A stretch of DNA of 64,000 nucleotides from Clostridia bacterium (GTDB taxonomy: Bacteria > Bacillota > Clostridia > Christensenellales > Borkfalkiaceae): positions 1-64,000 of the forward strand of contig JAFQEV010000059.1 in assembly GCA_017398825.1 (NCBI GenBank). Reading direction: 5' to 3'. Position 1 is the stretch's first letter. Each line of letters starts with the position of its first letter. The notes beneath the pieces were generated by a model. It was not told the origin of the DNA, did not search any database, and saw nothing but the letters and a program-made list of their open reading frames with translations. Shown here one piece after another: positions 1 through 64,000 of this stretch. The position numbers and the translations under genes are program-made.

Positions 1-201
1 GCCGTAATCAGCCGAGTGCTTTGCGTAATCGTAAATTTTTGCCGAGTACAAAAGAGTTTTGGTAGGAACGCAACCTTCGTTTAAGCATACGCCACCGAGC
101 GCTCTCTCTTCAATAACTAAGGTTTTAAGACCTGCATGACCTGCGTGATCCGCTGCGTTATAACCGGCAGGACCGCCACCTAAAATAATTAAATCGTACA
201 T
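1..201 (-). CDS. lpdA: Dihydrolipoyl dehydrogenase (E3), N-terminal part
   Basis: Only the first 67 codons lie in the window; the gene runs off the left edge. Reading leftwards from the ATG at 201, the protein starts MYDLIILGGGPAGYNAA, the FAD-binding GxGxxG region, followed by GGVCLNEGCVPTK with the two redox cysteines of the lipoamide dehydrogenase family. It would reoxidise the lipoyl arm of a 2-oxoacid dehydrogenase complex using NAD+. It starts 11 bp after the E2 gene, and an AGGAG-like site precedes it, so E2 and E3 are one operon. E1 is not visible. Confidence is high despite truncation. Confidence 0.93.
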   Translation of the reverse strand, partial: MYDLIILGGGPAGYNAADHAGHAGLKTLVIEERALGGVCLNEGCVPTKTLLYSAKIYDYAKHSADYG

Positions 202-212
202 TTTATATCTCC

Positions 213-1535
213 TTACTTAGTGAGCAATAAGTCAAAGTTTTCAAGTGCAAAGCATACGTCTTTTAAGAACCTTGCTGCAGGAGCACCGTCAAGCGCTCTG
301 TGGTCGAACGTTAAAGATAAGCCCATTGCAGGATAGAACACGTCAACCCCGTTTACCTGTTTTACACGGCGAGTAATCGTACATACGCCAAGTATTGCAG
401 TCTGCGGAGGATTGATAACGGGAGTGAAAGATTCAACGCCCAAAGAACCGAGGTTAGTTACGGTAAAGGACGCACCCTTTAATAAGTCAGGGTTGATTTT
501 TCCGCTCTGCGCGTCTTTAATAACCGCCTTTGCTGCGATAGACATTTCATTGAGCGAAAGCTTGTCAGCATTAAACACGGTGGGAACGAGCAATCCTCTT
601 TCAGTATCAACTGCAACGCCTAAGTGAACGGAATTAAAATATCTCATCTTATCGTCAAGATAGTGAGCGTTTAAATCCTTGTGATTTTTAAGCACTCTTG
701 AAACGGCGTACAATACCATATCGTTTAAGGTTATGTTGTTAAGACCGAGCGCCTCAGCACCTGCCTTTAAGGACGCGCGCATAGCTTGGAGCTTAGTCGC
801 GTCAAACGATGCGTTAAGCGTAAGCTGAGCCATAGTAGAAAGAGATGCGTGCATTGATTTTGCAATAACCTTTCTAACGTTGGGAAGTTTAACGTCTTCA
901 TAATCGCATTCGGGAGCAGAGGTTGCGGATACGGGCGCGCTTGCAGGCTTATTGAGGTCACTAAGCATAACCTTGCCGTTGATGCCGGAGCCCTCAACGC
1001 TCTCGGTATAACCTTCCTTAGCAGCGGAGGAAACGGTTAAGCCCATATCTACGAGCTTTTGCACGTCTCTTTCAATTATTCTACCGTTAGGACCGGTGGG
1101 AACTGCCTTTAATAAATCAGCGTTAGTCTTGTCAGCTAAAAGCCTTGCTCTTGGCGAAATGGAGGTTGCCTGAATAGAAGATGCTACAGCCTCTACCTTT
1201 TCTTCAACCTTAACCTCTACCTTTTCCTCAGCCTTTGCCTCGGGTGCAGGAGCACTATCCTCTTCAGCCTTGGGAACGAACTCGGAAAAATCTTCGCCAT
1301 CGTTACCTATAACTAAAACGTTTTCAAGGCAGGGAACGTCATCTCCCTCCTCTCTAAAGATTGCTAAGATTTTGCCGGAAACGGGAGCGGGTTCGTCAAA
1401 GGACGACTTGTCCGTTTCATACGAGAATAAAACCTCGCCCTTTTCAACGGTATCGCCAACTTTCTTTTGAAAAGAGGTTATAACACAGCTTTCTACGCTC
1501 TGCCCTTGACGGGGCATTATTACAACAGTTGCCAT
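213..1535 (-). CDS. 2-oxoacid dehydrogenase acyltransferase (E2)
   Basis: The 440-residue E2 core of a pyruvate/acetoin/branched-chain type dehydrogenase complex transfers the acyl group from lipoyl to CoA. Residues 1-80 form a lipoyl domain with the lipoylated lysine at K43 (ETDKS). An Ala/Glu/Lys-rich linker follows (about 88-122), then a peripheral subunit-binding domain (about 126-162, SPRARLLA and GPNGRI). A second, shorter copy-like stretch lies at 170-195 (INGKVMLSDL). The catalytic domain ends with DHRALDG (H412, D416). It is followed directly by lpdA. Substrate cannot be assigned because E1 is outside the window. Start is preceded by AAGGAG. Confidence 0.93.
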   Translation of the reverse strand: MATVVIMPRQGQSVESCVITSFQKKVGDTVEKGEVLFSYETDKSSFDEPAPVSGKILAIFREEGDDVPCLENVLVIGNDGEDFSEFVPKAEEDSAPAPEAKAEEKVEVKVEEKVEAVASSIQATSISPRARLLADKTNADLLKAVPTGPNGRIIERDVQKLVDMGLTVSSAAKEGYTESVEGSGINGKVMLSDLNKPASAPVSATSAPECDYEDVKLPNVRKVIAKSMHASLSTMAQLTLNASFDATKLQAMRASLKAGAEALGLNNITLNDMVLYAVSRVLKNHKDLNAHYLDDKMRYFNSVHLGVAVDTERGLLVPTVFNADKLSLNEMSIAAKAVIKDAQSGKINPDLLKGASFTVTNLGSLGVESFTPVINPPQTAILGVCTITRRVKQVNGVDVFYPAMGLSLTFDHRALDGAPAARFLKDVCFALENFDLLLTK

Positions 1536-1563
1536 TTAATTTCTCCTTAAAATATGAATTTTG

Positions 1564-1584
1564 ACGTATTTATAATAAATACGT
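1564..1584. promoter_or_regulatory. Perfect palindrome in the leader of the E2-E3 operon
   Basis: Two 10-bp arms, ACGTATTTAT and its complement, are separated by one base. The palindrome lies about 10-30 bp downstream of the predicted transcription start and 29 bp upstream of the E2 start codon. This is a plausible operator for a dimeric regulator or a short leader hairpin; the regulator is unknown. Confidence 0.5.
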
Positions 1585-1600
1585 AAGTCTATACACGTCT

Positions 1601-1629
1601 ATTTTACAACTTTGAATTTTTATTGTCAA
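1601..1629 (-). promoter_or_regulatory. Sigma-A promoter of the E2-E3 operon
   Basis: On the minus strand TTGACA (1629-1624) and TAAAAT (1606-1601) are separated by exactly 17 bp. It is the only consensus-like promoter between the yfcC terminator and the E2 gene. Confidence 0.75.
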
Positions 1630-1662
1630 CACAAGTAACGAGATAATCTCAAATAAATAATA

Positions 1663-1685
1663 AAAAACGCCCTTCCGAGCGTTTT
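1663..1685 (-). terminator. Terminator of the YfcC-type transporter gene
   Basis: On the minus strand AACGC and GCGTT arms close around a GGAA-containing loop, followed by a run of T. It starts just after the transporter stop codon. Confidence 0.75.
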
Positions 1686-1686
1686 A

Positions 1687-3096
1687 TCAATACCCTACCC
1701 ATAAACCGAATAAAAGTATGAGCGAGGTTAATATTAAATTTGCGAGCTGGAACTTCCAGCAATACTTAAACCACGAGCCATAACTTACGTTTACAAGCCC
1801 CAAGCTTATAAGAAGAGCTGAGTTCGTTGGATAGAACACGTTTGAAAAGCCATCGCCAAACGCAAACGCAACGATGCTAAGTTGAGAAGATATGCCGAAT
1901 ATGCTTGCAATGGGAACGATTATAGGTATAAGCATAAACGCCTTTGCCGAGCCTGACGGGATAAAGAAGTTCATCACCAAAACGAGAAGATAGATAAGCA
2001 GTACCACCGCCCATTTAGGCATAACGCTTGCAAGCTTTACAACGCCGTATAAAACGGTATCTAAAATACCAGCCTCTTCCATAGTGTATTTGATAGAAGA
2101 CGCCATCATTATCATTAATACGGCTGGTAAAATGCTACTTACGCCTTTTATGAAACTCTTTCCAAGTTCCTTTGCCGTCATTCCCGATATCAAAGTTGAA
2201 CTAACGCCTGCAACTAAGAACATTACCGCAACTATTATCATAGTGTAATCTTGAATTGCAGGAATAAAGCCAGAACATAAAACAGCGCATATTCCAACGC
2301 CTAACACCGAAACGAAAACTACGGTTGCCTTATCCATTTTAACGTTTCTTTCAAACGCCGAAAACTCCTCGGTTTCTAAAACGGGTTTTTCAACCTTTTT
2401 AGCGTGCAAATATACAAAGCCGAAAAGTAAAAAATAAATGAGAACAAAGGATAAAATTCTCAACCATACGCCCGAGAACATAGGTAGCGATGCAAGCTGT
2501 TGCGCAACGCCTACGGTAAACGGGTTGCATATACCCGAGGCAAAACCACAGCCAACGGCAAGCAAACTCATACCTATACCGGTGAGCGCATTCCAACCTA
2601 AACTAATTGAGAGTGCTACGACAATAGGAACGAGCGGTACACACTCTTCAAACGAACCGACCATTGCGCCAAGCGCCATAAAGAATAAAATGATTATCGC
2701 CATAAGCCTATAGCGAACTTTATAAAATCGTGCGGTAAGGCGGGAAAGCATATAGCTTATAAGCCCACATTTGTCAAGCGCGGTAAATATTCCGCCTATT
2801 ACGAGGAGGAAAGCAATCACGGCAATGAGTGCACCGCTACCGCTTGCGCCAAGCACTAAAACGGGAGATAAAAGCCATTTCCAAAAGGGAATTCCACCTT
2901 CGATAAAGGTAAAACCGCCTGCTGTATCTATAACGGTATTGCCATTTTTATCAACTATGCGGTTATACGCGCCTGCAGGGATCACGAGCGTTAACACGTA
3001 CGTTGCAACCATTAGCGCAAATATTACGATAATTGCAATCAAAAAGGACTTTATACCTATGTTTAAATTTTGAGTCTTTTGCATTTGTTTAGTCAT
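1687..3096 (-). CDS. YfcC/DcuC-type basic amino-acid or dicarboxylate carrier
   Basis: A polytopic membrane protein of about 469 residues with some 12 hydrophobic segments. The start VLTLVIPAGAYNRI and the early LLVIGGIFTALDKCG resemble the YfcC family (C4-dicarboxylate anaerobic carrier superfamily), which moves small carboxylates or arginine/ornithine-like substrates; the substrate cannot be read here. A longer reading frame begins at 3114, but the promoter -10 box (3111-3106) lies inside that extension, so the ATG at 3096 (MTKQMQK) is the first possible start. No Shine-Dalgarno is present and the leader would be about 3 nt, suggesting a leaderless mRNA. Confidence 0.8.
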   Translation of the reverse strand: MTKQMQKTQNLNIGIKSFLIAIIVIFALMVATYVLTLVIPAGAYNRIVDKNGNTVIDTAGGFTFIEGGIPFWKWLLSPVLVLGASGSGALIAVIAFLLVIGGIFTALDKCGLISYMLSRLTARFYKVRYRLMAIIILFFMALGAMVGSFEECVPLVPIVVALSISLGWNALTGIGMSLLAVGCGFASGICNPFTVGVAQQLASLPMFSGVWLRILSFVLIYFLLFGFVYLHAKKVEKPVLETEEFSAFERNVKMDKATVVFVSVLGVGICAVLCSGFIPAIQDYTMIIVAVMFLVAGVSSTLISGMTAKELGKSFIKGVSSILPAVLMIMMASSIKYTMEEAGILDTVLYGVVKLASVMPKWAVVLLIYLLVLVMNFFIPSGSAKAFMLIPIIVPIASIFGISSQLSIVAFAFGDGFSNVFYPTNSALLISLGLVNVSYGSWFKYCWKFQLANLILTSLILLFGLWVGY

Positions 3097-3105
3097 AACG
3101 GATAT

Positions 3106-3134
3106 ACTATACAAAAACTTGTAATTTTTGTCAA
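3106..3134 (-). promoter_or_regulatory. Promoter of the YfcC-type gene, leaderless arrangement
   Basis: TTGACA (3134-3129), a 17-bp spacer and TATAGT (3111-3106) on the minus strand. The predicted start of transcription, near 3099, lies about 3 nt before the ATG at 3096. Confidence 0.75.
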
Positions 3135-3136
3135 TC

Positions 3137-3160
3137 GAAAACGCCCCGACGGGCGTTTTC
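3137..3160 (-). terminator. Terminator after the SGNH hydrolase gene
   Basis: GAAAACGCCC and GGGCGTTTTC arms around a short loop, a strong symmetric hairpin directly behind the stop codon at 3161. It abuts the promoter of the next gene. Confidence 0.85.
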
Positions 3161-3877
3161 TCAAACGTTTAATAAACGCTTTAATACAGGCTTTATCTGT
3201 TCTACTACTAAAAGATATCCCTCGTGTGTAAAGTGGCCACCATCTATCGTCAGCCCGTCGTATACCTCGCCCGTTTTTTCATTAAATAGCGGAGTAAAAA
3301 GGTCAACGAACTCATAGCCGTATTCGGCGGCGTATTTTTTTATTCTCACGTTGTTGTAACACGCAATTTGATTTCTACTACCCCAAAGCTCCCCACCCAT
3401 AGCGGATAAGGAGCAAAGAACAATTTTCGTTTGCGGTAAGTTTTGTTTAAAACCTTTTAAAAGGTTTTCATAATTATCAAACATACTTTCAATGTTGTTA
3501 GCGCCTATTAGCATAACTATAACTTTAGGCTTTAAATCGTAAACGGAAAGTTCGAGGCGGTTTTCCACGTCAAAAGTAGTATCACCACCTATACCGCGAT
3601 TTGACGTTACAAATTCCGGATAATACTTATTAACGTCGCACATATCAGTTAGACTATCGCCTAAAAAAGCAACGTCGACCTCGTAATCATCAAATTCCTC
3701 GTTTTCACGCTCGTACACGGCAAACTTTGCATCTCGATATTGCTTAACTGCTTGTTTATGATCTTCACGCTCTCTATATTCGGGAATTATTTTTACAAAC
3801 AGCACTACTAAGAAAGCTATAATACAAAGTATTAAAACAGCCGTTATAACTATAAAAAGTTTCTTTTTTTTACTCAT
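3161..3877 (-). CDS. Membrane-anchored SGNH/GDSL hydrolase
   Basis: A 238-residue protein with a basic N terminus and one membrane segment (about residues 7-28), then an extracytoplasmic SGNH esterase domain. Block I is FLGDSLTD with the nucleophile serine. NRGIGGDT gives the block II glycine, IGANN block III and DGGHFTHEGY the catalytic Asp-x-x-His. Such enzymes remove acyl or acetyl groups from lipids or cell-wall glycans; the substrate is unknown. The start is set at 3877 because AGGTGA lies at proper distance before that ATG; it overlaps the end of the upstream phosphoesterase gene by 8 nt, so the two are translationally coupled. Confidence 0.82.
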   Translation of the reverse strand: MSKKKKLFIVITAVLILCIIAFLVVLFVKIIPEYREREDHKQAVKQYRDAKFAVYERENEEFDDYEVDVAFLGDSLTDMCDVNKYYPEFVTSNRGIGGDTTFDVENRLELSVYDLKPKVIVMLIGANNIESMFDNYENLLKGFKQNLPQTKIVLCSLSAMGGELWGSRNQIACYNNVRIKKYAAEYGYEFVDLFTPLFNEKTGEVYDGLTIDGGHFTHEGYLLVVEQIKPVLKRLLNV

Positions 3878-4712
3878 AAACTTCACCTATTACGTATTTA
3901 TTAATACTACCTGTTATACCTTGCGAAGAAATAACTTGCGGAATACCGCTATCTAAACTACTCTCAAGGTTAAAATGCAAGTGTCCGCACGTAACCATTA
4001 TTACAGTATCGCTATTTTTATTGATTACATCAATAAACTCAAGGGTTTCAGCGGTGGAATTATCGTTGTTTAGACGAAAATACTCACCTAATTTTTCAAC
4101 TTTTTGGCGGTTGCTATCACACAAAATAGGAACGTGCATTGCAACTATAACATTCTTGTTAAGACTTAGATTTTCCTTTAAAAACTCAAGCTGAGATTTT
4201 GTAATTATGCGTTCTTCATTGTTAAAGCCTAAAATTAAAAGGTCGCCAAGGTCAATTTTTTGCGTGGGATTTTTTGCAATAAACCCCTCGGGGAGTTCTC
4301 CACTTGGCTCGTGATTACCGCACACGTAAACATACGGCTTGTCAAGCGATTTTACGGCACTGTTAAGCGCGCGTAAATTAGCGCCTGACGTAACGTCTAA
4401 AATATCGCCAGCCATTATCACCGCATCGCCCTCTTTAGATAACGATATGAGATTTTTTAAATGTTCAAGCGGTGGAATTTGCTGAGCATCGCCATACGGC
4501 TCTTTATAAGCGTTAGCGTAATACTTCCTCATATTTTCCCAGCGCGGAGCTTGATAGATGGCAAACGCCCTTTCGCCATCTTGAGAAAATTCATCATACT
4601 CAGTTAAGTGCACGTCTGAAAACTGATATATGACCTTCTGCTTTACGCCCTTTGCTTTAAAATGATATTCGTAAACTATTAAGTTATTTTTTTTATCAAA
4701 ATAAGTTTTCAT
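3870..4712 (-). CDS. Calcineurin-like metallophosphoesterase
   Basis: A 280-residue cytoplasmic protein with the metallophosphoesterase signature blocks: SDVHLTE (D33, H35), AGDILDV, CGNHEP, MHVPI and CGHLH. These are the ligands of a two-metal centre that hydrolyses phosphate esters; the substrate is unknown. No signal peptide or membrane segment is seen. A TAAAAT -10 box ends only 6 nt before the ATG and no ribosome site fits between, so the mRNA is probably leaderless. It overlaps the downstream SGNH hydrolase start by 8 nt, making a two-gene operon. Confidence 0.85.
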   Translation of the reverse strand: MKTYFDKKNNLIVYEYHFKAKGVKQKVIYQFSDVHLTEYDEFSQDGERAFAIYQAPRWENMRKYYANAYKEPYGDAQQIPPLEHLKNLISLSKEGDAVIMAGDILDVTSGANLRALNSAVKSLDKPYVYVCGNHEPSGELPEGFIAKNPTQKIDLGDLLILGFNNEERIITKSQLEFLKENLSLNKNVIVAMHVPILCDSNRQKVEKLGEYFRLNNDNSTAETLEFIDVINKNSDTVIMVTCGHLHFNLESSLDSGIPQVISSQGITGSINKYVIGEVYE

Positions 4713-4718
4713 ATTCTC

Positions 4719-4746
4719 ATTTTATCATAAACTATTTTTATTGCAA
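4719..4746 (-). promoter_or_regulatory. Promoter of the phosphoesterase-SGNH operon
   Basis: TTGCAA (4746-4741), 16-bp spacer and TAAAAT (4724-4719) on the minus strand. The predicted start of transcription falls on the ATG at 4712. Confidence 0.6.
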
Positions 4747-4777
4747 TAAAAAAACGACTTTTACAAGCCGTTTTTTG
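4747..4777 (-). terminator. Terminator after the YwaF-like gene
   Basis: On the minus strand AAACGGCTT and AAGTCGTTT arms with a GTAA loop, flanked by T-runs. It lies just before the stop codon at 4791 in window coordinates. Confidence 0.8.
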
Positions 4778-4790
4778 TCTATATTTGATT

Positions 4791-5567
4791 TTATTTCTTT
4801 TTGCTGAGTTTATTTTTAAGCATAGGAATAAGATAGAACGCGTTAATCCAAACGCATAAAAATACCGTGTAAAGAATAACGTACGCAACGCTACCTAAAC
4901 CTAAAATTTCTTTTACTTCGTTGCCTTCGATAGGCATAAAATACAACGGGTCGGAAGAAAGGTCTAACAATAACTCCACTACCGCGTACACAAATATTAC
5001 AGCGAGCATGATGAGTTCTTTCATAAAGCCGTCTTTAAAAGTTTCCCTCTTATAACGGAAATCGCCTATCTTTAAAGTAAGGATAGTTATCGAGGTAATG
5101 AGCAATAACGCGTGCGTTGTTATAGAATACAAGTTTTCAAATAAGATATGCTTGTCGTTAAAACCAGCGGACGGATATGCAAAGAAAATTACCGCGCAAA
5201 GCAAAGCGTTGATAGCGGAAAAATTCCAAAGAGATTTCTTATTGAATATTCCTGAAATTATCAATAACCAACAGGAAATTGCACACCACGGTCTTGGAAC
5301 TAAAACGTATAAGAAGGAGTGGAAGTCAACAATCTCACCCTTTGTAATATTGATTATACGGCGTGCAAGCTCGAAAAATAGAATACATGCACTAAGTATT
5401 CTCACAACGCTACTGCGCGTTTTCTCATTCTTGTTTTTGAACAAAAACGTAAGAGTTAAAATAATAGCGATACTTAAACACAACGTAAATATGTGTGGAA
5501 ATTGCCATTGCCCGCTATAACTATCCCCTTCGGGATGATTACTGAAAAGCCAATCTTTAAAAGTCAT
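4791..5567 (-). CDS. Polytopic membrane protein, YwaF/TIGR02206-like
   Basis: A 258-residue integral membrane protein with about seven hydrophobic segments and a basic tail (KNKLSKKK). Size, segment number and spacing resemble the YwaF/TIGR02206 family of unknown function. The start has GGAG nine bases upstream. It stands alone, with its own terminator behind it and the tmRNA region before it. The family assignment is tentative because it rests on overall pattern rather than a signature motif. Confidence 0.6.
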   Translation of the reverse strand: MTFKDWLFSNHPEGDSYSGQWQFPHIFTLCLSIAIILTLTFLFKNKNEKTRSSVVRILSACILFFELARRIINITKGEIVDFHSFLYVLVPRPWCAISCWLLIISGIFNKKSLWNFSAINALLCAVIFFAYPSAGFNDKHILFENLYSITTHALLLITSITILTLKIGDFRYKRETFKDGFMKELIMLAVIFVYAVVELLLDLSSDPLYFMPIEGNEVKEILGLGSVAYVILYTVFLCVWINAFYLIPMLKNKLSKKK

Positions 5568-5786
5568 AATAATTCTCCATTTGTACTTATTTTGCTTATT
5601 TATCTATTATTTAAACATTGCGTAACTCTACCAAATGCGTTCTCGTTACGTACAATTTAATATACCCCTCGAATTTTAAATTGTCAATCGTTTTTCACAC
5701 AGTTTTCACATTTTGTTAGTTTAAAAATTTTTTATTGAGCAGAAGTTTGATTTGTGCACAAAAATTGCGTTTAAGTGAAAAACCAA

Positions 5787-5916
5787 CGGGAGTTTGCAAA
5801 AAATCTACTACGTATAAAAACCCTCGGCAAAGCGACGCTTACTGCGTTCGCTTGCAACGAACCAAGGTTCTCCTCCGCCATCTCCACCAACGAAAAAAGA
5901 CGCCTTTTGGGGCGTC
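5787..5916. repeat. Direct repeat downstream of tmRNA, copy 1
   Basis: About 130 bp, nearly identical to 5962-6090. Both copies contain, in plus orientation, the 17-bp string complementary to the tmRNA 3' end (here 5875-5891), followed by an A-run and a GACGCC/GGCGTC hairpin that reads as a terminator on the minus strand. The copies differ mainly near their left ends. Nothing else was recognised in the gene-free stretch 5568-5786. Confidence 0.85.
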
Positions 5917-5961
5917 AAATAGATAATGTAAAAAATTATATCACAGATTTAATTTTTTAGG

Positions 5962-6090
5962 CGGGAGTTTGCCGAAACCCTACTCCGTATGGAACCCTCG
6001 GCAAAGCGACGCTTACTGCGTTCGCTTGCAACGAACCAAGGTTCTCCTCCGCCATCTCCACCAACGAAAAAAGACGCCTTTGGGGGCGTC
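5962..6090. repeat. Direct repeat downstream of tmRNA, copy 2
   Basis: Second copy of the 130-bp unit, directly behind ssrA. Its segment 6049-6065 is a perfect 17-bp inverted match to the tmRNA 3' end and following bases (6096-6112), so read-through RNA could fold the tmRNA 3' end into a long stem enclosing the terminator. Confidence 0.85.
6064..6090 (-). terminator. tmRNA terminator
   Basis: On the minus strand GACGCC and GGCGTC arms (6090-6073) followed by six T. It lies 7 nt after the tmRNA CCA end and is duplicated at 5891-5916. Confidence 0.85.
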
Positions 6091-6097
6091 TATCCGT

Positions 6098-6447
6098 TGG
6101 TGGAGATGGCGGGAGTCGAACCCGCGTCTTACACGGATATTCACCGCTTTCTACGTACGTATTCAGCCTTTAATCCCTTGCATTGTATTTCGACTGACAA
6201 ACCTGCAATGCCGTGTGTTACTAAATAGTTAAGTTAAACCGCAACAAAAATCTAAAATAACGTCCCGCCTAAAAATGATACCTTACAAAGCCCGACGGTA
6301 AACCTTGCTCGGCAACTGCTTAGATTAAGCAGCGAATGCTAAACGATTATTGTCTGCATTTAAATTTAAATTGCCCCTTTTAACGAAGATGAGCTCTTCG
6401 GTACGCTTACGTATGCCTCACCGTATAATCAAATCCGGTACATCCCC
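6098..6447 (-). ncRNA. ssrA: Transfer-messenger RNA (tmRNA)
   Basis: A 350-nt one-piece tmRNA. The 5' end GGGGATGTACCGGATT and the 3' end with a T-arm (GGTTCGACTCCCG) and encoded CCA form the alanine-tRNA-like domain. The resume codon GCA is at about nucleotide 91 (6357-6355) and the encoded tag reads ADNNRLAFAA then TAA; with the charged alanine the full tag is AADNNRLAFAA. It rescues stalled ribosomes and marks nascent chains for proteolysis. It lies 20 bp behind smpB, whose product binds it. Small apparent ORFs on the plus strand here are artefacts of the tRNA-like part. Confidence 0.97.
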
Positions 6448-6467
6448 ATATTAAAGGCTAAAAGCCT

Positions 6468-6917
6468 TTAGATGTAATTTTTCAGCTCCCTTTCGGTTGA
6501 GCGCTTAATATCTCTTTGCTTAATGGTCTCCTTTTTATCATAGGTGTGTTTACCTTTGCAAAGCCCCATTTTAACCTTGCACAAACTACCCTCAAAATAA
6601 ACCTCGAGCGGAATAAGGGAGTAACCCTTTTCTTGAACCTTGCCAACAAGTTTGTTAATTTCGGCACGGCGAAGGAGCAGTTTTCTATCGCGCTTACTGT
6701 TTTTGGTGTTGTACGCGCCCGACTTATCGTATACGGCTATATGCATGTTTTTAACAAACACCTCGCCGTGTGCGATAAGACAAAAACTGTCTTTCAAATT
6801 TATATTGCCCGCTCTTATTGATTTTACTTCCGAACCCTCTAAAACGATACCACAAGGATAAGTATCTTCTATAAAGTATTCGTGGCGGGCTTGCCTATTT
6901 TCCGCTATCAATTTCAT
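6468..6917 (-). CDS. smpB: SsrA-binding protein SmpB
   Basis: A 149-residue small basic protein with the SmpB family motifs: ENRQARHEYFIEDTYPCGIVL near the N terminus, GSEVKSIRAGNINLKDSF, a basic central region (KRDRKLLLRRAEI), and a lysine/arginine-rich tail (KKETIKQRDIKRSTERE) that enters the decoding centre. It delivers alanyl-tmRNA to stalled ribosomes. It is placed between rnr and ssrA, the usual trans-translation cluster of Bacillota. Confidence 0.97.
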   Translation of the reverse strand: MKLIAENRQARHEYFIEDTYPCGIVLEGSEVKSIRAGNINLKDSFCLIAHGEVFVKNMHIAVYDKSGAYNTKNSKRDRKLLLRRAEINKLVGKVQEKGYSLIPLEVYFEGSLCKVKMGLCKGKHTYDKKETIKQRDIKRSTERELKNYI

Positions 6918-6966
6918 AGTATTATTATTTTATCAAAATATTTCCGTTTTATCAATTGTTTTTTTC

Positions 6967-9057
6967 TTAAACAAGCGCGCCTTTGCAAATAATGAACATA
7001 TCTACTTTGCGCGCTCGGCTATCAACACCTAAAACCTTTACGGTTACCTCCTCGCCCAAAGTATAAGAGGTTTTGCCGGAACGCAAGGTGTAAGAGGACG
7101 CGTCAAGCTCATAATGCCCACGAGGTAGGTTTTCTATCTTTACCATACCCTCAACCGTGTTTTCAAGCTCTACGAAAACGCCGTGATTAGTAACTCCGCT
7201 GATTATTGCAGGATAAATCTCGCCGATATGTTTTTTCATATAACGGCACTTATATAACTCATCCATCGTGCGCTCAGCCTCATCGGCGCGCTTTTCGTTG
7301 GTGGAAGAGATATTACTTGCCTCGGTAACGAAGGAGGCAAACCTTTTTACAACGTCTCCCCCGTTTAATATTTCTTTTATGATTGCATGGACTACAAGGT
7401 CGGGAAAACGCCTTATAGGCGAGGTAAAGTGGCAATAACACTTACTCGAAAGACCAAAGTGACCAAGGTTTTCAGACGTGTATTTAGCCTTTTGCATAGA
7501 ACGGAGCATAACCTTGTTTACAACGTTGAAAAGAGGCTTTCCCTTAAGAGTTTCAAGGAGAGTTTGATAGTCTTTTGGGTGACAGGTATCGGCATTCCAC
7601 TTCACGTTTATTCCAAGCACCTTTAAAAAAGTTTTAAACCCCTCAACCTTTTCAGCCGACGGCTTTTCGTGAACGCGGTAGATAAAGGGCATTTCGGTAT
7701 AGAAAACGTATTCGGCAATCGTTTCGTTCGCGATAATCATAAACTCTTCGATTATCTTGTACGCCTCTGCACTACGCCTCGGCTCAACGGTAATATTTTT
7801 CTTTTCGTCAACGGTTATATGGCTTTCTTTTACGGATAAATCTATATTGCCTCTTGCCGTTCGCTTTTTGGATAAAACCTCTTTTAAAGAATTCATATCC
7901 TTAATCAAGGGCACGAACTCCTCGTAACCCTCAACTACGTTTCCATCTAAAATGCTTTGAACGGCAGTATAGGTCATGCGCTTTTTGGAACGAATAACTC
8001 CGTTAACAACGTCAAAACTTCTTACTTCACCGCTAAAATCTATTTGCATAACGAGCGATAGCGTGAGCCTATCAACTCCCTCGTTGAGCGAACAAATGCC
8101 GTTGGAAAGCTTTTTTGGTAGCATGGGAATAACGCGCTCGGGAAAATACACGCTCGTTGAACGGCTTAACGCCTCTTTGCCTATCTCGGAATAAAATTTT
8201 ACGTAGTGAGAGACGTCAGCTATATGAACGCCAAGCTCAAAGCCGTTTTTGGTTTTTTTAACGGAAACTGCATCGTCGAAATCACGCGAGTCCTCCCCGT
8301 CTATCGTAACGATTAAATCTGAGGTGAAATCTACCCTGCCTTTTTTATCTTCCTCAGAAACGCAAGTGGGTATTTTATCAAGCTCGGCATTTACCTTTTC
8401 GGGAAAATCAAGGGGATAATCGTATGCTTTGATAATGGATAGTTCTTCCGCCTTTAAATCAAACCTTTTGCCGAGAATTTCTACAATCTTACCCTCGGGG
8501 TTGCGAGATTTTTCAGGATAGTCGGTAATTAAAGCAACCACCTTATCGCCTGACTTTGCGCCTTTGGTGTTCTTTTGCGAAACATACACGTCAACTGAAA
8601 AATTCCTATCGTCTGAAATTACAAAGCCGTAGCCGTTTTCACCATCGAACGTGCCAACTACCTTTTTAGTTCCTCGCTCTAAGATTTGGACTACTTTTGC
8701 CTCGTCGGTTGACCCTCTTGAAGATAACTGCTTTTTGATAATTACGGTATCGCCGTTAAGTGCTCCTCCAAGGCATTTAGGAGGAATAAAATAATCGCCA
8801 TTATCGGTTATAACGAATGCAAAGCCACGCTCGTTGCCCTTTAGCGTTCCCTTTAAAAGCCCGCTGTTTTCAAACAGGATAAAACGCCCGTTATCATAAA
8901 CGATACGGCCTTCCTTTTCAAGCGCGTAAACAGCCTCGATTACGGTATTTTTTTCAAAGCGAGATTTTGCGCCCATAAGTTCGCACAAACGCTTAAGCCC
9001 AAGCCCTTCAGCCTCGCCACTATTAAATTTTTCAAGTAAATAATCTTTAATAATCAT
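6967..9057 (-). CDS. rnr: Ribonuclease R
   Basis: A 696-residue 3'-5' exoribonuclease of the RNB family. It has an N-terminal helix-turn-helix-like region, cold-shock RNA-binding domains (about residues 65-200), the RNB catalytic domain with GEDSRDFDDAVSV carrying the metal-binding aspartates, and a C-terminal S1 domain (GVTNHGVFVELENTVEGMV). RNase R degrades structured RNA and, in other bacteria, acts with tmRNA/SmpB, encoded just downstream. No Shine-Dalgarno is visible before the ATG at 9057, unlike its neighbours. About 350 bp of repeat DNA separates it from secG, which may weaken cotranscription. Confidence 0.96.
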   Translation of the reverse strand: MIIKDYLLEKFNSGEAEGLGLKRLCELMGAKSRFEKNTVIEAVYALEKEGRIVYDNGRFILFENSGLLKGTLKGNERGFAFVITDNGDYFIPPKCLGGALNGDTVIIKKQLSSRGSTDEAKVVQILERGTKKVVGTFDGENGYGFVISDDRNFSVDVYVSQKNTKGAKSGDKVVALITDYPEKSRNPEGKIVEILGKRFDLKAEELSIIKAYDYPLDFPEKVNAELDKIPTCVSEEDKKGRVDFTSDLIVTIDGEDSRDFDDAVSVKKTKNGFELGVHIADVSHYVKFYSEIGKEALSRSTSVYFPERVIPMLPKKLSNGICSLNEGVDRLTLSLVMQIDFSGEVRSFDVVNGVIRSKKRMTYTAVQSILDGNVVEGYEEFVPLIKDMNSLKEVLSKKRTARGNIDLSVKESHITVDEKKNITVEPRRSAEAYKIIEEFMIIANETIAEYVFYTEMPFIYRVHEKPSAEKVEGFKTFLKVLGINVKWNADTCHPKDYQTLLETLKGKPLFNVVNKVMLRSMQKAKYTSENLGHFGLSSKCYCHFTSPIRRFPDLVVHAIIKEILNGGDVVKRFASFVTEASNISSTNEKRADEAERTMDELYKCRYMKKHIGEIYPAIISGVTNHGVFVELENTVEGMVKIENLPRGHYELDASSYTLRSGKTSYTLGEEVTVKVLGVDSRARKVDMFIICKGALV

Positions 9058-9117
9058 ATGTAGTGTAAAAAAATTACGTGCTTATATAAAGTGGATGTTT
9101 TATTATTTTTGAAAGTT

Positions 9118-9208
9118 TATTAGAGCATTTGCGATAGGAGGACTTGTTGTACACGAGTGAGCAAAGCGGAGCAGAACATAGTATAACGTAGCAAATAACG
9201 GATTAAAA
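9118..9208. repeat. Family 1 palindrome, partial copy, between secG and rnr
   Basis: The right 33 bp (ending AACGGATTAAAA) are identical to the right end of the copy at 9245-9371; the left half is shortened and divergent. Each of the two copies is preceded by a similar GCTTATA(T/C)AAAG motif, suggesting a tandem duplication. Confidence 0.65.
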
Positions 9209-9244
9209 TTTAAGATAAGCATAATAGGCTTATACAAAGCGATG

Positions 9245-9371
9245 TTTTAAGACGTTAGTTGCAAGTTAGACGAGGCACAAGATTTTTTAACGCTGAGTTA
9301 GACCTCTTTGGTCAACGAAGTGTTAAAAAGTCGCAGTAACATAGTATAACGTAGCAAATAACGGATTAAAA
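9245..9371. repeat. Family 1 palindrome between secG and rnr
   Basis: About 127 bp. It begins TTTTAAGACGTTAG and ends AACGGATTAAAA, the two ends being imperfect inverted repeats. A central GACC/GGTC hairpin is flanked by longer arms. It lies beyond the secG terminator, in the 353-bp gene-free stretch before rnr. Confidence 0.8.
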
Positions 9372-9373
9372 AA

Positions 9374-9401
9374 ATAAGGGGCGCATAGTACACGCCCCTT
9401 T
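9374..9401 (-). terminator. Terminator after secG
   Basis: AAGGGGCG and CGCCCCTT arms followed on the minus strand by a T-run. It directly follows the secG stop codon and separates it from the repeats before rnr. Confidence 0.85.
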
Positions 9402-9410
9402 TCTCTCTTA

Positions 9411-9695
9411 TTAAATACCTTTAATCAAATGCAATACGTAGAACAAAATCATACAAACCGCCAAAATGATGACGGAAATAACGGTAAGCTTTTTCATCTT
9501 GCTTTCCAAGGTTTTGTTCTTGTTCTTGCCATAGAAAGTTTCGGACTGACCGTTAACGGCGCCTATGCCGTTAGAGTTGCCCGGTTGCATAATTACTACT
9601 GCAATTACAAAAAGAGATACCAAAACGGATACTATTAAACATATAATGCTGAGTACTTTATAAGTACCGTAAGAAATTGCTAATAAATTTAACAT
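9411..9695 (-). CDS. secG: Preprotein translocase subunit SecG
   Basis: A 94-residue protein with two membrane segments (about 13-36 and 69-90) joined by the family's conserved loop (VIMQPGNSNGIGAVNGQSETFYGKNKNKTLE, residues 34-64, seen in parts). SecG assists SecYEG-dependent export. The ATG is preceded by AGGTGAATT. It lies in its usual place after gpmI, and its own consensus promoter sits just upstream. Confidence 0.93.
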   Translation of the reverse strand: MLNLLAISYGTYKVLSIICLIVSVLVSLFVIAVVIMQPGNSNGIGAVNGQSETFYGKNKNKTLESKMKKLTVISVIILAVCMILFYVLHLIKGI

Positions 9696-9733
9696 AATTC
9701 ACCTACAAAACGCTTTTTTGTTGTTACTAATGC

Positions 9734-9762
9734 ATTATAGCACATCTTTTTTATTTTTACAA
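9734..9762 (-). promoter_or_regulatory. Promoter of secG
   Basis: TTGTAA (9762-9757), 17-bp spacer and TATAAT (9739-9734) on the minus strand, leaving a leader of about 30 nt with an AGGTGA ribosome site. Confidence 0.7.
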
Positions 9763-9775
9763 CTTTTTTTGCGTA

Positions 9776-11326
9776 TTATTTTTTTATTAAAGAAACGCCT
9801 GTCATTTCTACGGGTTTTTCCTCACCCATTATCTCAAGCATAGTGGGTGCAATATCAGCTAAACAACCACCATCGCGAAGAGTTGCACCTTTATAAAGGT
9901 TAGATACCAAGATAAAGGGAACGGGGTTGGTGGTGTGAGCGGTAAAGGGCTTTTCACCCTTTTCGTCCTCAAACATTCTATCAGCGTTGCCGTGGTCTGC
10001 AGTAATAAGTACGCTACCACCCTTTTCAAGAACCTTGTCAACTACGGCTTTAACGCTTTCTTCAACCGTTTTAACCGCTTTTACTGCTGCATCTTGAACG
10101 CCGGTGTGACCAACCATATCGCAGTTAGCGTAGTTTAAAATAACAACGTCAAACTTATCTGAGCTAAGCTCTTCAATAACCTTTTCGGTAACTTCGGGCG
10201 CGCTCATCTCAGGCTGGAGATCATACGTTGCAACCTTGGGGGACGCAATTAAATCTCTTTGCTCGTTCTTTTCAGGAGCCTCAACGCCACCGTTAAAGAA
10301 GAAGGTTACGTGAGCGTACTTTTCAGTTTCAGCAATTCTAAGCTGAGTATATCCCTTATCGGATAAAAATTTACCTAAGGTGTTGGTGAGTTTTATCTTT
10401 TTGAACGCAACCGCAACGTTTTCAAAAGTTGCATCATAAGTAGAAAAACCTACGTAGCAAGGAGCGAGATAGCCGGTTTTTCTCTCAAAACCGTCAAAGC
10501 TCTCTACGGTGAACGCGCGAGTGATTTCCCTCGCTCTATCGGGGCGGAAGTTAAAGAAAATTATACTATCGCCCTTTTCAATAAGCCCTACGGGCTTACC
10601 GCTTTCATCAACTACGTTTGTAGGAAGAACAAACTCGTCGGTTACGCCGTTTGCATAGCTCTCTCTAACAGCGGTTTCGGGGCAAAGCGCCTTTTCGCCA
10701 GCACCTAAAGTGAGCATATCGTATGCCTTTTCTACTCTATCCCAACGGTTATCTCTATCCATAGCGTAGTATCTACCGCAAACCGATGCGATTTTACCAA
10801 CACCGATAGAGTTGATTTCTTCTTGCAAGTCTTTAATAAAGTCAGCACCGCTGGTAGGTGCAACGTCACGCCCGTCAAGGAAACAATGAACGTAAACTTT
10901 TTCAAGCCCCTTCATCTTGCACATTTTTAAGAGCGCAAAAAGATGAGTTATGTGGCTGTGAACGCCACCGGTTGATAAAAGTCCGTATAAATGCAAGCTC
11001 TTGCCGTTATTGAGCGCATTGTCAATAGCTGAAATAAGCTCGGCGTTCTCAAAGAACGTTCCGTCTTGAATTTCTTTAGTGATACGAGTTAAATCCTGGT
11101 AAACGATACGGCCTGCACCCATATTGAGATGGCCAACCTCGCTGTTACCCATCTGCCCGTCGGGAAGACCAACGTCCATACCACTTGCACCAAGCGTGGT
11201 GTAAGGATATTCGTTTTTAAGATTTTCGATAACGCCGGCGTTTGCTAAGGTAATAGCGTTGCCGAACTCGTTACCTGCTAAACCGTAACCGTCCATTATA
11301 ATTAAGACAACAGGTCTTGTTTTCAT
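9776..11326 (-). CDS. gpmI: 2,3-bisphosphoglycerate-independent phosphoglycerate mutase
   Basis: A 516-residue alkaline-phosphatase-superfamily enzyme that interconverts 3- and 2-phosphoglycerate in glycolysis using two Mn2+ ions. Visible are the metal ligand D12 in LIIMDGYG, the phosphorylated serine S62 in GNSEVGHLNMGAGR, the insertion domain (HCFLDGRDVAP, VCGRYYAMDRDNRW), NFRPDRAREI, and the C-terminal metal sites ITADHGNADRM and FTAHTTNPVP. Full length for the family. It follows pgk and tpiA in the same direction. Confidence 0.97.
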   Translation of the reverse strand: MKTRPVVLIIMDGYGLAGNEFGNAITLANAGVIENLKNEYPYTTLGASGMDVGLPDGQMGNSEVGHLNMGAGRIVYQDLTRITKEIQDGTFFENAELISAIDNALNNGKSLHLYGLLSTGGVHSHITHLFALLKMCKMKGLEKVYVHCFLDGRDVAPTSGADFIKDLQEEINSIGVGKIASVCGRYYAMDRDNRWDRVEKAYDMLTLGAGEKALCPETAVRESYANGVTDEFVLPTNVVDESGKPVGLIEKGDSIIFFNFRPDRAREITRAFTVESFDGFERKTGYLAPCYVGFSTYDATFENVAVAFKKIKLTNTLGKFLSDKGYTQLRIAETEKYAHVTFFFNGGVEAPEKNEQRDLIASPKVATYDLQPEMSAPEVTEKVIEELSSDKFDVVILNYANCDMVGHTGVQDAAVKAVKTVEESVKAVVDKVLEKGGSVLITADHGNADRMFEDEKGEKPFTAHTTNPVPFILVSNLYKGATLRDGGCLADIAPTMLEIMGEEKPVEMTGVSLIKK

Positions 11327-11340
11327 AAATTCTCCAAAAG

Positions 11341-11365
11341 TTTAACCACTCAAAGAGTGGTTAAA
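11341..11365 (-). other. Hairpin in the leader of gpmI
   Basis: Perfect 11-bp arms (TTTAACCACTC and complement) with a 3-nt loop, about 15 bp before the gpmI start codon. No classical T-run follows on the minus strand. It may act as an intercistronic stabiliser or translation control. A similar hairpin with a related arm precedes the DUF1015 gene (37024-37049). Confidence 0.6.
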
Positions 11366-11444
11366 TACGTTTTTTATTGTAATATTTTAGTTGTAAACTC
11401 TAATTCTTGAACAACGTGACGTTAGTTGCAAGTTTGATAAACTG

Positions 11445-11574
11445 TTTTAAGACGTTAGAAACAAGCAAGACAAGGCTCGGCAAGGCGGGGCGATAACAAT
11501 AGACCTTTTTGGTCATTGTTAGTGCAACGACTTGACAGTAACGCAGTATTGCGCCGTTTATAACGGATTAAAAA
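11445..11574. repeat. Family 1 palindrome abutting tpiA stop codon
   Basis: Begins TTTTAAGACGTTAG and ends GGATTAAAAA immediately before the tpiA stop triplet (11575-11577). The inner stem is AACAATAGACC/GGTCATTGTT, different from other copies but still paired. A further left-end-like fragment (GACGTTAGTTGCAAG) lies at 11419-11433. Confidence 0.8.
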
Positions 11575-12321
11575 TTATTTGTTGTAGTTTACAATCGCCG
11601 AGAAATCAGCCGCTTTAAGAGCTGCACCGCCGATAAGACCACCGTCGATTTCTTCCATAGCCATAAGCTCTTTAGCGTTACCCGGTTTCATAGAACCGCC
11701 GTACTGAATTCTAACCTTGCTTGCGCATACCTCGCAGAAGGTTTCAGCAAGAACTTTTCTAATGTAGCCGATAGTTTCGTTAGCTTGCTCGCTGGTAGCA
11801 GTTTTACCAGTACCGATAGCCCAAACGGGCTCGTATGCGATAACGAGCTTAGTAAGGTCTTCAACACCCTTTAAGCCCTCAACGATTTGACGCTTTAACA
11901 CGTCTTCAGTCTTGCCAGTTTCTCTTTCTTCTAAGGTTTCACCAACGCAAACGATGGGGATAAGACCCTTCTTTAATGCCTGTAAAGTTCTCTTGTTAAC
12001 GGTTTCGTCAGTTTCAGCAAAGTACTGTCTTCTCTCGCTGTGACCGATAATAACGTATTCAACGCCGAGCTCTAAGAGCATGTCAGCAGAAATTTCACCG
12101 GTGAACGCGCCGTTATCTGCAAAGTGAACGTTTTCAGCGCCGAGTTTAATGTTAGAACCCTTGAGTGCCTCGCCTACTGCATAAATGTCAGTTGCGGGAA
12201 CGCAAACAACAACGTCACAGTCAGCATCTTTTACTAAGGGCTTAAGTTCGTTTACAAGTGCTACGCCCTGAGAGGGAGTAAGGTTCATTTTCCAGTTACC
12301 TGCAATAATAGCTTTTCTCAT
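11575..12321 (-). CDS. tpiA: Triosephosphate isomerase
   Basis: A 248-residue (beta/alpha)8 enzyme interconverting dihydroxyacetone phosphate and glyceraldehyde 3-phosphate. The catalytic residues are all present: N9 and K11 in AGNWKMN, H94 in IIGHSERR and E164 in [11 protein letters not shown], plus the phosphate-binding GGSM and GLIGGAAL loops. Standard length. The start has GGAGATAA upstream. A repeat element ends exactly at its stop codon and separates it from gpmI. Confidence 0.98.
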
Positions 12322-12350
12322 TATTTTATCTCCAAAAATTTTATCTTTTA

Positions 12351-12517
12351 GGCTCTGTCACAATTTACGGCTGATTTAAAGAAAATGCATCAAACGCGGT
12401 GGAAGACAAGGCAAAGCCCGATGGCAATACTCTTTGTCTTGCCAAGTGGCTTTAACAATGTATTGCGCCACGTTTCAGGCATAATCTTAGTTAGACGCAG
12501 GTGTGATAGAACTATCT
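12351..12517. repeat. Family 2 palindromic element, copy 1 (pgk-tpiA gap)
   Basis: About 167 bp, closely matching 22422-22584. The left end is GGCTCTGTCACAAT; the right end is decayed (GGTGTGATAGAAC). Internal inverted segments pair AATGCATCAAACG with CGTTTCAGGCAT and AAGACAA with TTGTCTT. It ends 3 bp from the pgk stop codon, so the pgk-tpiA transcript must run through it. MITE-like; no coding capacity. Confidence 0.8.
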
Positions 12518-12520
12518 TAA

Positions 12521-13837
12521 TTAGTCTTTTTCGTTAAGGCATGCAATACCCGGTAAAACTTTACCTTCGAAAAGTTCAAGGGACGCACCGCCACCGGTAG
12601 AAATGTGGCTCATCTTATCAGCAAAGCCGAGCTGTGCAACAGCGGCAGCGCTATCACCACCACCGATAATGGTAGTTGCGCCCTCAGCCTCAGCCATAGC
12701 CTTAGCAACAGCAATAGTACCTTTTGCTAAAGTGGGGTTTTCAAATACGCCCATAGGTCCGTTCCAAATAACAGTCTTTGCGCTCTTTACCTTGCTTGCG
12801 AAAAGTTCCATAGTCTTATCGCCGATGTCAAGACCCATCATATCAGCGGGAATCTTGTCGCTATCAACAACGGAAACCTCGATTTCAGCATCGATGGGGT
12901 TGGGGAATTCTTTAGCGATAGTGGTATCGATAGGAAGAACGAGTTCTTTGCCAAGCTTTTCAGCTTTAGCAATCATTTCGTTGCAGTAATCAATCTTTTC
13001 AAGGTCAACGAGTGACGTACCAACTTCATAACCCTTTGCCTTTAAGAAGGTGTATGCCATACCACCGCCAACGATTAAGGTATCGCACTTTTCAAGAAGG
13101 TTGGAAATAACGTTTAATTTATCAGCAACCTTAGCACCGCCTAATACTGCTACGAAAGGTCTAACGGGGTTTTCTAAAGAGTCAGCCATAACGGAGAGTT
13201 CCTTTTCGATAAGGAAACCGCAAACTGCAGTCTTTACAAGGCCGTATTCAACGATTGCAGCGGTAGATGCGTGTGAACGATGAGCAGTACCGAACGCGTC
13301 GTTAACGTAAACGTCAGCAAAAGCGGCGAGCTTTTTGCAGAACTCTAAGTCCTTACCCTCTTCACCTGCGTCAAAACGAGTGTTTTCAAGAATTAAAACC
13401 TCACCCTCTTTGAGTGCGGCAACCTTAGCGCAAGCGTCAGCTCCAACAGTATCGGTTGCAAAAGTTACTTTGCCACCGAGAATTTCGTTAAGCCTGTCCG
13501 CTACCGGCTTTAAGGTGAATTTCTTGATATCCTTTTTAGCCTTTTCGATATATTCAGCGGTTGCTGCTGCTCTCTCTTCTTCGGGAAGAGCCTCAACAGC
13601 CTTCTTTTCTTTTTTGTTAAGTTTAATCTTCTCGTTGAAGATGTTGTGGGGCTTACCCATGTGTGAGCAAAGAATAACCTTTGCACCGTTATCCATAAGG
13701 TATTTGATGGTGGGAAGAGCTCCGTTAATTCTGTTTTCGTCAGTAATAACGCCGTCCTTCATAGGAACGTTGAAATCTACTCTGACAAGGCATCTCTTGC
13801 CTTTAACGTCAATGTCTTTAACAGTTAATTTATTCAT
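12521..13837 (-). CDS. pgk: Phosphoglycerate kinase
   Basis: A 438-residue enzyme making ATP from 1,3-bisphosphoglycerate. Family motifs: VRVDFNVP near the N terminus, [18 protein letters not shown]-like [24 protein letters not shown], the hinge WNGPMGVFE and GGGDSAAA. It is about 40 residues longer than typical; the excess is a charged Lys/Glu-rich insertion at about residues 64-106 between SHMGKP and LKPVADRL. First gene of the lower-glycolysis cluster, with its own consensus promoter; gapA is not next to it. Confidence 0.97.
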
Positions 13838-13867
13838 AGAATAACTCCTTCAAAATTTACTATTAAC

Positions 13868-13896
13868 ATTTTAGCCCTTTTTTAACGCCTTGTCAA
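13868..13896 (-). promoter_or_regulatory. Promoter of the pgk-tpiA-gpmI operon
   Basis: TTGACA (13896-13891), 17-bp spacer and TAAAAT (13873-13868) on the minus strand, followed by an AAGGAG ribosome site before pgk. Confidence 0.8.
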
Positions 13897-13904
13897 ACAA
13901 ATAA

Positions 13905-14915
13905 CTACGTTTTAACAACTTTTAGCCTCTTAACTCTCGGTTTTTTCACTTTTTCGCGCTTATCGTCTTTAACGATAAGGCACACGAGCTTTGTAACGGG
14001 TTTTAAAACGGGAAGTAAAATTATAGTTACAAACAAGTTAAACAAAGTGTGAAAATTCGCTATTTGACGCTCTATTCCGCCTGAAAATTTATAAAAAGCA
14101 GTAGCAATCTCACCGCTGAATAGCGAAAGTGGCAAAAACAATATCGCCACACCTATCGAGTTAAAGAAGATGTTGAAAAACGCCGAACGGCGAGCGTCAA
14201 CCGGCTTATTCATGGCGGAAAGTATTACGCAAAGACAAGTGCCAACGTTCGATCCGAGTATTAAAAACATACTGCTTTCAAACGTTAAAAGCCCGTTAGA
14301 TGCAAGTATTATCATAACGCTAGTAACGGCGGAAGAACTTTGAATTATAGCGGTTATAACTATGCCGTTTAAAAGGAGCAATAGGTGGTTTTTTACGGTG
14401 AAAATATCCCTAAACGACTCGAAGTTTTTAAAATAGGCAACGCTGTCACTAATCACGTTCAGCCCAAAAAAGAGCATTCCAAAACCCGCCATAACACCGC
14501 CGAGCAAATTTACCTTTTCATTTTTAAAAAATGAAAAAATAAAGCCTATAAACGCAATAACGCCACCAAACGCGGTTATATCAAACGCAGAACTTCCTGA
14601 CAGCGCTACGAGCTGTGCCGTAATGGTAGTTCCTATATTTGCACCCATCACGACTGCAGATGCTGAGTAGAATGAAAGAATTCCACTACCCACGAACCCC
14701 ACGAGGATAACGTTAGTTGCTATGCTTGACTGAATGAGCGCGGTAGACACAGCGCCCGTCAAAACCCCCGCACATCTGTTCTTGGTAAAGGTTCTTAAAA
14801 CCCTTTCCATTTTTGCCCCTGTGAGTTTTTCCATATTATCACTCATAAACTTTAAGCCGAGCAAGAAAAAAGTAATACCGCCGAGTGTTAAAAATATATA
14901 TTGCAATGCGTACAT
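13905..14915 (-). CDS. Na+/phosphate cotransporter-like membrane protein (NptA/YjbB type)
   Basis: A 336-residue membrane protein with the inverted repeat typical of Na/Pi cotransporters: LIQSSIATN with GANIGTTITA in the first half, and IIQSSSAVTS with GSNVGTCLC in the second. It ends in a basic tail (KKPRVKRLKVV) and lacks the C-terminal PhoU-like domain found in many bacterial homologues of about 550 residues. The ATG at 14915 has no Shine-Dalgarno; a TATATT box 6 bp upstream would give a leaderless mRNA. Transport of phosphate is inferred. Confidence 0.85.
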   Translation of the reverse strand: MYALQYIFLTLGGITFFLLGLKFMSDNMEKLTGAKMERVLRTFTKNRCAGVLTGAVSTALIQSSIATNVILVGFVGSGILSFYSASAVVMGANIGTTITAQLVALSGSSAFDITAFGGVIAFIGFIFSFFKNEKVNLLGGVMAGFGMLFFGLNVISDSVAYFKNFESFRDIFTVKNHLLLLLNGIVITAIIQSSSAVTSVMIILASNGLLTFESSMFLILGSNVGTCLCVILSAMNKPVDARRSAFFNIFFNSIGVAILFLPLSLFSGEIATAFYKFSGGIERQIANFHTLFNLFVTIILLPVLKPVTKLVCLIVKDDKREKVKKPRVKRLKVVKT

Positions 14916-14962
14916 ATAAGTAATATACTTATACGTTTAAAATTTTATGATTTTTACTCAAT

Positions 14963-14990
14963 AAAAAACGGTGGAAAATTCCACCGTTTA
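14963..14990 (-). terminator. Terminator after the lipoprotein phosphoesterase gene
   Basis: ACGGTGGAA/TTCCACCGT hairpin with T-run on the minus strand. Near-identical hairpins occur at 16507-16534 and 17192-17224. Confidence 0.85.
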
Positions 14991-14991
14991 A

Positions 14992-16452
14992 TTAATCGTA
15001 TAATATAGTACTTATTACGTAATTTACCTTTGGCAATAACTCCCCTCCGTCACCGACGGTAAAGTCTATTCCCTTAATAACGACTTTATATTCGTAAACG
15101 TCCACCCAAATTCCTTGAGAGCCTCCGTTTATGCTGTTGCCCCCTTCATCTCTAAGATAAGCGCAAGACGGAACGTGAACCATAGTCATTGAATTTTCAA
15201 ATTGATAAAGATTAGGTGTGTCGTATCCCTCCTCCCCTTCGTATTCCAAGGTGTGATGGGAATGACCTGAAAACCATATAACGTTAGGATAATTTAATAT
15301 AAGTTGTTTCATATCGTTTGATCTGCCTGCAGGTATAGGCTCGGTTATATGCAAACCGCTACCTAAATCAAACGTATTTGGCAAGAGCAAATGAAAGAAG
15401 AGAAAAACTCTTTCATTTTTGTACTTTTCAAGTTGAGCGCGTATCCAGTCGATATCGGATATTCCAGTTGCGCCCATTTTATTCATATCGCTTTGATCAC
15501 GGCAAAAATTAACGTAATTCCAGTAGTACATTGAAAAGTAAATAAACACGTCACCATTATGCTCTACAACAAAATTAAGATCCGTGCCTATAATATCTTT
15601 CCACACCTCTTCGGCTTTCATATTTCCGTCACCGTAAACGGTGACGGTTTCAGCCAACCCGTTACTGCCGTTCATGTGCCCATATACCGTTGCATCGTGA
15701 TTTCCAGCAATTGTATATACGGGCTTATTTGTAAAATAACGCTCGTTATAATCAGAGTAAATTTGTAACTCGCTTACCCACTCACTCATAGCGCTTTCAT
15801 TCTCGGGTTCGTAAGCCGACCTATTGTTTGCAACAATATCTCCTGCAACCGATACGAAATCCGCACCATTCTCGTAATAATAAGTTAAAGCCCTCTGATA
15901 ATCCGTTAGAGAGTAAGTTTCATCAAAGCCGTAATTTGTGTCCTTTAAATGAACGTCTGACAAAACGCCAAAACTATACAAAGGCTCGTAACTTGGCTCT
16001 TTGTAAAAAGCAGAATCTATCTCAACTTTAGTATCCGTTTTACTACAGTTTAATCTATCGCAAACGGCAGTTTCAGTTCCGTCTTCAGTCTCAGTCGCAT
16101 TTTTATCGGAAAGGTACTGAGTAAAAGAATGAGATAGAGCCGTGTTTGGCTTAGTTTTTGTTCTTTTAGCCAAGCATCCTTCTCTAAGGCAAACGGCAGT
16201 TTCAGTCCCGTCCATCTCACACTCCGCATCATCATTGAAAAAGTATTCTCCAAAAGCGTGCCCTAAAGCCTTAACGTAATTAGTCTTTTTCACCCTACCG
16301 CAAGAGCAAGTGTATATATCGTAACCTCTTTGAGTGCAAGTGGGCAACACCGTTTCAATCGTATAATTAGGAGTATGAATGCATCCACTAAACGAAAAAA
16401 TCGACGTTATTAAAATTAAAATAGCAAGTAGATAAGTGATTGTCTTTTTCAT
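14992..16452 (-). CDS. Lipoprotein metallophosphoesterase with Cys/His-rich repeats
   Basis: A secreted lipoprotein of 486 residues: signal peptide with lipobox SFSGC, then three related modules of about 45 residues with paired cysteines (TCTQRGYDIYTCSCG, ETAVCLREGC, ETAVCDRLNC) alternating with GH(A/S)F motifs, then a calcineurin-like phosphoesterase domain (SDVHLKD, AGDIVANN, AGNHDATVYGH, SGHSHH). The cysteine modules resemble the N-terminal part of the BspA-like lipoprotein at 33826. The ATG at 16452 is chosen over 16461 because transcription is predicted to start near 16459. No Shine-Dalgarno is seen. Substrate unknown. Confidence 0.85.
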   Translation of the reverse strand: MKKTITYLLAILILITSIFSFSGCIHTPNYTIETVLPTCTQRGYDIYTCSCGRVKKTNYVKALGHAFGEYFFNDDAECEMDGTETAVCLREGCLAKRTKTKPNTALSHSFTQYLSDKNATETEDGTETAVCDRLNCSKTDTKVEIDSAFYKEPSYEPLYSFGVLSDVHLKDTNYGFDETYSLTDYQRALTYYYENGADFVSVAGDIVANNRSAYEPENESAMSEWVSELQIYSDYNERYFTNKPVYTIAGNHDATVYGHMNGSNGLAETVTVYGDGNMKAEEVWKDIIGTDLNFVVEHNGDVFIYFSMYYWNYVNFCRDQSDMNKMGATGISDIDWIRAQLEKYKNERVFLFFHLLLPNTFDLGSGLHITEPIPAGRSNDMKQLILNYPNVIWFSGHSHHTLEYEGEEGYDTPNLYQFENSMTMVHVPSCAYLRDEGGNSINGGSQGIWVDVYEYKVVIKGIDFTVGDGGELLPKVNYVISTILYD

Positions 16453-16465
16453 AATAAGCACGATT

Positions 16466-16495
16466 ATTATACCAAATTTAGTATAAATAATGCAA
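16466..16495 (-). promoter_or_regulatory. Promoter of the lipoprotein phosphoesterase gene
   Basis: TTGCAT (16495-16490), 18-bp spacer and TATAAT (16471-16466) on the minus strand. An inverted repeat TTATAC-N8-GTATAA overlaps spacer and -10. The leader would be about 7 nt. Confidence 0.6.
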
Positions 16496-16506
16496 ACGTT
16501 TTATAT

Positions 16507-16534
16507 TAAAAAACGGTGGAAATTCCACCGTTTA
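16507..16534 (-). terminator. Terminator after the zinc-ribbon gene
   Basis: ACGGTGGAA/TTCCACCGT hairpin with T-run on the minus strand, just after the stop codon. Confidence 0.85.
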
Positions 16535-16538
16535 GTCT

Positions 16539-16895
16539 TTATAGTATTGCTCTCGCAAATCTTTCAAAGTAATCTATGTAATAGTCAAACATCACACAAC
16601 ATCCTACAAAACCTATTAATACTAAAATTACTCTACTAATAGCATACGCTATACCCCAACCTCTCAAAAAAGTCTTTCTCTCTATAGTCGATGCGGGATA
16701 CATAAATCCGATTATTAAACCGAGTATACCTAAAAATATCGCACATATAACACCCGTGCCAGTTTTTTCTTCTCCGTCAAATTCAGTTACTTCTTTCACG
16801 TATTGAATCGAACCAGTTTGTTCAACTTCGCAACCACAATTTATGCAATGAACGTCACCATCGTTAAGCTTTTTTCCGCAATTTTTGCAATACAT
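16539..16895 (-). CDS. Small zinc-ribbon membrane protein
   Basis: A 118-residue protein: N-terminal zinc ribbon (MYCKNCGKKLNDGDVHC followed by INCGC), an acidic linker, then two membrane segments (about residues 50-65 and 84-106). Function unknown; the architecture is common in Clostridia. A longer frame opens at 16913, but AGGAGG lies inside that extension at ideal distance before the ATG at 16895, which is therefore the start. It is divergent from an XRE-type regulator, and an operator-like palindrome lies between its -35 and -10 boxes, so it is probably repressed by that regulator. Confidence 0.8.
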   Translation of the reverse strand: MYCKNCGKKLNDGDVHCINCGCEVEQTGSIQYVKEVTEFDGEEKTGTGVICAIFLGILGLIIGFMYPASTIERKTFLRGWGIAYAISRVILVLIGFVGCCVMFDYYIDYFERFARAIL

Positions 16896-16921
16896 ATTCA
16901 TCCTCCTAAACACTTACAATT

Positions 16922-16950
16922 AGTATATTCTCAATATTTGAGATTGTCAA
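16922..16950 (-). promoter_or_regulatory. Promoter of zinc-ribbon gene with embedded operator
   Basis: TTGACA (16950-16945), 17-bp spacer, TATACT (16927-16922) on the minus strand. The spacer contains the near-perfect 15-bp palindrome at 16929-16943 (TCTCAATATTTGAGA). A second half-site TCTCAA begins 29 bp further right (16958), inside the divergent promoter region. Candidate binding sites for the adjacent XRE regulator. Confidence 0.75.
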
Positions 16951-16995
16951 GTAAAAATCTCAATTTTTGATAAACTATTGTTAGGGGTATACAAT

Positions 16996-17193
16996 ATGAG
17001 TTTTTCTAAAAACCTTAAGAATTTACGCACAGCGCAAAATTTAGACCAAAAAAAACTTGCGGATATATTAAACGTTTCTTCAAAGACGGTTTCCCATTGG
17101 GAGACGGGATATACCGAACCCTCGATAAATCAGTTAATTACTATTGCAAATTATTTTGATATAACTCTTGACGAACTTGTTGATAGAAAATAA
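16996..17193 (+). CDS. XRE-family helix-turn-helix regulator
   Basis: A 65-residue single-domain Cro/C1-type DNA-binding protein: SFSKNLKNLRTAQNLDQ, the HTH KKLADILNVSSKTVSHWETG, and the typical PSINQLITIANYFDITLDELV ending. It is nearly all DNA-binding domain, so any signal sensing must be elsewhere. The ATG at 16996 follows AGGGGT; the in-frame upstream start at 16978 is less likely. Divergent from the zinc-ribbon membrane protein, sharing an operator-rich 100-bp region; autoregulation and repression of the neighbour are inferred. Confidence 0.88.
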   Translation: MSFSKNLKNLRTAQNLDQKKLADILNVSSKTVSHWETGYTEPSINQLITIANYFDITLDELVDRK

Positions 17194-17224
17194 AAAAACG
17201 GTGGAAAATTCCACCGTTTTTTTA
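17192..17224 (+). terminator. Bidirectional terminator between XRE gene and trmL
   Basis: ACGGTGGAA/TTCCACCGT hairpin with T-runs on both strands. It ends the XRE transcript and, on the minus strand, the trmL transcript after its repeat-filled 3' region. Confidence 0.85.
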
Positions 17225-17276
17225 ATTGTTGTAATTGATTTAATCCTTATTTTTTAAAAAAAGTTTAATAGAACCA

Positions 17277-17524
17277 TTAAGCCGTTAGAAACAATAAAGA
17301 GGGCTCCCGAAATTGTTTTTAGTATAAAAAGAATTTTGGGAAAGAGGAGCAACCGCTTTTTTGTCCTAGCGTTTACCTTTAGGTTAACGCTTGACAATCT
17401 TTGCGCGTTGCGACGCAGGCGAGGCTCGACGGCAAGTTGTCGGACAAGACTAACCTTGTCGGTTGTCTTGGTAGTAACTTCACGGCAATAAACGAAACAT
17501 AACCAAGTTTATAGCGGATTAAAA
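17277..17524. repeat. Family 1 palindrome interrupted by family 3, abutting trmL stop
   Basis: Left end TTAAGCCGTTAGAAACAA, then the 116-bp family 3 element (17300-17415), then the remainder of a family 1 element with central stem CAAGAC-TAACC/GGTT-GTCTTG and right end GCGGATTAAAAT directly before the trmL stop codon. It accounts for nearly all of the 331-bp gene-free stretch, in the 3' untranslated region before the terminator. Confidence 0.82.
17300..17415. repeat. Family 3 element, copy 1 (nested)
   Basis: 116 bp, starts AGGGCTCCCGAAATTG and ends GCGCGTTGCGACG. About 95% identical to 33564-33680. It contains a GCTCC...GGAGC hairpin and an AGCGTTTACC/GGTTAACGCT hairpin. Flanks in both copies are family 1 sequence, so it was inserted into, or evolved inside, that element. 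Confidence 0.8.
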
Positions 17525-18022
17525 TTAGTCGGGGCGACCCGTTAAGTGACCGATTTCATTAAGCCCATCGAAAGAGTTTTGGCGAAGAGCCTCGTAAACA
17601 GTTAAAGCAACGGAATTTGAAAGGTTTAAGCTCCTTAAATTGCCAAGCATGGGAATACGCAAAGTTTTATCGTAATTTTCTTTAAGTAAAGGCTCGGGAA
17701 GACCGTGAGATTCCCTGCCGAAAATTAAATAGTCGCCATCTTTGAACGGCGCGTCACTATACACCCTTTGACCCTTGGTAGACATATAGTAAAAATTGCC
17801 TTTGCCTTGGTTTTTATCTAAAAAATCTTGCCAGTTTTCGTAATAGTGAACGTCTAAATACTGCCAGTAATCAAGACCTGCTCTTTTTAAATGCTTGTCC
17901 GAAAGTTCAAACCCAAAGGGTTTTATCATGTGGAGAGAACTGCCCGTTGCTGCGCACGTTCTTGATATGTTGCCAGTATTTTGTGGAATTTCCGGCTCTA
18001 ATAATACAACGTTTAACTTCAT
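17525..18022 (-). CDS. trmL: tRNA (cytidine/uridine-34 2'-O)-methyltransferase TrmL
   Basis: A 165-residue SPOUT (trefoil-knot) methylase. Motif 1 is LLEPEIPQNTGNISRTCAATG; motif 2 LIFGRESHGLP; motif 3 RIPMLGNLRSLNLSNSVALTVYEALRQ. It methylates the ribose of the wobble nucleotide in certain leucine tRNAs. Full length for the family. AAAGGATTAAACT before the ATG supplies the ribosome site, which overlaps the stop of the upstream nitrilase-like gene. Last gene of the spoVB-mazG-dusB-nitrilase-like run. Confidence 0.95.
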   Translation of the reverse strand: MKLNVVLLEPEIPQNTGNISRTCAATGSSLHMIKPFGFELSDKHLKRAGLDYWQYLDVHYYENWQDFLDKNQGKGNFYYMSTKGQRVYSDAPFKDGDYLIFGRESHGLPEPLLKENYDKTLRIPMLGNLRSLNLSNSVALTVYEALRQNSFDGLNEIGHLTGRPD

Positions 18023-18025
18023 AGT

Positions 18026-18682
18026 TTAATCCTTTACCCCACGGCGCTTTGTTTTTGTTAAAACGTATTGCCGTTTTACAGGGATAATTAAATTTGACGT
18101 AACGTCTACACTCCTACCGCACACCTCACCGTGAATATCGGAGGCTAAAACGCTACTTTTAGTAATTAGCAAAACGGATACACCGAATAGATAAGCGTAT
18201 GCCCTCACTAAAAAATTATGTTCTTTTTTCTCTTCCTGAGAAGATATTATAACGATTAAGTCGGCATCGCAAAGCGACATTGACTTAACCGCCTCAAAAT
18301 TCTTAATATCGTCGTCAACGACCAGCCCTATTTTGCAAGCCGAGGTTTGATACACTTTGTAGCTACCGCCACCCTGATAAAGACTACCGTCGTAGCCCAC
18401 CACCATATCGGAAATGCCGAGAAGTTTTCCCCTATCTGCGATTATGGCGGACTTTTTTAATATTCCGTAATTATCCGTCACCGCGCCTGCGATAACGACG
18501 CCACCCGTCTTTCTCGAAAAAGCACTTAGCTCAGGGAGCTTACTTTCAGAGCCCGAAAGCTCGTATTTATAACTCACCTTTCCGAGCGCATCAAAGCCGA
18601 AAAGGGAGATTTGAAAGTTTTTGGCTACGCCAACGTCAACGTTTATAAGAGTATTCGACCTATCCGTGTAAATTTTAAGCAT
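18026..18682 (-). CDS. Degenerate nitrilase-superfamily-like protein
   Basis: A 218-residue cytoplasmic protein. Order and spacing suggest the carbon-nitrogen hydrolase fold: GGVVIAGAVTDNYGILKKSAIIADRGKLLG in the middle, then CKIGLVVDDDIKNFEAVKSMSLCDADLIVIISSQEE and a C-terminal VLASDIHGEVCGRSVDV. At the place where active nitrilases have the nucleophile (usually xxCYDxRFPE) the sequence is VVDDDIKNFE, with no cysteine, and the catalytic lysine is unclear. It may be a non-enzymatic or repurposed member. AGGTGG precedes the start; 3 bp separate it from trmL. Family assignment is tentative. Confidence 0.55.
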   Translation of the reverse strand: MLKIYTDRSNTLINVDVGVAKNFQISLFGFDALGKVSYKYELSGSESKLPELSAFSRKTGGVVIAGAVTDNYGILKKSAIIADRGKLLGISDMVVGYDGSLYQGGGSYKVYQTSACKIGLVVDDDIKNFEAVKSMSLCDADLIVIISSQEEKKEHNFLVRAYAYLFGVSVLLITKSSVLASDIHGEVCGRSVDVTSNLIIPVKRQYVLTKTKRRGVKD

Positions 18683-18726
18683 AGATAACCACCTATACTT
18701 ATAATAGTTACTTTTACACCTAAAGG

Positions 18727-19671
18727 TTACAATCCCTCAACCGATAAAAGTATATTTTTTACCTCGTTTATATCAGAAGATGCAAATATCTTTTCCTTGA
18801 GCTTTTTACCGCCCTCTACACCCTTTAGATAATAAGCGGCTTGCTTTCTAAACATTATCGCCGAGCGCTCAGCGCCGTAGCGCTGTTTTAAAAGGTCGGT
18901 TTGCCTTGAAATTAGTTCCTTTAAGGAATACCCGCACTTAACGCCCAAAATCTCCTCGAAAATCAAGGGGTTTTCAAGCGCGCCACGGGCTACCATAACA
19001 CCGTCTGCTCCCGTTTGTTCAATCATTTTATCGGCGTCTTCTTTAGTAAATATTCCACCGTTTGCTATAACGGGAATTGAAACTGCGTTTTTAGCTTTAG
19101 CTATCTCGCGGTAATTAACCTCGCCTTGATAATACGCCGTTCTTACCCTGCCGTGAACGGTGAGCATATCAGCACCGGAATCTTCAGCCATCTTGGCAAA
19201 TTCTTCGGTGACAAAATTACCCTCCGTTAAACCTATCCTAATCTTCACTGAAACGGGCTTTTGGCTCTTTTTTACTGAGGAAATTATCTTACTTGCTTGC
19301 TTTAAATCGGCAAGGAGTGCGCTACCCTCGCCGTTAGTGTAAATTTTAGGAACGGGGCAACCCATATTGATATCTATGATATCAAAGGGAGCTATGTACT
19401 CGGAGCGCGCTATCTCGCCCATAACCTCTTCATCCGACCCAAAAATTTGAACTGCGGTTATCTTTTCGGAGGGGTTTTTATATAGCAATTCGGAAGATGC
19501 ATCCGGCGTGTATTTTAACCCCTTACAGCTGACCATTTCAGTAAAGCAAAGCCCTGCGCCTGAAAGAGCGCAAATATCGCGCATTGCAAAATCGGAAAAC
19601 CCTGCAAGCGGTGCAAAAAACACGTTGTTTTGCGTTTCTATTTTGCCTATCTTTATCTTCTTTACTTGCAT
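18727..19671 (-). CDS. dusB: tRNA-dihydrouridine synthase DusB
   Basis: A 314-residue FMN enzyme reducing uridine in tRNA. Family motifs: NNVFFAPLAGFSDFAMR at the FMN site, EMVSCKGL, INMGCPVPKIYTNGEGSALL with the active-site cysteine, VKIRIG, TVHGRVRTAYYQG, VIANGGIFTKEDA and GVMVARGAL. The C-terminal helical domain is complete. The start overlaps the end of mazG by 10 nt, implying translational coupling. Confidence 0.95.
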   Translation of the reverse strand: MQVKKIKIGKIETQNNVFFAPLAGFSDFAMRDICALSGAGLCFTEMVSCKGLKYTPDASSELLYKNPSEKITAVQIFGSDEEVMGEIARSEYIAPFDIIDINMGCPVPKIYTNGEGSALLADLKQASKIISSVKKSQKPVSVKIRIGLTEGNFVTEEFAKMAEDSGADMLTVHGRVRTAYYQGEVNYREIAKAKNAVSIPVIANGGIFTKEDADKMIEQTGADGVMVARGALENPLIFEEILGVKCGYSLKELISRQTDLLKQRYGAERSAIMFRKQAAYYLKGVEGGKKLKEKIFASSDINEVKNILLSVEGL

Positions 19672-21077
19672 TGCTTTACACTCTCGTAAACGCCGTCAAG
19701 TTCCTCGGGCGTTAAGTCGGTTAAATTTTTCCCTTCATTTGAAAGCTCGCTTTCAACGAGCGAAAAGCGGTTTATAAACTTATCTACAGAACGAGAAAGC
19801 GCAAGCTCTGCATCAACGCCTAAAAGCCTAACTGCGTTTACTGCGCTCAAGATAACGTCACCGCACTCTTTTTCTATATTGTCCGCGTCGTTTAAAGACT
19901 TTGCAAGCTTGAGTTCTTCAACCTCTTCAAAAAGCTTGGATAAAGCATCTTCAAACGAGGCAAAATCAAATCCGTATTTACCGGCGCGCTTGCCGACCTT
20001 TTCCGCACGCATAAGCGCCGGCATTGAGGTGGGAACTGCCTTTAAGTAATCTGTGGCGGTATCGTAACCCTTTTCCTTAATCTTGTTCTTATTCCAAACG
20101 GAAAGTGCATCACTCGCCTCTACAGCTTTATCTCCGCCGAAAACGTGGGTGTGACGGGATATTAGCTTTGAGCAAATACCGCTTAATACGTCGTGGCGGT
20201 TATACCTTGCACCCTCTTCTCCAAACACGGTGTAAAAAGCCGATTGTAAAATGAGATCACCCGTTTCTTCCATAATCATATCGTCGTCTTCTTGATTAAC
20301 CGCGTCAACGAGTTCGTACGCCTCTTCTACAACGTTTTTAAGTATAGTTTTTTCCGTTTGCTCCCTATCCCACGGGCAACCGTTAGGTGCGCGGAGGCGG
20401 TTTAAAATTTCCATAAGGTCGTCAAAATCAAACCTAAGCTTATTCTCAAGAGCAAGCTCGGGAAGATATAAACAAGTGGAATAATCGTAATTTTTAAGCC
20501 TATCAAGCTCGTAGAGTTTTATCTTTTTAACACCGCCGTTTGACGAGATATAAACGTCACGCTCCTCGCCGAAACGCTCGGATAAAATAAGCTTTACGGC
20601 ACTTGCTAAAATAGCCCCGTCAATAGCGGTAACTACGAGGGGTGCACATAAGCGAGCCGTTTGAATATCGTATGCGGAAACCGCTAAGCACGACGGCTCT
20701 ACAACACCAAGCCTTTCCAAGCACTTAACAGCGTGAGAAACGCCGGCAATCACTTTTACGTTTTTTGTTTTTGAAAGGATATATTTTACGGAATTATCTT
20801 CTGTTGCCGACCCGTCTACAAGATAGCAAACGGGGCGTTCCTTAGCAAGAGTTAAAACCTCTTTGCCGAGATTTGCGCTAAGCGTATCAAAATTACGGCT
20901 CTTTAAATAAACCCCGTCTAAAGTCGTGAGGTTTTTATATTTTTCTAAAAGCAATTTTACGCTTAAAGCCTCGCCCGTTCTCGCTACTACGAGCTCGTGA
21001 TTTTCAATTATCTTGTGAGCGGATGCGGGTAAATCGTTCCCGTCAACCCCTAATCCTATAACCGTTATTTCGTGCAT
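19662..21077 (-). CDS. mazG: MazG-family NTP pyrophosphohydrolase fused to tetrapyrrole-methylase-like domain (YabN type)
   Basis: A 471-residue two-part protein. Residues 1 to about 215 match the SAM-dependent (tetrapyrrole) methyltransferase-like domain of YabN (ITVIGLGVDGNDLPASA). From about 220 come two MazG helical domains: LRAPNGCPWDREQT and EEAYELVDAVNQEDDDMIMEETGDL with the metal-binding EExxE...ExxD pattern, then a second copy (GKRAGKYGFDFAS, FEEVEELKLA, ECGDVILSAVN). It hydrolyses non-canonical or damaged nucleoside triphosphates. The start, with AAAGGGTG upstream, lies 35 bp inside the end of spoVB, the usual Bacillota neighbour. Confidence 0.93.
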   Translation of the reverse strand: MHEITVIGLGVDGNDLPASAHKIIENHELVVARTGEALSVKLLLEKYKNLTTLDGVYLKSRNFDTLSANLGKEVLTLAKERPVCYLVDGSATEDNSVKYILSKTKNVKVIAGVSHAVKCLERLGVVEPSCLAVSAYDIQTARLCAPLVVTAIDGAILASAVKLILSERFGEERDVYISSNGGVKKIKLYELDRLKNYDYSTCLYLPELALENKLRFDFDDLMEILNRLRAPNGCPWDREQTEKTILKNVVEEAYELVDAVNQEDDDMIMEETGDLILQSAFYTVFGEEGARYNRHDVLSGICSKLISRHTHVFGGDKAVEASDALSVWNKNKIKEKGYDTATDYLKAVPTSMPALMRAEKVGKRAGKYGFDFASFEDALSKLFEEVEELKLAKSLNDADNIEKECGDVILSAVNAVRLLGVDAELALSRSVDKFINRFSLVESELSNEGKNLTDLTPEELDGVYESVKQCK

Positions 21078-22374
21078 AATACACCCTTTTTTTAAAGTCG
21101 CTATAAATAATATAACTCAAATTTAAAAAACTCGCAACAAAATAACAGAAAATGTCGCTGTATATAGCCCCGAAAATATTTATTTTCGGGTTTTTTAGTA
21201 AAATTACAGAAAGAACTATCTTTATCGCCCCGGCAATAACTCCGCTCGTAACCGTTACTTTGAACTTTCCAAGCGAGTTTACGCAAGCAACCGTAGTTTG
21301 CATAAGCGATAGAGTTACAACGGATATAGAAGATACCTTGAGCATATCTACAATCGCCCATTTGTTTTGCTCGGATAATCCGCCGTATAACACGTCAACG
21401 GCAAACGGTGAAAAGAGGTAAACTATAGCGCCGAACGCCATCGATAATAAAAAGGTTAGCAAGATGGAATTATAGCATTTTGAAAGGTAGTCGCCTCCTT
21501 TCTTTTTCAACCGCGATATCACGGGAATTGAGGTTATCGCCAAGGCATAGCATACCGATATAGGCATACTTATAAGCGATTCAACAGCGCCCGTTAGTAA
21601 TCCGTAAAGCTCGGTTGCGTTTGACAAATAAGTTTTTAAAAGGTTTATAATCAAAAAACTGTCAACCGTTCTAACGATAGGGATAATTAAGGTTACTGCC
21701 ATCATAGGTATAACGGTTTTAAATATCGGGCGCAAATCGCTAGTTTGTACTTTTACGTCAAGTAGCAGTCTAACTGCTTTCGCCTTTACCATAAAATAGA
21801 TTAGCGTTATGCCCTCGGAAATGGTAACGGCAAGCACGGCAAGAGAGGCTGAGAGCACGGCGTTTCCCCTAAACGCAAAACAAAGCAGTAAGCCAACCGT
21901 CAGCTTAACGCCCTGTTCGCAAATTTGAGATACAGCCGTTGGTTTCATATCGGAAAAGCCTTGATAATACCCTCTAAAGCAAGATATTACGCTTACCAAA
22001 AACACGGACGGAGAAAGTAGTGAATAACACACACCTGCACTTGCATTTCCCTGTAAAGTGGCTATTTGATTTGAAAAAACAGCCATAAAAAGCGATAAAG
22101 CAAGGCCTATACTCGCAAATACTTTGAGCGAGCTTTTGAGCGTTATTTTGGCGTTATTGCCCTCGGCGATAAGTTTTGATATTCCTCCTGGTGCTCCCGT
22201 TGAAGAAAAGGTCAGTAGCGCTGAATACAGCGGAAATACCATTTGATAAAGCCCTATCCCCTCCGCACCCAAGAGGTTTGTTAGCGGTATTCTATAAACC
22301 GCACCGAGTAGCTTAGTTATTATTCCGCCGAGCGATAATAAAATAGCGCCCTTTATTATTCCTTTGTTTTTCAT
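21043..22374 (-). CDS. spoVB: SpoVB/MurJ-like lipid-linked oligosaccharide flippase
   Basis: A 443-residue membrane protein of the MVF/polysaccharide-transport family with about 12 segments. The N terminus MKNKGIIKGAILLSLGGIIT with LLGAVYRIPLTNLLGAEGIGLYQM is typical of stage V sporulation protein B and related flippases. It probably moves lipid-linked cell-wall or cortex precursors. Somewhat short (usual length about 510-540), the C terminus ending in NNGYRIRG where mazG begins. The start codon has no Shine-Dalgarno and sits inside a perfect 8-bp hairpin. Confidence 0.85.
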   Translation of the reverse strand: MKNKGIIKGAILLSLGGIITKLLGAVYRIPLTNLLGAEGIGLYQMVFPLYSALLTFSSTGAPGGISKLIAEGNNAKITLKSSLKVFASIGLALSLFMAVFSNQIATLQGNASAGVCYSLLSPSVFLVSVISCFRGYYQGFSDMKPTAVSQICEQGVKLTVGLLLCFAFRGNAVLSASLAVLAVTISEGITLIYFMVKAKAVRLLLDVKVQTSDLRPIFKTVIPMMAVTLIIPIVRTVDSFLIINLLKTYLSNATELYGLLTGAVESLISMPISVCYALAITSIPVISRLKKKGGDYLSKCYNSILLTFLLSMAFGAIVYLFSPFAVDVLYGGLSEQNKWAIVDMLKVSSISVVTLSLMQTTVACVNSLGKFKVTVTSGVIAGAIKIVLSVILLKNPKINIFGAIYSDIFCYFVASFLNLSYIIYSDFKKRVYYARNNGYRIRG

Positions 22375-22388
22375 ACTTTTAGTATGAA
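22370..22388 (-). promoter_or_regulatory. Hairpin enclosing the spoVB start codon
   Basis: On the minus strand TTCATACT, loop AAA, AGTATGAA: a perfect 8-bp stem whose 3' arm contains the ATG. No Shine-Dalgarno lies upstream. Translation is probably limited by this fold or depends on upstream events. Confidence 0.6.
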
Positions 22389-22421
22389 GAAAGGAATTTT
22401 TTATATGTAAAATATGTAAAA

Positions 22422-22584
22422 GGCTTTGTCACAATTTATGGCTGATTTAAAGAGGATGCATCAAACGCGGTGAAAGACAAGGCAAAGCCCGATGGCAATA
22501 CTATTTGTCTTGCCGAGTGGGTTTAACGCAGTATTGCGCCACGTTTCAGGCATAATCATATCAGGCATAGGTTGTGACGGAGCC
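22422..22584. repeat. Family 2 palindromic element, copy 2 (upstream of spoVB)
   Basis: 163 bp, best-preserved copy. The left end GGCTTTGTCACAAT and right end GTTGTGACGGAGCC form imperfect terminal inverted repeats of about 14 bp. Short AT-rich flanks (TGTAAAA on the left, ATATAAAA on the right) give no certain target duplication. The interior is the same palindromic design as 12351-12517. Non-coding, MITE-like. Confidence 0.82.
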
Positions 22585-22588
22585 ATAT

Positions 22589-22620
22589 AAAAAACGCAAG
22601 GCGGAATTGCCTTGCGTTTT
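22589..22620 (-). terminator. Terminator after the symporter gene
   Basis: AACGCAAGGC/GCCTTGCGTT arms with GAATT loop and T-run on the minus strand. Confidence 0.87.
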
Positions 22621-22631
22621 ATAAGGTTTAA

Positions 22632-24161
22632 TTATTCTTGCTCTAAGCCCTTGCCGTTTTTTACACTCTCAAAGTCTTCAAGTATTTCATCACTCGGCTT
22701 TTTAGTGAGAAGAGATACGACTACTATTACTACCGAAGAGAATATGAACGCCGGTAAAAGCTCGTAGATTGCCCAGCCACCGCCCAAGGTGCTGATAACG
22801 AGTTTCCATAAAAATACCATGCCTGCGCCTGCAATCATACCTGCGATTGCACCCTCTTTAGTAGTTCTCTTCCAGAACAACGAGAAGAGCATTAACGGAC
22901 CAAAGGTCGCGCCAAAACCAGCCCAAGCAAACGATACGATTTGGAATATTACGCTATCTTCGTCAAGTGCGAAAAGCATTGCGATAACTGCGATTATGAG
23001 TAAAACTATTCTCGACGCCCACATAACTTGCTTATCACTTGCGCTCTTTTTGAATATTCCTTTGAAAATATTTTTTGCAAAGGCAGAGGCTGCAATGAGG
23101 AGGTAGCTATCCGAAGAGGAAATAGTCGCTGCCAAGATGCCTGCCATGATAAAGCCTGCAAGGAGTGCAGGAATTAAGCTCGTGGTCATAACGATAAACA
23201 CGTTTTCCGAACTCGTTCCGTCCATATTGATAGCGCCAATATTGTTAAGCGCATTGCCAACGATACCGATAAATACTGCAACTGCAAGAGAGATAATAAC
23301 CCAAACGGTAGCAATAATTCTCGAGCGACGGAGTTCACTTTCCTTTCTAATTGCCATAAAGCGAAGGAGAACTTGAGGCATACCGAAGTAACCCAAGCCC
23401 CATGCAAGCATTGATACTACGTTTAAGAACCCGTACGGACGTGCTGCTCCCTCTTTGTGAATTTGGAAAAGTTCCAAGTAACCGGGCATAGACTTAGCGT
23501 TATCGATAACCGCGCCAAAACCACCCGCTGCAGCTACGCCTATGATTACCATAACAATGAGTGCGATAATCATAACGATTGCTTGCATAAAGTCAGACGC
23601 GCTTTCCGCAAGGAAACCACCGAGCAAGGTGTACGCCAACACGAATACCGCGCCAACTATCATCATAGTAACGTAAGGCAAGCCGAAAAGCTGAGAAAAG
23701 AGCTTTCCGCAAGTTACGAAACAGCTTGCTGCGTAAACGGTGAAGAACACTAAGATAAAAAGTGATGCAATGGTCATGATAACGGGCTGTTTTTCACGGA
23801 AACGGTTGCTGAAGAAATCAGGTAAAGTTACCGAGTTGTTTGCCCTAACGCTATAACGGCGAAGACGCTTTGAAACGATAAGCCAGTTAACGTACGTTCC
23901 GATTGCAAGACCGAAAGCAGTCCAGAAAGCATCTGCCAAGCCCGTTGCGTAAGCAACGCCGGGAAGACCCATTAAGAGCCAACCGCTCATATCAGAAGCC
24001 TCTGCACTCATAGCAGTTACCCAAGGACCGAGCGTTCTGCCACCAAGGAAATAATCGTCCGAACTCTTGTTTGCTTTTTTGGAAAAATACACGCCGATAA
24101 AAATTACCGCAGCCATGTAAATTACCATAGCAATTAGAATTTGAATTTGTTGTGAAGTCAT
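22632..24161 (-). CDS. Sodium:solute symporter, PutP-like
   Basis: A 509-residue SSS-family transporter with about 13 membrane segments. Family marks are ANKSSDDYFLGGRTLGPWVTAMSAEASDMSGW near the N terminus (Na+-site region), GAVFVLAYTLLGGFLA, and SDSYLLIAASAFAKN. This closely resembles PutP (Na+/proline symporter); proline is the likely substrate but other small solutes are possible. AGGAG precedes the start. It is a single-gene transcript with its own promoter and terminator. Confidence 0.9.
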   Translation of the reverse strand: MTSQQIQILIAMVIYMAAVIFIGVYFSKKANKSSDDYFLGGRTLGPWVTAMSAEASDMSGWLLMGLPGVAYATGLADAFWTAFGLAIGTYVNWLIVSKRLRRYSVRANNSVTLPDFFSNRFREKQPVIMTIASLFILVFFTVYAASCFVTCGKLFSQLFGLPYVTMMIVGAVFVLAYTLLGGFLAESASDFMQAIVMIIALIVMVIIGVAAAGGFGAVIDNAKSMPGYLELFQIHKEGAARPYGFLNVVSMLAWGLGYFGMPQVLLRFMAIRKESELRRSRIIATVWVIISLAVAVFIGIVGNALNNIGAINMDGTSSENVFIVMTTSLIPALLAGFIMAGILAATISSSDSYLLIAASAFAKNIFKGIFKKSASDKQVMWASRIVLLIIAVIAMLFALDEDSVIFQIVSFAWAGFGATFGPLMLFSLFWKRTTKEGAIAGMIAGAGMVFLWKLVISTLGGGWAIYELLPAFIFSSVVIVVVSLLTKKPSDEILEDFESVKNGKGLEQE

Positions 24162-24192
24162 AACGTACTCCTAAAAATATGATACGCGATAT

Positions 24193-24221
24193 ATTTTAAT
24201 ATATTTTGGCAAAAAAATCAA
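24193..24221 (-). promoter_or_regulatory. Promoter of the PutP-like gene
   Basis: TTGATT (24221-24216), 17-bp spacer, TAAAAT (24198-24193) on the minus strand. Confidence 0.65.
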
Positions 24222-24261
24222 TCAAATTGCGCCCGTTTCGCAATATTTGACGGCAATGCAT

Positions 24262-24293
24262 TAAAAAACCCACCGAAAAAACGGTGGGTTTTA
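24262..24293 (-). terminator. Terminator after the protease gene
   Basis: AACCCACCG/CGGTGGGTT hairpin with T-run on the minus strand, next to the stop codon. Confidence 0.87.
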
Positions 24294-24296
24294 CTA

Positions 24297-25124
24297 TTAT
24301 TTCTCGTTCATTGATATAAATTCAACTACTTTAGTTACGGGAACTGCGTAGCCGAAAACGGAATTTCCACTATCGTCAAGCTCGGCGGCGTAATTAATTC
24401 CGCAAATTTTATAGTCCTTGTTTAAAAGCACTCCGCCTGAAGAACCGTTGTTTACGTACGCATCGTGCTTGATAACTTCAAACTCAACGTTGGAAACTTT
24501 TTCGCTCGATACTGCATCAGAGGAAAGCGATATCTCAAAAAAGCCTTTTACGCTACCTGCGGTAACGGCGTTTATAACGCCGAGGGGCGAGCCCATTGCT
24601 ACAACTAAATCGCCTTTCTCCACGTCAAACAAAGAAAAACTTAAAACGGAATACTCTTCCCTGCACTTAAAGGAAACTACGGCTAAATCGTAATCGGGAT
24701 CGGCGTATTCTACTGTTGCCTCGTAGGAAACGCCAAAACAATCGGTTACCACACACTCAAAACCATCGTACGCGCTGTCTGCATATACTACGTGATTGTT
24801 CGTTAAAAGATAATAAGTATCAAGCCCGATTGACGCCCCAACGCTGTCAACCGAAAACGCAACGCCACTACCTCGCGCGGTGACTTCGCTCGTTTTTACG
24901 CCTAACAAATCCGTTTGATAAGAGGTAAACTCAACTAAGAAATTCGCCGTTATTATATTTTGCTCGTAAACGCCGTTTATAAGTTCAAACGCCTCCTTAG
25001 TAGCCTCGTCACTATTATCAGTAATTACCGGGCTTACTACGCACGAGGGAAAAACGAGTAGAGATATTAGTATGAAAACGGCAATTATCGCGCGCTTTGT
25101 TTTTGCAAAAAGAGGTTTTTTCAT
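24297..25124 (-). CDS. Trypsin-like serine protease, S1C (DegP/HtrA-like) lipoprotein
   Basis: A 275-residue protein with a signal peptide ending in a lipobox-like FPSCVVS, so anchored outside the membrane. The trypsin-fold triad is visible: His in LLTNNHVVYAD, Asp in DPDYDLAVVSF, Ser in NGSSGGVLL. There is no PDZ domain after the protease domain (the chain ends at VTKVVEFISMNEK), unlike HtrA/DegP. Probably extracellular protein quality control or processing. Start chosen at the MKK methionine (25124) because the six preceding codons are not signal-peptide-like. Confidence 0.85.
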   Translation of the reverse strand: MKKPLFAKTKRAIIAVFILISLLVFPSCVVSPVITDNSDEATKEAFELINGVYEQNIITANFLVEFTSYQTDLLGVKTSEVTARGSGVAFSVDSVGASIGLDTYYLLTNNHVVYADSAYDGFECVVTDCFGVSYEATVEYADPDYDLAVVSFKCREEYSVLSFSLFDVEKGDLVVAMGSPLGVINAVTAGSVKGFFEISLSSDAVSSEKVSNVEFEVIKHDAYVNNGSSGGVLLNKDYKICGINYAAELDDSGNSVFGYAVPVTKVVEFISMNEK

Positions 25125-25160
25125 AGTAACAGTATACACCAAGCTTTGATAAATTACAAC

Positions 25161-25190
25161 GAAAAAGGAGCGAATTTTCGCTCCTTAATT
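25161..25190 (-). terminator. Terminator after the OFA transporter gene
   Basis: AAGGAGCGAA/TTCGCTCCTT hairpin; T-rich on the minus strand after the stem. It ends at the OFA stop codon. Confidence 0.8.
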
Positions 25191-25191
25191 T

Positions 25192-26406
25192 TTAATTTTG
25201 TTCTTTTTTCGGTTTGATAAAGAAAAAGCTTATAAGCGCTGCAACAGCGTACATAATAACGGTGAAAATCAATACGTTTTGATAGTTACCGCTATCGCCA
25301 ACGATTAAGCCTGCAATCTGATTGCCGGTAAGACCTGCAATCGCCCAAGCCGAAAGAGCAATGCCGTGGATAGAAGAGATGCTACCCATACCGTAAACGT
25401 CTGAAAGCAAGGTGGGAAGATTACTAAAGCCACCGCCGTAACCTGCGTTAACTACGAGTAAAAGAGCAACTGCAACTACTAAAGCAAGGGTGTTTCCGCC
25501 GTTGAGTGCACCCGTGCAAAGCGCGAGTACGGTAAAGGCAATTTCACTTATCAAAATGATTTTGTAAACGGTGTTACGGCTCTTTAATTTATCGCCGATT
25601 GCCGAATAACCAAGCCTACCACCTGCATTGAGCAAGCCCGTAATCGTGCACAAAATCGTTGCAACCGAGCCTAAGCCCAAAGCGGAATAGATGTTCTTTT
25701 CATAAGAGATAAGAGCTAAACCGCAAGCGATATTGATGTAGAAGATAAGCCAAATACCTATAAACTTTACGTCGAGGAAAATTTTAAATCTCGAGATAAA
25801 TTCTTTTAATTTAAACGGTTCGTGAGGCTCTACCCAACCCTCAGGCTTTCTCAGGAGAAGGTGACCTACGAACATCATTACGAACCAAAGCGCACCTAAG
25901 ATATAGAAAGAAAATTCAAGCCCAACTAAATTGATAAGCCACTCGATAACGGGTGAGAAAATCATCTTTGCCGCACCAAAGCCGGCAACCGCTAAACCCG
26001 TTGCCAAGCCCTTTTTATCTTCAAACCAAAGCATCAAAGTCTTTACGGGAGAGAGATAGCCAAGGCCTAAGCCAAAGCCCATTATTACGCCGTAGAATAA
26101 AAGCACGAGCCAAGCGCTGTTTAAGCGAACGGCTAAACCCGTTCCCACAACGCCTACCGCAAAGCAAACGGTTGCAATAAAGCTTGCCTTGTGAATATCC
26201 TTTTCTACAAAGTTGCCAAGGAAAGCGGCACTCATACCAAGGAAGAATATAGCCAAGCTGAACGCCCAGCCTAAAAGGTCCATGTTATAGCCTAAATCTT
26301 TAAAAGAATAGCTAAAAATCGACCAGCAGTAAACTGTGCCTATGCTTGCGTGAAGAAGTAATGCAGGGATAGCGGCCCTCGTCCATTTATTAGATAATTT
26401 TTTCAT
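25192..26406 (-). CDS. OFA-family MFS transporter (oxalate/formate antiporter-like)
   Basis: A 404-residue major facilitator with 12 membrane segments. The start KLSNKWTRAAIPALLLHASIGTVYCWSIFSYSF, the GFGLGLGYLSPVKTLMLWFEDKKGLATGLAVAGFGAAK stretch and the second-half motif GRLGYSAIGDKLKSRN resemble the OFA family, which exchanges small carboxylates such as oxalate/formate; substrate not assignable. The ATG at 26406 follows AGAAGGTATTAT. Promoter and terminator indicate a single-gene unit, although dtxR lies close upstream. Confidence 0.87.
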   Translation of the reverse strand: MKKLSNKWTRAAIPALLLHASIGTVYCWSIFSYSFKDLGYNMDLLGWAFSLAIFFLGMSAAFLGNFVEKDIHKASFIATVCFAVGVVGTGLAVRLNSAWLVLLFYGVIMGFGLGLGYLSPVKTLMLWFEDKKGLATGLAVAGFGAAKMIFSPVIEWLINLVGLEFSFYILGALWFVMMFVGHLLLRKPEGWVEPHEPFKLKEFISRFKIFLDVKFIGIWLIFYINIACGLALISYEKNIYSALGLGSVATILCTITGLLNAGGRLGYSAIGDKLKSRNTVYKIILISEIAFTVLALCTGALNGGNTLALVVAVALLLVVNAGYGGGFSNLPTLLSDVYGMGSISSIHGIALSAWAIAGLTGNQIAGLIVGDSGNYQNVLIFTVIMYAVAALISFFFIKPKKEQN

Positions 26407-26442
26407 ATAATACCTTCTTTCGTGTAATTCACACAATTAGAA

Positions 26443-26471
26443 ATTATACTCTTTTAATTTGTTTAAGTCAA
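26443..26471 (-). promoter_or_regulatory. Promoter of the OFA transporter gene
   Basis: TTGACT (26471-26466), 17-bp spacer, TATAAT (26448-26443) on the minus strand. A GTGT-GAATT-ACAC inverted repeat follows in the leader. Confidence 0.75.
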
Positions 26472-26482
26472 TCAAAAAAGCA

Positions 26483-26516
26483 ATAAAAAACGGCGCGTTT
26501 TGACTTTGCGCCGTTT
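26483..26516 (-). terminator. Terminator after the DtxR-type regulator gene
   Basis: AACGGCGC and GCGCCGTT-type arms with T-run on the minus strand; separates the regulator from the OFA promoter. Confidence 0.82.
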
Positions 26517-26519
26517 ATA

Positions 26520-26882
26520 TTATTTTTCAATGAACTTTTTCAAAACCTGCATAAGCTCGCTCGTGATAACGTGCTCTACTCTACAAGCGTTTTCCTCGGC
26601 GACCTCTTGGTCTGCACCAAGCCTCGTAAACACCTCGGTTATAACGCTGTGGCGCTCCTGAATTTCAGTCGCCCTCTTTAAGCCCTCTTCGGTAAAATTT
26701 ATCTCACCGTTTTTGGCTATTATTATATAGCCCTTGCCCTGCAGTAAATTGACCGCCCTCGAAACGCTCGGGCGGGAATAGCTTAGCTCTGTTGCTATAT
26801 CGATTGAACGCACGCAAGAAATCTTCTTTTTCAAAACTAAAATAGTTTCAAGATACATTTCTTCCGATTCGCGATACCTCAT
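26520..26882 (-). CDS. DtxR-family metal-dependent repressor
   Basis: A 120-residue regulator: winged-helix DNA-binding domain (residues 1-65, RSIDIATELSYSRPSVSRAVNLLQGKGYI) and the dimerisation/metal helices, but no C-terminal SH3-like domain, so it is of the short MntR-like length. The metal ligands visible are H78 (ERHSVI) and C100, E103, H104 (ACRVEHVI). The Cys-x-x-Glu-His pattern is that of iron-type DtxR/IdeR. Likely iron repressor; matching TTAGC-type boxes lie at feoA and feoB 6 kb away. GGAG precedes the start. Confidence 0.88.
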   Translation of the reverse strand: MRYRESEEMYLETILVLKKKISCVRSIDIATELSYSRPSVSRAVNLLQGKGYIIIAKNGEINFTEEGLKRATEIQERHSVITEVFTRLGADQEVAEENACRVEHVITSELMQVLKKFIEK

Positions 26883-26951
26883 ACCATACTCCTAAACTTT
26901 AATTACCATATAAGTATACCACAAACCCGTTTTTTTGTAAAGAGAGGAATT

Positions 26952-28331
26952 TTATATCATTTTTTGCGGGTCTAAAAGCTTGTTTAACTCGCTTTCGGAA
27001 AGGATATTTTCCTCAACTAAAACGTCTCTAACCTTTTTGTTTTCCTTAAGTGCTTGCTTTGCAATTTTCGCAGCCTTGCTATATCCGATAAACGGGCAAA
27101 GAGAGGTTACTATTCCTATGCTCTTTTCAATCTCGCTCATGCAAACGTCTTTATTAACGGTTAAGCCCTCAATGCAGTCTTTAGTAAAAATTCTAACGCC
27201 GTTTGCAATCGTTTCAAGAGATTCGAATAAGCAATAAAATATTATCGGCTCAAACGCGTTGAGCTCAAGCTGACCTGCCTCTACCGCCATAGTTATAGTA
27301 GTATCGTTGCCGATAACATTAAACGCTATTTGATTGATAACTTCGGGAATAACGGGGTTAACTTTTCCCGGCATTATCGACGAGCCGTTCTGTTTTGCAG
27401 GAAGATTGATTTCCGCAAAACCAGCGCGAGGCCCTGAGGACATTAAGCGCAAATCGTTCGCCATTTTAGATAGCGTGCTCGCGCAAGACTTGATAATTCC
27501 CGACACGAAAACGAAACAGTCTAAGTTTTGAGTTGAGTCGATAAGGTTATCCGCTTGACTAAGCTCTAAGCCTGTAACCTTAGATAAAACGGGAACTATA
27601 TTTTTAACGTATTCTTTATTCGCCGTTATGCAAGTGCCGATAGCCGTTCCGCCCATATTTAAAACGGAAAGCTCGCTAATTGCCTCGTTAAACCTCTTAA
27701 TATCGCGCCTAACCGCTTTTGCGTAAGCCGAAAAAACCTGCCCGAAACTGATGGGAACTGCATCTTGCATCTCAGTCCTACCCATCTTTATAACGCCGTC
27801 AAACTCTTTTGCCTTGTTTTCGATAGCGAGAGAAAACTCTTCCAAGGCAGATATTACCTTCTTTAAAAGCCTGATAGTAGCTATTTTGCCTGCGCTAGGA
27901 TATACGTCATTCGTGGATTGACCGCAATTTGCGTGGTCGTTTGGGTGAACTACTGAATAATCGCCCTTTGCCCCACCGAGTATTTCAATCGCGCGGTTGG
28001 AAACCACTTCGTTGGCGTTCATATTAAAAGACGTTCCCGCCCCGCCTTGAATTGCATCAACGATAAAATTATCAACGAATTTACCAGCTAAAATCTCGTC
28101 GCACGCAGTTATCATTGCATTTGAAACAGCCCTGTCTATAACACCTGCATCACCGTTGGCAATAGCGGCTGCTTTTTTAATTTCTATTATTGATTTTATA
28201 AACTCGGGGTGACCTTTGATACCGTTTATTTTAAAGTTCTCATGAGCGCGAAGCGTTTGAACGCCGTAGTACGCGTCAATCGGGACTTCCCTTTGACCTA
28301 TTGAATCGCTTTCTAACCTAAATTTTTTCAT
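26952..28331 (-). CDS. aspA: Aspartate ammonia-lyase
   Basis: A 459-residue enzyme of the fumarase/aspartase superfamily converting aspartate to fumarate and ammonia. Visible: RLESDSIGQREVPIDAYYGVQTLRA at the N terminus, GAGTSFNMNANEV, HPNDHANCGQSTND, GRTEMQDAVP, GTAIGT, and the signature loop GSSIMPGKVNPVIPEV with the catalytic serine. The N-terminal sequence and GQSTND favour aspartase over fumarase. AGGAG precedes the start. Divergent from a LysR regulator with a fully overlapping symmetric promoter, so that regulator probably controls it. Confidence 0.93.
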   Translation of the reverse strand: MKKFRLESDSIGQREVPIDAYYGVQTLRAHENFKINGIKGHPEFIKSIIEIKKAAAIANGDAGVIDRAVSNAMITACDEILAGKFVDNFIVDAIQGGAGTSFNMNANEVVSNRAIEILGGAKGDYSVVHPNDHANCGQSTNDVYPSAGKIATIRLLKKVISALEEFSLAIENKAKEFDGVIKMGRTEMQDAVPISFGQVFSAYAKAVRRDIKRFNEAISELSVLNMGGTAIGTCITANKEYVKNIVPVLSKVTGLELSQADNLIDSTQNLDCFVFVSGIIKSCASTLSKMANDLRLMSSGPRAGFAEINLPAKQNGSSIMPGKVNPVIPEVINQIAFNVIGNDTTITMAVEAGQLELNAFEPIIFYCLFESLETIANGVRIFTKDCIEGLTVNKDVCMSEIEKSIGIVTSLCPFIGYSKAAKIAKQALKENKKVRDVLVEENILSESELNKLLDPQKMI

Positions 28332-28360
28332 AAATTTCTCCTGTTTTTTTAGATTACGTC

Positions 28361-28392
28361 TTGATTATACTACTCGCACGGTGTATAATCAA
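28361..28392. promoter_or_regulatory. Symmetric overlapping divergent promoters and operator, aspA/lysR
   Basis: TTGATTATAC and GTATAATCAA are perfect 10-bp inverted repeats with a 12-bp spacer. On the plus strand TTGATT (28361-28366), 17 bp, TATAAT (28384-28389) serves lysR. On the minus strand TTGATT (28392-28387), 17 bp, TATAAT (28369-28364) serves aspA. Each arm is the -35 of one promoter and the -10 of the other. The ATAC-N12-GTAT core resembles a LysR-type binding site. Confidence 0.85.
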
Positions 28393-28442
28393 ATATATAT
28401 TAAAACATATTTTATATAACTTTTGAATTATAGGTGAAAATT

Positions 28443-29381
28443 ATGTTCAAAAATAAGGAATACGTGCTTGCGATTTATCGCGAAAAGAGTTTTACAAAAG
28501 CGGCGGAGGCGCTGTTCGTATCACAACCGTCGTTATCGGCATCAGTTAAGAGAATTGAGCAAAAAATCTCCGAGCCTATCTTTGACCGTTCAAGCAATCC
28601 TTTAAAGCTTACCGAGGTCGGTGAAGAGTACGTTAGGTGCGCGATTGAGATTGAGGAGATGGAAAAGAACTTCGAGCGTTACGTTTCAGACCATACTAAG
28701 CTTTTAAAGGGAACGATTAGAATAGGCGGTAGCAGTTTCTTCTCCTCTTTAATTTTACCAAAGCTCATACGCGATTTTAATGAAAACTATCCTCAAATCA
28801 AGTTTGAAATATACGAAGATAACACTAAAAACTTGATGAACAAGCTTTCAAACGGCGAACTTGATATAGTTGTTGACAACACTATCAATGAAGATGAGAA
28901 TATCTTGGCAAGCGTGTTTTTGCCCGAAAGGATACTCTTAGCCGTTCCCAAATCTTTTAAGGTTAACGATGGGCTTGAAAAGTACAAGATGGAGGGAGAT
29001 GACGTTAAGCTCAACAAGCATTTAAGCGATATCCCGAGCGTTGATTTAAGCGTATTTAAAGACCAGCCTTTCGTTTTATTAAACCCCGAAAACGATACGG
29101 GTAAACGAGCTTTAAAACTCTTTAAAAAGTGTGGAGTTTTACCAAACGTTTTATTTAAGCTTGACCAGCAGGTAACGGCGTTTAACGTAGCTTGTGCAGG
29201 AATGGCTATATCGTTTGTTAGTGACACGCTCGTTAAAGGCTTAAATTCCGAACGCGAGGTGTACTACTACTCCATTTCCGATAAGCAGGCTGAAAGAAAT
29301 ATTTACCTTTATCAAAAGAAAAATCACTACCTATCCTTAGCAAGTAGGTACTTTATAGAGCGCAATACCTTAAAACAATAA
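28443..29381 (+). CDS. LysR-family transcriptional regulator
   Basis: A 312-residue regulator: N-terminal winged HTH (FTKAAEALFVSQPSLSASVKRIEQKI, about residues 16-41) and a periplasmic-binding-protein-like effector domain (GTIRIGGSSFFSSLILPKLIRDFNENYPQIKFEI). Divergent from aspA, so the likely target is aspartate use, with a small carboxylate or amino acid as effector (inference). Start at ATG 28443, because AGGTGA lies 5 bp before it; the GTG at 28434 overlaps that site. Confidence 0.9.
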   Translation: MFKNKEYVLAIYREKSFTKAAEALFVSQPSLSASVKRIEQKISEPIFDRSSNPLKLTEVGEEYVRCAIEIEEMEKNFERYVSDHTKLLKGTIRIGGSSFFSSLILPKLIRDFNENYPQIKFEIYEDNTKNLMNKLSNGELDIVVDNTINEDENILASVFLPERILLAVPKSFKVNDGLEKYKMEGDDVKLNKHLSDIPSVDLSVFKDQPFVLLNPENDTGKRALKLFKKCGVLPNVLFKLDQQVTAFNVACAGMAISFVSDTLVKGLNSEREVYYYSISDKQAERNIYLYQKKNHYLSLASRYFIERNTLKQ

Positions 29382-29382
29382 A

Positions 29383-29411
29383 TAAAGCGTGGCGAAAATC
29401 GCCACGCTTTT
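29383..29411. terminator. Bidirectional terminator between lysR and ceramidase-like gene
   Basis: AGCGTGGCGA/TCGCCACGCT hairpin with A- and T-rich flanks on either side; serves the convergent genes that end at 29381 and 29413. Confidence 0.87.
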
Positions 29412-29412
29412 A

Positions 29413-30756
29413 TTATTTGTTGTATAGCTCGTTGAGCATTTTTACCATTCCGTTTACCATAATGTCATCACCACCCTTCTTTATTACGGTAGTGCCCGCC
29501 TCGTACCCGCCCTCGTCGTACGATTTGCTCGTGGGAATATAACCACCTGCGGTGTTAGTTAAACAGCAAAGAATAGTTTCTTTAAACGGAGAGTTTGCAC
29601 AAATTCTCGTGCCTATCTCGGTAAAAGGCTCGCCACCAATACCAGCAAACACCAAATCTCCAAGCTTAATTGCGGAAAAATTAAACGGATAACTATCCGG
29701 ACCGTTTTCAAGCGTAATTATACGCTTTGCCCTTGCAACTGCGGTTGTTAAAGCCATTTCCTTATACGGAAGTTCATTTGACCTGCCAGCTTTAAACATA
29801 TCATAGATATATCTCGCCTTGTCAAGCTTATCGTTTTCTTGGTTAGATGGAAGATTTATCGTAGTGGTTATATAATCAATTTTATCCGCTTTTACGCTTT
29901 TGCATACGGAAATTACCGATAAAACTGCGCCTGCGATTTTTCTACCCATATACTCAGCGTGAGCAAAACTCCTTGGAACGCTATCAAAATCTATAACCGA
30001 GATTGCCTCTTCTTCGGAGGTGGGATTTACGTTAACGTGATTAACGTCACCTTGGCAACCTAAAAGGAAGGCGCATTTCGTATTTCCAAGTGCGTTTTCA
30101 AGCGTTTTGCAAACAACCCCCATATAGTCGGCTGAGATATACTCGCCACCAACGCTATCGGGGTGAGTTCCAAAGTTTACGATTAAAATATCTTCACCGC
30201 CGTCGCGTTTGATTTTAACTATTCTTACAGTTTCGTCAGGAATCCCTAAGGGGTAGTCTATGTTTGGATTTTTAACGCCGGGATTAGTTGCAACAGAACC
30301 GTCTTTCATACGATAACGGCGAACGAACGACACGCCTTCAGCCTTAGTTTTAGCTACGCTAAACTCGCTGTCTTTAAGGTCTTGAAAAGCATAAACTGCA
30401 GCATCACGCGCGGTGTTTACCAAAAATGTTTCGTATTCAGGAGTGCTTTCGGATGACGTGCCTAAATCTTTACCGATAACAGGCCCCGTATGAGTGTGAG
30501 AACAGTTTATAAAAATACCACTCTTTTCAACGCCTGCATCTTTATACACCGCGTCCTTTATCCTATCGTAAATAGCTTGAGGGAGCTCGGCAACGTCTAA
30601 CGCGATAACTACCGCTTTCTTATCGCCGTCTGAAAAAGCAATGGCGCGAGTAAATAAATCATCGTGAACGCCCTTTACCTTACGTGGAACGTAATAGCCG
30701 AGCATGGGGAAATCGTATGGTGGATTTATACAAAGTTTACAGTAACCTGTTTTCAT
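29413..30756 (-). CDS. Neutral/alkaline ceramidase-like hydrolase
   Basis: A 447-residue protein matching the N-terminal catalytic domain of neutral/alkaline non-lysosomal ceramidases: early PPYDFPMLGYYVPRKVKGVHDDLFTRAIAF, the zinc-binding INCSHTHTGP, FGTHPDS, SADYMG and FLLGCQGDVNHVN, and EPFTEIG near the C terminus. There is no signal peptide and no C-terminal immunoglobulin-like domain, so it is probably cytoplasmic and need not act on ceramide; other amide substrates are possible. AAGAAGG precedes the start. Confidence 0.82.
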   Translation of the reverse strand: MKTGYCKLCINPPYDFPMLGYYVPRKVKGVHDDLFTRAIAFSDGDKKAVVIALDVAELPQAIYDRIKDAVYKDAGVEKSGIFINCSHTHTGPVIGKDLGTSSESTPEYETFLVNTARDAAVYAFQDLKDSEFSVAKTKAEGVSFVRRYRMKDGSVATNPGVKNPNIDYPLGIPDETVRIVKIKRDGGEDILIVNFGTHPDSVGGEYISADYMGVVCKTLENALGNTKCAFLLGCQGDVNHVNVNPTSEEEAISVIDFDSVPRSFAHAEYMGRKIAGAVLSVISVCKSVKADKIDYITTTINLPSNQENDKLDKARYIYDMFKAGRSNELPYKEMALTTAVARAKRIITLENGPDSYPFNFSAIKLGDLVFAGIGGEPFTEIGTRICANSPFKETILCCLTNTAGGYIPTSKSYDEGGYEAGTTVIKKGGDDIMVNGMVKMLNELYNK

Positions 30757-30786
30757 AGTTTTACCTTCTTTTTTATCGTTATTTCG

Positions 30787-30815
30787 ATTGTATATTAACT
30801 AAAGTTAAAAGTCAA
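30787..30815 (-). promoter_or_regulatory. Promoter of the ceramidase-like gene
   Basis: TTGACT (30815-30810), 17-bp spacer, TACAAT (30792-30787) on the minus strand. Confidence 0.68.
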
Positions 30816-30828
30816 TATGGAAAAAGAA

Positions 30829-30855
30829 AAAAGGCTTGAAATTCTCAAGCCTTTT
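30829..30855 (-). terminator. Terminator after the feo operon
   Basis: AAGGCTTGA/TCAAGCCTT hairpin with T-run on the minus strand, behind the FeoB-associated small gene. Confidence 0.85.
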
Positions 30856-30859
30856 ATAT

Positions 30860-31048
30860 TTATTTATTATCTTCTTGGCAACCGCACGAACAAACTGAGT
30901 TCTCGCCCTTTTTAGCCGTTTTCGAGCACTCATCTGAGTACGGGCAACCTATGCACTTTTTCCCGCTCTTTTTAGCTTTTACAATATAGAAGATTGCTCC
31001 GCCAAGTATCAATGCGATAATCGCTATGACTAAAACCGTTTGCCACAT
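30860..31048 (-). CDS. FeoB-associated Cys-rich membrane protein
   Basis: A 62-residue protein: one N-terminal membrane segment (about 4-24) followed by a basic, cysteine-rich tail (GKKCIGCPYSDEC, SVCSCGC). Matches the small FeoB-associated Cys-rich family found at the end of clostridial feo operons, in the role of FeoC-like accessory; precise function is unknown. It lies 9 bp behind feoB. Confidence 0.85.
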   Translation of the reverse strand: MWQTVLVIAIIALILGGAIFYIVKAKKSGKKCIGCPYSDECSKTAKKGENSVCSCGCQEDNK

Positions 31049-31057
31049 AATAACACC

Positions 31058-33049
31058 TTACGCCTTTAATGCGTATTCCTTTTTAAGTTCTCTGTTTTTC
31101 TTGATAATCATAAAGGTAAAGAGCGCAGCGACTGCAAGCACTACTACCCAACCAACTATGGGCATCCAAACAGCACCAAGGCTACCGCCGGTGAAAATCG
31201 TTCCAAAGAAGAATACTAAGAACGCTACCGTAAAGCCTACTGCAAACTGCAAGCCTATGCCTGCCCAAAGCCATTTTTTGCTCTTTATTTCAGAGTTCAT
31301 TGCACCGATTGCCGCAAAGCACGGAGGGGTGAAGAGGTTGAACATAAGATATGCAAGAGCGGCAACCTTGGTAATTGCCATAACGCCTGCAACAGCCTCG
31401 CCTGCACCTGCCATTAATGCAAGCTCTTCGGTATCGATTAAGTTTTCAAGACCGATAAAGCACACCGCTAAAGTACCAACTACGTTTTCCTTAGCAATAA
31501 AGCCCGTAATTGCTGCGGCTGCAAGTTGCCAAGCGCAAACGCCTATAACGGGCGCGATAACGAATGCAAACGGAGTTGCAATGTCGTGTAAAATAGAGTT
31601 TTCAGCGTCTACGATTTTAAACGTCCAGTCGAAAGTTTGCATAACGTGAACGGCAAAGTTGCACACCAAAATGATAGTTCCAGCTTTTACTATGTACGCC
31701 CACGCCCTTGAAAGCATTGACTTGCAAGCGCCGAGAAGGCTCGGAATTTTATATTCAGGGAGTTCTATGATAAAGAAGTTCTTTCTAACCTTGTATCCGG
31801 TTAAAGCGTTGATAAGTAAAGCGCAAAGAAGAATGAGCGCGATACCTACGAAATACATAGTTGCGCCAACCCACGCCGAATCTTTAAAGAAAGCGCCTGC
31901 AAACAATGCAATTACAGGGAGCTTTGCACCGCAAGGCATAAACGGAGTGAGCATAGCGGTTGCTTTTCTTTCCCTCTCGTTTCTTATAGTTCTACAAGCC
32001 ATAACGCCGGGGATAGAACAGCCCGTACCGATTACGAACGGAATAATTGACTTTCCAGATAAACCTACCTTTTTAAAGATGGGGTCGAGAACAACTGACG
32101 CTCTTGCCATATATCCACAGTCTTCTAAAAGTGCTATGAGGAAATACATTACCATAACGAGTGGTAAGAAACCTATTACGGCAATCATACCGCCGATAAT
32201 ACCGTCAACGAGCATGCTCGACCAAATGTTTTCGGGAAGAGAGTTCGCAAGGAGCTCCTGCCCTGCCTCGAGCCAACCTACGAAAGTATCGGCAATCCAC
32301 GGGCCAAGCCAAGCTTGAGATATGCCGAACACTAAAAACATAACTACGGCAAATATGGGAATACCTACCCACTTGTTAGTCAATACGGCGTCAATTTTAT
32401 CTTGGCGGTTAGTATCTTTCGTAAATACTTTACGCGTTTCAACCTCGTCTACTATTTTATTAACGAATTCAAAACGCTTTCTATCGGCAATTATAACAAC
32501 CTCTTTATCGGTTAAATCAATATTCCCTTGAATATAGGGCGCTTTTTGCTTTTTGCCCGAAACCTCGCACGCCGTTTTAACGAGTTCTTTTAACCCGTCC
32601 GCCTTAGTAGATATCGTTTCGATAACTGCACAGCCAAGTTTTTCTTGCAAAAGCTTAACGTCTATAACAGTTTGCTTTTTCTTATTGATATCCGCTTTAT
32701 TAAGAGCTACTACCACGGGAATACCAAGTTCTAAAAGCTGAGTGGTGAAAAATAAACTACGGCTAAGATTAGTTCCGTCAACTATATTTATAATAGCATC
32801 GGGCTTTTCGTTTTTAACGTAAGCCGAAGTAATACTCTCTTCAGAAGTGAACGGGCTCATTGAGTACGCGCCCGGAAGATCTACAGCGATAATTTCTTGC
32901 TCGCCTTGACAATACGCTTTCTTAATTGAGTGCTCTTTTTTATCAACTGTAACACCTGCCCAGTTGCCCACCTTTTCATTTCTACCGGTGAGCGCATTGT
33001 ACATCGTGGTCTTACCGCTGTTAGGATTGCCTGCAAGTGCAATTCTCAT
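31058..33049 (-). CDS. feoB: Ferrous iron transporter FeoB
   Basis: A 663-residue Fe(II) transporter. Residues 1 to about 165 are the G domain: GNPNSGKTTMYNAL (G1), DLPGAYSMSPFTSEE (G3), NKAD (G4). A short linker is followed by the membrane domain with paired Gate motifs (CGYMARASVVLD, GTGCSIPGVMACRTI, FMPCGAKLPVIALFAGAF). Preceded by feoA and followed by a Cys-rich accessory gene. AAGGAG gives the start. Two DtxR-type boxes lie in the feoA-feoB gap, so it has its own iron control in addition to the feoA promoter. Confidence 0.96.
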   Translation of the reverse strand: MRIALAGNPNSGKTTMYNALTGRNEKVGNWAGVTVDKKEHSIKKAYCQGEQEIIAVDLPGAYSMSPFTSEESITSAYVKNEKPDAIINIVDGTNLSRSLFFTTQLLELGIPVVVALNKADINKKKQTVIDVKLLQEKLGCAVIETISTKADGLKELVKTACEVSGKKQKAPYIQGNIDLTDKEVVIIADRKRFEFVNKIVDEVETRKVFTKDTNRQDKIDAVLTNKWVGIPIFAVVMFLVFGISQAWLGPWIADTFVGWLEAGQELLANSLPENIWSSMLVDGIIGGMIAVIGFLPLVMVMYFLIALLEDCGYMARASVVLDPIFKKVGLSGKSIIPFVIGTGCSIPGVMACRTIRNERERKATAMLTPFMPCGAKLPVIALFAGAFFKDSAWVGATMYFVGIALILLCALLINALTGYKVRKNFFIIELPEYKIPSLLGACKSMLSRAWAYIVKAGTIILVCNFAVHVMQTFDWTFKIVDAENSILHDIATPFAFVIAPVIGVCAWQLAAAAITGFIAKENVVGTLAVCFIGLENLIDTEELALMAGAGEAVAGVMAITKVAALAYLMFNLFTPPCFAAIGAMNSEIKSKKWLWAGIGLQFAVGFTVAFLVFFFGTIFTGGSLGAVWMPIVGWVVVLAVAALFTFMIIKKNRELKKEYALKA

Positions 33050-33074
33050 AAATTTCTCCTTGAATATATAATTT

Positions 33075-33090
33075 GTTAGTCTTTGCTAAC
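33075..33090. promoter_or_regulatory. DtxR-type box 1 upstream of feoB
   Basis: Inverted repeat GTTAGTCTTTGCTAAC. With the box at 33109 and that at 33391 it defines a GTTAG-N6-CTAAC-type motif. Its centre is 34 bp from the next box, about three helical turns. Confidence 0.75.
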
Positions 33091-33108
33091 AACATTCCAA
33101 AATTAAAA

Positions 33109-33124
33109 GTTAGTTTGCGCTAAC
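33109..33124. promoter_or_regulatory. DtxR-type box 2 upstream of feoB
   Basis: Inverted repeat GTTAGTTTGCGCTAAC, just downstream of a possible TAAAAT -10 box in the feoA-feoB gap. Confidence 0.75.
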
Positions 33125-33150
33125 ATTTTACCAAAAAAATAACGAAATCG

Positions 33151-33369
33151 TCATTCTTCTACTGTGATAGCCTCAGCTAAGTCTTTATCAATATTATAAC
33201 GCGCGTCTTTAATAGCGACAACGCACCCGCCCCTTTTATGAGCGATTACAGTAATGGGCTCACCTTTGTAACAGCCGAGCGAAAACAAGAAGGAATTGAG
33301 TTCCTCATCCCCAGTCAAAACGTCTTTAACGATATATTCTTTGCCGATTTCCGCTACGCTAAGGTTCAT
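33151..33369 (-). CDS. feoA: Ferrous iron transport protein FeoA
   Basis: A 72-residue SH3-like protein (MNLSVAEIGKEYIVKDVLTG, FLFSLGCYKGEPITVIAHKRGGCVVAIKDARYNIDKDLAEAI), typical of FeoA, which stimulates FeoB. The reading frame extends further upstream to 33504, but GGAGATATT before the ATG at 33369 fixes the start; the extension would also run through the promoter. It is the first gene of the feoA-feoB operon. Confidence 0.93.
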   Translation of the reverse strand: MNLSVAEIGKEYIVKDVLTGDEELNSFLFSLGCYKGEPITVIAHKRGGCVVAIKDARYNIDKDLAEAITVEE

Positions 33370-33390
33370 AATATCTCCGATAAAAAGTTT

Positions 33391-33406
33391 GTTAGCCATT
33401 GCTAAT
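33391..33406. promoter_or_regulatory. DtxR-type box at the feoA transcription start
   Basis: GTTAGCCATTGCTAA(T) inverted repeat immediately downstream of the predicted start of transcription (near 33408), where a bound repressor would block the promoter. Confidence 0.78.
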
Positions 33407-33414
33407 TCGTGATT

Positions 33415-33444
33415 ATTATATATTATTGAATATGCGATTGTCAA
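33415..33444 (-). promoter_or_regulatory. Promoter of feoA
   Basis: TTGACA (33444-33439), 18-bp spacer, TATAAT (33420-33415) on the minus strand. Confidence 0.75.
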
Positions 33445-33480
33445 GCATTTTATTAGTGTTTTTTTAATTTTTTCAAAAGC

Positions 33481-33513
33481 AAAAAACCCTGCGAAAACTC
33501 GCAAGGTTTTTTA
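33481..33513 (-). terminator. Terminator between the bspA-like gene and feoA
   Basis: AACCTTGCGA/TCGCAGGGTT hairpin with T-run on the minus strand. It follows the repeat elements behind the BspA-like gene. Confidence 0.8.
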
Positions 33514-33540
33514 GTTTAAATTAAATAATTTGTTTGATAA

Positions 33541-33695
33541 ACTATTTAGTTAATTGCAAATAATAGGGCTCCCGAAATTGTTTTTAGAATAAAAAGAATT
33601 TTGGGATAAAGGAGCAACCGCTTTTTTGTCCTAGCGTTTACCTTTAGGTTAACGCTTGACAATCTATGCGCGTTGCGACGCTATAACGGATTAAA
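33541..33695. repeat. Family 1 remnant carrying a nested family 3 element
   Basis: Left remnant TTTAGTTAATTGCAAAT, then the family 3 element (33564-33680), then CTATAACGGATTAAA, the right end of family 1. Same nested arrangement as at 17277-17524, but with most of the family 1 interior missing. Confidence 0.75.
33564..33680. repeat. Family 3 element, copy 2 (nested)
   Basis: 117 bp, about 95% identical to 17300-17415, same ends (AGGGCTCCCG and GTTGCGACG). Differences are single bases that mostly spare the two hairpins. Confidence 0.8.
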
Positions 33696-33699
33696 CTCG

Positions 33700-33825
33700 T
33701 TTAAGACGTTAGTTTGGGTATTAGACGAGGCTCGTGAAAGTGATAGGCTGAGATTGACCTTGTTGGTCATCGAAGTCTATCACTTGAGCAGAAACGAAGT
33801 ATAATGCCCAAAATAACGGATTAAA
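33700..33825. repeat. Family 1 palindrome abutting the BspA-like gene
   Basis: 126 bp. Begins TTTAAGACGTTAG, ends AACGGATTAAA at the stop codon (33826). Inner stem AAGTGATAG/CTATCACTT and outer stem TTTGGGTATTA/TAATGCCCAAA differ in sequence from other copies yet remain paired, showing compensatory change. Confidence 0.85.
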
Positions 33826-35742
33826 TTAACGGCCGTGGGGCTCAACCTGCCAAGACCCACCATAAGTCTCACACCATTCAAGCCCACTTAAATAATACCA
33901 GAAGAAGAAGTATAATTCGTTAGGATGACCTTCAACGGGTTGCATAGTTAGTTCCATAAAGCCCGTTCCTCTAAATTCAGCAACCGTAATTTTCATACAG
34001 CCGTTTATAATTCTATATGCAAGGCGATGGAGAGTTCCCGGCATGCTAAACTCTATAAGTTCAGTACAGTCCGCAAAGGAATAATCACCCATCAACTCAA
34101 GCCCGTCGGGCAAATATATAGAGGTTACGAGAGGAAGACCGGCAAAGGCATAATTGCCAAAGCTTTTTAATTTGGAATTGCTACTAGCAAAGGTAACGGT
34201 TTCAACATTCTTTGAGTTTTGGAAGGCGGAATTTCCGATATATTTGACGTTTGCTGGAATTTCTACGCTTTTGAGTGCTGAACCATAGAAGGAATAATCG
34301 CCTATTTCTTTAAGTGTTGAACCAAAAACAACTGTTTCGATGTTTTTATCGTTGTAGAACGCGTAGTTTGCAATATGAGTAACGTTTGCAGGGATTACGT
34401 AAGTTTTATCTTGCGTGGAAGCACCGATAAGATAAACGTTTTCTCCGTCGATAAAGAAATCGTTTCCGTCAGTATCAGATGAGAACTTGGACGAACCGCT
34501 TTTTGAAGAATAAAGGTTTTTAACGTTAACGCCTACGTTTCCGTTTAAGGTAGATTCAACGCCTGCCTCTATTACAACCTGGCTATCGTTTTTAACCTCG
34601 ATAAGCTTGCGACAAGATTCAAACGCCTTATCGCCTATTGACGTAAGCGAACTACCAAGCTCAAGACACAATATACGAGTACAGTTATAAAAAGCTTGAT
34701 TTCCTATACTGTTTACGTTTAAGCAAGCCTTTTCAAGCGAGGTACAGCCTGCGAAAGCGTAATCGCTAATCACGTCGCCTGTAATATTTAAATCGGTAAC
34801 GATTTCACCGCCTATTTTTAAAACACCTGCGTAGTATAAGGGATTTGCATATATATCTGCAAACGGGAAGGTTGCCCAAGTGCTGAGCTCACCGCCGTAA
34901 TTAACGTATTGTAAACCGTTGCATCTATAAAAGGCGTTTTCACCTATCATTTTAACAGATGCGGGAATGGATACCGATTTTACGTTAGAGCAAAGCGAAA
35001 AGGCTTTTTCTAAAATTATAGAACAACCGTCGATAATGGAAACGTCAACCGCACCATCGGTAACGCCAAAGAAAATTTTGGGGGTTCCCAAATAAATACC
35101 GTTGTCAACTATCGTGCGGATAAGTGATGAACAGTCCTGGAAAGCGTTATTCCCAACCGATTCAAGATCGCATTCGGGCGCAAACGTAATAGAACTTAAA
35201 GAGGAACAACCGCTAAATGCCTGTTTTCCGATAGTTTTTACCGTAGACGGAATATAAATGCTCGTAATCGAGGTTTTATCCTTGAATGCCGATGCGTTTA
35301 TCTCGGTAACGGGAGCGCCTTTATATTCGGCGGGAATTATAATATCCGTGCCCGTAAACGAACCAAGACCTCTTACCGAATATTCGTTTTTACCAGTTAT
35401 TTTAACAATTCTTATATCACTTGCCTCAGCGGAACAAACGGTACACACTCCACTTGTGTTTATATCGTGGGGATTTCTTGCAGTAAAGTTTGTTTTATAA
35501 GATTCTCCACACTCGCAACTGTGTAAAGTGTAACCCTCTGCCGAACAGGTTGATGGAACTACGGTTTCAGCAAAAACACATTCGTGAGTACCCACGCCCT
35601 CACTACCAGGTCCTACGGGTTGACCACCGTTTCCACCATTGCCACCGTCACCGTTTCCACCGCCACCGCATGCAGTAAGGGTGAATGCGGATATGATAAC
35701 CGCGAATATTACAGTTAAAATCGATAAGAGTTTTTTCTTCAT
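33826..35742 (-). CDS. BspA-type leucine-rich repeat lipoprotein
   Basis: A 638-residue surface protein. Signal peptide with lipobox TLTACGGGG, then a Gly/Asn-rich linker, a Cys/His-rich module (CVFAETVVPSTCSAEGYTLHSCECG, CTVCSAEA, about residues 55-105), and from about 140 to the C terminus many BspA/TpLRR repeats of about 23 residues (IGKQAFSGCSSLSSI, IGDKAFESCRKL, IGNSAFQNSKNV). Such proteins are attached to the cell envelope and mediate binding; the ligand is unknown. It starts 3 bp after the DUF1015 gene. A palindromic repeat abuts its stop codon. Confidence 0.88.
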   Translation of the reverse strand: MKKKLLSILTVIFAVIISAFTLTACGGGGNGDGGNGGNGGQPVGPGSEGVGTHECVFAETVVPSTCSAEGYTLHSCECGESYKTNFTARNPHDINTSGVCTVCSAEASDIRIVKITGKNEYSVRGLGSFTGTDIIIPAEYKGAPVTEINASAFKDKTSITSIYIPSTVKTIGKQAFSGCSSLSSITFAPECDLESVGNNAFQDCSSLIRTIVDNGIYLGTPKIFFGVTDGAVDVSIIDGCSIILEKAFSLCSNVKSVSIPASVKMIGENAFYRCNGLQYVNYGGELSTWATFPFADIYANPLYYAGVLKIGGEIVTDLNITGDVISDYAFAGCTSLEKACLNVNSIGNQAFYNCTRILCLELGSSLTSIGDKAFESCRKLIEVKNDSQVVIEAGVESTLNGNVGVNVKNLYSSKSGSSKFSSDTDGNDFFIDGENVYLIGASTQDKTYVIPANVTHIANYAFYNDKNIETVVFGSTLKEIGDYSFYGSALKSVEIPANVKYIGNSAFQNSKNVETVTFASSNSKLKSFGNYAFAGLPLVTSIYLPDGLELMGDYSFADCTELIEFSMPGTLHRLAYRIINGCMKITVAEFRGTGFMELTMQPVEGHPNELYFFFWYYLSGLEWCETYGGSWQVEPHGR

Positions 35743-35745
35743 AGT

Positions 35746-37008
35746 TTACTCCTTAATCTTCCTACACTCGATATAGTAACGCTTGTCATACGCGTGACCG
35801 ATTGAGAAAGTCTTTCTCGGCAAAGCGCCGTCGTAAATAACCGTTTTGAAAAGTTGGCTCTTTTCCATTCCGCTAAAGATAAATCCTATTGCATTTTCCT
35901 TAGAGGATAAACTAATTACGGCGTCCTCCCCGTGTATGTAATCGACTTCGCCTGGATTTTTAGCCAAGTAATCGTCGATAAAATCTTGTAGCGTGCCTAC
36001 CGTGAGCTGTTTTTCTGGGTGAGCAAAAGTCAATTCACGCTCCCCGCCTTTAGTGATTATTTTAACCGTTTGGGGCTTTTCAGCACCGTTTAACGAGCTT
36101 GCGTATTCGTTTAGAGAATTTATTACGCCTTGCGTATCAACGCCGAACATCACCCTGTAAATCGGCTCGAATTCTAAAGCCTCGTCGTGAAGGTTAGTAA
36201 TTTCTACAAGAGCATATCTCGAGGGGTGAGTTAAAGCTTTATCGCCAAGCTTACTCTTAACGTTTAAATAGCAAGTTCTCGCCGTTGCCAACGAATGATT
36301 GCCGTCACCCACCGCAAACAACAGTTTAGAGGGGGCGTTGCCGTATAATCTCACGGCGTTTTCATCGCTTATAAGATTGCTAAGCGCATCGTTTATGGCG
36401 GAAAAATCACTGTCTTTTACCAAATATCCCGTTACGCTACCGCCACCCTGCATAAGAGGAAAATCGTAAATCTTTTCAAGGCTTTGCTTTTTGGTAGTTA
36501 TCGGCTCGATAACGGTTTTTTCGTCATCATCTATAAGTAGCATTACGTGAGGTAGTTCAATTACTGCGTCTTCCCTCACTTTAACTCTTGGTGGAATTCT
36601 ATCAAGAACAGTACCCTCAGTCGCGCGAATAAGCGACTTTGAACCAACGGAAAAATCGTAATTTTCAAGGTCTATCATAGCAACCAAGCCGTGCTTTACC
36701 CTACCGTCACGCTGAACGCGCTCGGTGTAAATCATGGAGTTTTTATAAGTTTTTAAAACGGACTTTAAATACTCGCCCATAGTGGCGTTTATCTTGGGAA
36801 CGCGTTCGCCTGCCTCGCTTAAGTAAACCTCGGGCAAGATAAGGGATAAGGTGGACGGGCTGTCCCCTACCATCTCCTTTGCCTTTTCCCAGTATTCAGG
36901 CTCGCTGGTATACTGATCGCAAGCAATAATAGCCCACTTAGAACCGTCTACCTCATTAAAATCGGGGAGCATTATATCAGCAGGTTGCAAATAGTATTTA
37001 TCGTTCAT
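35746..37008 (-). CDS. DUF1015 family protein
   Basis: A 420-residue cytoplasmic protein of the DUF1015 family (early YLQPADIMLPDFNEVDGSKWAIIACDQYTSEPEYW, central FAVGDGNHSLATARTCY, late YIHGEDAV and GALPRKTFSIGHA). In several genomes such proteins neighbour serine or cysteine metabolism genes; here the context is uninformative. A frame opens at 37032, but GGAGAAAAT places the start at ATG 37008. Confidence 0.85.
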   Translation of the reverse strand: MNDKYYLQPADIMLPDFNEVDGSKWAIIACDQYTSEPEYWEKAKEMVGDSPSTLSLILPEVYLSEAGERVPKINATMGEYLKSVLKTYKNSMIYTERVQRDGRVKHGLVAMIDLENYDFSVGSKSLIRATEGTVLDRIPPRVKVREDAVIELPHVMLLIDDDEKTVIEPITTKKQSLEKIYDFPLMQGGGSVTGYLVKDSDFSAINDALSNLISDENAVRLYGNAPSKLLFAVGDGNHSLATARTCYLNVKSKLGDKALTHPSRYALVEITNLHDEALEFEPIYRVMFGVDTQGVINSLNEYASSLNGAEKPQTVKIITKGGERELTFAHPEKQLTVGTLQDFIDDYLAKNPGEVDYIHGEDAVISLSSKENAIGFIFSGMEKSQLFKTVIYDGALPRKTFSIGHAYDKRYYIECRKIKE

Positions 37009-37023
37009 ATTTTCTCCGTCAAT

Positions 37024-37049
37024 TTTACCCACTTATAAAAGTGGGTAAA
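37024..37049 (-). other. Hairpin in the leader of the DUF1015 gene
   Basis: Perfect 10-bp arms (TTTACCCACT and complement) around TATAAA, lying between the CorC-like gene and the DUF1015 start. It has little T-run, so it is more like an intercistronic or leader hairpin than a strong terminator. Compare the similar hairpin at 11341-11365. Confidence 0.55.
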
Positions 37050-37058
37050 GATTAGTGT

Positions 37059-38333
37059 TTATTCTTTTTCTTCAATAACCTCATCGCATACGGTAACTTT
37101 AATTTCAACCACCTTTTTAATAGTAGTTCTCGTTACCTCTATCTTGAGGTTTTTATAGGTGAATTTTTTGCCCGTTGTAGGAAGTTCGCTTAAAAGTTCC
37201 GTTACGAAACCGCTAACGGTGTTGGCATCGTACTCCTCGTCATCATCGAGCATATCGAACTTTTCAAAGAACTTGTCAATCTCCAAAGCACCGCTTACAA
37301 GGTAGGTGTTTTCGCCGATTTCTTTGATAGCCTCGCTCTCTTCGTCGTACTCGTCGTAAATCTCGCCTACGAGCTCTTCTATAATATCTTCAACGGTAAC
37401 GATGCCGGCAGTTCCGCCGTACTCGTCTAACACTACCGCCATATGAACCTTTCTCGCTTGGAGCTTTTTAAGGAGTGCGGATATCTTGGTGTGCTCTACT
37501 ACGAAAACTACCTTTTGCATAATGTCTTTGATATTGAAATCTTGCTTAAAGTAGTTGCGATAAAAATCTTTTTCGTGAATAAAGCCTATAATACTGTCAA
37601 TCGTGTCTTTATACACGGGGATACGCGAATAGCGCTCACCGTCAAACATCTTCTTTATTTCCTGCTTGGTGGCATCGTAAGGAACGGATACTACGTTAAT
37701 TCTCGGAACTAAAATATCCTTAACCTCAAGATCATCAAACTCGATTGCCGAGCGAATAAGGTCAGACTCGTCTTCTTTGAGCGTTCCATCCTCCTCAGCC
37801 TCGTTTACTATCGTGATAAGCTCATCGTCAGTAATAGCGTCCTCATGGTCAAGCCTGAAAAGAACGTTTAAGAGCTTTTTGAATAAACCGAGAAGAAGGT
37901 TTAACGGGTAAAATAACCAGTAGCATAAAAGTATGAAAGGATAGAAAAACGACGCGCTCTTTTCTGGATACGATTTTGCTATGAATTTGGGGGTGATTTC
38001 ACCAAATAACAAAACCACTATCGTGATAACTGCGGTTGATACGAACGAAGGATCTAAGAACGAACCCTCTTTCATAACTTTAGTAAAGAATAAAAGCGCC
38101 AGCGATGATGCAGTTAAGTTTACTATGTTGTTTCCTATCAGTATAGTCGTGATAAGCTTGTCATACCTCTCGTAAAGAGAAAGTACCTTTTTAAACTTAA
38201 CGTCTTTTTGAGAAAGACTTTTAAGTTTTATCGTGTTAAGGCTTGTATAAGCCGTTTCGGTTGCCGAGAAACATGCGGATAAGATTACTAACGCAATTAT
38301 CGCTATTAGCAGTGGTAACGAGCCGTCTGGCAT
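37059..38333 (-). CDS. Hemolysin-family/CNNM-type membrane protein (DUF21-CBS-CorC)
   Basis: A 424-residue protein: DUF21 membrane domain (about residues 1-190; SACFSATETAYTSLNTIKLK), paired CBS domains (about 205-330; VKDILVPRINVVSVP, KVHMAVVLDEYGGTAGIVTVEDIIEELVGEI), and a C-terminal CorC/HlyC transporter-associated domain. Homologues function in Mg2+/Co2+ efflux or homeostasis; the old name haemolysin is not supported. AAGGAG supports the start. Confidence 0.9.
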   Translation of the reverse strand: MPDGSLPLLIAIIALVILSACFSATETAYTSLNTIKLKSLSQKDVKFKKVLSLYERYDKLITTILIGNNIVNLTASSLALLFFTKVMKEGSFLDPSFVSTAVITIVVLLFGEITPKFIAKSYPEKSASFFYPFILLCYWLFYPLNLLLGLFKKLLNVLFRLDHEDAITDDELITIVNEAEEDGTLKEDESDLIRSAIEFDDLEVKDILVPRINVVSVPYDATKQEIKKMFDGERYSRIPVYKDTIDSIIGFIHEKDFYRNYFKQDFNIKDIMQKVVFVVEHTKISALLKKLQARKVHMAVVLDEYGGTAGIVTVEDIIEELVGEIYDEYDEESEAIKEIGENTYLVSGALEIDKFFEKFDMLDDDEEYDANTVSGFVTELLSELPTTGKKFTYKNLKIEVTRTTIKKVVEIKVTVCDEVIEEKE

Positions 38334-38380
38334 TTTGAAAAATTTTACTCCTTTGTATTCCGTGTGTATTCTAAGTGGTC

Positions 38381-39223
38381 TTAGTATCGGAATTCTATCT
38401 TTTTATATTCGGCAAAGCTCTCGTGAGCTTGCTTTCTAAAATAATAATTACCCTGTTTTACAAGGGTTAAGCCTCTACCCTCTAAATACGCGTCAAACGC
38501 CTGCTTGGTAACGCCGTACTTGGAAAGCGCGTCAAAAAGCTTACTAGCGCAAAACTCTTCAAGTTCTATGGGCGCAAGTTCGGATTTGTTTACCTCGGCT
38601 TTTAATGAGTTTGAAAGAGTATTTAGCTCCTTTTCAGACTTGAATTTAGACTTAAAGTCTTGAAGGTAAAGCTCTAAATTTTCTTTAATCACCTTTTTCA
38701 TTTGGTTGGGATTAAAGCCGAACGGACGCTTAACGTCACTAAACTTGCCGTTCTTTATCACGGCAAAGTAACCGTTTTCATCAGCAAAAAGCGCGTTGTA
38801 AGGATTTGTAAAGAACTCTTTAATCTCCTCGGTTTCCCCACCTAAAAGGTCGATAAAATCGTTTTCGTGCTCGGTTAAGGTCTTGAGTAAATCTTCGCTC
38901 CCCTCTAACGCCTTTTCTAAATTTGATAAAAACTTCGAACCGTCAAACGTAATTTTGTTAAAGCATAAGTACTTTTTGAAAATGAAAAGACAAAACGCCC
39001 TCGCTCTATCCGTTGCCAAGGGCTTTTTATTCCACTCGTCTGAAAGTTCTATCATCGATAAATAGTCAACGGGTGCGAATTCTTCCTCTTGAGTTAAAAA
39101 GCTCTCGTCTTGCGAAAAACCATGCTTTATCTCGCGAACGGGAACGGCAAGCCTTGCCGCCTCCTCCTTTTCTTTCCTCAAAATCTCTTCTATTTCTTTG
39201 TACATTTTCTCAATACAGTTCAT
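38381..39223 (-). CDS. Protein of unknown function, 280 residues
   Basis: No family was recognised. The N terminus is a charged helix (MYKEIEEILRKEKEEAARLA); the rest is helical and Lys/Glu-rich without membrane segments or signal peptide, so probably cytoplasmic. Notable stretches are RARAFCLFIFKKYLCFNK in the middle, GYFAVIKNGKFSDVKRPFGF, and a C-terminal GNYYFRKQAHESFAEYKK. The ATG at 39223 has no Shine-Dalgarno; a strong promoter (-35 TTGTAA, -10 TATAAT) predicts transcription to begin about 3 nt before it, that is, a leaderless message. Coding is convincing because the frame is long and uninterrupted. Confidence 0.8.
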   Translation of the reverse strand: MNCIEKMYKEIEEILRKEKEEAARLAVPVREIKHGFSQDESFLTQEEEFAPVDYLSMIELSDEWNKKPLATDRARAFCLFIFKKYLCFNKITFDGSKFLSNLEKALEGSEDLLKTLTEHENDFIDLLGGETEEIKEFFTNPYNALFADENGYFAVIKNGKFSDVKRPFGFNPNQMKKVIKENLELYLQDFKSKFKSEKELNTLSNSLKAEVNKSELAPIELEEFCASKLFDALSKYGVTKQAFDAYLEGRGLTLVKQGNYYFRKQAHESFAEYKKIEFRY

Positions 39224-39232
39224 ACGGGTAAC

Positions 39233-39261
39233 ATTATATCATATTTTTTTTCATTTTACAA
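39233..39261 (-). promoter_or_regulatory. Promoter of the unknown gene, leaderless arrangement
   Basis: TTGTAA (39261-39256), 17-bp spacer, TATAAT (39238-39233) on the minus strand; the ATG follows 9 bp after the -10 box. Confidence 0.72.
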
Positions 39262-39301
39262 TCATTTTAAGTAAAGTAATTATTATTACGCGTGCATACA
39301 T

Positions 39302-39335
39302 AAAAAAATTCCCGAGAATAGCTCTCGGGAGTATT
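39302..39335 (-). terminator. Terminator after the nitroreductase gene
   Basis: TCCCGAGA/TCTCGGGA arms around ATAGC with T-run on the minus strand, right after the stop codon. Confidence 0.87.
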
Positions 39336-39848
39336 TTATAGTTCTTTTACGAAATCTTTTAAGTCCAAACGGTCAAAATGACGGGGCGCAGGCTCGCAAT
39401 CATCAGCGGGATAACCGCATACCAAAAAGCCGTAAACGACTAAATTTTCAGGGAGTGAAAACGCAGACTTTACGTCATCTGGCATAATTCTTCCTACCCA
39501 GCAAGTGCCAAGCCCTAAGTCAGACGCCTTGAGCATCATATACGTTTGAACGATAGCACAGTCAATCTCCATAAAGTTCTTGCCGTTAGATTTTAAAATG
39601 CATGCCCTATCACTATCACCGCAAATTATAAATACGAGTGGCGCGTCAAAATGACAAGTGGTCAGCTCTTTCACCTTTTGCATTCCCTCTTCACTCTTTA
39701 CAACGAAGATTTTTTGCGGTTGACTGTTCTTTGCTGTGGGTGCTATTTTTGCAGCGTTGAGTATCGCTTGAATTTTTTCCTCTTCAACGGGTGTTTGCTT
39801 ATAGCTCCTAACGGAGTACCTTGTATCTAAAACTTTTTGAAATTCCAT
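39336..39848 (-). CDS. Nitroreductase-family flavoprotein
   Basis: A 170-residue FMN-dependent oxidoreductase. RYSVRSYKQTPVEEEKIQAILNAAKIAPTAKNSQPQKIFVV is the FMN-binding start of the family; IDCAIVQTYMMLKASDLGLGTCWVG is the central helix and LGLG loop; YGFLVCGYPADD near the end. It uses NAD(P)H to reduce nitro compounds or quinones; physiological substrate unknown. AAGGAG precedes the start. Confidence 0.9.
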   Translation of the reverse strand: MEFQKVLDTRYSVRSYKQTPVEEEKIQAILNAAKIAPTAKNSQPQKIFVVKSEEGMQKVKELTTCHFDAPLVFIICGDSDRACILKSNGKNFMEIDCAIVQTYMMLKASDLGLGTCWVGRIMPDDVKSAFSLPENLVVYGFLVCGYPADDCEPAPRHFDRLDLKDFVKEL

Positions 39849-39899
39849 AACGTTTTCTCCTTACGCAACTATTTTATCACCCTTTTTAAAAAATTACAA

Positions 39900-40124
39900 C
39901 TACTTTATTATTCCAAAACTCTTAATCGCAACTGCCGTTGCGGTAACCGTTACCTTATAACAATCTTTTTCCGCCTCAACGGAAATATTAACGCCTCCGT
40001 CAAGGTTAAAATACTCGGATAAAAGATTGTATGCATCGTAACAAATCATTTCAGATGTGTCTTTACTAAGCTTTAATCTATCGTTTAAAATTATATCGTT
40101 AAGAGCATTTTCTTTCCTTTTCAT
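39900..40124 (-). CDS. minE: MinE-like cell division topological factor
   Basis: A 74-residue protein whose start overlaps the minD stop by 4 nt. ALNDIILNDRLKLSKDTSEMICYDAYNLLSEYFNL matches the MinE pattern (contact helix followed by DRLxL and a helix), and the end VNISVEAEKDCYKVTVTATAVA matches the last beta strand of MinE's topological domain. Family similarity is weak, so the call rests partly on position. It would drive MinD oscillation to place the septum. No minC is next to it. Confidence 0.72.
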   Translation of the reverse strand: MKRKENALNDIILNDRLKLSKDTSEMICYDAYNLLSEYFNLDGGVNISVEAEKDCYKVTVTATAVAIKSFGIIK

Positions 40125-40903
40125 AATCTGCGCTTAAGCTCCTTTCTAATACTGCCCCAAAACCCAGAATACTTTTTGAGATAATCATACGTTTTGTAAC
40201 TTTTCCCCTGTAGATTTTGCGCTATGATTTTTATTGCCTTTGCACTCTCGCCAACCAACCCTTGTGCGTATACGGAATTAAATTCGTCAAGCTCGGGAAT
40301 AACGCCTAAAATCTCAGTTTTTAAAGTGTTTTCGATATCCGTTTCGGATAGGCTTTTCCCGCTTAAAACAAGGTCGCCTCTTATCTTATTTACTATTATG
40401 GAAATGTTTTTGAGGGAATAGCTTTTGAGTATTGAAATCACTTTATCCGCATCGCGTACGCTCGACACCGTTGGCGTTACCACAACGATTGCGTATTCCG
40501 CCGAATTTACCGCTCGGTGAAAGCCTATATCTATCCCTGCTGGGCAGTCGATAAGTATATAGTCGAAAAGCCCGTCAATCTCCTCGATGGCACGCTTTAC
40601 GCCCTGTCCGCTAACCTCTGAAGAGGTGAGCGTATGGCAAGACGGCAGTACGAATAAATTCTTGTTGAGAGGGCTTTCAACGAGTGCTTGTTTTACACGG
40701 CATTTGCCCGAAATAGCGTCCGATAGGTCGAAAATCGCCTTATTTTCAACCTCGGTTAGAACGTCTAAATTGTTGAGACCCAAGTCACCGTCAACAACGG
40801 CAACCCTAAAACCGCTGTCGGCAAGCTTTAGCCCTAAATTTGCAGTTATAGTCGTTTTTCCAACCCCGCCCTTGCCCGAGGTTATTACGTATCTTTTAGC
40901 CAT
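40121..40903 (-). CDS. minD: Septum site-determining ATPase MinD
   Basis: A 260-residue ParA/MinD-type ATPase. Deviant Walker A is KGGVGKTT near residue 10; VVDGDLGLNNLDVL, IDCPAGIDIGFHRAV (Walker B-like), VVTPTVSSVRDADKVI and INKIRGDLV follow. The C terminus FWGSIRKELKRRL is an amphipathic membrane-targeting sequence typical of MinD. It recruits MinC and MinE to the membrane. Followed by minE with a 4-nt overlap. Confidence 0.95.
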   Translation of the reverse strand: MAKRYVITSGKGGVGKTTITANLGLKLADSGFRVAVVDGDLGLNNLDVLTEVENKAIFDLSDAISGKCRVKQALVESPLNKNLFVLPSCHTLTSSEVSGQGVKRAIEEIDGLFDYILIDCPAGIDIGFHRAVNSAEYAIVVVTPTVSSVRDADKVISILKSYSLKNISIIVNKIRGDLVLSGKSLSETDIENTLKTEILGVIPELDEFNSVYAQGLVGESAKAIKIIAQNLQGKSYKTYDYLKKYSGFWGSIRKELKRRL

Positions 40904-40970
40904 AACTATACTTTAAAGCATTGATAGTGAGATATTATATATATGATTGTTGAATAATGGTTTTTTTTGT

Positions 40971-41000
40971 AATAAAAAAGCGTGAGATAACTCACGCTTA
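40971..41000 (-). terminator. Terminator after the ROK-like gene (beyond its repeats)
   Basis: AAGCGTGAG/CTCACGCTT hairpin with T-run on the minus strand. It follows a triple palindromic repeat behind the ROK-like gene, and lies before minD. Confidence 0.82.
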
Positions 41001-41012
41001 ATTTGTTTTTAC

Positions 41013-41075
41013 GTTAAGAAGTTAGTTGCAAGATAACGCGCTTATACACCGCAAATAATTGATTATATAAGGCGT
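41013..41075. repeat. Family 1 palindrome, short copy
   Basis: First of three head-to-tail copies in the 410-bp gene-free stretch between minD and the ROK-like gene. Begins GTTAAGAAGTTAGTTGCAAG and ends AAATAATTGATTA; the central hairpin is missing. Confidence 0.65.
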
Positions 41076-41192
41076 TAGTTGCGAGCAGAAGAAGGCTCGA
41101 CGGCATGTTATCGGGCAAGACTAACCTTGTCGGTTGTCTTGGTCGTAACTTGACGGCAGTAACGCACTTATGCGATGCAAATAACGACTTAT
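41076..41192. repeat. Family 1 palindrome, middle copy
   Basis: Begins ATAAGGCGTTAGTTGC, ends AAATAACGACTTAT. Central stem CAAGACTAACC/GGTTGTCTTG closely resembles that at 17277-17524. Confidence 0.8.
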
Positions 41193-41317
41193 TTAAGGCG
41201 TTAGAAACGAGTTAAGCAAGGCTCGACAAGACGGGGCGATTACGATAGACCTTATCGGTCATCGTAAATGCAACGGCTTGGCAGTAACGATGCATAACGA
41301 AGTTTATAACGACTTAA
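41193..41317. repeat. Family 1 palindrome containing the ROK-like stop codon
   Basis: Begins TTTAAGGCGTTAG, ends TATAACGACTTAAA. The ROK-like stop triplet (41314-41316) lies inside the terminal TTAA of the element. Inner stem TACGATAGACC/GGTCATCGTA. Confidence 0.82.
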
Positions 41318-42672
41318 AGTTCGGGTAAGCTTGCAGCTGCAATAGACTGACCTACGCGCTTGTTAGACTCGTCAGGCATTTGGAGCTTAATTCCTGCATA
41401 CTGGGGGAATTCTGCTTTGATTACTTCGTTTGCCTTTTCTAAGATAATATCGCCACCCTTACCAGAGGTTACGCGACCTAAGAGCAAGCCGTGCTTGATA
41501 TCGTAAAATTCGCTATAGTATGCGATAGTGTAACCGAGGTAAATACCTATGCAAGCATAAATATTTTTAGCCATCTCATCACCTTCAGCCATAAGTTTTT
41601 GAATAACTTTTAACTTTTCAGCGGGAGATAAACCCTCTTCAAACTTAAAGCCGGCGTTTTCAGCAAGCTTTATAACGCTATCTTGAGAGAAGTATTTAAC
41701 GCCGCAGCCATAGTCACCCGACCATTCGTCAACCATAGCGCCTTTGTTATAATCAACGGGAGCGAAAGCAAGCTCGTTGAGCCAACCCTCTAAGCAACCC
41801 TCGCGATTTATGTAACCAACCGCCTCGCTTGTTCCCATTGCGATACCTAAAACTGCGGTGTCTTTTAAATCCATTGCGCCGGCAAGAGCAGTAACGTCAC
41901 CGTCGTTAGCAACCTCGATGGGCGCACCGATTTCCTTAGCAATGTCCATATACATGGTCTTTACGTGCTTTTCAAAATCGTCCTCAGGAACTTTTAAGAA
42001 TAACGATGCTACCATTAATTTGTTATCAACGTAAACGCCTGCGGAAGAAACACCGATAGCGTCAACCCTCGGCATTTTGCTTGCCGCGGTTTTCATTGAT
42101 TCCATAATGCCGTCGTACTGATAGTGCCAGTCAGAGTTGAGTTTGGGGTGCCAAACAACCTCTTCACTATATACAACCTCGCCATCGATAACAGCGGAAA
42201 CCTTTCTATCTGAACCACCAGCGTCAAAGCCGATACGGCAACCGTCTAAGTGACCGCCGACTTTTAAGGAACAGCTCTTAGCCTCGGGGAAATCTTTATC
42301 TTCAACGTATTCAACCTCGAAAGGTCTTTCATAAACGCCTGACATAAACTTTTCGTCAAACGCTCTCTCACCCGTTTTGGTGTAAGCTGATTTAATTCTT
42401 TCATAGATATACTTATCACCGGAAAGTATAATTTTATAACCACCTGCAACCCAAAGAATAGTTTTAATTATTCTTTCAGCAACACCGTAGTTTTCTTCTC
42501 TTTTATTATCGTCGGCAAAAATTTCAAGATTGTAGATAAAGTTATAACCTTTATTTCTCTCTACGCAAATCTTTAAAGTCTTGCTCTCTTCTTTTTTAAC
42601 AGCCTCTCTAAATTCGTTGAGTTTAACTATCATCGGGTAGTAATTTTTATCGTATACGGGAGTAAATTTCAT
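41314..42672 (-). CDS. ROK/hexokinase-superfamily protein with extra N-terminal domain
   Basis: A 452-residue cytoplasmic protein. From about residue 155 it has the actin-like ATPase fold of ROK sugar kinases: GFDAGGSDRKVSAVIDGEVV (phosphate 1), VDAIGVSSAGVYVDNK, VANDGDVTALAGA with the likely catalytic Asp, and GIAMGTSEAVGYI (phosphate 2). The classical ROK zinc motif is not visible. The first 150 residues (KLNEFREAVKK, VAGGYKIILSG) are an unrecognised added domain, so function may be sugar phosphorylation or sensing. GGAGAAGGCT sets the start at 42672 rather than 42684. Confidence 0.75.
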   Translation of the reverse strand: MKFTPVYDKNYYPMIVKLNEFREAVKKEESKTLKICVERNKGYNFIYNLEIFADDNKREENYGVAERIIKTILWVAGGYKIILSGDKYIYERIKSAYTKTGERAFDEKFMSGVYERPFEVEYVEDKDFPEAKSCSLKVGGHLDGCRIGFDAGGSDRKVSAVIDGEVVYSEEVVWHPKLNSDWHYQYDGIMESMKTAASKMPRVDAIGVSSAGVYVDNKLMVASLFLKVPEDDFEKHVKTMYMDIAKEIGAPIEVANDGDVTALAGAMDLKDTAVLGIAMGTSEAVGYINREGCLEGWLNELAFAPVDYNKGAMVDEWSGDYGCGVKYFSQDSVIKLAENAGFKFEEGLSPAEKLKVIQKLMAEGDEMAKNIYACIGIYLGYTIAYYSEFYDIKHGLLLGRVTSGKGGDIILEKANEVIKAEFPQYAGIKLQMPDESNKRVGQSIAAASLPEL

Positions 42673-42771
42673 AGCCTTCTCCATTTTAATATTTTATTCC
42701 ATACTATATTAGCACAATTAAATTTATTTTAAAAGGGGTTTTACAAAAAAACTTTAGATTTTTTTATAAAA

Positions 42772-42802
42772 TAAAAAACAACGGAAAATTTCCGTTGTTT
42801 TT
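42772..42802 (-). terminator. Terminator of the amino-acid ABC operon
   Basis: AACAACGGAAA/TTTCCGTTGTT hairpin with T-run on the minus strand, behind the ATPase gene. Confidence 0.87.
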
Positions 42803-42804
42803 AG

Positions 42805-43641
42805 TTATAAAACTTTGGATAAAAAATCTTTAAGCCTTGGGTTTTGAGGATTAGAGAAAAACTCTTTGGGATTGTTTTCTTCCTTTATGACGCCCTCGTC
42901 CATAAATATAACTCGATTTGCTACCTCTCTTGCAAAGCCCATTTCGTGAGTTACGATTACCATCGTCATATTCTCTTTAGCAAGCTGGCGCATAAGTTCT
43001 AAAACCTCGCCTACCATTTCGGGATCAAGAGCGGAAGTCGGCTCGTCAAACAAGATAACCTTGGGGTCCATAGCGAGCGCTCTTACGATTGCTATACGCT
43101 GTTTTTGACCGCCTGATAAGGTTGAGGGATACGCCTCGGCAAACTCTTCAAGCTGAATGCGCTTTAATAGCTCCATCGCCTTTTGATTTGCCTTTTCTTT
43201 GATAGTTTTAAGATCGTCACCCAAATCAAGCAAAGGAGTTTTTTCCTTAGAGAAAAGGTTTTTAATTTTTATTTTAAAGTTTTTAAACTTTAACTTGCTA
43301 CGGTTTTTCTTTGCTACTAATACGGGTGCTAACGTGATGTTATCTATTACGTTTAAATTGTTGAACAAGTTAAACTGCTGAAACACCATACCGATTTTTT
43401 GGCGATGAACGTTTATATCAACCTTCATATCGGCAAGGTTCTCACCGTCAAACCAAATCGCTCCGGAAGATGCGTCTTCCATACAGTTTAAACATCTCAA
43501 AAAAGTAGATTTACCGCAACCGGAAGGACCTATAACTACGATAACTTCACCCTTATAAACGTCAAAATCGATACCTTTTAAAACCTCTTTTTCACCAAAA
43601 GATTTCTTAAGTTGCTGTACGCTTAATATTACTTCTTTCAT
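42805..43641 (-). CDS. Polar amino-acid ABC transporter ATPase (GlnQ-like)
   Basis: A 278-residue ATPase: Walker [10 protein letters not shown] (38-46), Q-loop Q88, signature LSGGQ (175-179), Walker [14 protein letters not shown] (195-207), H-loop in [10 protein letters not shown]. Usual length is about 240; the excess is a lysine-rich insertion at about residues 112-146 ([19 protein letters not shown] and on) between the Q-loop and signature helices, which would protrude near the membrane-facing side. The start overlaps the permease stop by 4 nt. It powers amino-acid uptake with the two upstream genes. Confidence 0.93.
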
Positions 43642-44411
43642 AACTGCACCTTAGCCTTGCGGGTTTTTTTGCGTTTTGAATTAGTTGCGCTTCTATCACT
43701 TCTTGCAAATAGCTTTTCAATACCCCTAACGAGTAAAGTTATTAAAAGCACCAAAATGATATAAACTACACCGAGTATTATGTACGGGATAACAAATTCA
43801 TAGACTTGATTAGCCGTTGCAATGTTTCTAAGCGCTTGATAAAGGTCAACTACCGTTATAAAGCTTAAAACTGACGTTTCCTTAATCAAAGTGATAAACT
43901 CGTTGCCAAGAGTTGGCAATATGTTTTTTATCGCTTGAGGAATAACTATTTTTATCATAGTTGTTCCGTAGCTCAAGCCCAAACTTCTGCCCGCCTCCAT
44001 TTGACCAACGTCAACCGACTTTATGCCACCGCGCATTATCTCCGAAACGTATGCACCTGAGTTAAGTCCGAATATAATTACGCCTACAGCCTCAGGGTCA
44101 ATACCCCTAACGCCGATCATAGGTAAAAATACGTAATACGCCAAAAGAAGTTGAACCATAATAGGCGTACCGCGGAAGAACGCGGTGTAAACGGCACAAA
44201 TTTTATCTAAAATTCTTACCGATAACTTATACTTTGGTGCAACTTTGACAGCAGCGATTAGCGTACCTATTAAAATACCGATAATAAGACCTAAAACCGC
44301 AATTTTCACGGTTATTAAAAGTCCATTACCTAACATTTTAACAAAGTTGTTATTCCAGTTGTTGTAGGATACTTTATCTATAAATATATCCCATTTCAAA
44401 GACCAGTCCAT
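43638..44411 (-). CDS. Polar amino-acid ABC transporter permease
   Basis: A 257-residue HisM/GlnP-type permease with five membrane segments. [30 protein letters not shown] is the HisMQ N-terminal signature; the EAA loop is [35 protein letters not shown]. It ends with a strongly basic tail ([17 protein letters not shown]). Start set at ATG 44411 because AAAGGTG precedes it, rather than 44438. A perfect hairpin separates it from the binding-protein gene. Confidence 0.93.
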
Positions 44412-44432
44412 AAACACCTTTAACACACTAAT

Positions 44433-44453
44433 TCCCACAACAACGTTGTGGGA
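44433..44453 (-). promoter_or_regulatory. Intercistronic hairpin between binding-protein and permease genes
   Basis: TCCCACAAC, 3-nt loop, GTTGTGGGA: a perfect 9-bp stem without a T-run, about 20 bp before the permease start. Probably protects the upstream part of the mRNA or causes partial termination so that binding protein exceeds permease. Confidence 0.7.
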
Positions 44454-44486
44454 AAGTAGCGTTTATATAAAAATTGTAAACTTAAA

Positions 44487-45329
44487 TTAGTTGTATGATG
44501 CAACGATTGCAGCAGCGGGAGCGTTGTCTACTACTACTGCGTAGATATTGCCGTTGATAACGTCATACGCAGCTAAAGCAGCGCTATCGTATCCCTTACC
44601 TTCGATATTAGTAAAGCCTGCAACGTAATCTACCGAAGTAGTACCGTTTTGATAACCGATTTTCTTACCGGTAAGACCTGCTAAAACAGCCTCAACTTCC
44701 GCTTGAGTGGTGCAGTTGTCAAAATCAGTATTGTCAGCAGCAACAATGATGTTTAAAGATGCATTGAAGTACTTAGTGGTGAAACGATAACCTGCACGGT
44801 CGGGAGATACAGTCATACCTGCCATACCGATATCTGCATAACCTGCGTCAAGAGAGGGAAGAATTGCGTCAAAGTCAATGTTCTTAATAATTAACTCAAG
44901 ACCCATCTTAGATGCATAACCTGCAGCGATTTCCATATCAACGCCGTAGATTTTACCGTTTTCAATGTATTCAAACGGTGAGAACGGGCAGTTAGTTGCA
45001 ACAACGAACTTGCCTGCTCCAACGTCACCAGCCTCGTTAGTACCAGTACCGTCACCAACGTAGTTATAACCAACCTTAGTACCTTTGTTTTCAAAGTACT
45101 TAGCCATAATAGCATCGAAAGTACCGTCTGCCTTAATTTCAGCAAGATATTCGTTAAAGCTGGTTTCTAAAGCTACGTTATCCATCTTCATAGCGAAAGC
45201 GTACTGCTCGTCACCAAGGGGAACGTTGATAAGCTTTAATTGATCGCCATCGTCCTTACAAGCAGTCAAAGCCATTGCTGCAGTAAAGGCGAGAACAAGA
45301 GTTAACATAATAGTCAATAATTTTTTCAT
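44487..45329 (-). CDS. Amino-acid ABC substrate-binding lipoprotein, circularly permuted
   Basis: A 280-residue SBP_bac_3-type lipoprotein (lipobox ALTAC, C24). Unusually, the segment that normally ends this family, LKLINVPLGDEQYAFAM followed by LETSFNEYLAEIKADGTFDAIMAKYF (residues 31-79), comes directly after the signal peptide. A Gly/Asn-rich linker (about 82-106) follows, then the normal beginning KFVVATNCPFSPFEY (107-121), the ligand arginine region GMTVSPDRAGYRF (R178), LTGKKIGYQNGTTS, and the ligand aspartate VVVDNAPAA (D268), after which the chain ends at residue 280. All elements are present once, so the protein looks permuted rather than broken. It feeds the downstream permease and ATPase. 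Confidence 0.9.
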   Translation of the reverse strand: MKKLLTIMLTLVLAFTAAMALTACKDDGDQLKLINVPLGDEQYAFAMKMDNVALETSFNEYLAEIKADGTFDAIMAKYFENKGTKVGYNYVGDGTGTNEAGDVGAGKFVVATNCPFSPFEYIENGKIYGVDMEIAAGYASKMGLELIIKNIDFDAILPSLDAGYADIGMAGMTVSPDRAGYRFTTKYFNASLNIIVAADNTDFDNCTTQAEVEAVLAGLTGKKIGYQNGTTSVDYVAGFTNIEGKGYDSAALAAYDVINGNIYAVVVDNAPAAAIVASYN

Positions 45330-45366
45330 AAGTTTTCTCCTTATATTTATTTAATATTGTTTAATT

Positions 45367-45395
45367 ATTATATATTCAACGAAATGATATGTCAA
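45367..45395 (-). promoter_or_regulatory. Promoter of the amino-acid ABC operon
   Basis: Perfect consensus on the minus strand: TTGACA (45395-45390), 17-bp spacer, TATAAT (45372-45367). AAGGAG before the binding-protein start. Confidence 0.85.
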
Positions 45396-45454
45396 ACGTT
45401 TTTGAATAAAATTAAAATTTATTCATTTTTGCATGCATAAATGCATAAAAGATA

Positions 45455-45485
45455 ATAAAAAAACGAGAGAAATCTCCCGTTTTTA
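45455..45485 (-). terminator. Terminator after the CDF transporter gene
   Basis: AACGGGAGA/TCTCTCGTT-type hairpin with T-run on the minus strand. Confidence 0.78.
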
Positions 45486-45509
45486 AAGTTTTATAAATAA
45501 TTTGCTTGT

Positions 45510-46673
45510 TTAATTATATGATTTATCAATCGTGATAACAGCGTCAAACTTAGGATAGGTTTGCTTTATCATACGGCAAAGCCCGTCTTTTACCTGTTGC
45601 TCGGTCATCTCGAGATTGAACGGCATAACGCAATCGAAAATTACGATGTTTCTGTACTTGCCGTCAACAATTCTAACGTCGTGAACGGAAAGGTTTTCGT
45701 TTACACGCTTTACGTTATCGTGTAAAAACTTTCTCATTTCAACAGCTAAAGGATTAGTCGTTGAAACGGGATCAAAGTGAATAACTATTTCAAGGTTATC
45801 CTCTTCTAAAAAGATTTTTTCAATCTTGTCAATTAGCTCGTGGCTAAGTATTACGTCTCCCTCTGCAGCCATTTCAACGTGAACGCTTGCAAACGTTCTA
45901 CCAACGCCGTAATCGTGAACGATAAGGTCGTGTATGCCTAAAACACCATCGTAGCTTAAAAGCTTATTCTTGATTTTATCAACCGTTTGCTTTTCGGGCG
46001 GTTTGCCAAGAAGACTTGCCAAAGTGTCCTTTAAAAGCCCAAGCGCACTTACCATTATAAATACTGCTACGGCTATTGCCATAATTCCGTCGAGCGAAAA
46101 GGATAAATACGGGCTTAATATCAAAGATATTAAAACTGCGGTGGTGGAGATTGCGTCGTTGCGCGCGTCAACAGAGGTTGCTCGCAAAGTATCAGAGTTT
46201 ATCTTCTTTCCAGCCGAGCCGTTGAGTATCGACAATAAAATTTTTGCCACGATTGAAAGGGCTAAAATTACTACCGCTAAAACGGAAAAAGTTACCGCTG
46301 ACGGAGCTATTACCTTTTCTACACCGCTCTTTAAAAGCTCTACGCCGATTACCATAATGAGTATAGTTACGATAAACGCCGAAACGTATTCGTACCTACC
46401 GTGCCCGTACGGGTGCTCCTTATCGGCAGGGCGAGAAGACAACTTAAAGCCCACAAAGCTTATAACGCTGGAAGATGCGTCGCCAAAGTTGTTGAGCGCA
46501 TCGGCAACGATTGCCACCGAGCCGGATATTATACCTGCAAACAGCTTTACACCAAAGAGTAAAATATTGAATATTATGCCTATAACGCTTGCAACTTTTC
46601 CGTATGCGGAACGCACTTTTTGGTCGCAAACGTCGTCAGCATTTTTTATAAAAAGTTTAAAAAAATTAGCCAT
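45510..46673 (-). CDS. Cation diffusion facilitator (CDF) transporter
   Basis: A 387-residue metal efflux protein with six membrane segments and a C-terminal cytoplasmic domain. SGSVAIVADALNNFGDASSSVISFVGFKLSSRPADKEHPYGHGRYEYVSAF holds the metal-site pattern of TM2 (here DxxxNFGD rather than HxxxD) and the DKEHPYGHGR loop; SVDARNDAIST holds the TM5 pair. The Asp/Asn combination suggests Mn2+ or Fe2+ rather than Zn2+ (inference). Start at 46673 with AAGG upstream; it overlaps tsaD by 8 nt. Confidence 0.88.
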   Translation of the reverse strand: MANFFKLFIKNADDVCDQKVRSAYGKVASVIGIIFNILLFGVKLFAGIISGSVAIVADALNNFGDASSSVISFVGFKLSSRPADKEHPYGHGRYEYVSAFIVTILIMVIGVELLKSGVEKVIAPSAVTFSVLAVVILALSIVAKILLSILNGSAGKKINSDTLRATSVDARNDAISTTAVLISLILSPYLSFSLDGIMAIAVAVFIMVSALGLLKDTLASLLGKPPEKQTVDKIKNKLLSYDGVLGIHDLIVHDYGVGRTFASVHVEMAAEGDVILSHELIDKIEKIFLEEDNLEIVIHFDPVSTTNPLAVEMRKFLHDNVKRVNENLSVHDVRIVDGKYRNIVIFDCVMPFNLEMTEQQVKDGLCRMIKQTYPKFDAVITIDKSYN

Positions 46674-47733
46674 TAAATACCTTAGTTGCCGTGATTTCAA
46701 TAAACGCGTTTGCGTTTAAAGTTAAATCGGCAAAGTTTTTGTTTAAGTATTGAAGATAGCCCTCAGCGCCTATCATCGACGCATTGTCCGTGCACAACTT
46801 TTTCTCGGGTAAAACGAGTTTTACACCCTTCTTTTTGCATTCAGCAACGAGTTTTTCCCTAAGATAGCCGTTTGCCGAAACGCCACCGCCAACCGATAGC
46901 ACTTTATATCCCTTTTCTTTAACGGCGGAAAGGGCTTTTTTAACGAGCACGTCTAAAGCGGAAGATTGAAAGGAACAAGCTAAGTCTTCCCTACTATAAT
47001 ATTCGCCTTTTTGCTCCTTGTTGTGAACGTAATTGATAACTGCCGTTTTAAGCCCGCTATAAGAAAAGTCATAGCCTTTTTTGCCCTTGAGCATTGCGGG
47101 GAGTTCTATATTGTTTTCACCCTCTTTCGCAAGCCTTTCAACGTTAGGTCCGCCCGGGTACTCTAAACCCAAAACTCTTGCAACTTTATCAAAAGCCTCG
47201 CCGGCAGCATCGTCAAGCGTACCGCCCAAAACTTCGTAGTTATAATAATCGCGAACGTCAATAATCGCGGTGTGCCCACCGCTTGCAAGCAAACATATAA
47301 AAGGGGGTTTTAACGCCTTATCGGTCAAGTATCCAGCCGAAACGTGACCGCGAACGTGGTTTACCGGAACGAGCGGAATTCCCAAAGAATAAGCAAGGGC
47401 TTTAGCGTACGATACGCCAACGAGCAAAGCGCCTATTAGACCCGAGCCGTACGTTACGGCTATTGCATCTAAATCTTTTAAGGTAATGCCCGCCTCTTTA
47501 ACAGCTTTTTCAACCGTTAAAGATATTGCCGTGGTGTGCATGCGCGACGCAATTTCCGGCACTACTCCACCAAAGGGAATATGCTCGGTCATTGAACTCA
47601 TTATAACCGAAGAGAGTATTTCTCTTCCGCCCTTTACAACCGATGCGGCAGTCTCGTCGCAACTCGATTCTATAGCAAGTATTAAGGCATCTTCTTTTAA
47701 AGATGCCGTTTTTATTTTATCAAAATATTTCAT
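46666..47733 (-). CDS. tsaD: tRNA N6-threonylcarbamoyladenosine transferase TsaD
   Basis: A 355-residue Kae1/TsaD ATPase-fold protein that transfers the threonylcarbamoyl group to A37 of ANN-decoding tRNAs. Motifs: LAIESSCDETAASVV, GGVVPEIASRMHT, AVTYGSGLIGALLVG, VNHVRGHVSAGY (metal-binding histidines), LLASGGHTAI, GEAFDKVARVLGLEYPGGP and SVGGGVSANGYLR. About 12 extra residues precede the usual start. Overlaps prfB by one nucleotide and the CDF gene by 8 nt, so it is in an operon with both. Confidence 0.96.
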   Translation of the reverse strand: MKYFDKIKTASLKEDALILAIESSCDETAASVVKGGREILSSVIMSSMTEHIPFGGVVPEIASRMHTTAISLTVEKAVKEAGITLKDLDAIAVTYGSGLIGALLVGVSYAKALAYSLGIPLVPVNHVRGHVSAGYLTDKALKPPFICLLASGGHTAIIDVRDYYNYEVLGGTLDDAAGEAFDKVARVLGLEYPGGPNVERLAKEGENNIELPAMLKGKKGYDFSYSGLKTAVINYVHNKEQKGEYYSREDLACSFQSSALDVLVKKALSAVKEKGYKVLSVGGGVSANGYLREKLVAECKKKGVKLVLPEKKLCTDNASMIGAEGYLQYLNKNFADLTLNANAFIEITATKVFNG

Positions 47734-48830
47734 TACGATTTTTTCAAATAATCAACGATAAAGAGGTCGATATCGCCGTCCATTACCGCTTGAACGTTGG
47801 AGTTTTCAGCGCCCGTTCTGTGATCCTTTACCAAAGTGTAGGGGCAGAATACGTAAGAGCGGATTTGGCTACCCCACTCTATCTTTTTAATCTCGCCCTT
47901 AATCTCTTGCGCCTCAGCCATCTTTTCAGCCTCTCTGCGCTCAACGAGCTTACTCATAAGCATTCTCATTGCTTGCTCGCGGTTTTGAATTTGCGAGCGC
48001 TCGTTTTGGCAGGCAACGATAATGCCCGTAGGCAAGTGAGTTATTCTTATTGCGGACTCAGTTTTATTAACGTGCTGACCGCCTGCACCCGAGGAACGAT
48101 AGGTATCAACCTTTATATCTTCAGGGCGAATTTCAATGCTCTCGTCGTTTTCAATTTCAGGCATAACCTCAACAGATGAAAAAGAGGTTTGCCTCCTCGC
48201 GTTCGCATCGAACGGAGATATTCTAACAAGCCTATGAACGCCTTTTTCAGCCTTTAAGTACCCGTAAGCGTTAACGCCTTCAACCCTAAACGAAACGGAT
48301 TTTATGCCCGCGCTATCGCCTTCTAAGCGGTCAAGCTCGGTAATTTTGTAGCCGTGTTTTTCAGAGTATAAAATATACATGCGGTAAAGCATTTCAGTCC
48401 AGTCGCAAGCCTCAGTACCGCCAGCGCCAGCGTGCAAAGTCATAAGTGCGCTCGAGGAATCGTATTTACCGCGAAGAAGGGCTTGAAGACGCATTTTTTC
48501 AATATCCTCTTCAGCCTCCTTAAGCTCAGCCTCAACCTCGGTCATAAAGCTATCGTCGTTTTCCTCTTCGGATAAGGTTATCATCTCTTCCGCGTCTGAA
48601 ATTGCCTTTTCAGCCCTATCAAACACCTCTATTTTGTTTCTTATAGCTTGCGCCTTTTTGGAATATTCTGCAGACTTTTTAAGGTCGGTATACACCTCTT
48701 CCTTTTCAAGCTCCTTTTCAAGCGAGGAAAGCTCAGTTCTCGCAGTATCGATATCGAGAGAATATCCCGCCTCTTTTAAAGTTTCCTTAAGGTCGGCTAT
48801 TTTTTGCCAGTATAAATCAGTTCTAATCAT
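47733..48830 (-). CDS. prfB: Peptide chain release factor 2
   Basis: A 365-residue class I release factor recognising UGA/UAA. The recognition motif SPF is seen in RISPFDANARRQTSF, and the peptidyl-hydrolysis GGQ in SSGAGGQHVNKTESAIRITH. The chain is encoded in one uninterrupted frame from the ATG at 48830: the usual programmed +1 frameshift with in-frame UGA near codon 25 is absent, the region reading LKEAGYSLDIDTARTEL. Autoregulation by that route is therefore lost here. It is followed by tsaD with one shared nucleotide. Confidence 0.95.
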   Translation of the reverse strand: MIRTDLYWQKIADLKETLKEAGYSLDIDTARTELSSLEKELEKEEVYTDLKKSAEYSKKAQAIRNKIEVFDRAEKAISDAEEMITLSEEENDDSFMTEVEAELKEAEEDIEKMRLQALLRGKYDSSSALMTLHAGAGGTEACDWTEMLYRMYILYSEKHGYKITELDRLEGDSAGIKSVSFRVEGVNAYGYLKAEKGVHRLVRISPFDANARRQTSFSSVEVMPEIENDESIEIRPEDIKVDTYRSSGAGGQHVNKTESAIRITHLPTGIIVACQNERSQIQNREQAMRMLMSKLVERREAEKMAEAQEIKGEIKKIEWGSQIRSYVFCPYTLVKDHRTGAENSNVQAVMDGDIDLFIVDYLKKS

Positions 48831-48885
48831 AATTTTCGTTCTTAGTTAAAATTTTATTTTTCGCATAGGTTGCCGTGCTCAAACC

Positions 48886-48943
48886 CTCAATACTTGTATC
48901 GCGAAGTATTTCACGGTTTTGCTGTCGCTTGTTTAAACTGAGG
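48886..48943. repeat. Direct repeat between secA and prfB, copy 1
   Basis: CAATACTTGTATCGCGAAGT and following bases to GTTTAAACTGAGGG, matching 49076-49137. Outer arms CCCTCA/TGAGGG and inner ATACTT/AAGTAT can pair, so each copy is itself a hairpin. Part of the 311-bp gene-free stretch. Confidence 0.72.
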
Positions 48944-49031
48944 GCGAAGTTTACACAATGGTTGATTAAATTAAAACCGTCAAATGCGAGCAAGACGATT
49001 AGTTTCTCTTGGTTCTTTGTTTATTTCAGTC

Positions 49032-49082
49032 GTATTTGGCAATTGTACACGTACTTATCGTACGGAATCAATTGACAAATAC
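49032..49082. repeat. Long inverted repeat between secA and prfB
   Basis: GTATTTGGCAATTG and CAATTGACAAATAC (13 of 14 bases pair) enclose a GTAC...GTAC-containing interior. It adjoins the direct repeat at 49076, so the whole 48886-49137 stretch looks like another palindromic mobile element. Confidence 0.68.
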
Positions 49083-49137
49083 TTGTATTGCGAAGTATTT
49101 CACGGTTTTTATATCAACCGTTTGTTTAAACTGAGCC
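49076..49137. repeat. Direct repeat between secA and prfB, copy 2
   Basis: CAAATACTTGTATTGCGAAG and following bases to GTTTAAACTGAGCC, ending 4 bp before the secA stop codon (49142). Confidence 0.72.
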
Positions 49138-49141
49138 TATA

Positions 49142-51829
49142 TTACTGCCCACAGCAGTTCTTGTATTTTTTACCGCTACCACAGGGGCAGGGGTCGTTTC
49201 TTCCTACTTTCTTAGCCTTTACGATAGTGCCGGTGGGTCTATTTTCAGAGCTACCGCCACCCTCTTGAAGTTCCTTTTTAGCCTCTTGCCTCTTAGGAGT
49301 TGCTTTTACCTCGGACTTTAATAAAATTCCAACGGTATCTACTTGAATGCGCTCAATCATATCCTCGAACATATCAAGACCCTCGCGCTTGTAGGCGTTG
49401 ATGGGGTTTTCGTGAGCGTAACCGCGGAGGGAAATGCCTCTCTTTAAGGTATCCATCGCGTCAATATGGTCAATCCACTTGGTATCAACGTTCTTGAGAA
49501 GTACTACCCTTTCAAGCTCGTCAAAATTAATGCCGAGTTCTTTGCATTTAGCGATTTTTTCCTCGTAGATTTCAATTACCTTTTTAACCGTTCTATCAAG
49601 GATAGTTTCGTAATCCCACTTTTCAAGTCGAGCGGGAGTGAGGTAGTTAATGCCCTCGGGTAAAACCTTTTCCTCGAGTGCCTTGTTGAGCTTTTCCCCA
49701 TCCCACTTAGCAGGCTCTTGACCTACGTTTACCGTTTTAGAAATTATGCCGTTAACGATATCGGGAATTAAGTTTAAAATCTTTTGGTGAGTATCCGCTC
49801 CGCGAAGAACGGCGTTTCTTTCCTCGTAGATAACTTGGCGTTGAGTATTCATAACGTCGTCATACTCAATGATTTGACGGCGAATACCGAAGTTTCTACC
49901 TTCAATAGTCCTCTGCGCGTTCTCAATCTGGCGAGCGAGCATTTTGGACTGCATAGGCGTGTCCTCGTCTACTTTAAACATATTGTAAACGGATTTCAAC
50001 CTCTCACCGCCGAAACGCTTAGCCAAATCATCTTCAAGCGAAATGTAGAAAAGCGAAGAACCGGGGTCGCCTTGACGGCCTGCACGACCTCTGAGCTGGT
50101 TATCAATACGGCGCGATTCGTGGCGCTCAGTACCGATAATTCTCAAACCGCCGAGTTTTGATACCTCTTCCTTTTCAGCGTCGGTAATAGCGGTGTGCTT
50201 TTCTAAAATCTTGCGATAGTCCTCTCTAACTGCTAACACCTCTTCGGAAACGTTTTGAACGTAAGAGGTAGCAAGTTCTATAACGCTCGGGTCTATTCCC
50301 TTGTTGATAAGCTCTTGCTTTGCAAGATATTCAGGGTTACCACCGAGCAAAATATCCGTACCACGACCTGCCATGTTGGTTGCAATGGTAACAGCGCCCT
50401 TTTTACCAGCCTGAGCGATAATTTGAGCTTCTTTTTGGTGGTTCTTAGCGTTTAATATGTTGTGCTTTACTCTATTTTTAATAAGGTGCTTGGAAATCTC
50501 TTCAGATTTTTCTACCGTAACCGTACCAACTAAAACGGGTTGACCTTTTTCGTGCGCCTCGATAATATCTCTGATTATCGCTTTCATTTTACCGCGCTCG
50601 GTAGAATATATTACGTCAGCCTCGTCACGCCTAATTAAAGGACGGTTGGTGGGAATTTCCAAAACGTCAAGCCCGTAGATAGTTCTAAACTCCTCTTCCT
50701 CGGTCTTGGCAGTACCCGTCATACCAGAAAGCTTTTTGTAAAGCCTAAAGTAGTTTTGGAAAGTAATGGTCGCGTGTGTTTTGTTCTCGTTTCTAACGGT
50801 AACGTTTTCCTTTGCCTCGATTGCTTGGTGCAAACCGTCGCTATAGCGCCTACCTATCATAATACGACCGGTAAACTCGTCGATAATCAAAACCTCGCCG
50901 TCCTGAACGAGATAGTCCCTATCTCGCTTAAAGATGTGGTGAGCCTTTAAAGCCTGTTGAATGTGGTGAGATAAATCGGCGTTTTCAATATCCGAATAAC
51001 TCTCTATTCCAAAGAATTTTTCAGCTTTCATTGCACCCGATTCGGTGAGTTGAACGGATTTATCCTTAACGTCCACCGTATAATCGTCTTCCGCAACGAG
51101 CGTCTTTACGAAACGGTTGGACTGAATATAGAGTTCGGAAGACTTTCCGCCCCTACCTGAAATGATAAGAGGTGTACGCGCCTCGTCGATTAAAATAGAG
51201 TCAACCTCGTCGACAATAGCGAATTCCAAACCCCTTTGTACCATTGAACTAAGATTAACTTTCAAGTTATCTCTCAAATAGTCAAAGCCGAACTCGTTGT
51301 TCGTGCCGTAAGTTATATCGCAGGCATACGCCTCTCTCTTTTGATCGTCAGTAAGACTGTGAACGTTTACGCCGACGGTAAGACCTAAGTACTTGTAAAC
51401 CTTTCCCATCCACTCCGCGTCACGCGAGGCGAGGTAATCGTTGACGGTAACTACGTGAACGCCCTTACCCGTCAATGCGTTAAGGTATGCAGGAAGGGTA
51501 GCCATAAGCGTTTTACCTTCACCCGTTTTAAGCTCGGCAACTCTGCCCTCGTGAACGCACACACCACCCATAAGTTGAACTCTGTAGTGGCGCATATTCA
51601 AAACTCTAAAGCTTGCCTCTCTAACGGTGGCAAAAGCGTCCGGCAAAATATCGTCAAGCGTTTCGCCAGCCGATAATCTACCCTTTAAAATATTAGTTTG
51701 AGATTTGAGTTCTTCCTCACTCATTGCCTCGTAGCGCGGTGAAAGCGCCATAATTTTATCGGCAATCTTGCCTATGTTTTTAAGCCCCACTCTCGTATCG
51801 TGGGTTAAAATGTACTTAATTAAGCCCAT
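49142..51829 (-). CDS. secA: Preprotein translocase ATPase SecA
   Basis: An 895-residue export motor. Walker A in VAELKTGEGKTLMATLPAYL, Walker B region AIVDEVDSILIDEARTPLIISG, the cross-linking domain, GTAKTEEEEFRTIYGLDVLEIPTNRP, ATNMAGRGTDI in the second nucleotide domain, and the QLRGRAGRQGDPGSSLFYISLEDDL stretch. It ends in the SecB/zinc motif GRNDPCPCGSGKKYKNCCGQ. Full length. Own promoter at 51864-51892; AGGAGACTACC supplies the ribosome site. Confidence 0.98.
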   Translation of the reverse strand: MGLIKYILTHDTRVGLKNIGKIADKIMALSPRYEAMSEEELKSQTNILKGRLSAGETLDDILPDAFATVREASFRVLNMRHYRVQLMGGVCVHEGRVAELKTGEGKTLMATLPAYLNALTGKGVHVVTVNDYLASRDAEWMGKVYKYLGLTVGVNVHSLTDDQKREAYACDITYGTNNEFGFDYLRDNLKVNLSSMVQRGLEFAIVDEVDSILIDEARTPLIISGRGGKSSELYIQSNRFVKTLVAEDDYTVDVKDKSVQLTESGAMKAEKFFGIESYSDIENADLSHHIQQALKAHHIFKRDRDYLVQDGEVLIIDEFTGRIMIGRRYSDGLHQAIEAKENVTVRNENKTHATITFQNYFRLYKKLSGMTGTAKTEEEEFRTIYGLDVLEIPTNRPLIRRDEADVIYSTERGKMKAIIRDIIEAHEKGQPVLVGTVTVEKSEEISKHLIKNRVKHNILNAKNHQKEAQIIAQAGKKGAVTIATNMAGRGTDILLGGNPEYLAKQELINKGIDPSVIELATSYVQNVSEEVLAVREDYRKILEKHTAITDAEKEEVSKLGGLRIIGTERHESRRIDNQLRGRAGRQGDPGSSLFYISLEDDLAKRFGGERLKSVYNMFKVDEDTPMQSKMLARQIENAQRTIEGRNFGIRRQIIEYDDVMNTQRQVIYEERNAVLRGADTHQKILNLIPDIVNGIISKTVNVGQEPAKWDGEKLNKALEEKVLPEGINYLTPARLEKWDYETILDRTVKKVIEIYEEKIAKCKELGINFDELERVVLLKNVDTKWIDHIDAMDTLKRGISLRGYAHENPINAYKREGLDMFEDMIERIQVDTVGILLKSEVKATPKRQEAKKELQEGGGSSENRPTGTIVKAKKVGRNDPCPCGSGKKYKNCCGQ

Positions 51830-51863
51830 GGTAGTCTCCTACGTTTTTTATATATACTTAAAT

Positions 51864-51892
51864 ATTTTACTATATTTTATCGTTTAAGTAAA
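51864..51892 (-). promoter_or_regulatory. Promoter of secA
   Basis: TTTACT (51892-51887), 17-bp spacer, TAAAAT (51869-51864) on the minus strand. Confidence 0.62.
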
Positions 51893-51903
51893 CAGTTTTT
51901 TTG

Positions 51904-51940
51904 CAAAAAAAGCACCGTTATTTATGAAAATAACGGTTTT
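51904..51940 (-). terminator. Terminator after comFC
   Basis: ACCGTTATTT/AAATAACGGT hairpin, with T-run on the minus strand, overlapping the end of the gene. Confidence 0.85.
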
Positions 51941-52666
51941 TTAATGTTGTTTTACAATTTTTGACACGCTCGCAAGCGTTAAAACGCTAACCTTTACCGC
52001 TCCAGCTTTTTTGAAAGCGGTGGACAATACGTCTACGGTAGAGCCCGTGGTCAAAACGTCGTCAATGAGCAAAACGCTTTTACCTTTAACAAGTTTTCCG
52101 TCCACTTTGAACGTTCCCTTTAGGTTCTTAACTCTCTCACTCATAGAGAGGTTTGCTTGATTTTCAGTTTCCTTAATCTTGGTGGCACACTCTTCCAACT
52201 TAACGCCTGAAAGCTTGGAAAGTTCCTCCGCAAGTAACCGTGCTTGATTGTACCCTCGCTTTTGTTCGCGGTTTTGATGCATAGGTACGAACGTAACGAT
52301 ATCCGAAGAAAGCTTTTCCGCCTTATACACTTCAAACATTTCACGAGCGAAAAACTCTGCGTGATAACGCGCGTTGTTGTACTTAAAGTTTTGGATTACT
52401 ATACTTAACGGGTGGGTGTATTCGTAAACGCTACGAGCTACGTCAAAGCCTATATTTTTCTCTATGCACGAGTCGCAATACTCAGTTTTGTACGGTGCTT
52501 GACGCCCGCAATGTAAACACTTGTTTTCGCCGATTTTAACGATGTTTTTCAAACATTCATCACAAAAATATCCGCTGAAAATTTCACGCCCGCAGGCGTT
52601 GCACGTCCAACCCGTGTTAAAGAGTGAACGCTTTATTAAATTGTAAGCGTTTTTAAATTTACTCAC
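51941..52666 (-). CDS. comFC: ComF-family phosphoribosyltransferase-like protein
   Basis: A 241-residue protein with two N-terminal zinc-binding pairs (CNACGREIFSGYFCDEC and CLHCGRQAPYKTEYCDSC) and a C-terminal phosphoribosyltransferase domain ending in the PRPP loop VLLIDDVLTTGSTVDVL. ComFC-like proteins support DNA uptake with the ComFA helicase, which is not in the window, and are widespread in non-competent bacteria. Overlaps the LysM gene upstream by 8 nt. Confidence 0.9.
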   Translation of the reverse strand: MSKFKNAYNLIKRSLFNTGWTCNACGREIFSGYFCDECLKNIVKIGENKCLHCGRQAPYKTEYCDSCIEKNIGFDVARSVYEYTHPLSIVIQNFKYNNARYHAEFFAREMFEVYKAEKLSSDIVTFVPMHQNREQKRGYNQARLLAEELSKLSGVKLEECATKIKETENQANLSMSERVKNLKGTFKVDGKLVKGKSVLLIDDVLTTGSTVDVLSTAFKKAGAVKVSVLTLASVSKIVKQH

Positions 52667-52964
52667 AAACCACCTGCATAAACGGATAGATATAGTTTAT
52701 CCCGTTTATTTCGTAAAGTTTTTCAACCGTAACACCGAGAACGCCTGCAACGCTTTCAGGCGTATCGCCTACTTTTACGGTGTACACCCGAGAATACCTC
52801 TTTATATATAGGCAGTCCCCCTCCTTAATTTCGCCCGACAAGCAGTTATCCTTAATAATTATCTGCTTACTCGTTGAAAACCTATTTGCAATGCTATCTA
52901 AGGTATCGCCTATCTCGCAGTAATAGATACCGCCGTCACTAACAGTCGATTGTAACTTTATCAT
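52659..52964 (-). CDS. Small double LysM domain protein
   Basis: About 101 residues made almost entirely of two LysM modules (YYCEIGDTLDSIANRFSTSKQIIIKDN and VYTVKVGDTPESVAGVLGVTVEKLYEINGI). No signal peptide or anchor is seen, unusual for a peptidoglycan-binding module, so it may be an intracellular or spore-coat type LysM protein. The start is uncertain: the ATG at 52964 lacks a good ribosome site, and a TTG at 52988 lies directly behind AAAGG. Translationally coupled to comFC. Confidence 0.78.
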   Translation of the reverse strand: MIKLQSTVSDGGIYYCEIGDTLDSIANRFSTSKQIIIKDNCLSGEIKEGDCLYIKRYSRVYTVKVGDTPESVAGVLGVTVEKLYEINGINYIYPFMQVVCE

Positions 52965-53075
52965 ACTCAATTTATATTCTTTAGTCAACCTTTATATTCT
53001 AATCTCACACCCTCTTTAATAAACTAAAACGAGAGATTTACGTGGGGTGATATTATTAAAACTATTGTAAAAACA

Positions 53076-54539
53076 ATGTTCGTGGTAACGGTTTTTTCTT
53101 GCTTTGAACGCCTGCTTGGGTTTGTTTACCGCATTTACTTATCTAGAAATTTAGGTTCGGAAGGGCTTGGGCTTTATCAAGTTGCCCTGTCGGTTGTTGG
53201 GCTTATTATGACGCTCACCTCCTCAGGCATTCCCATCACCGTTTCAAGAATTATGACTAAGCACTCCGCTGAAAATCGAGGTGAACTCGGGTTTTCAACG
53301 GTGACGGGGGGAATACTCTTAAGCCTCGTGCTATCCGTGCCCGTGGTAACGCTGATATTTTTCTTCCCTAAAGCCTTTTCGTTTTTGTTTGCGGACGAAA
53401 GGTGCTACACCATCTTAAAAATTATGCTCCCCGGCATAGTAATAACCTCCGTTTACGCCGTGATACGAGGTTATTTTTGGGGCAAAAAGATGTTCTTTAC
53501 CTACTCGCTCGTAGAGTTTATGGAAGAGGCGGTTATGCTCGTTGCAGGTATAATTTTTATCTCCAAAGCAACGGATACCCAAAGCGGAATTACGGGCGCT
53601 GGTAACGCCGTTTTAATCTCGTATATTTTCTCGTTTATAACGGCAACAATCCTCTACTTTATAAGAGGTGGAAAAATTGCAAGCCCAAAAGGCGAACTAA
53701 AGCCTCTTATTTCCTCAGCAACGCCCATCACGCTAATGCGAACGGCTACGTCGCTGATAAACACCTTGATCGCAATTATTCTGCCGTTAAGGCTCGTTCA
53801 CAGCGGGCTTTCGCAAAGCGTTGCAATGGCAGGTTTTGGCGAACTTTCGGGTATGAGTATACCGCTCATTTACATACCGTCAACGATTATAGGCTCTATT
53901 GCGCTCGTGCTCGTTCCCGAGCTATCGGATAACTTTTATCGCCACAGCGAAATAACTTTAAAAAACAACGTTGAAAAAGCTGTTAAATGCTCAGTGTTTA
54001 TATCCTGCTTAATTATCCCCGTGTTTTTATCACTCGGAACGGAGCTCGGCGTTTTGGTATACGATAATTTCAACGCAGGGCTTTACGTTCAGCGCGCTTG
54101 TATCATTATGCTACCGATGAGCATTTCAATGATAACAACGAGTATGCTAAATAGCTTGAACTTGGAAAAGAAAACGCTTAAATACTACCTTATAGGTGCG
54201 TTATTCTTAGTTTTTTCAATTTATTTCTTGCCAAAGCTCATAGGCGTTTACTCGCTCGTTGTGGGGCTACTCGTAAGCTATGCAATAACCTCTTTTTGCA
54301 ATCTTAGATTAATAAAGCGGACGTGTAAACGCCCGCCTGAATTTTCCTTTTATATAGCCGTTAGCACAATGCTAATCATACCGTCAGCCCTGTTTGGATA
54401 TCTACTTAAAGGTATACTTTTAAAATTTATTCCCCTGCCCTTAACCGTGCTTGCAGTATCAATTTTAACCGTTATCTTTATCTATCTCTTGTTTAAAATT
54501 TTCAACCTCTTTTCGCTTAGGGAAATAATCTTTAAATAA
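53076..54539 (+). CDS. SpoVB-like flippase, second copy
   Basis: A membrane protein of at least 487 residues with about 14 segments, MVF/SpoVB family (RLLGFVYRIYLSRNLGSEGLGLYQVALSVVGL, SGIPITVSRIM). The first ATG in frame is 53076 and has no ribosome site. Family alignment expects about seven more residues (IIKTIVK) and a strong GGGGTG lies upstream, but only ATT codons (53052, 53055) are at a suitable distance; an AUU start is possible. Divergent from the LysM gene, and its 3' end overlaps the convergent folT gene by 75 bp. Confidence 0.82.
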   Translation: MFVVTVFSCFERLLGFVYRIYLSRNLGSEGLGLYQVALSVVGLIMTLTSSGIPITVSRIMTKHSAENRGELGFSTVTGGILLSLVLSVPVVTLIFFFPKAFSFLFADERCYTILKIMLPGIVITSVYAVIRGYFWGKKMFFTYSLVEFMEEAVMLVAGIIFISKATDTQSGITGAGNAVLISYIFSFITATILYFIRGGKIASPKGELKPLISSATPITLMRTATSLINTLIAIILPLRLVHSGLSQSVAMAGFGELSGMSIPLIYIPSTIIGSIALVLVPELSDNFYRHSEITLKNNVEKAVKCSVFISCLIIPVFLSLGTELGVLVYDNFNAGLYVQRACIIMLPMSISMITTSMLNSLNLEKKTLKYYLIGALFLVFSIYFLPKLIGVYSLVVGLLVSYAITSFCNLRLIKRTCKRPPEFSFYIAVSTMLIIPSALFGYLLKGILLKFIPLPLTVLAVSILTVIFIYLLFKIFNLFSLREIIFK

Positions 54540-55067
54540 GCTCGTTTTAAGCGCGAGCGAAATTGCCACCGATAAAAAGAGATTTATGCCCGTTACGATT
54601 AACTGGAATGGAACTCTTATCGAAAGGTATGCCCAAAACGTCTTTTTACCTTTAGAGTACATTAACCAAAGCGCGTAGGTGTTCAAGCCCGAGGTTACGA
54701 GCACGGCAATAAAAATGTAAACTATTATTGAGAACGCGGTGTATAGAATCGCGTTTTTCTTTTTTATAAACCTTTTATAAAGGATAAATGCAACACCCGA
54801 GAAAAGCCCAGGCAACCCCGAGGATATAGTGATTAGTATATTAAACGGACCTTTAGGTGCAATTAAGCAACCGATAAGGTCACCTATAACACCCGATAAA
54901 AAGCCGAAGAACGGCCCAAACAATGCGCCCGATATAAAGTTTACGGTGTGGTTAAAGCTGATTGAAAATATGTTTGCTATAACGTTTATCGATAGGATAT
55001 TCGTAACCGTTGAAAGCGCTACGAGCACACCGAGAATTGCAATTGACCTTGCAGTAAATTTTTGCAT
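54465..55067 (-). CDS. folT: ECF transporter S component, folate type (FolT)
   Basis: A 200-residue membrane protein with six segments, the size and pattern of ECF S components. TVTNILSINVIANIFSISFNHTVNFISGALFGPFFGFLSGVIGDLIGCLIAPKGPF resembles the folate-specific group. The assignment is strongly supported by a THF riboswitch in its leader. It binds folate and works with the shared EcfA/EcfT module, encoded elsewhere. AGGAGG precedes the start. Convergent and overlapping with spoVB2. Confidence 0.9.
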   Translation of the reverse strand: MQKFTARSIAILGVLVALSTVTNILSINVIANIFSISFNHTVNFISGALFGPFFGFLSGVIGDLIGCLIAPKGPFNILITISSGLPGLFSGVAFILYKRFIKKKNAILYTAFSIIVYIFIAVLVTSGLNTYALWLMYSKGKKTFWAYLSIRVPFQLIVTGINLFLSVAISLALKTSLFKDYFPKRKEVENFKQEIDKDNG

Positions 55068-55095
55068 TATAAAAACCTCCTAAAAAAGAGGTCCA

Positions 55096-55122
55096 CCAAA
55101 AAATATAAGGCTAAAAGCCTAT
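55096..55122 (-). terminator. Expression-platform terminator of the THF riboswitch
   Basis: On the minus strand AGGCT-TTT-AGCCT hairpin followed by TATATTTTTT, between aptamer and folT ribosome site. Ligand binding would be expected to favour termination. Confidence 0.7.
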
Positions 55123-55123
55123 T

Positions 55124-55223
55124 ATAAAGCGGACGCGCCCTCAAACCGCAACGGAAAAATTCCCCGTTTTCGTTCAAGGACGACATCCCATTCCTTGACA
55201 CTTAACGCTATCGGGCTACTCTT
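55124..55223 (-). promoter_or_regulatory. Tetrahydrofolate (THF) riboswitch
   Basis: On the minus strand the leader holds the conserved THF-I signature: AGAGTAG near the 5' side, GCGTTAAGTGT, AATGGGATGTCGTC, and the 3' side GAGGGCGCGTCCGC. P1 forms between AAAG at 55223 and CTTT at 55124. The hairpin insert CCTTGAACG is variable, as expected. It lies directly before folT, which such riboswitches commonly control in Bacillota. Confidence 0.9.
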
Positions 55224-55237
55224 TAATTTACTTTTTT

Positions 55238-55266
55238 AGTATAGCACTAAATTTTAGCATAATCAA
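55238..55266 (-). promoter_or_regulatory. Promoter of riboswitch-folT unit
   Basis: TTGATT (55266-55261), 17-bp spacer, TATACT (55243-55238) on the minus strand. Transcription would begin a few bases before the aptamer. Confidence 0.72.
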
Positions 55267-55306
55267 GCGTTTACATAATAAATGAAAAAATAACTATAAT
55301 ATCTCT

Positions 55307-55993
55307 ATGGCTGTTATATTTATACGCTCTTCACTTATCTACGTTGCTCTGCTTATACTTATGCGCCTTATGGGAAAGAGGCAAATAGGCGAAATGCAAC
55401 CGTTTGAATTTACCGTAACCCTACTCATTGCCGAGCTTGCGTGCATACCTATGAGTGATTTTTCAATACCGCTACTCTACGGCGTTTCGGCAATAGTTTC
55501 GGTGTTTATTCTGCACCAGTTTATGACCTTGCTTGATAAGTCTGGAAACGTTTTCAAGTTTTTATTAAGCGGAAAGCCCTCCGTTGTGATAAATAGGAAC
55601 GGCGTTGATTTTAAGGAGCTTAAAAAGAACAATTTAGACGTTCAAGACCTAATCGAATCAATGCGAACGCTCGGCTACTTTTCGCTCGACAGCGTTTACT
55701 TTGCAATCTACGAGGCTAACGGAACACTATCAGCACTTGAAAACGACGATTTGAGTTTTTCCCCTTCAATGCCCTTAGCCGTTATAAAAAACGGCAAGCT
55801 CGATGATAAAAACTTAGAAAAGATAGGCTATTCAAAGGAGAAACTTCAAGGCGTTTTGAGCGGTTTGGGCGCACAGTCTATAAAAGCGGTTGGGGTTTTC
55901 ACGGTGGACGGAAACGGCAGATATTATCTTCAGCGCTACGGCAAAAAGTACGAAACGGGATACATTGATTTGGAGGAAAAATACAAATGGTAA
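55307..55993 (+). CDS. DUF421 (YetF-type) membrane protein
   Basis: A 228-residue protein: two or three N-terminal membrane segments (LIYVALLILMRLMGKRQIGEMQPFEFTVTLLIAELACIPMSD is the DUF421 signature) and two cytoplasmic domains of alternate beta-alpha structure (RTLGYFSLDSVYFAIYEANGTLSAL). YetF-like proteins have been tied to spore germination and envelope function. A TATAAT box (55295-55300) ends 6 bp before the ATG and no Shine-Dalgarno exists, so the mRNA appears leaderless. Overlaps the downstream DUF4363 gene by 7 nt. Confidence 0.88.
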   Translation: MAVIFIRSSLIYVALLILMRLMGKRQIGEMQPFEFTVTLLIAELACIPMSDFSIPLLYGVSAIVSVFILHQFMTLLDKSGNVFKFLLSGKPSVVINRNGVDFKELKKNNLDVQDLIESMRTLGYFSLDSVYFAIYEANGTLSALENDDLSFSPSMPLAVIKNGKLDDKNLEKIGYSKEKLQGVLSGLGAQSIKAVGVFTVDGNGRYYLQRYGKKYETGYIDLEEKYKW

Positions 55994-56364
55994 AAGCTTT
56001 TTACACGGCGATTATAGCGCTTGCTATAGTAGTTGGCGCATCGTATTTTGAACAAGTTTACATTAAAAACACGTTCGGCGAGTTTAACGCTGTTACGAGC
56101 ATCGCTTATGAAAAAACGGAAAATCAAACTGCGGTAAAAGACGATATCTTAGCCGTTCAAGAACTTTGGCTTGAAAAGAAAAAATCCCTGCACGTGTTTA
56201 TTCCTCACAACGATATTAAAGAGGTTGACCTTTGGATAAGCGAGGCTGTAACCTTAGTTGAAAAGGAAATGTGGGAGGACGCGCTTTCAAAGCTTGAGGT
56301 AGTATTAGAAATTACTGAACAAATCCCCAAAACCTATTTATTAAAAATTGAAAACATACTGTAA
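55987..56364 (+). CDS. DUF4363 family protein
   Basis: A 125-residue protein: one N-terminal membrane segment (about 4-24), then an extracytoplasmic helical domain (EVDLWISEAVTLVEKEMWEDALSKLEVVLEITEQIPKTY). DUF4363 proteins commonly follow DUF421 genes in Clostridia, as here with a 7-nt overlap, suggesting they work as a pair; function unknown. Confidence 0.8.
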   Translation: MVKAFYTAIIALAIVVGASYFEQVYIKNTFGEFNAVTSIAYEKTENQTAVKDDILAVQELWLEKKKSLHVFIPHNDIKEVDLWISEAVTLVEKEMWEDALSKLEVVLEITEQIPKTYLLKIENIL

Positions 56365-56393
56365 AAAAAGCGGTGAATTCACCGCTTTTTTAA
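56363..56393 (+). terminator. Bidirectional terminator between DUF4363 and sigE repeats
   Basis: AAAGCGGTGAA/TTCACCGCTTT hairpin with T-run on both strands. It ends the plus-strand pair and, on the minus strand, the spoIIGA-sigE transcript. Confidence 0.87.
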
Positions 56394-56411
56394 TTGTGTT
56401 TTTTTTAGCTA

Positions 56412-56489
56412 GTTTAAGACGTTAGTTGCGAGTAGAACAAGGCTCGCGAAGTCAATAGGCTGAGGTTGACCTTGGTTATATCATTAGAA
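56412..56489. repeat. Family 1 palindrome, truncated copy
   Basis: Left end GTTTAAGACGTTAGTTGCGA and the central TTGACC region are kept; the right half is missing. Confidence 0.7.
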
Positions 56490-56620
56490 TTTTAAGCCGT
56501 TAGTTACAAGTTGGGCAAGGCTCGACGGCAAGTTATCGGGTGTAATAGACCTTTTTGGTCATTACAGTCGTAACTTGACGGCAGTAAACGTAGCATAACG
56601 CAGTTTATAACGAATTAAAA
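56490..56620. repeat. Family 1 palindrome containing the sigE stop codon
   Basis: 131 bp, well preserved. Begins TTTTAAGCCGTTAG, ends AACGAATTAAAA; the sigE stop triplet (56615-56617) is inside the end. Perfect inner stem TGTAAT-A-GACC/GGTC-ATTACA around TTTTT. Confidence 0.85.
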
Positions 56621-57319
56621 AAAGTTTTTGAAATCCCTTTTTAACCTCTCCACTATCTTTTTCTCTAAGCGCGATATGTAGGACTGAGATATGCCGAGAA
56701 GATCGGCAACTTCTTTTTGGGTGAGCTCTTCTTCTCCTCCTAAGCCAAAGCGAAGGCGCATTATTTCTCGCTCGCGCTTGGAAAGCTTTTCAAGTGCACC
56801 GCTTAGTATCTTTAACTCTTCACTCTCCTCGGTGGTCTTGTAAACGATTTCGGGGTCGGTGCCTAAAACGTCACTTAACAGTAACTCGTTGCCCTCGTAA
56901 TCTACGTTTAAGGGCTCGTCAAAGGAGATTTCGCCCTTGATTTTACTAATCTTTCTTAGGTGCATTAAAATTTCGTTCTCGATACACCGCGAGGCGTAGG
57001 TTGCAAGCTTGATGTTTTTATCGAGATTAAAAGTGTTTACGGCTTTTATTAGCCCTACGCTACCGACGGAAATTAAATCGTCAAGCTCGACGCCGGTATT
57101 ATCGAACTTGCGCGCAATATACACTACGAGGCGGAGGTTGTGTTCGATTAAATCTTTTTTAACAGCTTGGTCGCCACCCATTAAAAGATAGAGTTTTTCA
57201 GCCTCTTCCTCGCTGGAATAAGCAAGCGGTAGAGTTTCGCCACTACTTAAATAGAAGAGGGAATTTTCGTTTTTGAAAAGTTTTTTTAAAAGGGCTTTGA
57301 GGGCGGATAATACTGACAT
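56615..57319 (-). CDS. sigE: RNA polymerase sporulation sigma factor SigE (pro-sigma E)
   Basis: A 234-residue sigma-70 family protein. The N terminus ([40 protein letters not shown]) is the membrane-binding pro-sequence with the likely cleavage near FYLSSGE. Region 2 is [66 protein letters not shown]; region 4 [39 protein letters not shown]. It drives mother-cell transcription during sporulation. It lies directly behind its processing protease spoIIGA; sigG, usually next, is not downstream here. Confidence 0.96.
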
Positions 57320-57330
57320 AAAACACTCCT

Positions 57331-58143
57331 TTAACAGACGGACGGGTGTAGCAATAAATCGTAATCGGAATTGTAAAAACCCGATTTGCTAACGCCGAGT
57401 AATACGTTATTAATTATATTCACGGTAACTCCGTTATATATCAAAAGCTCGTCAATTACGTAAAGTTCCATTTTCGACGAGCCAGATACGGTATCAAATA
57501 CTATGCTCGATACCGCTTTTTTTATCCCAGCGCTTTTAAGGGTAGTAAAAAGCGAGGTTGAACACACTATTATCGGCAAGCCCGAACGGTTATCGTATAA
57601 GCCGTTTCCGCTATCAATAAAGCCCTTTACCTTGAACCGCTTTTTATCTATTATTAAAATGCAGTTTCTCAAAAAAGGGCGCAAGTTCCTCTCTCTTAAC
57701 AGGTGCTTTGTTATTTTTAAAAGCGCCGTTGATAAAAGATAGATAATGAGCACGGATATTCCTATAGGAATAACGCTATCGTAATTTAATATGAAATAGC
57801 GTTCGTAATCAATTTCTAAAAGAGTAAAAAGCGCTATTATGAACCCACCGCTTAAAAATGTAAAAAGTAAAAAAAAGCCAAGCGTTAGCGCGTAGCTTTT
57901 AACGCTTTTAAACCGAGCGGATACGTATACCATTAGAAAGGCAAGCGCTATCTTTATTATAATATGGCACGCGCTCGGGAGGGAAAACAAAGGCACGGCA
58001 AGCGCAACGGCAGTTCCCAAAAGCGCGGAAATGAACAGCCAAATAAACTTCGTTTTAACAAGGGCACACCGCGTTGCCGTTTTTATTAAAATAAAGTTTA
58101 TTATCATATTATCGATAAACGCGTACTCGATATAAACGGACAT
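57331..58143 (-). CDS. spoIIGA: Sigma-E processing peptidase SpoIIGA
   Basis: A 270-residue membrane aspartic protease: five N-terminal membrane segments (starting [21 protein letters not shown]) and a cytoplasmic protease domain with the catalytic D177 in [12 protein letters not shown]. It removes the pro-sequence of SigE, encoded 11 bp downstream. The ATG at 58143 has no clear ribosome site; a TAAAAT box 6 bp upstream may make the message leaderless, though its -35 is poor, as in Spo0A-activated promoters. Confidence 0.93.
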
Positions 58144-58169
58144 AGCTCTATTTTAACTTTTTACGGCAA

Positions 58170-58209
58170 TAAAAAAAGAGTACTTTTTGTAAAATAGTAC
58201 TCTTTTTTG
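58170..58209 (-). terminator. Terminator after the zinc-ribbon protein gene
   Basis: AAGAGTACT/AGTACTCTT arms with T-runs on both sides, on the minus strand directly behind the gene ending at 58214. Confidence 0.85.
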
Positions 58210-58213
58210 TTGT

Positions 58214-59101
58214 TTATTCAGTTGGCTCTTCAACCTTTATAAAGGGGCAAGTGGCGCTCTCGCCAAATACCTTCTTAGCGTTTTCCTTAACGTTGCCGAG
58301 CTCTACGTAACCGTCCGTTCCCTCAAAGGTGGGTTTAGCGCCCATAGTGCATTTCGTAACGTTCATTGTTAAAAGCTCTTTTTTAGTATCTAATATAACA
58401 ACCTCTCTAACCCTTACGTTTGCCGAGAACCCAAGTTTAAACTCGCCGTAGAAACCCGACTGATTGTAGTTGAGCCCTTCGCCTTGGTCGTTATATATCT
58501 TAAACCAACCGTCCTCATCCGCCTTGATATCCTTGGCGGTCAAGGTCTTTTCCTTTAAAAGCCAAGACGTAGTAGTATAGCCCTTGGACATCGTTACGGT
58601 GAGTTCATCCTCATACACGTCTGAAATATTAATCCAAATTTCAGAGATGTTTCTCGCGTTAGTTGCCGAAAGCTTAATATCTATAAAGGAGTATAATACC
58701 TCTCCGCTCTGCTTATCCTTTTGAATTTCTACCTGATAGTATTCGTTAGGAGTATTCTCGCCATCGTAACTGCCGTTAAAAGTGGAAGATACAAACTTGT
58801 GATATACCTTGGGATTTGCAGGCGCTCTCGAATCTATTACGAAAAGCGAGGATATTACAACGCCTACGAACAACACCGCAGATATTATAGCAATCAAGCT
58901 GACCTTGAGCTTTTTGCTCATCTTCTTTTTGCCGTTTACATTAGTTGCCTTTTGAGCGGGCTTTTTCTCAGCTTTGGGCTTTTGTTCCTGTTCTTTCTTT
59001 TCAAGCTTGAACTTAGCCCCACAGCTTTCGCATCTTATAATCTCCGCTCCATCCTCTACATTTAAGGGAGCGCCACATTTTTTACATTTTAATTCTTGCA
59101 T
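58214..59101 (-). CDS. Zinc-ribbon single-pass membrane protein
   Basis: A 295-residue protein: cytoplasmic N-terminal zinc ribbon (CKKCGAPLNVEDGAEIIRCESCG, residues 5-27 in parts), Lys/Glu-rich linker, one membrane segment (about 67-88), and a 200-residue outer domain of beta character (VYHKFVSSTFNGSYDGENTPNEYYQVEI). The domain was not recognised. It lies 11 bp behind nrdR, so it is possibly cotranscribed with it; function unknown. Confidence 0.78.
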   Translation of the reverse strand: MQELKCKKCGAPLNVEDGAEIIRCESCGAKFKLEKKEQEQKPKAEKKPAQKATNVNGKKKMSKKLKVSLIAIISAVLFVGVVISSLFVIDSRAPANPKVYHKFVSSTFNGSYDGENTPNEYYQVEIQKDKQSGEVLYSFIDIKLSATNARNISEIWINISDVYEDELTVTMSKGYTTTSWLLKEKTLTAKDIKADEDGWFKIYNDQGEGLNYNQSGFYGEFKLGFSANVRVREVVILDTKKELLTMNVTKCTMGAKPTFEGTDGYVELGNVKENAKKVFGESATCPFIKVEEPTE

Positions 59102-59112
59102 TTTATAACCTA

Positions 59113-59565
59113 TTAACCCTTAGTCAATTTTTCAAGCTCGCGCATAAACGTTGAAATATCTTTAAACGAGCGGTAAACGGAGGCAAACCTAACGTAAGCA
59201 ACCTCGTCAATCTCCTTTAATCCGTTCATAACCATCTCGCCGATTTCCTTACTCGTTATCTCCTGATCGAGAGAGTTATATACCTGCTTTTGAATATCTT
59301 CAACTAAATTGTCTATCTTAAACATGGGAACGGGGCGCTTTTCACACGCCTTGATAATTCCGCTCTTTATCTTGCCTGCATCAAACATCTCGCGCGCTCC
59401 GCCAGACTTAATTACCAAAACGGGAGTAGTTTCCACCGTTTCATAAGTGGTAAAACGCCTACCGCAACCTATGCACTCGCGCCTACGGCGTATCATAGTA
59501 TTTTCGTCAGTAGAACGGGAATCTATAACCTTGCTTTCAATGCATCCGCAATACATACATTTCAT
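59113..59565 (-). CDS. nrdR: Transcriptional repressor NrdR
   Basis: A 150-residue regulator of ribonucleotide reductase genes. N-terminal zinc ribbon MKCMYCGC and [12 protein letters not shown], followed by the ATP-cone domain ([31 protein letters not shown]). It represses nrd genes when ATP/dATP levels signal sufficiency. No nrd gene or NrdR box pair was noticed in the window. GGAGATTTC precedes the start. Confidence 0.97.
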
Positions 59566-59648
59566 AACGAAATCTCCATAAACTAAAGTTCCTTTTTATA
59601 TTTTAACACTTTTACGTTTTTTTGCAAGTATTTATACAAAAAAACAAC

Positions 59649-61514
59649 CTATCTCTTCTTTTTTGCCCCGTTTTTGCCCGAAGATAATCCCTTTTTGTAT
59701 ACCTCCGTTCCTCGAATAAACTTCTTAGCAGGCTTTGCCGTGCCCTGCTTTGCCTTTGGCTTTTTATCCGAAAGCGTTTCCACCGAGCATAAAGCATACG
59801 CTTTATTTACCAAATCTTTGTTCTTTGGTAGTCTATATTGCAGTAACGCCCTTTGCATTTGCTTTTCAGCCCTTTCCTTTGGAACGAAAACGGGTTTTAA
59901 AGTGTCTGGGTCGATACCCGTGTAATACATACACGTTGAACGTGTGGACGGCGTGGGATAAAAGTCCTGCACCTGCTCGGGCATATAGTTTACGCTCTTT
60001 AAATATTTTGTGAGCTCAACCGCGTCTTTAATAGTACAACCGGGGTGAGAGGAAATTAAGTAGGGAACTAAGAACTGCTTTTTGCCAAGCTTTTCGTTTA
60101 TCCTTTTATACCTTTCGGAAAACTCTTTATAAACGGAAAACGAGGGCTTGTTCATAACCTTTAAAACGTTATCCGCCATATGTTCGGGCGCTACCTTTAA
60201 CTGCCCTGAAATGTGGTGCTTTACAAGCTCTTCCATAACGGATAGGTCTTTCTCGTACAAGAGATAATCGTAGCGAATACCGCTACGGATAAACACCTTT
60301 TTAACTCCGCTGATTTTTCTTGCCTTTCTAAGCAAGTTTATAAAACCGCTGTGGTCGACCTTGAGGTTTGGGCACGGCTTGTTGCCGATACAATATCTAT
60401 CCTTGCATACGCCCTTGCACTTTTGCTTATCGCACGCGGGCTCTCTAAAGTTTGCAGACGGACCTGAAAGGTCGTGAATATACCCCTTGAAATCCTTGTC
60501 TTTCGTCAAGAGTTCTATCTCGGAAAGTATGCTCTCGTCACTCCTTTTTTGAATAACTCTGCCCTGATGATAGTTTATCGAGCAAAAGGAACAGCTACCA
60601 TAGCAACCCCTGTGTGATACTACTGAAAACTTTACCTCTTCAATAGATTTTATACCACCCTCTTTATCGTACATCGGGTGCCACCTGCGCTCGAAAGGAA
60701 GGTTGTATATAAAGTCCATCTCCTTTTCAGATAGTGGGAATTGCGGTAAATTTTGAACTACGATTTCGCCGTTTTTTTGTTCTTGAAAAAGCACGCTTGC
60801 ATTAAACGCATCGGTGTTTCTCGATTGCTCTCTAAACGCTTTAGCATATTCCATTTTATCACTACAAACCGCGCTATAAGACGGTAATTCAAGATAACCT
60901 TTGCTTAAAAGGCTATCGCGCTGAGATTTATCTACACGGTAAACCGTTCCGCGAACGTCGGTAATTTTATTGATGGGAACACCCTTTTTAACAAGGGCTA
61001 ATATATCCCAAAACGGCTTTTCGCCAGCGCCATAGATTAAAAGGTCGGCACGGCTGTCGATAAGCTGTGACTGCATTACCGTATCCGCCCAGTAATCGTA
61101 GTGAGCAAATCGGCGGAGGGACGGCTCTACCCCACCTATTATAACGTAACTATCGGGGAATAACCTCTTTAGCGTGTTTGCATAAACCGTAACCTGCCTA
61201 TCGGGGCGCTTGCCCTGTTTGGGCAAAGGTGAATAAACGTCACCCTCTCTTTTTTTCTTGGCAACGGTGTAGTTGTTCACCATACTATCCACAACGCCAC
61301 CCGAAATTAAGTATGCGATTTTAGGTTGTGGCAATGCAAAATATTCCTCATCCGTTATAGGCTGTGGAATAATACCTATAGAAAAGCCCTCGCTCTCTAT
61401 TAGGCGTGAAATTATTGCGTGACCGTAGGTGGAGTGGTCGACGTATGCGTCCGATGAAATCATTACGAAATCAAGTTCACCCGTCACTTCTTTTTTACTT
61501 ACTGGTAAAAACAT
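59649..61514 (-). CDS. YgiQ-family radical SAM protein
   Basis: A 621-residue radical SAM enzyme. N-terminal YgiQ region (FVMISSDAYVDHSTYGHAIISRLIES, GGVEPSLRRFAHYDYWADT), then the [4Fe-4S] motif CYGSCSFCSINYHQGR. A second cysteine set follows (CDKQKCKGVCKDRYC). The C-terminal tail is very basic and Ala/Lys-rich (KPKAKQGTAKPAKKF, NGAKKKR). The substrate is unknown. No Shine-Dalgarno precedes the ATG. Single gene with divergent DUF1294. Confidence 0.9.
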   Translation of the reverse strand: MFLPVSKKEVTGELDFVMISSDAYVDHSTYGHAIISRLIESEGFSIGIIPQPITDEEYFALPQPKIAYLISGGVVDSMVNNYTVAKKKREGDVYSPLPKQGKRPDRQVTVYANTLKRLFPDSYVIIGGVEPSLRRFAHYDYWADTVMQSQLIDSRADLLIYGAGEKPFWDILALVKKGVPINKITDVRGTVYRVDKSQRDSLLSKGYLELPSYSAVCSDKMEYAKAFREQSRNTDAFNASVLFQEQKNGEIVVQNLPQFPLSEKEMDFIYNLPFERRWHPMYDKEGGIKSIEEVKFSVVSHRGCYGSCSFCSINYHQGRVIQKRSDESILSEIELLTKDKDFKGYIHDLSGPSANFREPACDKQKCKGVCKDRYCIGNKPCPNLKVDHSGFINLLRKARKISGVKKVFIRSGIRYDYLLYEKDLSVMEELVKHHISGQLKVAPEHMADNVLKVMNKPSFSVYKEFSERYKRINEKLGKKQFLVPYLISSHPGCTIKDAVELTKYLKSVNYMPEQVQDFYPTPSTRSTCMYYTGIDPDTLKPVFVPKERAEKQMQRALLQYRLPKNKDLVNKAYALCSVETLSDKKPKAKQGTAKPAKKFIRGTEVYKKGLSSGKNGAKKKR

Positions 61515-61544
61515 AATATTGTAAAATTAATAAATACTAAGTGT

Positions 61545-61847
61545 ATGATTTTAATTATTCAAATTTTAGCGGTTGTCTATCTTCTCGCCGTCAACTTTTA
61601 CGCATTTATGCTAATGCGCTTGCAAAAGGAGCAAGCCACTAACCCAAACGGTGTTCGCCGACGCATCACCGACGGGCGCATCTTGCTATCCGGAACGCTC
61701 GGAGGAGCACTCGGCGTTTATCTTTCAACCTTTATTTTAAAATATAGGCGGGATAGCGTTTTGATTATGGTTCTCATGCCACTACTCGTTGCGATAACCG
61801 CGTTTATAGTCGTTAGCGCTTTTCTCTCGGGGTTTTGGCTTGGTTAA
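61545..61847 (+). CDS. DUF1294 membrane protein
   Basis: A 100-residue protein with three membrane segments (about 2-22, 46-65, 74-95) and a basic loop (NGVRRRITDGR). LLSGTLGGALGVYLSTFILKYRRDS resembles the DUF1294 family (GGxxGxxxx...RHKT). Its last 35 bp overlap the convergent uvrC 3' end. Function unknown. No clear ribosome site; an AATACT box 6 bp upstream could indicate a leaderless message. Confidence 0.75.
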   Translation: MILIIQILAVVYLLAVNFYAFMLMRLQKEQATNPNGVRRRITDGRILLSGTLGGALGVYLSTFILKYRRDSVLIMVLMPLLVAITAFIVVSAFLSGFWLG

Positions 61848-63645
61848 GATAATCTTTTATATTGTTTGCAAGCTTTTCGCCTATGCCCTCAGTTTTGGCA
61901 ATCTCCTCAACCGATGCCGAGATGAGTGCGGAAATATCTTTAAACTTATCCATAAGCGCGTCCCTTTTAACTTTTCCTATACCCTCAATCTCCGTGAGCA
62001 TTGACGATAGAGTGCGCTTAGTTCTTAAATTTCTATTAAAGGTTATTGCAAAGCGGTGCGTTTCATCGCGGAGGCGAATGAGCATTTGCAAAGCTTTATC
62101 CGACTTTGGTAGCTTTATCGAATTTTCACTATAAAGAGTAAAAATCTCCTCTTCCCTCTCGGCGATAGAAATAAGGTCAATCCCCTCGATAGAAAGTTCG
62201 TCAAACACCTCTTTGACGGAGGATAACTGACCCTTGCCTCCGTCTATCACGATAAGGTCTGGGCGGGGGAATTTCCCCTCCTCGCTCGTGCTTAACTTTG
62301 AAAGCCTGCGCCTTAAAACCTCTTGTAGCGAGGCAAAATCATCGTTTCCCTCTACCGTTTGTATCTTGAAACGGCGATACTCGTTTTTATCAGGCTCACC
62401 GTTTGTAAACACCACCATTGCGCCAACCTTGTCAACGCCCGAGATATGAGATATATCGTAACACTCCATTCTCGTAGGAGTTTTTGATAGATGTAATTCC
62501 TTTTTGAGCCTAAGTAGCGATAACTCGCGAACCTCGTGCTTTTTAACAATTTTGTCAATGTAGTTATCAAGGTATTCGGAGGCGTTTTTCTCCGCCATTT
62601 CAAGCAAGCTTTTCTTTACTGCTTTTTCAGGGATGGTAAAGGTAACCTTCCTCCCTGCAAGCTCTTCTATCTTTGCCTTGAGCGCATCGCTTACCGCATA
62701 CTCGGTGATAATCTCGTTTGGAATTTCCCTAACCCCGTCGTAAAACGCGGAAAGAAATTCGTTGAGCCTTTCCTCTCCCTCGCCTGAAAAGGTTTCGGCT
62801 TGATAGCACTTAACGCCCATTGACTTACCGCCTCTAACAAACAGTACCGCTATCGAGGCGAAAAGCCCGTCGCTCTTTACAGACACTACGTCCGCCGTTA
62901 TAAACCTGTTGAGTGCGGTTATCTTTTTTTCCTTTATTTTTTTGAGTATTTCTAACCGCTGTTTGATAAAAAGCGCCCTTTCAAACTCCTCGTTGCTTGC
63001 GAGCGTTAACATTTTATCTTGTAGCACTTTTTCGGCAATATCGTCGTTTCCCGATAAAAAGTCGATTGCGCCCCTGACGTTTTTTAAATACTCTTCACGC
63101 GTGCACTTGTTAGCACACGGCGCTAAACATAAGCCTAAATGATAATTTAAGCACTCTCGCTTAGCTTTTGCTCCTAAATTTTTAGAACACGGGCGAATTT
63201 TATACGCCTCTTTTACTATATCTAAAACGTCGTTTACCGAAAAGCTGAGCATGTACGGGCCAAAGTACTTTGCCCCGTCTTTTTTTATACGGCGAACTAC
63301 CGTAAAGCGAGGAAATTCCTCTTTTAAATCCACTCTTATATAGGGATAACTCTTATCGTCTTTTAAAAGTATGTTGTACTTGGGTTTATGCTTTTTTATA
63401 AGGTTGTTTTCTAGAGAAAGAGCGTCGCGCTCGGTGTGGGTTAAAATGTAGTAAAAATCATCAACGCTACGAACCATAGCGGATACCTTTTCCGTCTTTA
63501 ACCCGTTTCTAAAATACTGAGTTACTCTATTTTTAAGGTTTTTCGCCTTGCCAACGTAAATAACCGTCCCCTCCTCGTCTTGCATAACGTAAACGCCGGG
63601 GGATTTTGGCAGTAATTTAATTTTGCTCTCTAAAACGTCTTTCAT
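61813..63645 (-). CDS. uvrC: Excinuclease ABC subunit C
   Basis: A 610-residue nucleotide-excision repair nuclease. GIY-YIG domain (SPGVYVMQDEEGTVIYVGKAKNLKNRVTQYF), cysteine-rich region (CSKNLGAKAKRECLNYHLGLCLAPC), UVR motif, RNase H-like domain (MECYDISHISG, DLIVIDGGKGQLSSV) and tandem helix-hairpin-helix at the C terminus (IEGIGKVKRDALM, TEGIGEKLANNI). It cuts both sides of the lesion with UvrB. Overlaps the CCA-adding enzyme gene by 4 nt. Confidence 0.97.
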   Translation of the reverse strand: MKDVLESKIKLLPKSPGVYVMQDEEGTVIYVGKAKNLKNRVTQYFRNGLKTEKVSAMVRSVDDFYYILTHTERDALSLENNLIKKHKPKYNILLKDDKSYPYIRVDLKEEFPRFTVVRRIKKDGAKYFGPYMLSFSVNDVLDIVKEAYKIRPCSKNLGAKAKRECLNYHLGLCLAPCANKCTREEYLKNVRGAIDFLSGNDDIAEKVLQDKMLTLASNEEFERALFIKQRLEILKKIKEKKITALNRFITADVVSVKSDGLFASIAVLFVRGGKSMGVKCYQAETFSGEGEERLNEFLSAFYDGVREIPNEIITEYAVSDALKAKIEELAGRKVTFTIPEKAVKKSLLEMAEKNASEYLDNYIDKIVKKHEVRELSLLRLKKELHLSKTPTRMECYDISHISGVDKVGAMVVFTNGEPDKNEYRRFKIQTVEGNDDFASLQEVLRRRLSKLSTSEEGKFPRPDLIVIDGGKGQLSSVKEVFDELSIEGIDLISIAEREEEIFTLYSENSIKLPKSDKALQMLIRLRDETHRFAITFNRNLRTKRTLSSMLTEIEGIGKVKRDALMDKFKDISALISASVEEIAKTEGIGEKLANNIKDYLNQAKTPREKR

Positions 63646-64000
63646 CTTTCAAACCTTTTCAAAATTTCCGATTTTTCGTTTAGAACCTCGCCTTTTATTA
63701 CGAGCGAAAGTGCATTATCGAGCGCCGTTTTAATCTCCGCGCCCCTAAAGCCGAGCTGTTTAAAATCGTTGCCGTTAACAGCCAAGTCTTTTAAGAGATA
63801 ACATTCGCCCTTTTCTACGATATCGTTTACCTCGTTTAAAAAATTAATAGCTAAGCTACGGCGATAATCGGCGTATTCGGGAGCGTGGGCAAGCCCGTCG
63901 CCAACCTTTACGAGCGCCAGCTTTCTAAGCGTTTCAACGCCGTATAAGTTAAGGAGCTTTTTCACCTCGCCTCGAGTTATTTCCGTTTTTATATCGTGCA
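63642..64000 (-). CDS. cca: CCA-adding tRNA nucleotidyltransferase, C-terminal part
   Basis: The frame is open to the right edge, so the gene is partial; a GTG at 63965 is internal, not the start. Visible are about 119 C-terminal residues: HDIKTEITRGEVKKLLNLYG, KLALVKVGDGLAHAPEYADYRR, and GECYLLKDLAVNGNDFKQLGFRGAEIKTALD, which match the tail domain of class II CCA/poly(A) polymerases. The catalytic head is outside. It would repair or add tRNA 3' CCA ends. Its stop overlaps the uvrC start. Confidence 0.87.
   Translation of the reverse strand, partial: HDIKTEITRGEVKKLLNLYGVETLRKLALVKVGDGLAHAPEYADYRRSLAINFLNEVNDIVEKGECYLLKDLAVNGNDFKQLGFRGAEIKTALDNALSLVIKGEVLNEKSEILKRFER

Follow-up and report, generated by a model that had tools for sequence, protein, structure and literature searches.

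Previous reports have described natural circular permutation in the binding proteins of ABC importers. TpMglB-2 (Tp0684) of Treponema pallidum is a circularly permuted lipoprotein that binds glucose and has relatives in Gram-positive gut bacteria (PMC4990184), and the glycine-betaine-binding proteins OpuAC and ProX are circularly permuted relative to each other (PMC2395249, CPSARST). In DNA methyltransferases, permutation by duplication has been reported together with documented intermediates (PMC3320104). Permuted binding proteins are already known; repeated switching between at least three orders is rarely encountered in protein evolution. The gene analyzed here lies in a stretch of 64,000 nucleotides of a Clostridia bacterium (the whole of which is called the window below). 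A preliminary description had proposed that it encodes an amino-acid-binding protein of the SBP_bac_3 family, circularly permuted by a cut at the second hinge, and had suggested as checks a profile search with the two halves swapped and a search of related genomes for the same order; relatives with the ordinary order would have argued against it.

A circularly permuted SBP_bac_3 protein in an importer operon

The gene (44487..45329, on the minus strand like all features given below) encodes 280 amino acids plus a stop codon, with its segments in the order B-A1-A2. It starts with a lipoprotein signal peptide (residues 1-23, MKKLLTIMLTLVLAFTAAMALTAC; 45261..45329), followed by the lipid-acceptor Cys24 at the end of the lipobox (45258-45260). 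Segment B (residues 31-82; 45084..45239), which corresponds to AncQR 183-231, is the normal C-terminal part of domain 1 and now comes first. A Gly/Asn-rich linker of variable length among relatives (residues 83-104; 45018..45083) bridges the old C and N termini, and leads to segment A1 (residues 105-191; 44757..45017), the normal N-terminal part of domain 1, which holds T173 and R178. Segment A2 (residues 192-280; 44490..44756), as delimited by its segment HMM and by PDB alignments reaching residue 276-278, constitutes domain 2, holds D268 and stops at the second hinge.

Compared with PF00497, the native chain gave two pieces in reversed order, scoring 89.9 bits, above the curated cut-off of the family (26.4). 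Residues 109-202 matched Pfam positions 2-96, the remainder of domain 2 continuing to N280, and residues 31-82 (LKLINVPLGDEQYAFAM...AEIKADGTFDAIMAKYFEN) matched the C-terminal end of SBP_bac_3, positions 97-131 of 132, as a separate piece (E 3e-5). A contiguous start-to-end match in chain order was not met by the native chain and appeared only after the swap, when the halves rejoined as A1-A2-B gave a single match to positions 2-131 of 132 (97.7 bits); we accordingly classify the protein as a circular permutant rather than a canonical SBP_bac_3 member. Single full-length matches were also obtained with the swapped chain in the PDB, to AncQR (12-231, 109 bits), ArgBP, ArtJ and others. According to the segment HMMs and the swap test every segment is present in single copy, none being duplicated or missing. 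The features of a circular permutant, i.e. segments present once, in rotated order, with a linker between the old ends, are all met, and the window gene is a real circular permutation of SBP_bac_3. The proposal was thus upheld by the very search it had suggested, and its statement that each element appears once agrees with the Pfam and PDB matches and with the comparison of segments. The place of the cut was also confirmed: in the PDB alignments the A part stops at AncQR 175 and the B part begins at AncQR 183, a break that locates the cut at the second hinge (the A2-to-B junction), taking for this hinge the position that we assume in GlnBP.

The pocket residues expected in an amino-acid-binding protein, an Arg for the carboxylate and an Asp for the amino group, were found where the preliminary description had put them, R178 and D268 aligning with the AncQR motifs. 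D268 was invariant (100%) in 33 permuted relatives, while R178, T173 and C24 were each conserved in at least 90%. Residue N113 presumably occupies the position of GlnH Asp10, which makes a polar amino acid, not specified further, the likely ligand. Membership of the sugar-binding group represented by TpMglB-2 ('Cluster Bc') was not met, Pfam giving PF00497 only; the NCBIfam matches were mostly to amino-acid-binding proteins, with zero sugar-binding families. The genome of the window contains only one other clear SBP_bac_3 protein (L001, G000:C22:31075-31713), a distant relative with the ordinary order.

The AF2 model of the permuted chain had a mean pLDDT of 90 and a pTM of 0.78, with values of approximately 94-98 in segment B, low values over residues 91-100 and a minimum around 60 in the linker. 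Against ArgBP, GlnBP and related structures, residues 97-280 of the model gave Z 14-16, the alignments running up to the end of the chain. Because Foldseek and VIA are sequential aligners, they go no further than residue 280 and cannot follow the moved residues 31-82; VIA rows whose model range started at residue 49-53 were excluded, as those residues were paired in chain order with chain N-termini. That residues 31-80 complete domain 1 does not rest on a superposition, then; it rests on the swap test, on the confident AF2 model and on the parallel identity of the segments to those of ordinary-order homologues (59% in A1 and 47% in B with respect to locus L010). An ordinary fold and ligand pocket should be expected, the changes being the attachment point of the lipid anchor and a single chain crossing between lobes. 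The predicted path would run from the lipobox Cys to the second hinge and through the last 50 or so residues of domain 1; the flexible linker would then join the old ends and lead into the rest of domain 1, now contiguous, from which one crossing would take the chain into domain 2, where it would end.

A sigma-70-type promoter (TTGACA-17-TATAAT, 12/12 consensus positions; 45367..45395) is located 37 bases upstream of the start codon. Directly downstream of the gene are its partners, an amino-acid ABC permease (43638..44438; PF00528, E 1e-23) and an ABC transporter ATPase (42805..43641; PF00005, E 8e-36), so the requirement for a PAAT-type importer, a cognate permease and ATPase, is met, and the normal operon partners and promoter noted from the letters alone are corroborated. 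The operon ends in a hairpin resembling an intrinsic terminator (42774..42802), with a 13-pair stem followed by a T run, identified by consensus match only. A permease was adjacent or fused in 104 of 106 B-A1-A2 loci, in all 28 A2-B-A1 loci and in 35 of 37 with the ordinary order, A1-A2-B. The dN/dS ratio between the window gene and its same-order relative L034 (72% identity) was 0.12 (0.124), with a dS of 1.6, near saturation; the gene is under purifying selection. Activity of the protein is inferred from this selection and from conservation, without binding or transport data. Altogether, we are highly confident that this is a working lipid-anchored SBP_bac_3 protein (type II / cluster F) of a three-gene ABC importer, in circularly permuted form, its ligand binding and its origin being inferences.

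Chain orders among relatives

Proteins were searched in 201 genomes of the same family and in a collection of named genomes, most of the genomes surveyed being MAGs, and their order was typed with the segment HMMs B, A1 and A2. This survey, another of the checks suggested, identified B-A1-A2 as the order of most close relatives of the window protein; over all searches, that order was found in around 100 loci from many independent assemblies and many family-level groups. The outcome that would have counted against the permutation, relatives with the ordinary order, was not met, since the nearest ones (72, 60, 58...% identity) are permuted; some relatives nearly as close do have the ordinary order. 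Among named records, homologues came from one Butyrivibrio and from MAGs designated Clostridia, Bacilli, Oscillospiraceae or Clostridiales; several of these records originated in the gut of deer, goat or yak. To avoid order bias, a second search used an alignment containing two copies of the unit in a row, so that any rotation matches in one piece. In the same taxonomic order (396 genomes), the matches listed, counted by hand from match ranges, comprised about 34 B-A1-A2, 32 A2-B-A1 and 85 ordinary chains, one chain cut inside A1 and five multi-domain fusions; relatives with the B-A1-A2 order are over-represented in this tally, because the query rows were all of that type. At the class level (391 genomes) the same three orders were found again, some in single-contig genomes. 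The recurrence of B-A1-A2 in about 100 loci, single-contig genomes included, is far beyond chance. Two side observations concern individual permuted proteins: in L007, L008 and L009 the AGxT motif is preceded by NAIV where ADIG is otherwise conserved, possibly reflecting a different ligand, and L068 (G557:C93) has an in-frame TAA near its end, which may indicate a pseudogene or an assembly error.

The same gut Clostridia carry the ordinary A1-A2-B order, B-A1-A2 and A2-B-A1, plus a fourth cut in one assembly. Chains of the A2-B-A1 type (L078, L079, L080, L081, L083-L089, L125-L130, L145-L154 and L180) begin at the KIGVQ.GTTG strand of domain 2 and continue through B and the linker, with A1 last. 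One helix was left at the C terminus in one group (TTxxEVExxL), its equivalent (SLDDL) being N-terminal in another, so at least two different cut points exist for this order. The AF2 model of an A2-B-A1 form (pLDDT 92, pTM 0.80) aligned end to end with OpuAC (Z 13.5, 216 aligned residues, rmsd 4.9). The fourth cut, inside A1, corresponds to a gene in one MAG (L082, also recorded as L186; G313:C99, ~50.8-51.8 kb) that begins YYGLDMEIA, finishes PFSPFEYLA (ending with VVLTNVPFSPFEYLA), and has its own signal peptide and a permease-like ORF downstream. It is located near a contig end and was not found again in 20 genomes of its own family, and is therefore considered provisional. Fused forms were also identified. 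Importers of about 750-1190 amino acids (L162, L163, L164, L181 and L182) carry the permease behind a tandem of two or three binding domains, in A2-B-A1 register, L181 including the ATPase too, and single permuted domains fused to the permease exist in both registers (L042, L022, L028 and L030; L148-L150).

For a phylogenetic analysis, proteins were rotated to A1-A2-B and a tree of 93 of them was obtained with IQ-TREE over 239 columns; groups were set by chain order before the tree was inferred, and the A2-B-A1 row L129 was omitted, as were some rows with long branches, including that of Butyrivibrio (L044). The orders interleave, and 15 changes of order are required on this tree; when only strongly supported branches are considered, the three labels still need no fewer than 7, 11 and 5 changes. 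A single origin of any order was found in zero bootstrap trees, and in AU tests the constraint to a single clade was rejected both for B-A1-A2 (p 3e-57) and for A2-B-A1 (p 3e-7). Identity along the rotated sequence reaches 77, 71 and 70% in the most similar pairs that differ in order. In one cross-order pair (L166/L156) identity was 86% in A1, 72% in A2b and 75% in B; such similar values in all segments indicate that B is the protein's own and not borrowed. The window protein is placed in a well-supported group made up of five B-A1-A2 rows and one of ordinary order, L010. Its oddity is one state of a family that changes order repeatedly, not a one-off.

Vestiges of the linker bear on the direction of these changes. 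In most other ordinary-order relatives the chain continues for no more than a few residues around KYF or KYI. The ends of L010 (GEKVGYTVSI) and L012 (GEKIGYSFVDENN) match the B-side half of the linker of their permuted neighbours (GEKVGYSYVGDG), and those of L090 (FDGTADYTYTNPAR) and L094 (FDGTATFTYTNP), also of ordinary order, match linkers such as FDGTATFSYANKTATPQDG. Such remnants suggest that the change of order probably also reverses, and a reversal from B-A1-A2 to the ordinary order is their simplest reading; they could instead be old C-terminal tails, and the ancestral direction is not fixed. Conversely, the last residues of the linker in the permuted L160 are TTVEEGKL, which match MTVEEGKL, the start of the mature ordinary L168, as expected if an ordinary unit had been fused behind a B segment.

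All three orders occur in the same chromosomal slot within one genus, that of the window. There the operon is flanked by a run of four genes, which we take to be SecA-, peptide-release-factor-, TsaD- and cation-efflux-like, and by ORFs 41317-42684 and 40124-40903. The SBP in the slot has the B-A1-A2 order in the window, A2-B-A1 in G065, G041 and G054, of which the last two share just one flank with the window slot within the stretch read, and the ordinary order in G008 (L195) and G083 (L196), where the operon is inverted and the permease and ATPase are distant. When the G065 locus (L192), from a sister species, was compared with window positions 40100-52700, its ATPase was nearest that of the window (80%), while the best matches of its permease and SBP (77 and 76%) lay in A2-B-A1 operons from other families, the window permease ranking 104th. 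With a native ATPase next to a foreign-like permease and SBP, the SBP-permease pair seems, from these similarities, to be exchanged at this site as a unit. Order changes were counted on the gene tree; transfer thus spreads orders and is not the source of the changes counted.

Taken together, these data make it probable that the three or four orders of the family interconvert and have done so at least 15 times, between pairs up to 77% identical, and that permutation in these Clostridia is frequent and reversible; order would be a labile trait of the importer, perhaps driven by the position at which the anchor or the permease has to be attached.

Origin of the permuted order

The window comes from a 59-contig draft genome, and a normal gene might have been cut and rejoined in the MAG during assembly or annotation. 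This can be practically discarded: L034, from another project, and the other loci of the survey show the same order, single-contig genomes (G747, G775 and G894) are among its carriers, and the signal peptide directly precedes the new start of a gene with a dN/dS of 0.12. The repetition of the order in independent assemblies led us to reject assembly error. Hardly more credible is a non-functional, degenerate remnant, whether of a tandem two-domain SBP or of two broken genes that became fused. Such forms would be stages of permutation by duplication, and fused tandem domains exist, but here all elements are present once, the pocket residues are conserved, both promoter and operon are complete, and the order is maintained among deeply diverged relatives; the dN/dS value, indicative of purifying selection, excluded a pseudogene. 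A C-terminal piece borrowed from another protein was also rejected, B being as close as A1 and A2 in cross-order pairs.

As to how the order arose, the exchange of operon parts between strains could favor one ancient B-A1-A2 permutation followed only by loss and horizontal transfer, without repeated permutation, and because of such exchange species distribution alone proves nothing. This history is nevertheless very unlikely given the counts on the gene tree, where a single clade is rejected for B-A1-A2 and A2-B-A1, and given that the two A2-B-A1 groups are cut one helix apart. We favor permutation by duplication, in which binding domains repeated in frame, like those of the fused multi-SBD importers, would lose sequence from both ends while the signal peptide already present stays in front. 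Any rotation could result, new cut points would arise and reverse easily, and SBP-permease pairs of differing order would be swapped between strains. The existence of tandem multi-domain permease fusions supports this route; these fusions are distant from the clade of the window and already in A2-B-A1 order. Partial-tandem intermediates (B-A1-A2-B or A1-A2-B-A1-A2) were not found in that clade among the loci surveyed, so fission and fusion, in which separate B and A genes would have been rejoined in a new order, remains possible as an origin. Circular permutants are recognised to arise in this way in general (PMC3320104), but we consider it rather unlikely: no locus was noticed in which B or A stands alone as a gene, the divergence of the two parts between orders runs in parallel, and the linker joins the old ends throughout.

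Relation to known systems

With ordinary SBP_bac_3 proteins (PF00497; GlnH, ArtJ, HisJ, T. maritima ArgBP, AncQR), the window protein shares all elements, the R178/T173/D268 pocket, the lipoprotein anchor, the HisQ/GlnP-type permease and ATPase partners and, after the swap, a full-length match; it differs in having the C-terminal 50 or so residues first and a linker between the old ends. TpMglB-2 is, like it, a natural circular permutant of a tethered ABC binding protein. However, TpMglB-2 has a type I / cluster B sugar fold in which N-lobe strands have moved to the C terminus and a fourth crossover has been added, its permuted piece is poorly conserved in sequence, and only one order has been described. 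The OpuAC/ProX case shares circular permutation within type II binding proteins, but that permutation is deep (less than 24% identity) and outside the amino-acid family, and repeated switching is not described there. The GlnPQ-type fused importers (6h30) have tandem SBP_bac_3 domains and are a plausible source of permutants, several of the relatives found here being SBP-permease fusions; the domains of GlnPQ are in the ordinary order, whereas the fusions in our relatives read B-A1-A2-permease or (A2-B-A1)2-3-permease.

DNA methyltransferases also present several circular orders in one family, with tandem intermediates as the proposed route; they are enzymes, and their permutation classes are ancient, in contrast to the switching observed here between sequences 60-77% identical. 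In the literature searched, with most subscription journals outside its scope, neither a permutation of SBP_bac_3 nor repeated, reversible switching of order at such similarity was found. For annotation, these proteins are a warning, since profiles render them as broken pieces, and they offer ready-made natural permutants of a fold much used for biosensors. Most of the natural circular permutants known are isolated pairs of old origin; here, close relatives with the same partners and syntenic positions display several orders, apparent reversals and linker fossils, by which the steps, the rate and the selective cause of circular permutation become directly testable.
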